22,165 nucleotides of DNA, taken from Chloroflexota bacterium. Its GTDB lineage: Bacteria; Chloroflexota; Anaerolineae; Promineifilales; Promineifilaceae. A program made the translations under genes and the position numbers. The notes beneath the pieces were generated by a model that saw only the letters and a program-made list of their open reading frames with translations, was not told the origin of the DNA and did not search any database. Positions 1 to 22,165 of the stretch are shown here, one piece after another. The stretch lies in the NCBI GenBank assembly GCA_008501785.1, contig QQUD01000716.1, positions 1 to 22,165 of the forward strand, written 5' to 3'. Numbering within the stretch: the stretch's first letter is position 1; each line of letters opens with the position of its first letter.

Positions 1-2
1 CT

Positions 3-1322
3 GCGGACCGGCTGGCGATTTCGATAACTGAGCGATCAGATGATGCGCCGGTGTTGACGTATTATGCGGATATTGTGGCGCAGTCTCCGGAGTTGGACCT
101 GGCGGTGTTGAAAATTTCGTCGCGGTTGGATGGGAAGTCTATTGCGCGGTTGAAACTGCCGCATATCCCGGTGGGTGATTCGGATGACCTGGAATTGGGT
201 GATATTTTATCGATTTTTGGCTACCCAGGCATTGGTGGTGAAACGGTGACGTTTACTAGTGGCAGCGTGGCTGGTTTTACCAAGCAAAAAGGGGTGCGGG
301 CACGGCGGGCCTGGATTAAGACGGATGCGACGATTGCGGGGGGGAACAGTGGGGGAACGGCCGTTAACCACGATGGCAAATTAGTTGGCATTCCTACTCA
401 GGCCGCAGCCGGTGAAGGCATTGTGCCCGTCGATGCGCGGCCAGTGGTGGATACGAATAAGGATGGTCGCGTTGACCAGCGAGATACACCGATGGCGATT
501 GGTGGGTTTATCAATGGCTTGCGTCCGGTAAATTTGGCGTTTCCGTTGTTGCGAAAGGCTGGGGTGAAGATTGGTGGTAAAAAGGCTACCTCATCTGGTC
601 GTAAAACAACGGGGTCGCGCCCGGCATCATCGGCAGCACCGAAATCTGTGCCGCGCCGCAGCGGTGTCAAGATTTCGAATTTGGTGTTTTGCAGTCGAGT
701 GACGCGTGACGGTCGTCCTGTGAATCCCGCTTCGATGTTCCGCAGTGGGCGCAAAGCGTTGTTTGTGGTGTTTGATTTTGAAGGAATGCGCAAAGGGACG
801 AAGTGGAGTCAGGTGTGGTCGGTGAATGGGCAAAAGGTGATGGACCAGGAAGGCAAGTGGGAAGATGGCCCACGTGGTCGGAAGGCATTGGCGATCAACA
901 ACAATCAAGGCTTACCGGATGGGCAATATCACCTGGTAATCACGGTGCGCAACCAAATTGTGGCCGAGGGCGAAGTGATGATGGGCCGTCACGCTGAGGA
1001 TTCGGACACGCAGATTTCGGGCAAGATTGTGGACCAGCGAAACGGCCGTGGCATTAAAGATGCGCTGGTGATTGTGCTGAAGCCGGGTGTGCGGGCTAAT
1101 GATTTTGTACGCAATCAGCGTCCAGATATGTCGGTGACTTCGACGAAAACGGGGAGAAACGGCCGTTTCACATTCCCCAAGCAACTACCAAAAGGCACTG
1201 CATACGGCTTGGTCGTTGTGGCGCGAGGCTATCGTGATATGGTCATTGAAGGAGCACTGCGCATTGGCGCACATGCACCAGAAAAGGCTGAAATAAACCC
1301 ATTAGGGTTGATTCGCGGATAA
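3..1322 (+). CDS. Trypsin-like (HtrA/S1C-type) serine protease with C-terminal regulatory-like domain, 5' truncated
   Basis: The frame is open to the window's left edge, so the true start and the catalytic His lie outside; a GTG at 51 is only the first possible start codon inside. Counting from that GTG, the catalytic Asp is in L-D-L-A-V-L (D16) and the nucleophile in G-G-N-S-G-G (S100). A 12-residue calcium-loop-like motif of the form DxNxDGxVDxxD lies at 134-145, right after the strand carrying GIPTQ, which is unusual inside a protease barrel. A Ser/Lys/Arg-rich linker (about 175-205) leads to a beta-rich domain (206-315) and then a carboxypeptidase-regulatory-like beta-sandwich (about 324-420, starting ISGKIVDQRNGRGI). 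The protein is likely exported and acts in protein quality control or as a surface protease. The family call is firm; the substrate is unknown. Confidence 0.85.
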   Translation, partial: ADRLAISITERSDDAPVLTYYADIVAQSPELDLAVLKISSRLDGKSIARLKLPHIPVGDSDDLELGDILSIFGYPGIGGETVTFTSGSVAGFTKQKGVRARRAWIKTDATIAGGNSGGTAVNHDGKLVGIPTQAAAGEGIVPVDARPVVDTNKDGRVDQRDTPMAIGGFINGLRPVNLAFPLLRKAGVKIGGKKATSSGRKTTGSRPASSAAPKSVPRRSGVKISNLVFCSRVTRDGRPVNPASMFRSGRKALFVVFDFEGMRKGTKWSQVWSVNGQKVMDQEGKWEDGPRGRKALAINNNQGLPDGQYHLVITVRNQIVAEGEVMMGRHAEDSDTQISGKIVDQRNGRGIKDALVIVLKPGVRANDFVRNQRPDMSVTSTKTGRNGRFTFPKQLPKGTAYGLVVVARGYRDMVIEGALRIGAHAPEKAEINPLGLIRG

Positions 1323-1497
1323 ATCAGTTTAACGAAATTCACGTGTTCTTTGTGACCAACATTGAATTTTTGTGTCAAACTTAATGCGTCTTTCATATGG
1401 AGTGAATTAGCAAGATTAAGCGTATTATTTACCAATCTCCAGTGGTTTAGAATTTTTTTTGAAGTATTTGAAGAAACTTCCTGGAGGTTTATTTTTG

Positions 1498-1503
1498 TAG
1501 GAG
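1498..1503 (+). promoter_or_regulatory. Ribosome binding site of the small unknown gene
   Basis: TAGGAG lies 7 nt before ATG 1511. It supports that start and supports the small ORF being a gene. Confidence 0.55.
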
Positions 1504-1510
1504 TACCGCA

Positions 1511-1903
1511 ATGATAAATGGTGTATCTAGCACATTATTGGATGAAGGAGCGACACAAAATTCTAGACAAACATTTCGCCCAGGTAGAAAAAAGAAAAAG
1601 CAAATAACAAATCCAACCGTCAAGGCACTAATAGAAAATTTTGGATTTCCATCACAGGAAGCGCAAATTGTAGTTGGGTATGCTGCCATTTTGATGAAGA
1701 CGGTTATTCAGCAAAATAGCGAATCAGGTCGGGAAATTACAAAACTCGGTAAAGCTCTCGAAAATTTATTAAAAACAGATTTTACTTATCGAAGTGGTGT
1801 AGCACATCGACTTTCTCGTGCAACGGGGTTAACGGTAGATGAAGCTGCATTTGGCCTTGAAAAAGCGGTAACATTATTGAATGAACAATGGAATATTAAT
1901 TAA
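1511..1903 (+). CDS. Hypothetical small basic, helical protein (130 aa)
   Basis: I do not recognise a family. The N-terminus is polar with a very basic patch (RPGRKKKKQ, about residues 23-31), followed by about 95 residues that look alpha-helical (IENFGFPSQEAQIVVGYAAI and on to the C-terminus). There is no signal peptide and no membrane segment. The gene is clearly more AT-rich than its neighbours and has no ACGGCCGT palindrome, which suggests a different origin. A good Shine-Dalgarno (TAGGAG, 7 nt spacing) precedes ATG 1511, and a hairpin terminator at 1973-2003 follows. The basic patch could bind nucleic acid, but that is a guess. Confidence 0.6.
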   Translation: MINGVSSTLLDEGATQNSRQTFRPGRKKKKQITNPTVKALIENFGFPSQEAQIVVGYAAILMKTVIQQNSESGREITKLGKALENLLKTDFTYRSGVAHRLSRATGLTVDEAAFGLEKAVTLLNEQWNIN

Positions 1904-1972
1904 ATGTTTGATTCGTAAAATTAACCAATTTGCTTTTTTCTAATTTTGAAAATTATTTATAGTCGGACAGGA

Positions 1973-2003
1973 AAACACGGACAGTTGAGTCCGTGTTTAT
2001 TTG
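1973..2003 (+). terminator. Intrinsic terminator, probably bidirectional
   Basis: A perfect 10-bp stem (AAACACGGAC 1973-1982 with GTCCGTGTTT 1989-1998) with a 6-nt loop is followed on the plus strand by a T-rich run. It closes the small gene ending at 1903. On the minus strand the same stem runs into TTTTCC, so it may also serve the GNAT remnant ending at 2004. Confidence 0.8.
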
Positions 2004-2378
2004 TTATTTTAGCTTGTGAACAAGTTGGCGGCGTAATGTTTCGTAACCCAGTTTTTCGTAAAATGGCAGGGGACCAGTATCAAATTCCCAAACATCAAGT
2101 CTTGCTTCATCAGCGCCATGTTTTGTTGCCCACTGGTGAGCGGTTTGCATAAGCTGTGTACCGATACCGCCTGCCCGTTCTGATTGTTTTACCATTAAGC
2201 TTTGTATAAATGCATATCGATATGTGGCTTTTGCTGGATTGGGTTCGTCTTGTCGAAGATATAGTTCAATGAAGCCGAGGATACGGCCGTTTCTCTCCGC
2301 AACAAAAATGACTGCCTTCCTGTTGATAAAAAATGAGAAAAGAACAATTTCGAGGTTTTTCGAAAGAAATGTTTGGGA
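2004..2378 (-). pseudogene. GNAT-family N-acetyltransferase, N-terminally truncated remnant
   Basis: The minus-strand frame is open from 2378 to 2004 and encodes the core of a GNAT acetyltransferase: beta strands with VIFVAERNGRILGFIELYL, then the acetyl-CoA pyrophosphate loop in the form Q-S-E-R-A-G-G-I-G-T (R/Q-x-x-G-x-G/A-type), then WEFDTGPLPFYEKLGYE, the usual end of the fold. The first 30-40 residues of a normal GNAT domain are missing. No ATG, GTG or TTG precedes the core; the first ATG is at 2195, inside the CoA loop. The frame is directly continuous with the TAA (2381-2379) of the upstream HIT-like gene. It looks like a decayed gene whose 5' end was lost; translation by readthrough of that TAA is a less likely alternative. 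Confidence 0.7.
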
Positions 2379-3062
2379 TTATGTGACGAGGTGGAATGTT
2401 AATGGTGTGGTTTCATTTTTTATAAGGTTGATTTGGATGCGGTAGCCCGGTGGATTGTGTTGAGTGATGAGATTTTGGGCGAGCTGGAAAACGGCCGTTA
2501 TCTCCTTCCCCGTCTTTGCTTGAGCAAAATCATTTTTTCCGAATGGGTGTGATTGCTGAGATGTGACGATAAAGTGAAAATCGCTTGTTGATGAAGGATG
2601 AGAATATGCGATGGCAGAATCATTTTGTACGATTTCAGTGCTTGAGGCAGGTGGGATGTGTTTTTCGGGTTCCCAATTTTGACCAGATATGGTGGGGCCG
2701 TCGATTAGGTGAAAATGGATTTGGGGGACATCCTGGTAACTGCCACCATTGACGAGGATGGAGAATGAGGGGAGGTTGTGGGAAACGGCCGTTTTCACCA
2801 ACCCTTCATACACTTCCAAAATTAGCGCCTGCGTCTCTTCGTCCTCAAAATCCAACGCAGCAAAGGAGCGCACCCGCTTTTTCGGAACCCCCAACCAATG
2901 CGTTTGCCACGAAGGAACTGGGTGTTTGAACACAACAACCCGTTTAGATTCCCACAAGCGGTCCAGTGGCATGAAGCGCGTTAAATATGCAAATGCAAAG
3001 CCGATGAAATATTCTGCAAATCGACTGCGCGCGATTTTGAATAATATTGGTTTGAGTTTCAT
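2379..3062 (-). CDS. HIT-like protein (HIT motif variant QxHxH), possibly two HIT repeats
   Basis: HIT proteins are nucleotide hydrolases or transferases using a His triad. Residues 41-70 (RVVVFKHPVP...VRSFAAL) and 99-122 (SFSILVNGGSYQDVPQIHFH) fit the HIT strand order. The triad reads Q114-I-H116-F-H118, so the first His is Gln while the presumed nucleophile H116 is kept. The second half (about 150-227) repeats the pattern weakly and ends GYRIQINLIKN...LTFHLV without the triad, suggesting a degenerate second HIT half. Residues 17-31 are hydrophobic and may contact the membrane. Its ATG overlaps the stop codon of the crotonase gene by 4 nt (ATGA), so the two are probably translationally coupled. 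The substrate is unknown. Confidence 0.65.
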   Translation of the reverse strand: MKLKPILFKIARSRFAEYFIGFAFAYLTRFMPLDRLWESKRVVVFKHPVPSWQTHWLGVPKKRVRSFAALDFEDEETQALILEVYEGLVKTAVSHNLPSFSILVNGGSYQDVPQIHFHLIDGPTISGQNWEPEKHIPPASSTEIVQNDSAIAYSHPSSTSDFHFIVTSQQSHPFGKNDFAQAKTGKEITAVFQLAQNLITQHNPPGYRIQINLIKNETTPLTFHLVT

Positions 3063-3838
3063 TGGTTAAATTGGGGTTTTCTCTTTTCATTAAAGGCGTT
3101 CATGGCTTCGATGTGGTCAGGTTGAGTCCACAAGTCTACGAATAGTTCGGTTTCGCGCTGGTTGGTTTCGCTGATGGGGTGTTGGGTGGCGAATTGGACC
3201 AGCGCTTTGTTGGCTGCGAGGGCGTGGTGTGGCAGTTGAATGAGCTGTTGGGCGAGAGTGGAAACGGCCGTTTTCAATCCCCCATCGTCAACCACTTGAT
3301 GCACCAATCCCATCCCAAATGCTTCCAGCACGTCCATCATGCGAGCGGTGAGCATCAGCTCCATCGCTCTGCTTTGTCCAATGAGCCGCACCAACCGCGC
3401 TGTGCCACCCCAGCCGGATGTGAGCGCATTGCGCACTTGTGCAAAACTAAACCGAGCATAATTTACTGCTATTCGCAGATCGCAGGCGGTCATGATTTCG
3501 CAGCCCCCACCAAATGCATCCCCGTTGATAGCGGCAATGACAGGGATTGGCAATTCGGTTAGCTTTGTCAATGCTGCCGTCATGATGCGATTGAGTCGTT
3601 CGCCGCCAGCCTGTTCTGGGTGTTGGCTTAATTCTTTCAAATCGGCACCAGCGACAAAGGCACGGCTGCCGCTGCCGGTGATGATGAGGACGCGGATGGT
3701 TGGGGTTTGGGAAACGGCCGTTACGGCCTCCGCAAACTGCTCTTGAGCTGCCCAATTTAGTGCATTGAGTGCCTGGGGGCGGTTCACGATTAATGTGGCG
3801 ATTTGGTTGTTGATTGTAAGTTGAATTTCGTCTGACAT
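3059..3838 (-). CDS. Enoyl-CoA hydratase/isomerase (crotonase) family protein
   Basis: This 259-residue protein has the normal crotonase length. The oxyanion-hole segments are AFVAGADLKEL (60-70) and INGDAFGGGCEI (105-115). The first catalytic Glu of rat enoyl-CoA hydratase (E144) is kept as E114. The second (E164) aligns without gaps to Q134 in ARFSFAQVRNALTSGWGG. Classic hydratase activity may therefore be reduced; crotonase relatives with one Glu include decarboxylases and isomerases. The C-terminus ending EKRKPQF is typical. It is the first gene of a two-gene unit with the HIT-like gene. No strong Shine-Dalgarno precedes ATG 3838; TACACT at about 3846-3851 (minus) could be a -10 box of a leaderless message. 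Confidence 0.88.
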   Translation of the reverse strand: MSDEIQLTINNQIATLIVNRPQALNALNWAAQEQFAEAVTAVSQTPTIRVLIITGSGSRAFVAGADLKELSQHPEQAGGERLNRIMTAALTKLTELPIPVIAAINGDAFGGGCEIMTACDLRIAVNYARFSFAQVRNALTSGWGGTARLVRLIGQSRAMELMLTARMMDVLEAFGMGLVHQVVDDGGLKTAVSTLAQQLIQLPHHALAANKALVQFATQHPISETNQRETELFVDLWTQPDHIEAMNAFNEKRKPQFNQ

Positions 3839-3890
3839 GGGGTAAGTGTAACAAAAGTTGGCGAGGGGGCGAGGGGAGGGGAGAATAAGA

Positions 3891-3917
3891 CGCAGATGAA
3901 CGCAGATGAACGCAGAT
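3891..3917 (+). repeat. Short tandem repeat with unit ACGCAGATGA
   Basis: Nearly three copies of a 10-bp unit (ACGCAGATGA) overlap the first codons of the next gene. The reverse complement (TCATCTGCGT) recurs in degenerate form at 12219-12256, so this is a dispersed repeat. It makes the start of the next gene uncertain. Confidence 0.6.
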
Positions 3918-4543
3918 TTGAAGAAAAATGGTTACAGATGTTGCGGGGAACGGCCGTTTCTCTGCTGGTTTTAGGTATTGTTGGTTCGTTTTTGGTTCGT
4001 TCTGGCCTATTTGACCCAAAACCAGTCGGAGAATTACAAGAATCGTTTCAGCCCGTTGGAAAAATCACAGTTGGTGAAGATCGCAAAGTTGAGTGGTTGG
4101 ATGTAACGATGCCGGATGGGGATTTTTCGGTGCGGGGAACGGCCGTTTATCAATCAGGTAGCCCAGACAGTTTATATGGCTTCTTGCTGGGAAATGAGAC
4201 GGAAAATATAATCGTTGCAGTTTCACCACTCGGTTATGTGACCATAGAACAATCAACAGTCAACAACCAACAGTCAACAATCAACCAGCCCCCAGCCCAT
4301 AGTCCGCAGTCTCTTTTTCCCTTCCAGACCTGGCCACATGTGAGAACTGGCACCGTGCCCAATGAAATTTGGATTGATGTCATTGGAAATCAAGTAACTG
4401 TGTGGCTCAATCGTGAATTGTTGTGGGTTGGGGAGGTTGATATTGTTGGTAGACAGATTGGGGTGGTGGGAGAGAGCTTTGGAGAAACGGCCGTTTTTGA
4501 TTTCAAACAAATCCAGCTATTTTGGGAAGAGAATCACGAATAA
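3896..4543 (+). CDS. Membrane-anchored protein with Lam-G/concanavalin-like extracellular domain
   Basis: The protein has 215 residues. A basic N-terminus and one hydrophobic segment (about 19-35, SLLVLGIVGSFLV) suggest an N-terminal anchor with the rest outside. The C-terminal half (TWPHVRTGTVPNEIWIDV... QVTVWLNRELL ... IGVVGESFGETAVFDFKQIQ) follows the pattern of jelly-roll Lam-G/DUF1080-like domains, which often bind glycans. Residues about 120-140 are a low-complexity N/Q/S/P insert from a repetitive DNA stretch (about 4248-4290). The start is uncertain: ATG 3896 lies in a tandem repeat, and an in-frame ATG at 3938 also keeps the anchor. It runs divergently from the crotonase gene. Three ACGGCCGT palindromes lie in it, two encoding G-T-A-V and one E-T-A-V. 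Confidence 0.65.
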   Translation: MNADERRFEEKWLQMLRGTAVSLLVLGIVGSFLVRSGLFDPKPVGELQESFQPVGKITVGEDRKVEWLDVTMPDGDFSVRGTAVYQSGSPDSLYGFLLGNETENIIVAVSPLGYVTIEQSTVNNQQSTINQPPAHSPQSLFPFQTWPHVRTGTVPNEIWIDVIGNQVTVWLNRELLWVGEVDIVGRQIGVVGESFGETAVFDFKQIQLFWEENHE

Positions 4544-4592
4544 GGCGAATGAAGAATATTCGTTAAATTCGTCTATTCGTTAAATTCGTGAT
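4532..4592. repeat. Inverted and direct repeats at the 3' end of the Lam-G-like gene
   Basis: ATCACGAAT (4532-4540) is inverted at 4584-4592. Two direct copies of ATTCGTTAAATTCGT lie at 4558-4572 and 4575-4589. The element includes the last codons of the gene. It may act as a transcript end or be a dispersed intergenic repeat; no clean T-run follows. Confidence 0.55.
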
Positions 4593-4683
4593 CCTCTGAT
4601 ATATTTGAACTGTTCCGGTATTGCTTTTGTAACCCTACTGTATTGTCTAAAATCTATATTTTTCAAACAAATTTGGTGTTACC

Positions 4684-4689
4684 AGGAGG
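4684..4689 (+). promoter_or_regulatory. Ribosome binding site deciding the start of the lamin-tail gene
   Basis: AGGAGG sits 5 nt before ATG 4695. The frame is open further upstream (from 4605), but only this ATG has a Shine-Dalgarno and begins a signal peptide. Confidence 0.85.
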
Positions 4690-4694
4690 GTTTT

Positions 4695-5510
4695 ATGTTT
4701 GCTCACAAGCTGGTTGGGAGTCTGGTGTTTTTATGTGGATTAATTGTGTTGGTGGGGGTGAAACGGCCGTTGCCCGCCCACGCTCAATCTGGCTGCGCGT
4801 TGCGCATCAACGAAATCATGTACGACCCTGCATCCGGTTTGGGTGTGGATGCACGGGCGGAATGGGTTGAACTGTTTGTTGCGCTAGATATTGCTGTTGA
4901 TACAACGTTTTTTATTACGGATCAGGATGCTCCTGCTGCTGGTGAGTTTGCCAAAGTGTTTACATTACCTGCCGGTACTGCTGCAGGGAGTTTTGTTGTC
5001 ATTCATAATGACGGAAACCCCGTTAATGATAACCCCACATCCTCACCCATTGAGTTTTATATGGGCAATAATTCTTTGAAACTGAATAACAATGGGGATG
5101 AAGTTGTGCTGTATCAGGGCGGCGATGCCACTGGTGAGCCGTGTGATTATGTGGAATATTTGACGCCTAATTCACCAATGCCAGCCGGGTTTAGTTGGGA
5201 TATAAGTGGTTGTCCCACCCCTGCCAGTTCTCAAGATTATGGCACCAGCATTTCATTGGACCCCAATGGTGTGGAAAGCGATAGCGCCTGTGATTGGGCA
5301 GAATCGGGCTTGAATTCGCCCAATGATCCAGGCACACCGTTTACAGGCGGACCTGAAACGGAAGGGATAACAAATACAATTTCACCAACGGCCGTTTCCC
5401 TGGCATCCTTCACTGCAACCAAATCTCAATCAGCTACTGTGAGTGCAAGTATGGCTTTTGTCCTGATGGCTGCCTTAACCGGCTGGGGTTGGTTTAAACA
5501 TAGGAAATAG
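4695..5510 (+). CDS. Secreted lamin-tail-domain (LTD) protein with C-terminal membrane anchor
   Basis: The protein has 271 residues. It has a clear signal peptide (MFAHKLVGSLVFLCGLIVL...) with likely cleavage at AHA-QS near residue 31. The mature part begins with ALRINEIMYDPA...EWVEL, the hallmark of the lamin-tail domain, which runs to about residue 215. A Ser/Thr/Pro-rich stalk follows, then a final hydrophobic segment (about 247-266) and a basic tail (KHRK), as in cell-surface anchored proteins. LTDs are often in secreted nucleases or surface adhesins, but no catalytic domain is present here. It probably has a structural or binding role on the cell surface. Confidence 0.8.
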   Translation: MFAHKLVGSLVFLCGLIVLVGVKRPLPAHAQSGCALRINEIMYDPASGLGVDARAEWVELFVALDIAVDTTFFITDQDAPAAGEFAKVFTLPAGTAAGSFVVIHNDGNPVNDNPTSSPIEFYMGNNSLKLNNNGDEVVLYQGGDATGEPCDYVEYLTPNSPMPAGFSWDISGCPTPASSQDYGTSISLDPNGVESDSACDWAESGLNSPNDPGTPFTGGPETEGITNTISPTAVSLASFTATKSQSATVSASMAFVLMAALTGWGWFKHRK

Positions 5511-5512
5511 AT

Positions 5513-5589
5513 GCAAGGGGCAAGGATAAAGTGATAATTTGAAAAAAGGCTGTCTTTTGCCAGGTAGGACCTGCCCCTTTGCCCCTTGC
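5513..5589. repeat. Inverted repeat and C-rich low-complexity tract
   Basis: GCAAGGGGCAA (5513-5523) is perfectly inverted at 5579-5589, inside a C-rich run of CCCCTTG/CCCTGCA units (5571-5607). It follows the lamin-tail gene stop directly and could fold in the transcript's 3' end. It is not a classical terminator. Confidence 0.5.
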
Positions 5590-5615
5590 CCCCTGCACCC
5601 TGCACCTCAATTTAA

Positions 5616-5645
5616 TTGGTCCAAGCAACAAACCCCGCATATAAT
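5616..5645 (+). promoter_or_regulatory. Putative promoter of the glycosyltransferase gene, leaderless
   Basis: A consensus -10 box TATAAT lies at 5640-5645, with a weak -35 (TTGGTC, 5616-5621) 18 bp upstream. ATG codons at 5648 and 5651 come right after, with no Shine-Dalgarno. Expected initiation (about 5651-5652) would give a leaderless message from the second ATG. Confidence 0.5.
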
Positions 5646-5647
5646 AA

Positions 5648-6751
5648 ATGATGCGAATTTTACATGTTTACAAAGATTACCATCCCATTATCGGTGGGAT
5701 TGAAAATCATATGAAAACCCTGGCCGAGGCACAAGCTGCGGCTGGGCATGACGTGACAGTTTTGGTTACAAACCCAGGTGGCGAAGCACGAGAAGCTATG
5801 TTAAATGGCGTGCGTGTTATTCGTGCCATGCGGATTGCAACGGTGGCTTCCACACCGCTAAGCCCCCTATTTCCACTGCGATTGGCACAGCAACAACCAG
5901 ACATCACACATTTGCAATTTCCGTATCCGGTGGGGGAAGTGAGTCAATTATTGGGGGGAAACGGCCGTCCTTTCGTCATCTCTTACCAAAGCGATGTGGT
6001 AAAGCAACAAACTATATTGCGCTGGTATCGGCCGCTTTTGCGGCATGTGTTGCAGCAGGCAGACACCATTCTTGCTTCCAGTGCCCAATATGTCGCTTCT
6101 TCCCCATATTTATCTCCATTAGCCAACAAATGCGTGATCGTGCCATTGGCTGTTGATCCGAAACCATTTACCGATGCAGCTCCGTTGATTGCGCCGGTTG
6201 ACAAACCAACCCTCTTGTTCCTGGGCCAACACCGTTATTACAAAGGGGTAGATGACTTGATTCGTGCCATGTCACAGATTGAGGCGCGGTTGTTAATTGG
6301 TGGGGATGGGCCAATGCGTAGCGGATGGCAGGCATTGACAAACGAATTAGGTGTTGCAAACAAGGTGCAGTTTTTAGGCCGTGTGCCAGATGCAGATTTG
6401 CCAGGTTTGTATGCCAGCGCCGACATCTTTGTGCTGCCCGCCAATGCCCGATCCGAGGCATTTGGCAAGGTGCTTTTGGAAGCAATGGCTTCTGGATTGC
6501 CATGTATCACCACTGAACTGGGAACGGGTACGTCGTTTGTAGTGCAGGATGGGGTGTCGGGGCTAGTAGTAAAGCCGAAATGTCCGGAGGAGTTGGTAAC
6601 GGCCGTTAACACCCTCATCAACAATCCCGACCTCCGTACCCAAATGGGCGCTGCTGGCCGGAGACGAGTAAACAGCGAATTTACGCCAATATTAATGGTC
6701 GCACGAGTGAACGCTATTTACGAAAAGATATTGGCTTCCTATAAAATATGA
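5648..6751 (+). CDS. Glycosyltransferase family 4 (GT-B fold, retaining)
   Basis: The 367-residue length and motifs are typical of GT4. The N-terminal Rossmann half opens ILHVYKDYHPIIGGIENHMK with the G-G-I-E acceptor loop at 16-19. The C-terminal half has the nucleotide-sugar site: LFLGQHRYYKGVDDLI (190-205), GGDGP (218-222), and the EX7E motif in SEAFGKVLLEAM (E270, E278). It transfers a sugar from a nucleotide donor, probably for exopolysaccharide or a glycolipid, in the cytosol or at the inner membrane face. The second ATG (5651, MRILHV) is the family-typical start and also fits the leaderless promoter. It is apparently transcribed alone. Two ACGGCCGT palindromes are inside (5961, 6599). 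Confidence 0.92.
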   Translation: MMRILHVYKDYHPIIGGIENHMKTLAEAQAAAGHDVTVLVTNPGGEAREAMLNGVRVIRAMRIATVASTPLSPLFPLRLAQQQPDITHLQFPYPVGEVSQLLGGNGRPFVISYQSDVVKQQTILRWYRPLLRHVLQQADTILASSAQYVASSPYLSPLANKCVIVPLAVDPKPFTDAAPLIAPVDKPTLLFLGQHRYYKGVDDLIRAMSQIEARLLIGGDGPMRSGWQALTNELGVANKVQFLGRVPDADLPGLYASADIFVLPANARSEAFGKVLLEAMASGLPCITTELGTGTSFVVQDGVSGLVVKPKCPEELVTAVNTLINNPDLRTQMGAAGRRRVNSEFTPILMVARVNAIYEKILASYKI

Positions 6752-6766
6752 CCGTTTTTTTATAAT

Positions 6767-6965
6767 TCAGTTTGGATATGATGAGCCGAAACTACACCGT
6801 CTAAGATATTTGGGATGTTTTGGACGGCCGCCTCTGTAGAGCGCATCAGTATCGAAATGGCGAGCCAACTCCTGGCAGCAGCGCCCAGCGGCACAACACG
6901 CTTCTATGTGTTCGCCATCCTGCCTGATGATGGTATTTCTTTCTGCAATTTCATCTTTCTCCGGC
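6767..6965 (-). other. Gap after the livF-like gene; open minus frame with no recognised product
   Basis: A minus-strand frame runs without stop from inside livF to TGA at 6769-6767. It encodes a Cys/Arg-rich sequence containing DGEHIEACCAAGRCC and RGGRPKHPKY but has no start codon of its own. A second minus frame (with an internal TAG) is also partly open. It may be the decayed end of a lost gene or chance. No clear terminator for the ABC operon was found here. Confidence 0.25.
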
Positions 6966-7724
6966 TCACACCCAAAATGCCTTCTCCAAGTCGGTAAACT
7001 CTGCCGCCGGGCCGTTAAACTTATTGCGTCCCAACTCTAGTACATAGACATAATCAGCAATCTTCAACGCCTGCCGGATTTCCTGATCCACCAGGATAAT
7101 CGTTTTCTTTTCTATATCGCGCAGGTCAATCAACATCTGATACACTTCTTCGCTGAGCAGCTTGGCTAAACCGGCCGTCGGCTCATCCACCAGCACCACC
7201 TTTGGGTCAGTCATCAACGTCCGACCCAGTTCCACCATCCGCTGCTGTCCGCCAGATAGTTCCCCAGCAAGCTGGCGCCTCTTTTCACGTAAGATGGGGA
7301 AGCGTTCGTAATTTTCCTCAATTCTTTGCCGCATCCGGGTCTTATCCTTGCGGAAAGTGTAGGCACCCATCATCAGATTTTCTTCAACTGACATGAATTT
7401 GAAGATGCCGGTATGCTGTGGAATGTAAGCCAGCCCCAAATCAATCAGTTGATGAGTGGGCGTACCGACGACGTCTCGCCCATCAATGATGACTTTGCCG
7501 CCTTGCGGCTTCAGGAAGCCATAAATCGCTTTGAGCAAGGTAGATTTCCCCACGCCGTTCGCGCCGAGGACGGTGGTAATTTTTCCCCGTTCGGCGTCGA
7601 GATTGACGCCCTGAAGGATATGCAGATCGGCATAATAGCCAGCGTACAGCTCTTGTACGCGCAGCATCATGTTTTCGGGATTACGGCCGTTTCCAGTCCC
7701 ATCTTTCTGTTTCAACTCACTCAT
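6966..7724 (-). CDS. livF: Branched-chain amino acid-type ABC transporter ATPase (LivF type)
   Basis: It supplies ATP hydrolysis for the import system encoded just upstream. Counted from the chosen start, it has Walker A GANGVGKST (54-62), the Q-loop in YIPQHTGIF, signature LSGGQQ (156-161) and Walker B VVLVDEP (176-182). The switch position reads VDQ, the LivF-style replacement of His. Start ATG 7724 is chosen because GAGAGG lies 6 nt before it and it overlaps the livG stop by 8 nt; the longer frame from 7751 has no ribosome site and a non-homologous head. The N-terminus carries a short extra segment (GTGNGRNPEN) created by an ACGGCCGT palindrome. It is the last gene of the cluster. Confidence 0.93.
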   Translation of the reverse strand: MSELKQKDGTGNGRNPENMMLRVQELYAGYYADLHILQGVNLDAERGKITTVLGANGVGKSTLLKAIYGFLKPQGGKVIIDGRDVVGTPTHQLIDLGLAYIPQHTGIFKFMSVEENLMMGAYTFRKDKTRMRQRIEENYERFPILREKRRQLAGELSGGQQRMVELGRTLMTDPKVVLVDEPTAGLAKLLSEEVYQMLIDLRDIEKKTIILVDQEIRQALKIADYVYVLELGRNKFNGPAAEFTDLEKAFWV

Positions 7725-8463
7725 CTTCATCCTCTCCCAGGTACGCTTCAATCACCGCTGGATCATGCCGCACCTCATCTGGTGTCCCATCCGCAATCAA
7801 CGTACCATAATTGAGCACCAACAGCCGCTTACTCACCGAAAAAATCGCGCTCATATCATGACTGATCAACAATACCGCTTTGCCGTCCTCGTGAACCTTG
7901 CGAATGTACTCGTAAATCGTTTCCTGCAGCTTGGGGTGTACCCCAGCAAACGGCTCATCCAAAATGATGAAGTCCGGGTCTAGCATCAACAGCCGTCCCA
8001 GCTCCAACAACTTTTGTTGACCGCCGGAAAGGCCACGGCCGTATTCGCCAATCAAATGCTCCACCGTCAAAAACTTCAAAATCTCATATGCTTTATCTTC
8101 TATCTCATTCCGATTCGCTGCCGGATTTAAAGCCAGCGCCGGAACCAACATATTCTCCAGCACCGTCATTCGTCGAAACGCCCGCGTCACTTGAAAAGTA
8201 CGTCCAATTCCCCGTCGGGCTACTTGATACGGCGGCAAGCCGTCAATCCGTTCCCCATTCAGGAAAATCGCGCCACCGGTGGGCGCATACACACCGTCAA
8301 TCAAATTTGTCAGCGTTGTTTTGCCTGCCCCATTGGGGCCAATCAACCCCACAATCGAAGGTGCATCAACCGTCACCGACACCACATTCACAGCCTGCAA
8401 ACCGCCAAAACTTTTGCTCACCTTTTGCAATTCAAGCGTCTTGCCATTTCCATTATTGTTCAT
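7717..8463 (-). CDS. livG: Branched-chain amino acid-type ABC transporter ATPase (LivG type)
   Basis: This 248-residue ATPase partners the LivF-type subunit. It has Walker A GPNGAGKTT (42-50), the LivG-typical GIGRTFQ Q-loop (85-91), signature LSGGQQ (145-150), Walker B FIILDEP (165-171) and switch H202 in LISHDMS. Its ATG shares one base with the livM stop, and GGAGG lies about 8 nt upstream, so translation is coupled. The acidic tail (GEDEDE) overlaps the start of livF. Confidence 0.94.
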   Translation of the reverse strand: MNNNGNGKTLELQKVSKSFGGLQAVNVVSVTVDAPSIVGLIGPNGAGKTTLTNLIDGVYAPTGGAIFLNGERIDGLPPYQVARRGIGRTFQVTRAFRRMTVLENMLVPALALNPAANRNEIEDKAYEILKFLTVEHLIGEYGRGLSGGQQKLLELGRLLMLDPDFIILDEPFAGVHPKLQETIYEYIRKVHEDGKAVLLISHDMSAIFSVSKRLLVLNYGTLIADGTPDEVRHDPAVIEAYLGEDEDE

Positions 8464-9938
8464 CAGACTGCCTCCGTTTTTGCCGATTCACTAGCCTGAT
8501 TGCGTTTCGCCACCGTCGCTTTCCGCGCTGCCGCGCTGCCGCTCAACCGTTCAAACACGGGATAAAGCAAGCCATTGCGTGCAAACCGCAGCGTTAACAT
8601 CAACAGCAAGCCAAACAAGACAAAGCGCCATGTGCCAAATTGAATCCGTGTTGTCGCTGGAATGCCCACACGCACTAATGCATTCACTGCCCAAGATGGC
8701 AAGATAATTTCTCGCAGCAGTTCCAAGGCAATGTGCAATACAAACGCGCCAATCGCCGCGCCTGCTAAAATTTCCAGGCTGCCGATCACCGCCATCGCAA
8801 TCACCGTACTCATAATCAAAATCTCGATATTTGTCGGCGTGATGATCGTAATCGTGTGGTAAAATGTGGCTCCGGCCATGCCTGCTAACATGCTCGTAAT
8901 CACAAACAGCATAATCTTATAGCGCACCACATTCACGCCCATCGCCGCTGCCGCCTCCTGGTCTTCCCGAATCGCCCGCCAAAACATACCAAAACGAGAA
9001 TTCGCCAGCGCATACATCAACGCCAGGCTGGCCGCAAACATGAACAGCATCACGTAATAATCGCCAAAACCACCCACCGGGAACAGCCGAGCCAACTGCA
9101 AGCCGTTCGACCCCTCGGTGTATTGAAACTCAGTCACCAACACGATGCGTAAAATTTCCGAAAAAGCAATGGTAAAAAGCGCCAGATACGCACGTCGTAA
9201 AGGCAAACACAGCACGCCAATAATGAGGCCGACAACCCCAGCCATTATCGTTCCGGCGATGATCCCCGGCAGCGGCGGCACGCCAAAATCACGCCCCAGC
9301 AGTCCGGAGGTGTAAGCGCCGACGGCCATTAGCGCCATGTGGGCAAATGAGAATTGGCCGCCCAATCCAGCCAGCAGCGCCCAACTCGAAGCCATGATTG
9401 CCAGGAAATACGCTTCCGTCACCACACCGATGCGGAAATCATTGCCTAAAAAGACAGGGGCCAGGATGCCCAGGTACAACAAGGCACCAATGGGCATCGT
9501 CTGTCGAAAGGGGAACCGGGGTGCCCAGCCAACAACGAGGCTGCTGATCAGCGCCAAAACGAGGCTTTCCACCAGGACAAAAATGAGCTGACCAACGTTC
9601 ACGGGCAATTTCAGGAATAGATTTGCCGCGAAGAATAAGACAACACCCATGATGCCGCCACCGCCCGTTGCCAGCCACAAATTGCTGCGTTCTCGGCCAG
9701 CCTGCAAGTACCCTGCCGTCGCGCCAATCAGACCATATCGAAACAGGGTAAACAGCAGCAAAATGAGAAATAGCGCCGAGGCCGATTCAGGTATCTGTGG
9801 AATAAAGGCGGCCGCCACGGATTCGGCCAGCGTTGCCAGCGTGAGTGCACCATAACCGGCTGGTATCAAAATACTCAACAGAGCCAACTGCCATTTTTTA
9901 TAATCATAACGGTTAGATAGAGATTGTGTAACGGCCAT
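8463..9938 (-). CDS. livM: Branched-chain amino acid-type ABC transporter permease (LivM type), long form
   Basis: It is an integral membrane channel subunit. The LivM core starts near residue 180, with GLGGQFSFAHMALMAVGAYT (about 191-210) and the ATPase-contact helix RAIREDQEAAAAMGVNVVRY (about 321-340). The roughly 170 residues before it add several hydrophobic helices, so at 491 residues it is longer than usual LivM proteins. ATG 9938 is preceded by AAGGAG with 7 nt spacing; the longer frame would start at a TTG (9959) inside the livH end. It follows the livH TAA by a single base. The C-terminal tail (about 465-491) is basic and polar. Confidence 0.92.
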   Translation of the reverse strand: MAVTQSLSNRYDYKKWQLALLSILIPAGYGALTLATLAESVAAAFIPQIPESASALFLILLLFTLFRYGLIGATAGYLQAGRERSNLWLATGGGGIMGVVLFFAANLFLKLPVNVGQLIFVLVESLVLALISSLVVGWAPRFPFRQTMPIGALLYLGILAPVFLGNDFRIGVVTEAYFLAIMASSWALLAGLGGQFSFAHMALMAVGAYTSGLLGRDFGVPPLPGIIAGTIMAGVVGLIIGVLCLPLRRAYLALFTIAFSEILRIVLVTEFQYTEGSNGLQLARLFPVGGFGDYYVMLFMFAASLALMYALANSRFGMFWRAIREDQEAAAAMGVNVVRYKIMLFVITSMLAGMAGATFYHTITIITPTNIEILIMSTVIAMAVIGSLEILAGAAIGAFVLHIALELLREIILPSWAVNALVRVGIPATTRIQFGTWRFVLFGLLLMLTLRFARNGLLYPVFERLSGSAAARKATVAKRNQASESAKTEAV

Positions 9939-9939
9939 T

Positions 9940-11184
9940 TTACGACTCCTTCCTGCCAAACAAGCCTGTAGGACGGAACAACAGCATCAAGGCAAAGATA
10001 ACCAACCCGAATGCCGTTTTGTAGGCCAAGCCTCGTGTTGGATCAGGGAAGCAAGCAGTCCCCATCGCTTCTACCAGGCCGATGATTAACCCGCCGACCA
10101 ACGCCCCGGGCACAGACCCCAAACCGCCCAACACAATAATGACAAAGGAACGGCCGGCTGCCTCAACGCCAATCCAGGGAACCCAGGAAAAGATGGGAAC
10201 CAATGCCGCCCCGGACATGCCGGCCAGCATCGTACCGATGCCAAAAGCGAGGGTGTTCATCCTTAACGGATTGACCCCAGCCACGGCCGCAGCCTGCTTG
10301 TCCATGGAAACGGCCCGCAGCGCTCGTCCTATCCAGGTGCGATTGAGGAAGAGCAGCAGCAGCCCAATCAGCAGGACAGAAGCTCCGGCAGCAACTAACC
10401 GGTCGGCAACCAGCCGAATCGGACCCAGTTCCAGGCTGCCTAACAGCCACGGTCCCAGGTTGACCATGCCCAAACCAGGAGTGTATCCAGGCGCTTTTTG
10501 CGGGAACGGCCCTACGATAGAGAGCGTGGTGTTTTCCAGCAAAAAAGCCAGTCCAAAGGTAACCAAAATCGCATATTCGCCGGGACGTTCAATTTGCCCC
10601 AGGTGCATAGGCCGCAAAAATAACGGTTCAAAAATCAATCCCAAAACAGCAGTGCCGATACCGGCAACCAGGATGCCCCACAAGGGATTGATAGGTAGGC
10701 CAACACTCTCGGCCATCCACTTGAGAAAGAAGAAGGAGATGAAGCCGCCGATCATGTAATGCTGTCCATGGGCGAAACTGATCACGCCTTGAATACCGTA
10801 AATCAGGGTCAGGCCAACAGCCATCAAAGCATAGATAAACCCAATTTGCAGCCCGTTGGCAGTTTGGTTGACGACGTAGTTGAAGTTGGTGACACATAAG
10901 TTGTCAGGGTCGTATAGGGCAAATACACGGTAGAGGGCAATGGTGAGAAGGATAGCGAAAACGGCCGTAACCCTCGAACTCACCACTGGTGTAAAGTACC
11001 ACAATGGTATCAATAAAATTGGCCCGCCCAACATACCGGCAAAAATCCCGACCACCCGTGTTCCCTCCGGGTTTAGATTCTTGAGCCGGTATACATTTGG
11101 CGTTCGCACGCCGCCCAATATCCCCCAGATCAATAGCCAGGCAATCGTTCCTAGCAATATCCAGGTTGGCTCTATGTTCTGCAT
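9940..11184 (-). CDS. livH: Branched-chain amino acid-type ABC transporter permease (LivH type), long form
   Basis: The LivH core starts near residue 108 with GLQIGFIYALMAVGLTLIYG (111-130) followed by IQGVISFAHG, the typical first core helix. The cytoplasmic coupling helix is GRALRAVSMDKQAAAVAGVN (about 286-305). The C-terminus has ILGGLGSVPGALVGGLIIGL. About 105 extra N-terminal residues carry three hydrophobic helices, making it 414 residues against roughly 300 in the classic family. Tandem GGAGGAGG lies just before ATG 11184. It is downstream of the C-N hydrolase gene by 33 bp and upstream of livM. Confidence 0.92.
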   Translation of the reverse strand: MQNIEPTWILLGTIAWLLIWGILGGVRTPNVYRLKNLNPEGTRVVGIFAGMLGGPILLIPLWYFTPVVSSRVTAVFAILLTIALYRVFALYDPDNLCVTNFNYVVNQTANGLQIGFIYALMAVGLTLIYGIQGVISFAHGQHYMIGGFISFFFLKWMAESVGLPINPLWGILVAGIGTAVLGLIFEPLFLRPMHLGQIERPGEYAILVTFGLAFLLENTTLSIVGPFPQKAPGYTPGLGMVNLGPWLLGSLELGPIRLVADRLVAAGASVLLIGLLLLFLNRTWIGRALRAVSMDKQAAAVAGVNPLRMNTLAFGIGTMLAGMSGAALVPIFSWVPWIGVEAAGRSFVIIVLGGLGSVPGALVGGLIIGLVEAMGTACFPDPTRGLAYKTAFGLVIFALMLLFRPTGLFGRKES

Positions 11185-11217
11185 AAACCTCCTCCATTAT
11201 TCTCAGTCTTGTCGTCG

Positions 11218-12048
11218 CTAATCTCTATCTCCAATCTCCAAAGCCGTATAATCCGCTAACTTGTCCAGGCGGAACGGATATGTTTCCCTTGCCGCACGGA
11301 TTGAGTTTTTATCAATGATAAATAGATGCGCTTCTTCTTTTTCGCTCAGGATGGTTGGTTGGACATGATCATCAATCCAGGGCGGGCACAAAATCGAATT
11401 TCCCCACATCTCTCCCGCACGGTTAATGCTTAAAAAATAAACCTGGTATTCCAAAGCGCGGCAAATGGCAAAATGGTGCCAGCTAGCAAATGAACCATCT
11501 TTCGTAAAGGCAACCGGATGTAAAATCACGTCAACTTGATGCGTATTGACCAATACCCTGATCAGCTCTGAAAACCGAAAATCATAACAAATGATGATGC
11601 CAAAACGGACCCCTTCCCATTCAAAAACAGCCAGCTTGCTGCCACGAGAAAAATACTCTTGCTCCATGGAAGCGCCAAATTGAGCCAGATGCAGCTTGCT
11701 GTAGTTAGCCACACATTCTCCAGAGGGTCCCACAACCGCCTGCGAAATGAAATAGCTTCCATTTTTTACCTGGGGAAAGCCATACGAAACTGCACACCCC
11801 ACCTTTTTGGCTAATGTGGCCATTTCGGTAAACGTTTCCCCCAACAATGGTTCTGTTAATTCGGACAGGTTTGCAAACGAATTAGCTGAATATTCGATTG
11901 TCGTCAGCTCCGGCAGCAAAATGAGATCGATGTCTGGTTCTTGTTGGCAGGACGCTTCCAAAAATTGGACGATATTTCGCACATGAGCACGCTTTTGTGC
12001 AGCCGATTTCACCTGTGTGATTAGGGGTTGATAGGCTAGAATTTTCAA
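11218..12048 (-). CDS. Carbon-nitrogen hydrolase (nitrilase superfamily; amidase or omega-amidase-like)
   Basis: The enzyme hydrolyses non-peptide C-N bonds with a Glu-Lys-Cys triad. Counting from TTG 12048 the triad is E47 (LLPEL), K118 (YSKLHL) and C154 (IICYDFRF), with a second Glu in SMEQEYF. The size (276 residues) and the CYDFRFSEL motif are closest to Nit2/omega-amidase-type branches by eye, but the substrate cannot be fixed. TTG 12048 (MKILAYQPL) is preferred because GAGAGG lies 4 nt upstream and it gives the family-typical N-terminus; a TTG at 12060 is the longest option. Its place between the binding protein and permease genes argues that it acts on the imported compound or its transaminated product. 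Confidence 0.87.
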   Translation of the reverse strand: MKILAYQPLITQVKSAAQKRAHVRNIVQFLEASCQQEPDIDLILLPELTTIEYSANSFANLSELTEPLLGETFTEMATLAKKVGCAVSYGFPQVKNGSYFISQAVVGPSGECVANYSKLHLAQFGASMEQEYFSRGSKLAVFEWEGVRFGIIICYDFRFSELIRVLVNTHQVDVILHPVAFTKDGSFASWHHFAICRALEYQVYFLSINRAGEMWGNSILCPPWIDDHVQPTILSEKEEAHLFIIDKNSIRAARETYPFRLDKLADYTALEIGDRD

Positions 12049-12160
12049 TTTGCCTCTCAATCAATAAGAAGATCACAAAAAGATTTTGCAACTAATTTAA
12101 CCGCAGAATTCGAGAATTCAGCCACAAACGACACAGATTTTTATACATTCTTCGTCTCTT

Positions 12161-12183
12161 CTCAAAAGTAGGGTATGCCCTAC
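12161..12183 (-). terminator. Weak terminator-like hairpin after the binding-protein gene
   Basis: On the minus strand a 6-bp stem (GTAGGG/CCCTAC, 4-nt loop, 12168-12183) is followed by TTTTGAG. It is short, so only partial termination is likely. Confidence 0.35.
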
Positions 12184-12218
12184 CATTTTATTGAGATGTT
12201 TCCATTCTTCTTTAATCC

Positions 12219-12256
12219 GTGTTATCTGCGAATGAACCTGTGTCATCTGCGGTTCA
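12219..12256. repeat. Degenerate direct repeat GTGTyATCTGCG
   Basis: GTGTTATCTGCG (12219-12230) and GTGTCATCTGCG (12240-12251) lie 21 bp apart, each followed by a TGAAC/TTCAT-like segment. They are related to the tandem repeat at 3891-3917 in opposite orientation, suggesting a dispersed intergenic repeat. Confidence 0.5.
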
Positions 12257-12320
12257 TTTTTCTTCTAAAGATTTTTGTAGATCATACTTTGGTTTAATCG
12301 TACATAACGTTTGGCTTTGC

Positions 12321-12353
12321 AGATTGGTTCAATCTACAAGATTGAACCAATCT
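12321..12353. repeat. Perfect 15-bp inverted repeat with 3-nt loop
   Basis: AGATTGGTTCAATCT (12321-12335) is followed by ACA and its exact reverse complement (12339-12353). Each arm is itself partly palindromic (AGATTG/CAATCT). There is no T-run on either side, so it resembles a REP-type stem-loop rather than a terminator. Confidence 0.75.
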
Positions 12354-12370
12354 TACCAAGTTATTTCAGG

Positions 12371-12425
12371 TGGAGTGGAGGCTTCAGCCAGAAAGTCACG
12401 AGACCCGGCTAAAGCCTCTACTCCA
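12371..12425. repeat. 19-bp imperfect inverted repeat, REP-like
   Basis: The arms at 12371-12389 and 12407-12425 match at 17 of 19 positions around a 17-nt loop; the core is AGAGGCTTTAGCC-like. It lies 31 bp after the stop of the binding-protein gene (minus strand) and may stabilise that mRNA's 3' end. Confidence 0.7.
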
Positions 12426-12455
12426 AACCTCACGAAGTCCTAAAGAACATTATCT

Positions 12456-13844
12456 TTAAGGCGTGCCACCGTATGGGATGAGCGCTGTATCGTGTGTCTG
12501 GAAAGCGGGCGGGAAGACCACGGCCGCGTTGTCAGGGTCTTGACCAACCTCGAAGTACTGCTGAATGACGACGGCCGCATCTGGCCATTGATGCCACATC
12601 CAGGCCGGTTCGTCATCTGGCACAGGATTGTTTATGCCATAGGGGAAATAGTAATGCCCCTGCGCCAATATCCGGTCAGTAGCTTCAATCTCGGCAATGA
12701 TGGCGTCGGGGTCGGTGGAACCAGCGCGTTCGATGGCCTCAGCCGTGATGTAGACACTATCATAGGTAGCCAGAGCAAAGCTGGGTGCTGGGCGGTCGAA
12801 CTGTGCCCGATACGCTTCGTCTACGCTTTTGGTGGTGTCATTGTAATTGCCTGGCGTCAAACCAACACGCAGATAGGCACAATAATTGCCGTCCGGCACA
12901 TTGTCCCAATATTCCGCATTGATGGCGACCTGGTTGGCTACACAAACGGTTTCTTCAGTTGGGGCTAGTCCAATTTCGGCCATTTGTTGCTCAACATTGT
13001 AACTGGTTTCACCGGTGACTAGCACCATGATAGCATCAGGTGTGCGCTCGCCTTCCTGAATACGGGTCAACACCGGTAAGAAATCCTCTGTCCCCAGTTC
13101 AACAAAGAAGACCTCGGAATCAATACCGCGCCCGGTCATGAACTCCACTTGTGCTTCGGAAGCGGGTACGCCATAGTCGGTATTTTCGGCAATAATGACG
13201 ACATATTCAAAGCCCAAGGCATCCAACCAATTGATCTGCTGGGAAGCGACCAATGTAGAGGTGACAGCAACCCGAAAGACTTCATCGTAGCCAGCGGCAG
13301 TGATATTGTCATTCCATGTTTCGGAGAATACACAAGGAATATGGCGTTCGTGGCAAACTTCGATCATGGTCAGGCCAACGGCGCTATGATATTCACCAAT
13401 GATGGCTACAGCCCCGTCTTCCTCAATCAGGCGCTCGGCAACGGCCGTTCCCCGTTCCGGCAAGCCCTGCGTATCCACAAAAACTAGTTCAATGGGACGA
13501 CCCAGCACCCCACCCGCCGCGTTAATCTCGTCAACCGCCAACTGAGCCGTGAACTGCATGGCAATCCCACCACCTACAGAACCCGGCGCAGAAAGGGGAC
13601 CAGTCGCGCCAATAATGATTGGCTCGGCCGCTTCTGCCTCTACTTCCACGACACGAGTCACTTCAACTTCCTCAGTTACCGTCTCCACCTCAGTTTCGGT
13701 GACAATACGAGTTACTTCAACTTCCTCCGTAATCGTTTGTTCAACAACACGGGTTACTTCTACCACTTGCTGCCCGCCACAGGCAACCAGAATTAGGGTC
13801 AATACGAATAGCAAAAGAATATAAATTGGTAATCGTTTAAACAT
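12456..13844 (-). CDS. ABC transporter substrate-binding lipoprotein (LivJ/LivK type, Peripla_BP_6)
   Basis: This is the extracytoplasmic receptor of the import system. A lipoprotein signal ends at L-V-A-C22, the lipid attachment Cys. Residues about 27-72 form an unusual linker of repeated E-V-T-R-V-V/E-V-E-V-T-R units, likely an extended or coiled stalk. The binding fold begins PIIIGATGPLSAPGSVGGG (75-93) and includes INAAGGVLGRPIELVFVD, IIGEYHS and YDSVYITAEAI, as in type I amino-acid-binding proteins. Length (462) exceeds LivK because of the linker. AGGAGG lies 5 nt before ATG 13844. Gaps of about 300 bp upstream and 407 bp downstream, both with hairpins, suggest separately tuned expression. 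Ligand class inferred: amino acid, amide or short organic acid. Confidence 0.92.
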   Translation of the reverse strand: MFKRLPIYILLLFVLTLILVACGGQQVVEVTRVVEQTITEEVEVTRIVTETEVETVTEEVEVTRVVEVEAEAAEPIIIGATGPLSAPGSVGGGIAMQFTAQLAVDEINAAGGVLGRPIELVFVDTQGLPERGTAVAERLIEEDGAVAIIGEYHSAVGLTMIEVCHERHIPCVFSETWNDNITAAGYDEVFRVAVTSTLVASQQINWLDALGFEYVVIIAENTDYGVPASEAQVEFMTGRGIDSEVFFVELGTEDFLPVLTRIQEGERTPDAIMVLVTGETSYNVEQQMAEIGLAPTEETVCVANQVAINAEYWDNVPDGNYCAYLRVGLTPGNYNDTTKSVDEAYRAQFDRPAPSFALATYDSVYITAEAIERAGSTDPDAIIAEIEATDRILAQGHYYFPYGINNPVPDDEPAWMWHQWPDAAVVIQQYFEVGQDPDNAAVVFPPAFQTHDTALIPYGGTP

Positions 13845-13849
13845 TCAAG

Positions 13850-13855
13850 CCTCCT
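13850..13855 (-). promoter_or_regulatory. Strong ribosome binding site of the binding-protein gene
   Basis: AGGAGG on the minus strand is 5 nt before ATG 13844, consistent with the high expression expected of a binding protein. Confidence 0.75.
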
Positions 13856-13882
13856 CCATACAGAACTTCATAATAGGATAAA

Positions 13883-14034
13883 GAATAAGGAATTGTGAAT
13901 TGTGAATTATGAAGTGTGAGCAGGCTAGAATATCACTCGTTGATTTGTGTGATTTTGCTTTTGTAAAAATCAGAATAAGGGTTCACAGAGGGTGGAAAGA
14001 ACCGATTTCATTCACAATTCACAATTCGTTATTC
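13883..14034. repeat. 152-bp unit with near-perfect 25-bp terminal inverted repeats
   Basis: Positions 13883-13907 and 14010-14034 are complementary at 24 of 25 bases, including the perfect 17-mer AATTGTGAATTGTGAAT, around a 102-nt core. The arms are made of an 8-bp unit (AATTGTGA). No target-site duplication is visible. It lies in the 304-bp gap between the CoA-transferase and binding-protein genes and could form a long mRNA stem. Confidence 0.7.
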
Positions 14035-14054
14035 ACAATTGATTATTTTCTACT

Positions 14055-14073
14055 TATCGACTTTTTGTCGATA
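14055..14073. promoter_or_regulatory. Palindrome TATCGAC-N5-GTCGATA (operator or hairpin)
   Basis: A perfect 7-bp inverted repeat with a TTTTT spacer lies about 210 bp upstream of the binding-protein start. It could be a regulator site or a short stem-loop; no promoter boxes could be fixed next to it. Confidence 0.4.
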
Positions 14074-14148
14074 TTGACGCTGTGAGCGCCTTACAGTCAA
14101 CCTCTTTTAAATGTTTGTCCTCACCTCCTTCTTCTCTTCTCTGTTAGG

Positions 14149-15372
14149 TTATTTCATGGCCGATTCCACAACCTGAGCCTTTTCAAGATGTGCTATTTCG
14201 GCAGCCGTGTAACCCAAAACGTTGCTTAAAACCTGCTGCGTATGTTCACCTAAACGGGGCGCTGGTCGGGCGTCAATTTCGGGGGAAGAGGACAACATGG
14301 TTGGCGTGCGTGCGAAACGATATGTGCCTACATCCGGGTCATCAATGGATACAAGCATTTTGCGAGCTTCTACTTGTGGACAGGCAAATACGTCTGCGGC
14401 CGTATAAACCGGCCCCACCGGTACGCCACGCGCATTCAAAATCTCTTCAGCTGCATCTCGGGTGTGATTGGACAGCCAAGCATTGATAATTGGCTCCAGG
14501 AAATCGGCATTCGCAGCCCGTGCGGATCCGTTAGCGCTGCGGGGATCGTCAATTAAATCCTCGCGCTCCATCGCCTGACAAAGGCGCTGCCAGATTAAAT
14601 TATCTGGCACATTCAGCGCCAGATAGCCGTCGCTGCACTTAAAAGCGGCACGCGGATAAAGATGCCGTAACTGTCCCCGCTCCGGTTCCTTTCCGGTAAG
14701 CGAGTACAACGTGACCATGCGTTCATTGAGCGCCAGCATATTATCGTACATAGCGCTGTCTACAAATTGGCCTTCACCAGTACGCTCACGCATGAACAGT
14801 GCCTGCATGATGCCAAAGGCGGTACACATCCCAGAGTAGACATCGGCCAGCCCATAGATGGTCCAAGAAGGGGGTTTGTCTGCAAAACCAACCAGGTTCA
14901 TGACGCCGCTCATGGCTTCGGCAACAATGTCAAACGCCGGTCGTTGACCGTATGGTCCTTCGTACCCTTCTAACCGGCCGAATCCTGAAATCGCTGCATA
15001 AATGAGCCGGGAGTTGATTGCTTTCAATACATCATAGTCCAAGCCCATCTTCTTGGTGGCTCCTGGTCGCAAATTTTCGACAACAACGTCTGATTTGGCA
15101 GCGAGCTGTTTCAGAATTTCCTTTCCCTCTTCGCTGCGCAGGTTCAGAGCCAGGCTTTTTTTGCTGCGGTTGTAAGCGATGAAGCCGCCCGCTTTTTTAG
15201 CGCCATTCTCCCCCTCAACAAATGGGGGGATGGAGCGGCGCGGGTCGCCTTTGCCAGGGCGTTCAATTTTGATCACTTCGGCACCGGCGTCAGCCAGCAG
15301 CATGGTGCAGTAAGGGGCGCTCATATATTGGCCTAAACTGATCACGCGGATGCCGGTTAATGGTCGTTGCAT
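14149..15372 (-). CDS. Family III CoA-transferase (CaiB/BaiF type)
   Basis: It moves CoA between carboxylic acids through an Asp-anchored mixed anhydride. The length (407) is normal. It begins PLTGIRVISLGQYMSAPYCT (4-23), with LADAGAEVIKIERPGKGDP (26-44), the helix-capping AYNRSKKSLALNL (66-78), and the presumed catalytic D177 in YGLADVYSGM. The conserved late segment RGVPVGPVYTAADV is present. AGGAG lies 5 nt before ATG 15372, 18 bp after the thiolase stop. It most likely activates the carboxylate produced from the imported substrate; the specific acid is unknown. Confidence 0.92.
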   Translation of the reverse strand: MQRPLTGIRVISLGQYMSAPYCTMLLADAGAEVIKIERPGKGDPRRSIPPFVEGENGAKKAGGFIAYNRSKKSLALNLRSEEGKEILKQLAAKSDVVVENLRPGATKKMGLDYDVLKAINSRLIYAAISGFGRLEGYEGPYGQRPAFDIVAEAMSGVMNLVGFADKPPSWTIYGLADVYSGMCTAFGIMQALFMRERTGEGQFVDSAMYDNMLALNERMVTLYSLTGKEPERGQLRHLYPRAAFKCSDGYLALNVPDNLIWQRLCQAMEREDLIDDPRSANGSARAANADFLEPIINAWLSNHTRDAAEEILNARGVPVGPVYTAADVFACPQVEARKMLVSIDDPDVGTYRFARTPTMLSSSPEIDARPAPRLGEHTQQVLSNVLGYTAAEIAHLEKAQVVESAMK

Positions 15373-15390
15373 AGGGTCTCCTAGTTTTTC

Positions 15391-16635
15391 CTAATCTAGC
15401 CATTCCACAATAGTAGATACACCTTGCCCCACACCGACACAGAGTGTAGCCAGGCCGTAATACGGCCGTTTTTCACCACCAGCCCGCAGTTTCATCTCAT
15501 GTAACAAGGTTGTCAAAATGCGCGCGCCTGAACAGCCCAGCGGATGGCCTAAGGCAATTGCGCCGCCATTCACGTTGGTTATTTCCTCATTTAAGCCCAA
15601 TTGGCGGATGACACCCAGAGATTGTGCTGCGAACGCTTCGTTTAACTCAATCAGGCCAATGTCATCCAGGGTCAGCCCGAGACGCTTGAGTAGCTTGCTG
15701 GTTGCTGGAACCGGCCCGTACCCCATCACGCCTGGATCGACGCCAGCCACGGCTGACCCCACCCAACGTGCCATCGGTTTCAAGCCCAATACATCCGCTT
15801 TCTCGCGGCTCATCAGCAGCAAAGCCGCCGCCCCGTCATTGATGCCGCTAGAGTTAGCTGCTGTCACGGTGCCACCCTGGCGGAAAGCAGGTCGCAGCCG
15901 GGCCATCTGTTCCATGCTGGTGGCTAAAATGTGTTTGCCATTTTCTACTTTGTAGCGCGGGTGTTCATCCGTATCCACTATAATCGGCTCTTTTTTCCGC
16001 TGTGGTACGCTGATGGGTACAATCTCGTTTTTAAACTTGCCTTCGTTAATAGCAGCAACGGCGCGGCGATGGCTTTCCAGGGAAAAGGCATCCTGGTCTT
16101 CACGGCTGATGTTCATCTCTTCGGCAATGTTTTCGGCCGTTTCACCCAGGCTGATAATTGGATACATGGCGTCCATGCGGGGATTTTCGTATCGCCAGCC
16201 GACGGTTGTGTCATAGATTTTTGGATGGCCGACGGGGTATCCGCGCCCTGGCTTGGGCATGGTCCACGGTGCGCGGCTCATGCTTTCCACGCCACCACCG
16301 ATAAATACATCTGCTTCGCCCACAATTATTGATTTTGCCGCCAGGTTCACCGCTTCCAATCCCGAAGAACAGTTGCGGTTGACGGTAATGCCGCCAACTT
16401 CTTTAGGAAAACCGGCTAGCAGCAGGGCCATGCGAGCCACGTCACGATTATCTTCGCCGGCCTGATTGCCACAGCCAGCATAAACGTCTTCAACGATGGC
16501 CGGATCGATGCCTGTGCGCTCTATTAGCGCCTTAAAAACATAGGAAAGCAGGTCGTCGGGACGAACCGAAGCCAATCCGCCGCCGACACGGCCAACCGGA
16601 CTACGAACGGCGTCAATAATGACTACTTCTCTCAT
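15391..16635 (-). CDS. Thiolase (acetyl-CoA acyltransferase), PcaF/PaaJ-like
   Basis: It cleaves a 3-oxoacyl-CoA with CoA to acetyl-CoA (or succinyl-CoA plus acetyl-CoA) and a shortened acyl-CoA. The catalytic residues are all present: C89 ([10 protein letters not shown]), H364 ([10 protein letters not shown]), C399 (LCVGVGQG), and NEAFAAQ (332-338). The segment [22 protein letters not shown] (54-75) closely resembles beta-ketoadipyl-CoA thiolases, which suggests dicarboxylic or aromatic-type substrates, though general 3-ketoacyl-CoA thiolases share it in part. GAGG lies 8 nt before ATG 16635. A 20-bp hairpin sits directly upstream of that site. Confidence 0.93.
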
Positions 16636-16653
16636 GGTTAATACCTCGTTTGC

Positions 16654-16702
16654 GGCCGGTTTTTGACCGAGCCGCTGAAGCTGGCTCGGTCAAAAACCGG
16701 CC
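16654..16702. repeat. Perfect 20-bp hairpin between the aminotransferase and thiolase genes
   Basis: The arms at 16654-16673 and 16683-16702 are exact reverse complements around a 9-nt loop. There is no T-run, so it is not an intrinsic terminator. It fills the 73-bp gap and ends 6 nt before the thiolase ribosome site, so it may act as an mRNA processing or stability element that uncouples the two genes. Confidence 0.85.
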
Positions 16703-16708
16703 AGAGTG

Positions 16709-18043
16709 TTATTCGTTATTTTTCTCTAGTTCCGTCACAAACGCTGCTAGACGAGCCGCAACTTCGCGTAGGCGAGGGTGGTGATTTTGCACAAAATGGT
16801 CAGGATCAGAATTTGTGTTGAAGGCGGTGACCAAATTGTGTGCCTGCTCGTCCGTTTCGGCATCCAGAAAGCTGGTAGAAAAACGGAGGGCCAGCGCCTG
16901 CGGATCGTCGCCAAAGATCGCGCCGGGCAAGGTGGAAATTTCATAATTGTCCAGCAAATAAAGACTCAAATCTTGGCATGTTCGCACGCCACGGGCGGCT
17001 AGTGGCTCACGGAATTGAGCAAAGGATGGGTACAAGTAAAAAGCAGACTTTGGTTCAGGACAGAGAAGGCCAAACTCAATGAAAGCATCATACAGAAAAC
17101 AAGTGCGTGCGGCGTGCATCTGTGTGCAGGCGCGAATGTAACTGTCTACGTCTGCATCATTGCTGTAAGCGACCAGAGCGGCATGTTGCACCGGTGCGGT
17201 CACACATGACCAGATGCAGCCAGCAATTGCCTGGACTGCCCGCGCCAGCGCTGCGCCTGCTGCGCCGGACGGTAAAATGGCTACACCAAAACGCCAGCCG
17301 CCCAGGGACATATGCTTGCTCAAGCCGCCTAGAATGACCGTTCCTTCTGGATAAAAGTGTGCTGGCGACGTGTGGACAGTTCCATTGTAAGTGACCATGC
17401 TGTAAATCTCATCGCTCACTATCATCAGGTCACGGGCTCGCGCAAAATTGGCCATTTCCTGAACATTTGCAGCGGGAAGCACGGTTCCGGTGGGATTGTG
17501 CGGGGTGTTCACCAGCAGCAGATCGGGATGACGCCACTCTTTGGAAACGGCCGTTATCGCCGATTGTACTTGGTCAAAATTGATCTGGTAATTGGCGTCA
17601 GCTTCTGTTGGCACTTCTAAAATCGGCCGTTCGGTCAGCGTTGCCAGGTCTTTGTACGAGGACCAGGCTGGGGTTGGCATGATAATGTCGCCGTCCAACG
17701 CAGCCATCATGGCATACAATAGCGACTTGCTACCAGGACCGATGACAATTTGATCGGCCGTTACCGGTAAATCAAAATGGCGTGTATAGAATCCAGCGAT
17801 TTCCTGACGCAGCGCTGGTAAACCCAGAGCAGGTAGGTAGCTACGCTGCTGCACATTTTCTCGCAGTGCCTGGGCGATCTTTGGATGTACTGGAAAACGT
17901 GCCTCGCCAAAACCGAGATGATAAACTTCTCGACCAGATGCCCGCATTTCCTGAATGCGATCATTCATTGTCAATGTCGGTGAAGGCTTCAGCCCCTTCA
18001 GGCCGGTACGAGAAAAGCGGAAAGGATAATGTAAGTTTTTCAT
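16709..18043 (-). CDS. PLP-dependent class I/II aminotransferase
   Basis: It transfers an amino group between an amino acid and a 2-oxo acid in the cytosol. From ATG 18043 (MKNLHYPFRF) it has 444 residues: FGEARFPVHPKI near the start, the N-H-N-P-T-G-like motif NTPHNPTGT (179-187, N183), D211-E-I-Y214 that contacts PLP, and the Schiff-base Lys K243 in GLSKHMSLGGWRFG, with the phosphate-binding Arg in WRFG. The frame extends upstream to 18103, but those 20 residues (KSEFQYPKSK) come from a repetitive AT-rich intergenic run and are unlikely to be protein. No strong ribosome site is seen. Position suggests it deaminates the imported compound. Confidence 0.88.
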   Translation of the reverse strand: MKNLHYPFRFSRTGLKGLKPSPTLTMNDRIQEMRASGREVYHLGFGEARFPVHPKIAQALRENVQQRSYLPALGLPALRQEIAGFYTRHFDLPVTADQIVIGPGSKSLLYAMMAALDGDIIMPTPAWSSYKDLATLTERPILEVPTEADANYQINFDQVQSAITAVSKEWRHPDLLLVNTPHNPTGTVLPAANVQEMANFARARDLMIVSDEIYSMVTYNGTVHTSPAHFYPEGTVILGGLSKHMSLGGWRFGVAILPSGAAGAALARAVQAIAGCIWSCVTAPVQHAALVAYSNDADVDSYIRACTQMHAARTCFLYDAFIEFGLLCPEPKSAFYLYPSFAQFREPLAARGVRTCQDLSLYLLDNYEISTLPGAIFGDDPQALALRFSTSFLDAETDEQAHNLVTAFNTNSDPDHFVQNHHPRLREVAARLAAFVTELEKNNE

Positions 18044-18119
18044 TTTAGATTTCGGATATTGAAATTCGGATTTCGGATTGGGACTGCTGGTTTTGCAATC
18101 CACGCTCTGTATTCCGCAA

Positions 18120-18926
18120 TTAAGTAGGTGAGTGTCCTAGAGCATGAGATATTTGTTGAGCTGTGGCGCGTACAGCCGGAGAGAAACGGGCTTCCATCTC
18201 TTCACGGGAGAATTCGCCCGCAGATACAGAGATATTGACCCCACCTACAGCAATGGCATTGCTGTCCAGGATGGGAGCAGCGGTAGAACGCAGCCCTTTT
18301 ATCCATTCCTCATCATTAACTGAGTAACCAAGCTCACGAATACGAGCCAAATCTGCTTTCAAAGAAGCGCTGTCAGTTAGGGTGCTGGGTGTGTAGCGTT
18401 GGAGATATGCGCCGTCTAGTCGTTGGTTGAGTTCATCAGAGGGCAAAAATGCTAACATAGCTTTTCCCAAAGAAGCGCAATGGGCCGGAATACGAGACCC
18501 TAGACCAAGTACAACGCCGATAACTTCTCGGTTACGGACGCGATCTATGTATACGACATCCATTCCGTCCAATACGCTCAAGCTGACTGTTCTCTCCACT
18601 TCCTGGGATAGGCGTTGTAAATATGGACGTGCCACTTGCCTGAATTCCAGGCTAGAGATCGCCGTGAATCCAAGCTGCAATACTTTTAATCCTGGCCGGT
18701 AACGCTTGGTCTGCGGATCGCGTTCCAGGTAACCTGCTGTTTCCAAAGTGGAAACGATGCGAAAAGCAGTTGTTTTGTTAATGTTGCTGGCGTCTATGAT
18801 TTGAGTGAGAGATAGGGTCGGCGTTTCACGGTTAAATAATGATAGGACTTGCAAGCCGCGCGATAACGCTTCAATTGTGTAGGATGATTGTGTCACATCT
18901 TCCCTCGTGGTCACAGTTTGTTTCAC
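18120..18926 (-). CDS. IclR-family transcriptional regulator
   Basis: The protein has 268 residues. A winged helix-turn-helix (about 15-77, with SLTQIIDASNINKTTAFRIV) is followed by the effector-binding domain with the family signature IPAHCASLGKAMLAFLP (146-162) and a C-terminal AIAVGGVNISV segment. It begins at GTG 18926, directly after an in-frame stop. It is the first gene of the minus-strand catabolic cluster and is the obvious candidate for its control; IclR relatives such as PcaR and PobR govern aromatic acid pathways. A palindromic operator touches its start codon, which points to autoregulation. Confidence 0.93.
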   Translation of the reverse strand: MKQTVTTREDVTQSSYTIEALSRGLQVLSLFNRETPTLSLTQIIDASNINKTTAFRIVSTLETAGYLERDPQTKRYRPGLKVLQLGFTAISSLEFRQVARPYLQRLSQEVERTVSLSVLDGMDVVYIDRVRNREVIGVVLGLGSRIPAHCASLGKAMLAFLPSDELNQRLDGAYLQRYTPSTLTDSASLKADLARIRELGYSVNDEEWIKGLRSTAAPILDSNAIAVGGVNISVSAGEFSREEMEARFSPAVRATAQQISHALGHSPT

Positions 18927-18950
18927 TCAAAGAAACAAAGTTTCATTGAG
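18926..18950. promoter_or_regulatory. Palindromic operator at the iclR start (likely autoregulation)
   Basis: The 25-bp dyad reads CTCAA-n-GAAAC-AAA-GTTTC-n-TTGAG, with 10 of 11 pairs per arm. It spans the first base of the start codon to about 25 bp upstream, just downstream of the expected transcription start (about 18956). A repressor here would block transcription of the regulator and perhaps the cluster. Confidence 0.6.
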
Positions 18951-18962
18951 CAGAACTGCCAC

Positions 18963-18991
18963 AATTTAGCATAAAGGCAGAAATATGTCAA
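18963..18991 (-). promoter_or_regulatory. Promoter of the iclR gene and cluster
   Basis: On the minus strand there is a perfect -35 TTGACA (18991-18986) and a -10 TAAATT (18968-18963), 17 bp apart. The predicted start near 18956 gives a leader of about 30 nt carrying the operator. The -35 box is inside the left target-site duplication of the mobile element. Confidence 0.65.
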
Positions 18992-18992
18992 A

Positions 18993-19273
18993 TGTAAGCT
19001 TGGAAGATAAATGACGTATTTTCTTGGAAGCTATTTGTCATATAGTGTAATGATTACAATAAACACCTGATGACCCATGAAACCATAGCCTGTTCACACT
19101 TAACCTTATTTTGGGCTAAATTTATACGAATTGTATAAGCTATTTACGCCGTATCACATATACAAACTGTATAAGTAACAACGGACGTTTTGTGGCTAAC
19201 AAATTGGCCGAGAATAGGACCACTACGACAAATACCAAGCAAGATTTTACGACAAATAATTTCCAAGCTTACA
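18993..19273. mobile_element. 281-bp miniature transposon-like element (MITE), TGT...ACA ends
   Basis: Perfect 13-bp terminal inverted repeats (TGTAAGCTTGGAA ... TTCCAAGCTTACA); similarity extends to 21 of 26 bases. The flanks carry the direct repeat GTCAAA (18987-18992 and 19274-19279), a 5- or 6-bp target-site duplication. Four copies of CTTGGAAnnTATTTGTCGTA lie under the ends: 18999-19018 and 19023-19042 (plus), 19224-19239 (4 nt shorter) and 19248-19267 (minus), each pair 24 bp apart. There is no transposase gene inside. Ends with several binding-site repeats and TGT/ACA tips are known for Tn7/Tn5053 (TnsB/TniA) and IS21 groups; the group assignment is an inference. Confidence 0.8.
19123..19173. 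promoter_or_regulatory. Two TATAC-N5-GTATA palindromes in the middle of the mobile element
   Basis: TATACgaattGTATA (19123-19137) and TATACaaactGTATA (19159-19173), both followed by AAG, have centres 36 bp apart. They look like paired operator sites, but no matching regulator is identified. Confidence 0.45.
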
Positions 19274-19366
19274 GTCAAATGAGGTAGACTGTTGGATGAT
19301 AAAAGCAGTGATGCAAAACGGCCGTTTTCCCATACCGAAGTTTCCCTGACAGAATCATTCAAATCG

Positions 19367-19395
19367 TTGACAGTCGCCACCGCCTTTGTTACGAT
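19367..19395 (+). promoter_or_regulatory. Sigma70-type promoter of a small transcription unit
   Basis: A perfect -35 TTGACA (19367-19372), 17-bp spacer and -10 TACGAT (19390-19395). Predicted initiation is at about 19402-19403, which is the A of an ATG. Confidence 0.6.
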
Positions 19396-19402
19396 TTGGC
19401 CC

Positions 19403-19486
19403 ATGAATACGAATCTTGTGACACGAAACAATAATTTCGCCGCAGCCGCCGTACAGACATCACGTCTGGCGAATAGGGCTGCCTGA
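19403..19486 (+). CDS. Putative leaderless 27-codon ORF, or part of a small RNA
   Basis: The ORF encodes an Asn/Ala/Thr/Arg-rich peptide beginning MNTNLVTRNNNF and ending LANRAA. Its ATG coincides with the predicted transcription start of the promoter at 19367-19395, and the terminator at 19520-19552 follows 33 nt after the stop. I recognise no family. The frame also extends upstream to a TTG at 19292 (with GAGG 7 nt before), so a 64-residue version is possible. The unit could instead be a non-coding RNA of about 150 nt, since CGTCTGGCG (19463-19471) is exactly complementary to the terminator's 5' arm. No plus-strand gene follows. Confidence 0.35.
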   Translation: MNTNLVTRNNNFAAAAVQTSRLANRAA

Positions 19487-19519
19487 GTCACAAAAGCGAC
19501 AATTTAACCGGCAGATTCC

Positions 19520-19552
19520 CGCCAGACGGTGCTTCACCATCTGGCGTTTTAT
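19520..19552 (+). terminator. Intrinsic terminator
   Basis: Stem 19520-19531 with 19535-19546 (11 of 12 pairs, 3-nt loop) followed by TTTTATTT. It is oriented on the plus strand only; on the minus strand no T-run follows. Confidence 0.85.
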
Positions 19553-19590
19553 TTACTGTTGACGATTATGGGGATGAATCAGTTTGCGGA

Positions 19591-19631
19591 GGTGTTTTTG
19601 GGGGAGGATAAACGGCCGTAAACACCTTTTT
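19591..19631 (+). terminator. Second weak terminator-like stem
   Basis: GGTGTTT (19591-19597) pairs with AAACACC (19620-19626), followed by TTTTT. The loop is long (22 nt) and carries an ACGGCCGT palindrome at 19612-19619. It may back up the first terminator. Confidence 0.35.
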
Positions 19632-19637
19632 CCATGT

Positions 19638-19675
19638 CCCTGACCAGTGCCGACAAAAGAGAGCCTCAGGTCAGG
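19638..19675. repeat. Inverted repeat after the universal stress gene
   Basis: CCTGACC (19638-19644) and GGTCAGG (19669-19675) flank a 24-nt loop, 25 bp beyond the minus-strand stop at 19701. It is a possible 3' end structure of the minus-strand operon; no T-run follows. Confidence 0.35.
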
Positions 19676-19700
19676 AAGAAGTTGTTTTTGAAAAAATCTT

Positions 19701-20180
19701 TTACTCGTGTTCAAATTCTCCACTTTCAGATGTGAAATGGTCAATAATTTCGCCATTCTTAATGAGGATAACCTCAACACCCGTATCAGTTTGCAATTCC
19801 TGGGCAAGTTCTTGCAAAAAGTCAAGCGTTGTCAGACCGGTACGGCCCTGAGGCGCACCTAACAGGATTAATGACACTTCTTGTTCCTCAATCACTTTTT
19901 TCAATGCCTGACGAAATATGCCGTGGCCCACAACATAACGTGCCTCAACCCCTGCCTTTTCGGCTCGTTCTTGTGCCATAGCCAACATAAATGTTGCCAA
20001 TTCATCCATTTCTTTTTCAATATCTATCAATAGCGGTGAAGCCATATGGTTGAGGAAACGTATATCTGTTACGTGGAAAAAGATGAGTCGAGCACCGCGC
20101 TCTTTGGCAAGCGAAATTGCCCGATCCTGGTTAGCACGACTGGAAAGACCACCGCGAGTTGGAAAAAGAATTTTTTTCAT
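19701..20180 (-). CDS. Universal stress protein (UspA family)
   Basis: The 159-residue protein has the Usp alpha/beta fold: MKKILFPTRGGLSSRANQDR at the start with the first strand, ARLIFFHVTD as the second, and VSLILLGAPQGRTGLTTLDF at the usual nucleotide-loop position. The GxxGx9GS motif of ATP-binding Usps is only partly kept, so ATP binding is doubtful. ATG 20180 is chosen; GGAGG lies 11 nt upstream, and a TTG at 20198 would overlap that site. It follows the transporter gene by 29 bp and is probably co-transcribed, so it may modulate that transporter, as Usp domains do in other ion transport systems (inference). Confidence 0.83.
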   Translation of the reverse strand: MKKILFPTRGGLSSRANQDRAISLAKERGARLIFFHVTDIRFLNHMASPLLIDIEKEMDELATFMLAMAQERAEKAGVEARYVVGHGIFRQALKKVIEEQEVSLILLGAPQGRTGLTTLDFLQELAQELQTDTGVEVILIKNGEIIDHFTSESGEFEHE

Positions 20181-20209
20181 GATGCGACTTACCTCCAAAT
20201 ATCAACGCA

Positions 20210-21967
20210 TTAGCTTCCAAAAATGACAAAATGGAGCAGCAGCCAAAGGTAACCAATTGTCAAGGTTAGATACGTAACCGGCAAGCCAATGCGCATGAAC
20301 TCCTTAAAAGAGATGGGAGAATCTGTTTGGGCAACGATACCAGCCGTGACGAGATTGGCTTCACCCCCAATCAGTAAACCATTTCCGCCCATCGCTGCGC
20401 CCATTGATAAGCTGTAATAAAGCGCCTTATTGCCTGCGCCGGTTATGTTGCCCGTTAGGAGATCAGCGACCGGTAGCAACGATGCAGCAAGCGGAATATT
20501 GGCAATGGCAAGAGAAAGTGTACCAGCACCAAAAACCATCACGAAGATTCCTAATGCCAGATTGTCACCCACCAGGTGACTAATCCTATCAGCAATGAAG
20601 CTGATCAGGCCAACTTCTTGAACGGCCCCGACAACGATAAAAAGGGCCATAAAGAAAACAAGGGTTGTCCAGTCTACTGAGCGGATCATCTCGTGTACAT
20701 CCGGCTGCAGCCAGACAAGCAGTGCAGTTGCACCGATCAAAGCAGGCACGGCTGGAACAATATGATACCGTTCCCCAACAACGAAACCGACCAATGTGAG
20801 CACAAAAACAAGCCCAGATTTCCAGAGGGCATCTGGGTCATCAATGGCTGCGTTTTTTTCTAAGATGGCGTACAACTTAGGGGAGAGATCTTTGCTGGTC
20901 TTACGCCATTCAGCTCGATAATGGAAAAGTACATACCCGCCCATAACGATCAGAGCCACCAGCACCCCAACTGTTTGATGCACCAGGAAATCACTGAATC
21001 CGATGTCGGCATACGCGCCAATCAAAATATTTGTGGGTGTGCCAATGAGGGTGCTAATCCCACCAACATTTGAAGCCAATACTTCAGGGATGATCAGAGC
21101 CAGCGGATTAATTCTCAAAGCTAGCGCAATTTGCAGACTGATTGGCGTCATCAGCAGCATGGTGGTGAAGTTGTCGAGTAGGGCAGATGCAACGGCCGTT
21201 ATTCCCATCAACATCAATACCAAAATCCAACTACGTCCACGACTGATCCGATAAGCCTGGAAAGCCATCCATTGGAAAATACCTGTGCTCTCAATGATAG
21301 CAATCATGATCATCATCGCAATCAGCAGGAAAATCACTTCCCAATTGATGTAGGTGAGGGCACGGTCAAAACTGATGATATACAAATCTGAAGAGAGCGT
21401 TTGACCAAGAAAGGTGACGATAAAAATGGCAGAAATCCCAGCCAGTGCTGCTGTCGTGCTGTGCAGCTTTTCAAAAGCAATCAACAACAAGAGTCCTACA
21501 AAAATGATTGTGGCAGCCCAGAATCCAGCCGTAATCCGTCGCTCCAAAGTCAAATCACCGACATGGTGGGAGCGTGTTTCTTCCAATTGTGGCAATATGT
21601 TGTTGTCGAAGGGAATTGTCACTGTCTTAAAATGGGGCCGTTCGATTTTCAGGTGGATCTCGGCAGATGGTAACGAAGGGAGCGAGAGCAACCATGTGCC
21701 ATCTTCACGGCTGGAAACGGCCGTTTCCTGGTCATGGGCATCATGAGCGTTTTCTTCTCCCGTTCCTGCAAGTGAAATTTTAGCTGTCGAAATTGGCTGA
21801 CCCTGACTGTCCACAAGCCGTCCTGTAATGACAAAATTGACCTCAGCCAAATGGGGAGTTTGAGCACGCACGCTGCCCGTACTGAAGGTCAAACTGATCA
21901 CACACAAAATTACGAGCGAAAGAACTTGCTTTCGCCGCAGATGCCAAATCGCTAAGAAGTTTTGCAC
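20210..21967 (-). CDS. ArsB/NhaD-type ion permease with secreted regulatory-like N-terminal domain
   Basis: The protein has 585 residues. A signal peptide (cleavage near VRA-QT, about residue 35) precedes a carboxypeptidase-regulatory-like beta-sandwich (about 44-142: FVITGRLVDSQGQPISTAKI), then a permease of the ion transporter superfamily (146-585) with about 11 hydrophobic helices. Conserved permease points include ALLDNFTTMLLMTP (D265, N266), SNVGGISTLIGTPTNILIG (299-317) and ANIPLAASLLP late in the protein. GGNGLLIGGEANLV matches the second half's re-entrant signature. The substrate (Na+/H+, arsenite or a di-acid) cannot be assigned. GTG 21967 has AGGAG 6 nt upstream. An outside domain fused to such a permease is unusual. 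It heads an operon with the Usp gene. Confidence 0.85.
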   Translation of the reverse strand: MQNFLAIWHLRRKQVLSLVILCVISLTFSTGSVRAQTPHLAEVNFVITGRLVDSQGQPISTAKISLAGTGEENAHDAHDQETAVSSREDGTWLLSLPSLPSAEIHLKIERPHFKTVTIPFDNNILPQLEETRSHHVGDLTLERRITAGFWAATIIFVGLLLLIAFEKLHSTTAALAGISAIFIVTFLGQTLSSDLYIISFDRALTYINWEVIFLLIAMMIMIAIIESTGIFQWMAFQAYRISRGRSWILVLMLMGITAVASALLDNFTTMLLMTPISLQIALALRINPLALIIPEVLASNVGGISTLIGTPTNILIGAYADIGFSDFLVHQTVGVLVALIVMGGYVLFHYRAEWRKTSKDLSPKLYAILEKNAAIDDPDALWKSGLVFVLTLVGFVVGERYHIVPAVPALIGATALLVWLQPDVHEMIRSVDWTTLVFFMALFIVVGAVQEVGLISFIADRISHLVGDNLALGIFVMVFGAGTLSLAIANIPLAASLLPVADLLTGNITGAGNKALYYSLSMGAAMGGNGLLIGGEANLVTAGIVAQTDSPISFKEFMRIGLPVTYLTLTIGYLWLLLHFVIFGS

Positions 21968-22047
21968 ACCAAGCTCCTCTTTAATTTACCGGTGAATACA
22001 CACCCTCCAAATAGGCAAATCAGTCCCAAACTGCAATATATCGCATT

Positions 22048-22075
22048 TTTATAATAGTGTCATGTTTTTTGCCAA
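22048..22075 (-). promoter_or_regulatory. Promoter of the permease-Usp operon
   Basis: On the minus strand there is a -35 TTGGCA (22075-22070) and -10 TATAAA (22053-22048), 16 bp apart. Predicted initiation is near 22041, giving a leader of about 74 nt before GTG 21967. Confidence 0.55.
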
Positions 22076-22094
22076 ATTATTCAGGCCTATTGAA

Positions 22095-22165
22095 TCAGCG
22101 GAACGGTGGTGCATACAACAACCCGCCTTCGGTCCCAATCGAATTGAGACCTCTAGGTAGATCAT
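22095..22165 (-). CDS. Possible 3' end of an upstream gene, cut by the window edge
   Basis: A minus-strand frame open to the right edge ends at TGA 22097-22095, reading LNSIGTEGGLLYAPPFR at its end. It is only 22 codons, so it may be chance. The imperfect hairpin GGTC..CAAT/AATTG.GACC (22131-22151) overlaps it. Confidence 0.25.
   Translation of the reverse strand, partial: DLPRGLNSIGTEGGLLYAPPFR

Follow-up and report, generated by a model that had tools for sequence, protein, structure and literature searches.

A 281-bp MITE with IS21-like paired end repeats in the promoter of an iclR gene from a probable Chloroflexota bacterium

The window, a 22,165-bp stretch of DNA, contains a MITE in the promoter of a regulator gene of a probable Chloroflexota bacterium. 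The 281-bp element is a genuine insertion of a non-autonomous mobile element, real but fairly ordinary. By its anatomy, with a 6-bp duplication and a 24-bp repeat period at both ends, it sits with the IS21 family. The reading we favour, at a probability of roughly 0.6, is that of a MITE of IS21 type that would have been moved in trans by IstA and IstB.

Anatomy of the element

The element (Table 1) is AT-rich, with a GC content of 35% against 49% for the window. An earlier note on this DNA had described 281 bp with perfect 13-bp TGT...ACA ends and GTCAAA flanks, and its exact coordinates were reproduced. The terminal inverted repeat (TIR), TGTAAGCTTGGAA, is identical between the element ends at 13/13 positions and carries the TGT...ACA tips. 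Each end further holds two copies of a repeat with the consensus CTTGGAANNTATTTGTCGTA (18 fixed bases), and the period is 24 bp at left and right alike. These four copies in two inverted pairs, also claimed in the note, are the top four matches to the consensus in a scan of the window, the next best scoring 13/18. Tandem end repeats are unusual among MITEs. Compared whole, the arms are 74% complementary over 50 nt, and single-strand folding of the element gives z = -4.15.

Within positions 18900-19360, the TIR and the flanking duplication (TSD) together comprise 19 matched positions, and none of 40 sequences made by dinucleotide shuffling of this region contained a qualifying pair (TIR of at least 6 plus TSD of at least 5). 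Together with the window scan of the repeats, this rules out a chance origin of the TIR, TSD and repeats.

The element is short and non-coding, with no credible gene, and these features and its perfect TIR are those of a MITE. The lone ORF of at least 80 aa that overlaps it (19144-19491, minus strand, 115 aa) extends out of the element and is therefore no evidence for a gene. Among the matches listed from a search of 236 translated frames for a coding remnant there was only noise, tblastn matches were likewise at noise level and no istA/istB remnant was recognisable in the element, and no known RNA was found in it at Rfam gathering scores. Two ATAC-N5-GTAT dyads lie in its interior. They are the only two in the whole window, and two were present in 0 of 2,000 element shuffles; the pair may possibly represent candidate operator or resolution sites.

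Table 1. Features of the element and of the adjoining iclR promoter, in window coordinates
Feature	Position	Strand	Evidence or remark
IclR-family regulator gene, adjoins the insertion	18120..18926	-	PF01614, PF09339; start codon uncertain
GTTTC/GAAAC dyads, probable IclR operator	18920..18944	.	near iclR in 6/8 orthologous loci scanned
iclR promoter -10-like hexamer TAAATT, TG in front	18963..18968	-	promoter scan
iclR promoter -35 hexamer TTGACA	18986..18991	-	promoter scan; 5/6 bases inside TSD copy
TSD copy adjoining iclR, GTCAAA (minus strand TTTGAC)	18987..18992	.	single copy at L039 orthologous site
MITE, 281 bp	18993..19273	.	arms; absence from 11/11 orthologous loci
Left TIR TGTAAGCTTGGAA	18993..19005	+	perfect match
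End repeat L1	18999..19018	+	15/18 to consensus CTTGGAANNTATTTGTCGTA
End repeat L2	19023..19042	+	17/18 to CTTGGAANNTATTTGTCGTA; 24 bp after L1
Interior dyad ATAC-N5-GTAT, copy 1	19124..19136	.	one of two in window
Interior dyad ATAC-N5-GTAT, copy 2	19160..19172	.	36 bp from copy 1
End repeat R2	19224..19243	-	15/18 to CTTGGAANNTATTTGTCGTA
End repeat R1	19248..19267	-	18/18 to CTTGGAANNTATTTGTCGTA; 24 bp from R2
Right TIR	19261..19273	-	perfect match
TSD copy on side away from iclR, GTCAAA	19274..19279	.	sequence

Evidence for insertion

Orthologous iclR loci (L038-L048; 42-63% amino-acid identity) were drawn from genomes belonging to the class of an uncultured Anaerolineales bacterium, whose genome is G001 and includes L001. 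All 11 are without the element: blastn at E<=0.01 gave no match to it in these loci, and the best end match was 16/26. In the best orthologue, L039, the site is empty and CTCATTTGAC is present once. The site reads CTCATTTGACG, in which the hexamer doubled in the window (TTTGAC as read along the gene strand) occurs a single time; from this TTTGAC as far as the -10 region's TAAA, the window and L039 align without gaps. The element thus has both the TSD, GTCAAA on either flank, and the empty orthologous site of a MITE insertion. The earlier note had proposed a non-autonomous mobile element and had named iclR orthologues with no insertion and a single GTCAAA as the place to look. L039 is such a locus (TTTGAC is the reverse complement), and the 11 uninterrupted loci bear the proposal out.

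Searches for further copies

A second copy, or a full-length DDE element with the same ends, had likewise been proposed as a target of searches; neither was found in plasmids, viral contigs or the sampled genomes. No plasmid matched the element at E<=1. Of 400 genomes from the order to which G001 belongs, 26 had short matches at E<=0.1; as no match looked like an end running from tip to repeat, these were taken as chance. Viral contigs gave 0 matches to the exact 23-mer end pattern and four to a single-repeat pattern (L034-L037), all lacking a further copy at a distance of 24 bp; the match in L034 falls within a coding frame. In two samples, of 56 and of 396 genomes, no genome contained a 26-mer match when up to 3 mismatches were allowed. 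No second copy or autonomous partner was found in the 400 + 56 + 396 genomes, samples which partly overlap and of which perhaps none is near the source organism. Literature on MITEs in Chloroflexota, or on MITEs with CAST or Tn7-like terms, held nothing on this element among the best matches. Since the element encodes no protein and showed no remnant, second copy or partner, the anatomy of its ends was compared with that of autonomous elements.

Comparison with IS21

IS21 loci (NF033546) were taken from plasmids and from two related orders, represented by 55 and 151 genomes. Because TG...CA or TGT...ACA tips were a requirement of the end searches, the first two bases of the IS21 ends are no finding. 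Pairs flanked by a duplication also ranked higher, and pairs whose ends resembled each other poorly, with duplications of 4-9 bp, were discarded as chance. Duplications were credibly readable in 6 of 45 loci, measuring 6 bp in five (L117, L121, L125, L145, L163) and 4 bp in the sixth (L113). In a panel picked among elements with readable ends, from which L170 (H48) was left out because a predicted resistance gene adjoins it, all 11 elements had one or both ends with a best direct-repeat period of 23 or 24 bp. Parts of PMC10122671 describe IS21 ends as carrying L1/L2 and R1/R2 repeats, of which IstA requires two complete ones, and give 5-bp repeats for IS5376; an excerpt of PMC3281130 gives duplications of 7-8 bp for a Paracoccus IS21.

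The element shares with IS21 the TGT...ACA tips, two direct repeats per end, the 24-bp period and the 6-bp duplication read in five of six loci, and falls within the TG...CA tips and 4-8-bp duplications of the family. It differs in being 281 bp long without genes, against ~2.5 kb with istA/istB, and in its end sequence, which matches no IS21 tested. Over bases 4-26 in register, 40 comparisons with IS21 ends gave a mean of 6.6/23 and a best of 11, and 12 further comparisons (L163, L167, L169; six ends) a best of 6/23. An end sequence in common with a particular IS21, which the best score of 11/23 does not amount to, would be expected of the element's own partner and is not needed for the family. 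Among the mobilisers that the earlier note had considered (TnsB/TniA, CAST and IS21), the 6-bp duplication and 24-bp spacing fit IS21 and not the Tn7-like/TniA-type elements L068 and L070.

As the repeated ends and six-base duplication are most like those of IS21, the element most likely travelled on the enzyme of another element, as a fairly ordinary passenger. We infer mobilisation in trans, with an IS21-type enzyme as the mobiliser. The MITE would consist of both ends of an IS21-type insertion sequence that has lost its istA/istB genes. What each end would have kept, a 5'-TGT tip with a pair of transposase-binding repeats spaced at 24 bp, is what an IstA tetramer requires. An IstA/IstB pair coded elsewhere in the cell would then occupy all four repeats, bring the ends together and insert them into target DNA across a 6-bp stagger, in this case in the iclR promoter precisely at its -35 region. 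Repair of the stagger would double TTTGAC, so that the copy facing iclR would retain TTGACA, the -10 hexamer and the operator.

Alternative origins

We consider it unlikely that the element is a MITE of a TnsB/TniA transposon (Tn7-like or type V-K CAST-like), moved by a cyanobacterial-type TnsB that would bind TGTCGT-containing repeats in trans. This reading draws on end sequence. The 26-bp right end matches the presumed ShCAST end sequence at 18/26 positions in tip register; beyond the tip the match is 15/23, and 0.00014 of shuffles were equally good. The V-K-like ends compared were those of L160, L161, L162 and ShCAST, the Crinalium and Nostoc ends being real records. Cyanobacterial V-K-like ends gave a mean of 11.5/23 over bases 4-26, with a best of 14 (12 comparisons), and the best 10 of 66 end comparisons were all cyanobacterial or V-K-like, ahead of every IS21 or TniA end, in a comparison made after the fact and among mutually related cyanobacterial ends. 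Four additional Nostoc ends agree, at 8-14/23, and the likeness to type V-K ends named in the earlier note is real in register. The hexamer 20-25 bases from the tip is TGACGT and TGTCGT in the element, TGACGT and TGTCGC in L161 and TGTCAT in L160. Also shared are the TGT tip and a non-coding mini-form, since ~200-bp mini-elements with V-K-like ends occur on Nostoc plasmids.

Spacing and duplication argue the other way. V-K CAST insertions duplicate 5 bp, as stated in a portion of PMC9527255, whereas the element has 6 bp, and parsing its duplication as 5 bp leaves its ends unequal by one base. L068 and L070 likewise have 5-bp duplications, with best periods of 21 and 29 bp, respectively. The first repeat unit of the element is V-K-like in sequence, but its spacing is 24 bp against weak periods, ~19 bp at the left ends, in the Nostoc mini-elements, and the tip is TGTACA in most V-K-like ends. 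A Nostoc transposase query, itself an IS481/ExeA-type enzyme, matched in 0 of 392 genomes of the class at E<=1e-15. If the mobiliser were TnsB-like, the element would bear on the origin of CAST-type ends outside cyanobacteria.

Among 14 PF09299 (TnsB/TniA) loci in a related order, credible ends with duplications were found in L066, L068 and L070; end pairs at L072 and L076 were discarded as spurious, and no ends were found at the remaining nine. The best end pairs around the transposase of L161 lacked a duplication.

The mini-elements of Nostoc plasmids form a ~200-bp non-coding family whose V-K CAST-like ends mostly read TGTACAGTGAC...TGTC. Full-length copies lie at L161:12839-13037, L209:401-600 and L210:401-600, with partial copies in L162, L211, L212 and L213. 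The mini-element query matched 12 plasmid records, 3 of them over at least 80%, and no flanking 5-bp duplication was seen at the three full-length copies.

It is rather improbable that the MITE marks an unrecognised Chloroflexota transposase lineage that would combine a V-K-like core, TATTTGTCGTA, with a 6-bp stagger and a 24-bp spacing like that of IS21. If it exists, this lineage would be intermediate between IS21 and CAST TnsB in end architecture.

An origin from the group that pairs an IS481-like transposase with an ExeA-type ATPase, often with a serine recombinase, is quite improbable. L066, L173 and L175 have TGT tips (imposed by the search), 6-bp duplications that fit the element and, at whichever end is better, a best period of 22-23 bp. 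However, this period is not quite the 24 bp of the element, each of the three has a weak repeat at one end at least while the ends of the element are equally good, and the end sequences differ, with a best of 11/23 for L066 (labelled TniA within the 66-comparison set) and of 8 for L173 and L175. Five TniA-type plasmid loci were considered (L172-L176): L173 and L175 were retained, the pairs of L172 and L176 were discarded as poor, and no ends were found at L174. The retained elements and that of L066 (L066:7896-11256, L173:4806-11721, L175:646-4324) encode an IS481-like DDE transposase and an ExeA/TniB-type ATPase, with a serine recombinase additionally in L173 and L175; the group has 6-bp duplications, against 5 bp in the TnsB/TniA elements L068 and L070.

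An IS66-type MITE is very improbable. An alternative parse of the element gives GTAAGC tips and a duplication of 8 bp, TGTCAAAT/AGTCAAAT, and four IS66 elements of a related order (L197, L202, L207, L208) have GTAAC tips and 8-bp duplications; but the re-parsed duplication agrees at 7/8 and requires one mutation, and in those four elements the tip is different and tandem end repeats are absent. Of 19 listed IS66 loci, 13 were examined, with clear ends in these four, none in eight and ends discarded as spurious in L196.

That no mobile element is present, the sequence being a regulatory inverted repeat upstream of iclR, would suit its intergenic promoter region and its good folding, but this is extremely improbable and is contradicted by the empty orthologous sites (11/11 loci without it, a single TTTGAC in L039), and no shuffle gave a perfect TIR plus duplication.

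The iclR promoter and its neighbourhood

The MITE lies directly upstream of the predicted -35 hexamer of iclR, and the duplicated six bases are the predicted -35 region. A promoter scan of the window placed TTGACA-17-TAAATT at the orthologue promoter position. As it gave 4 promoter-like sites where 2.1 were expected in the stretch, the scan is weak by itself, and the promoter argument therefore rests on conservation. TTGAC occurs at the matching place in most orthologues, and a pattern search found a -10-like hexamer at promoter spacing in 8 of 11. In L045 and L047, TTGAC with a -10-like hexamer was also seen by eye farther upstream; L041 has no TTGAC at that place. The GTTTC/GAAAC dyads are probably the regulator's own operator. 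Because it is the -35 region of the putative iclR promoter that was doubled, TTGACA is retained, and iclR expression would have survived the insertion, with a near-neutral effect.

The insertion is clean and apparently recent, with a readable empty site, and offers a worked example of promoter entry without destruction, the duplication itself preserving the putative -35 region. Some IS21 insertions cluster near promoters, according to parts of PMC10122671. The element resembles prokaryotic MITEs (Correia, MITEAba12 and others) in being short and non-coding, with inverted ends and an intergenic place near a promoter. MITEs of this kind, Correia and MITEAba12 among them, are named in portions of a 2024 review (PMC10969869), whose main text has 0 occurrences of IS21. 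A literature search for a MITE with complete two-repeat IS21-type ends found none among the best matches, and such MITEs seem to be little described.

On the far side of the element, a promoter-like TTGACA-17-TACGAT lies between iclR and uspA (19367-19395, plus strand). A 27-codon ORF, which would be leaderless if real, begins ~8 bp farther on and is followed by a hairpin and then by TTTTATTT (19403-19555, plus strand); the ORF and hairpin were read by eye, and the hairpin is missing from the terminator scan output. This unit is possibly a putative small-protein gene or a short-transcript unit.
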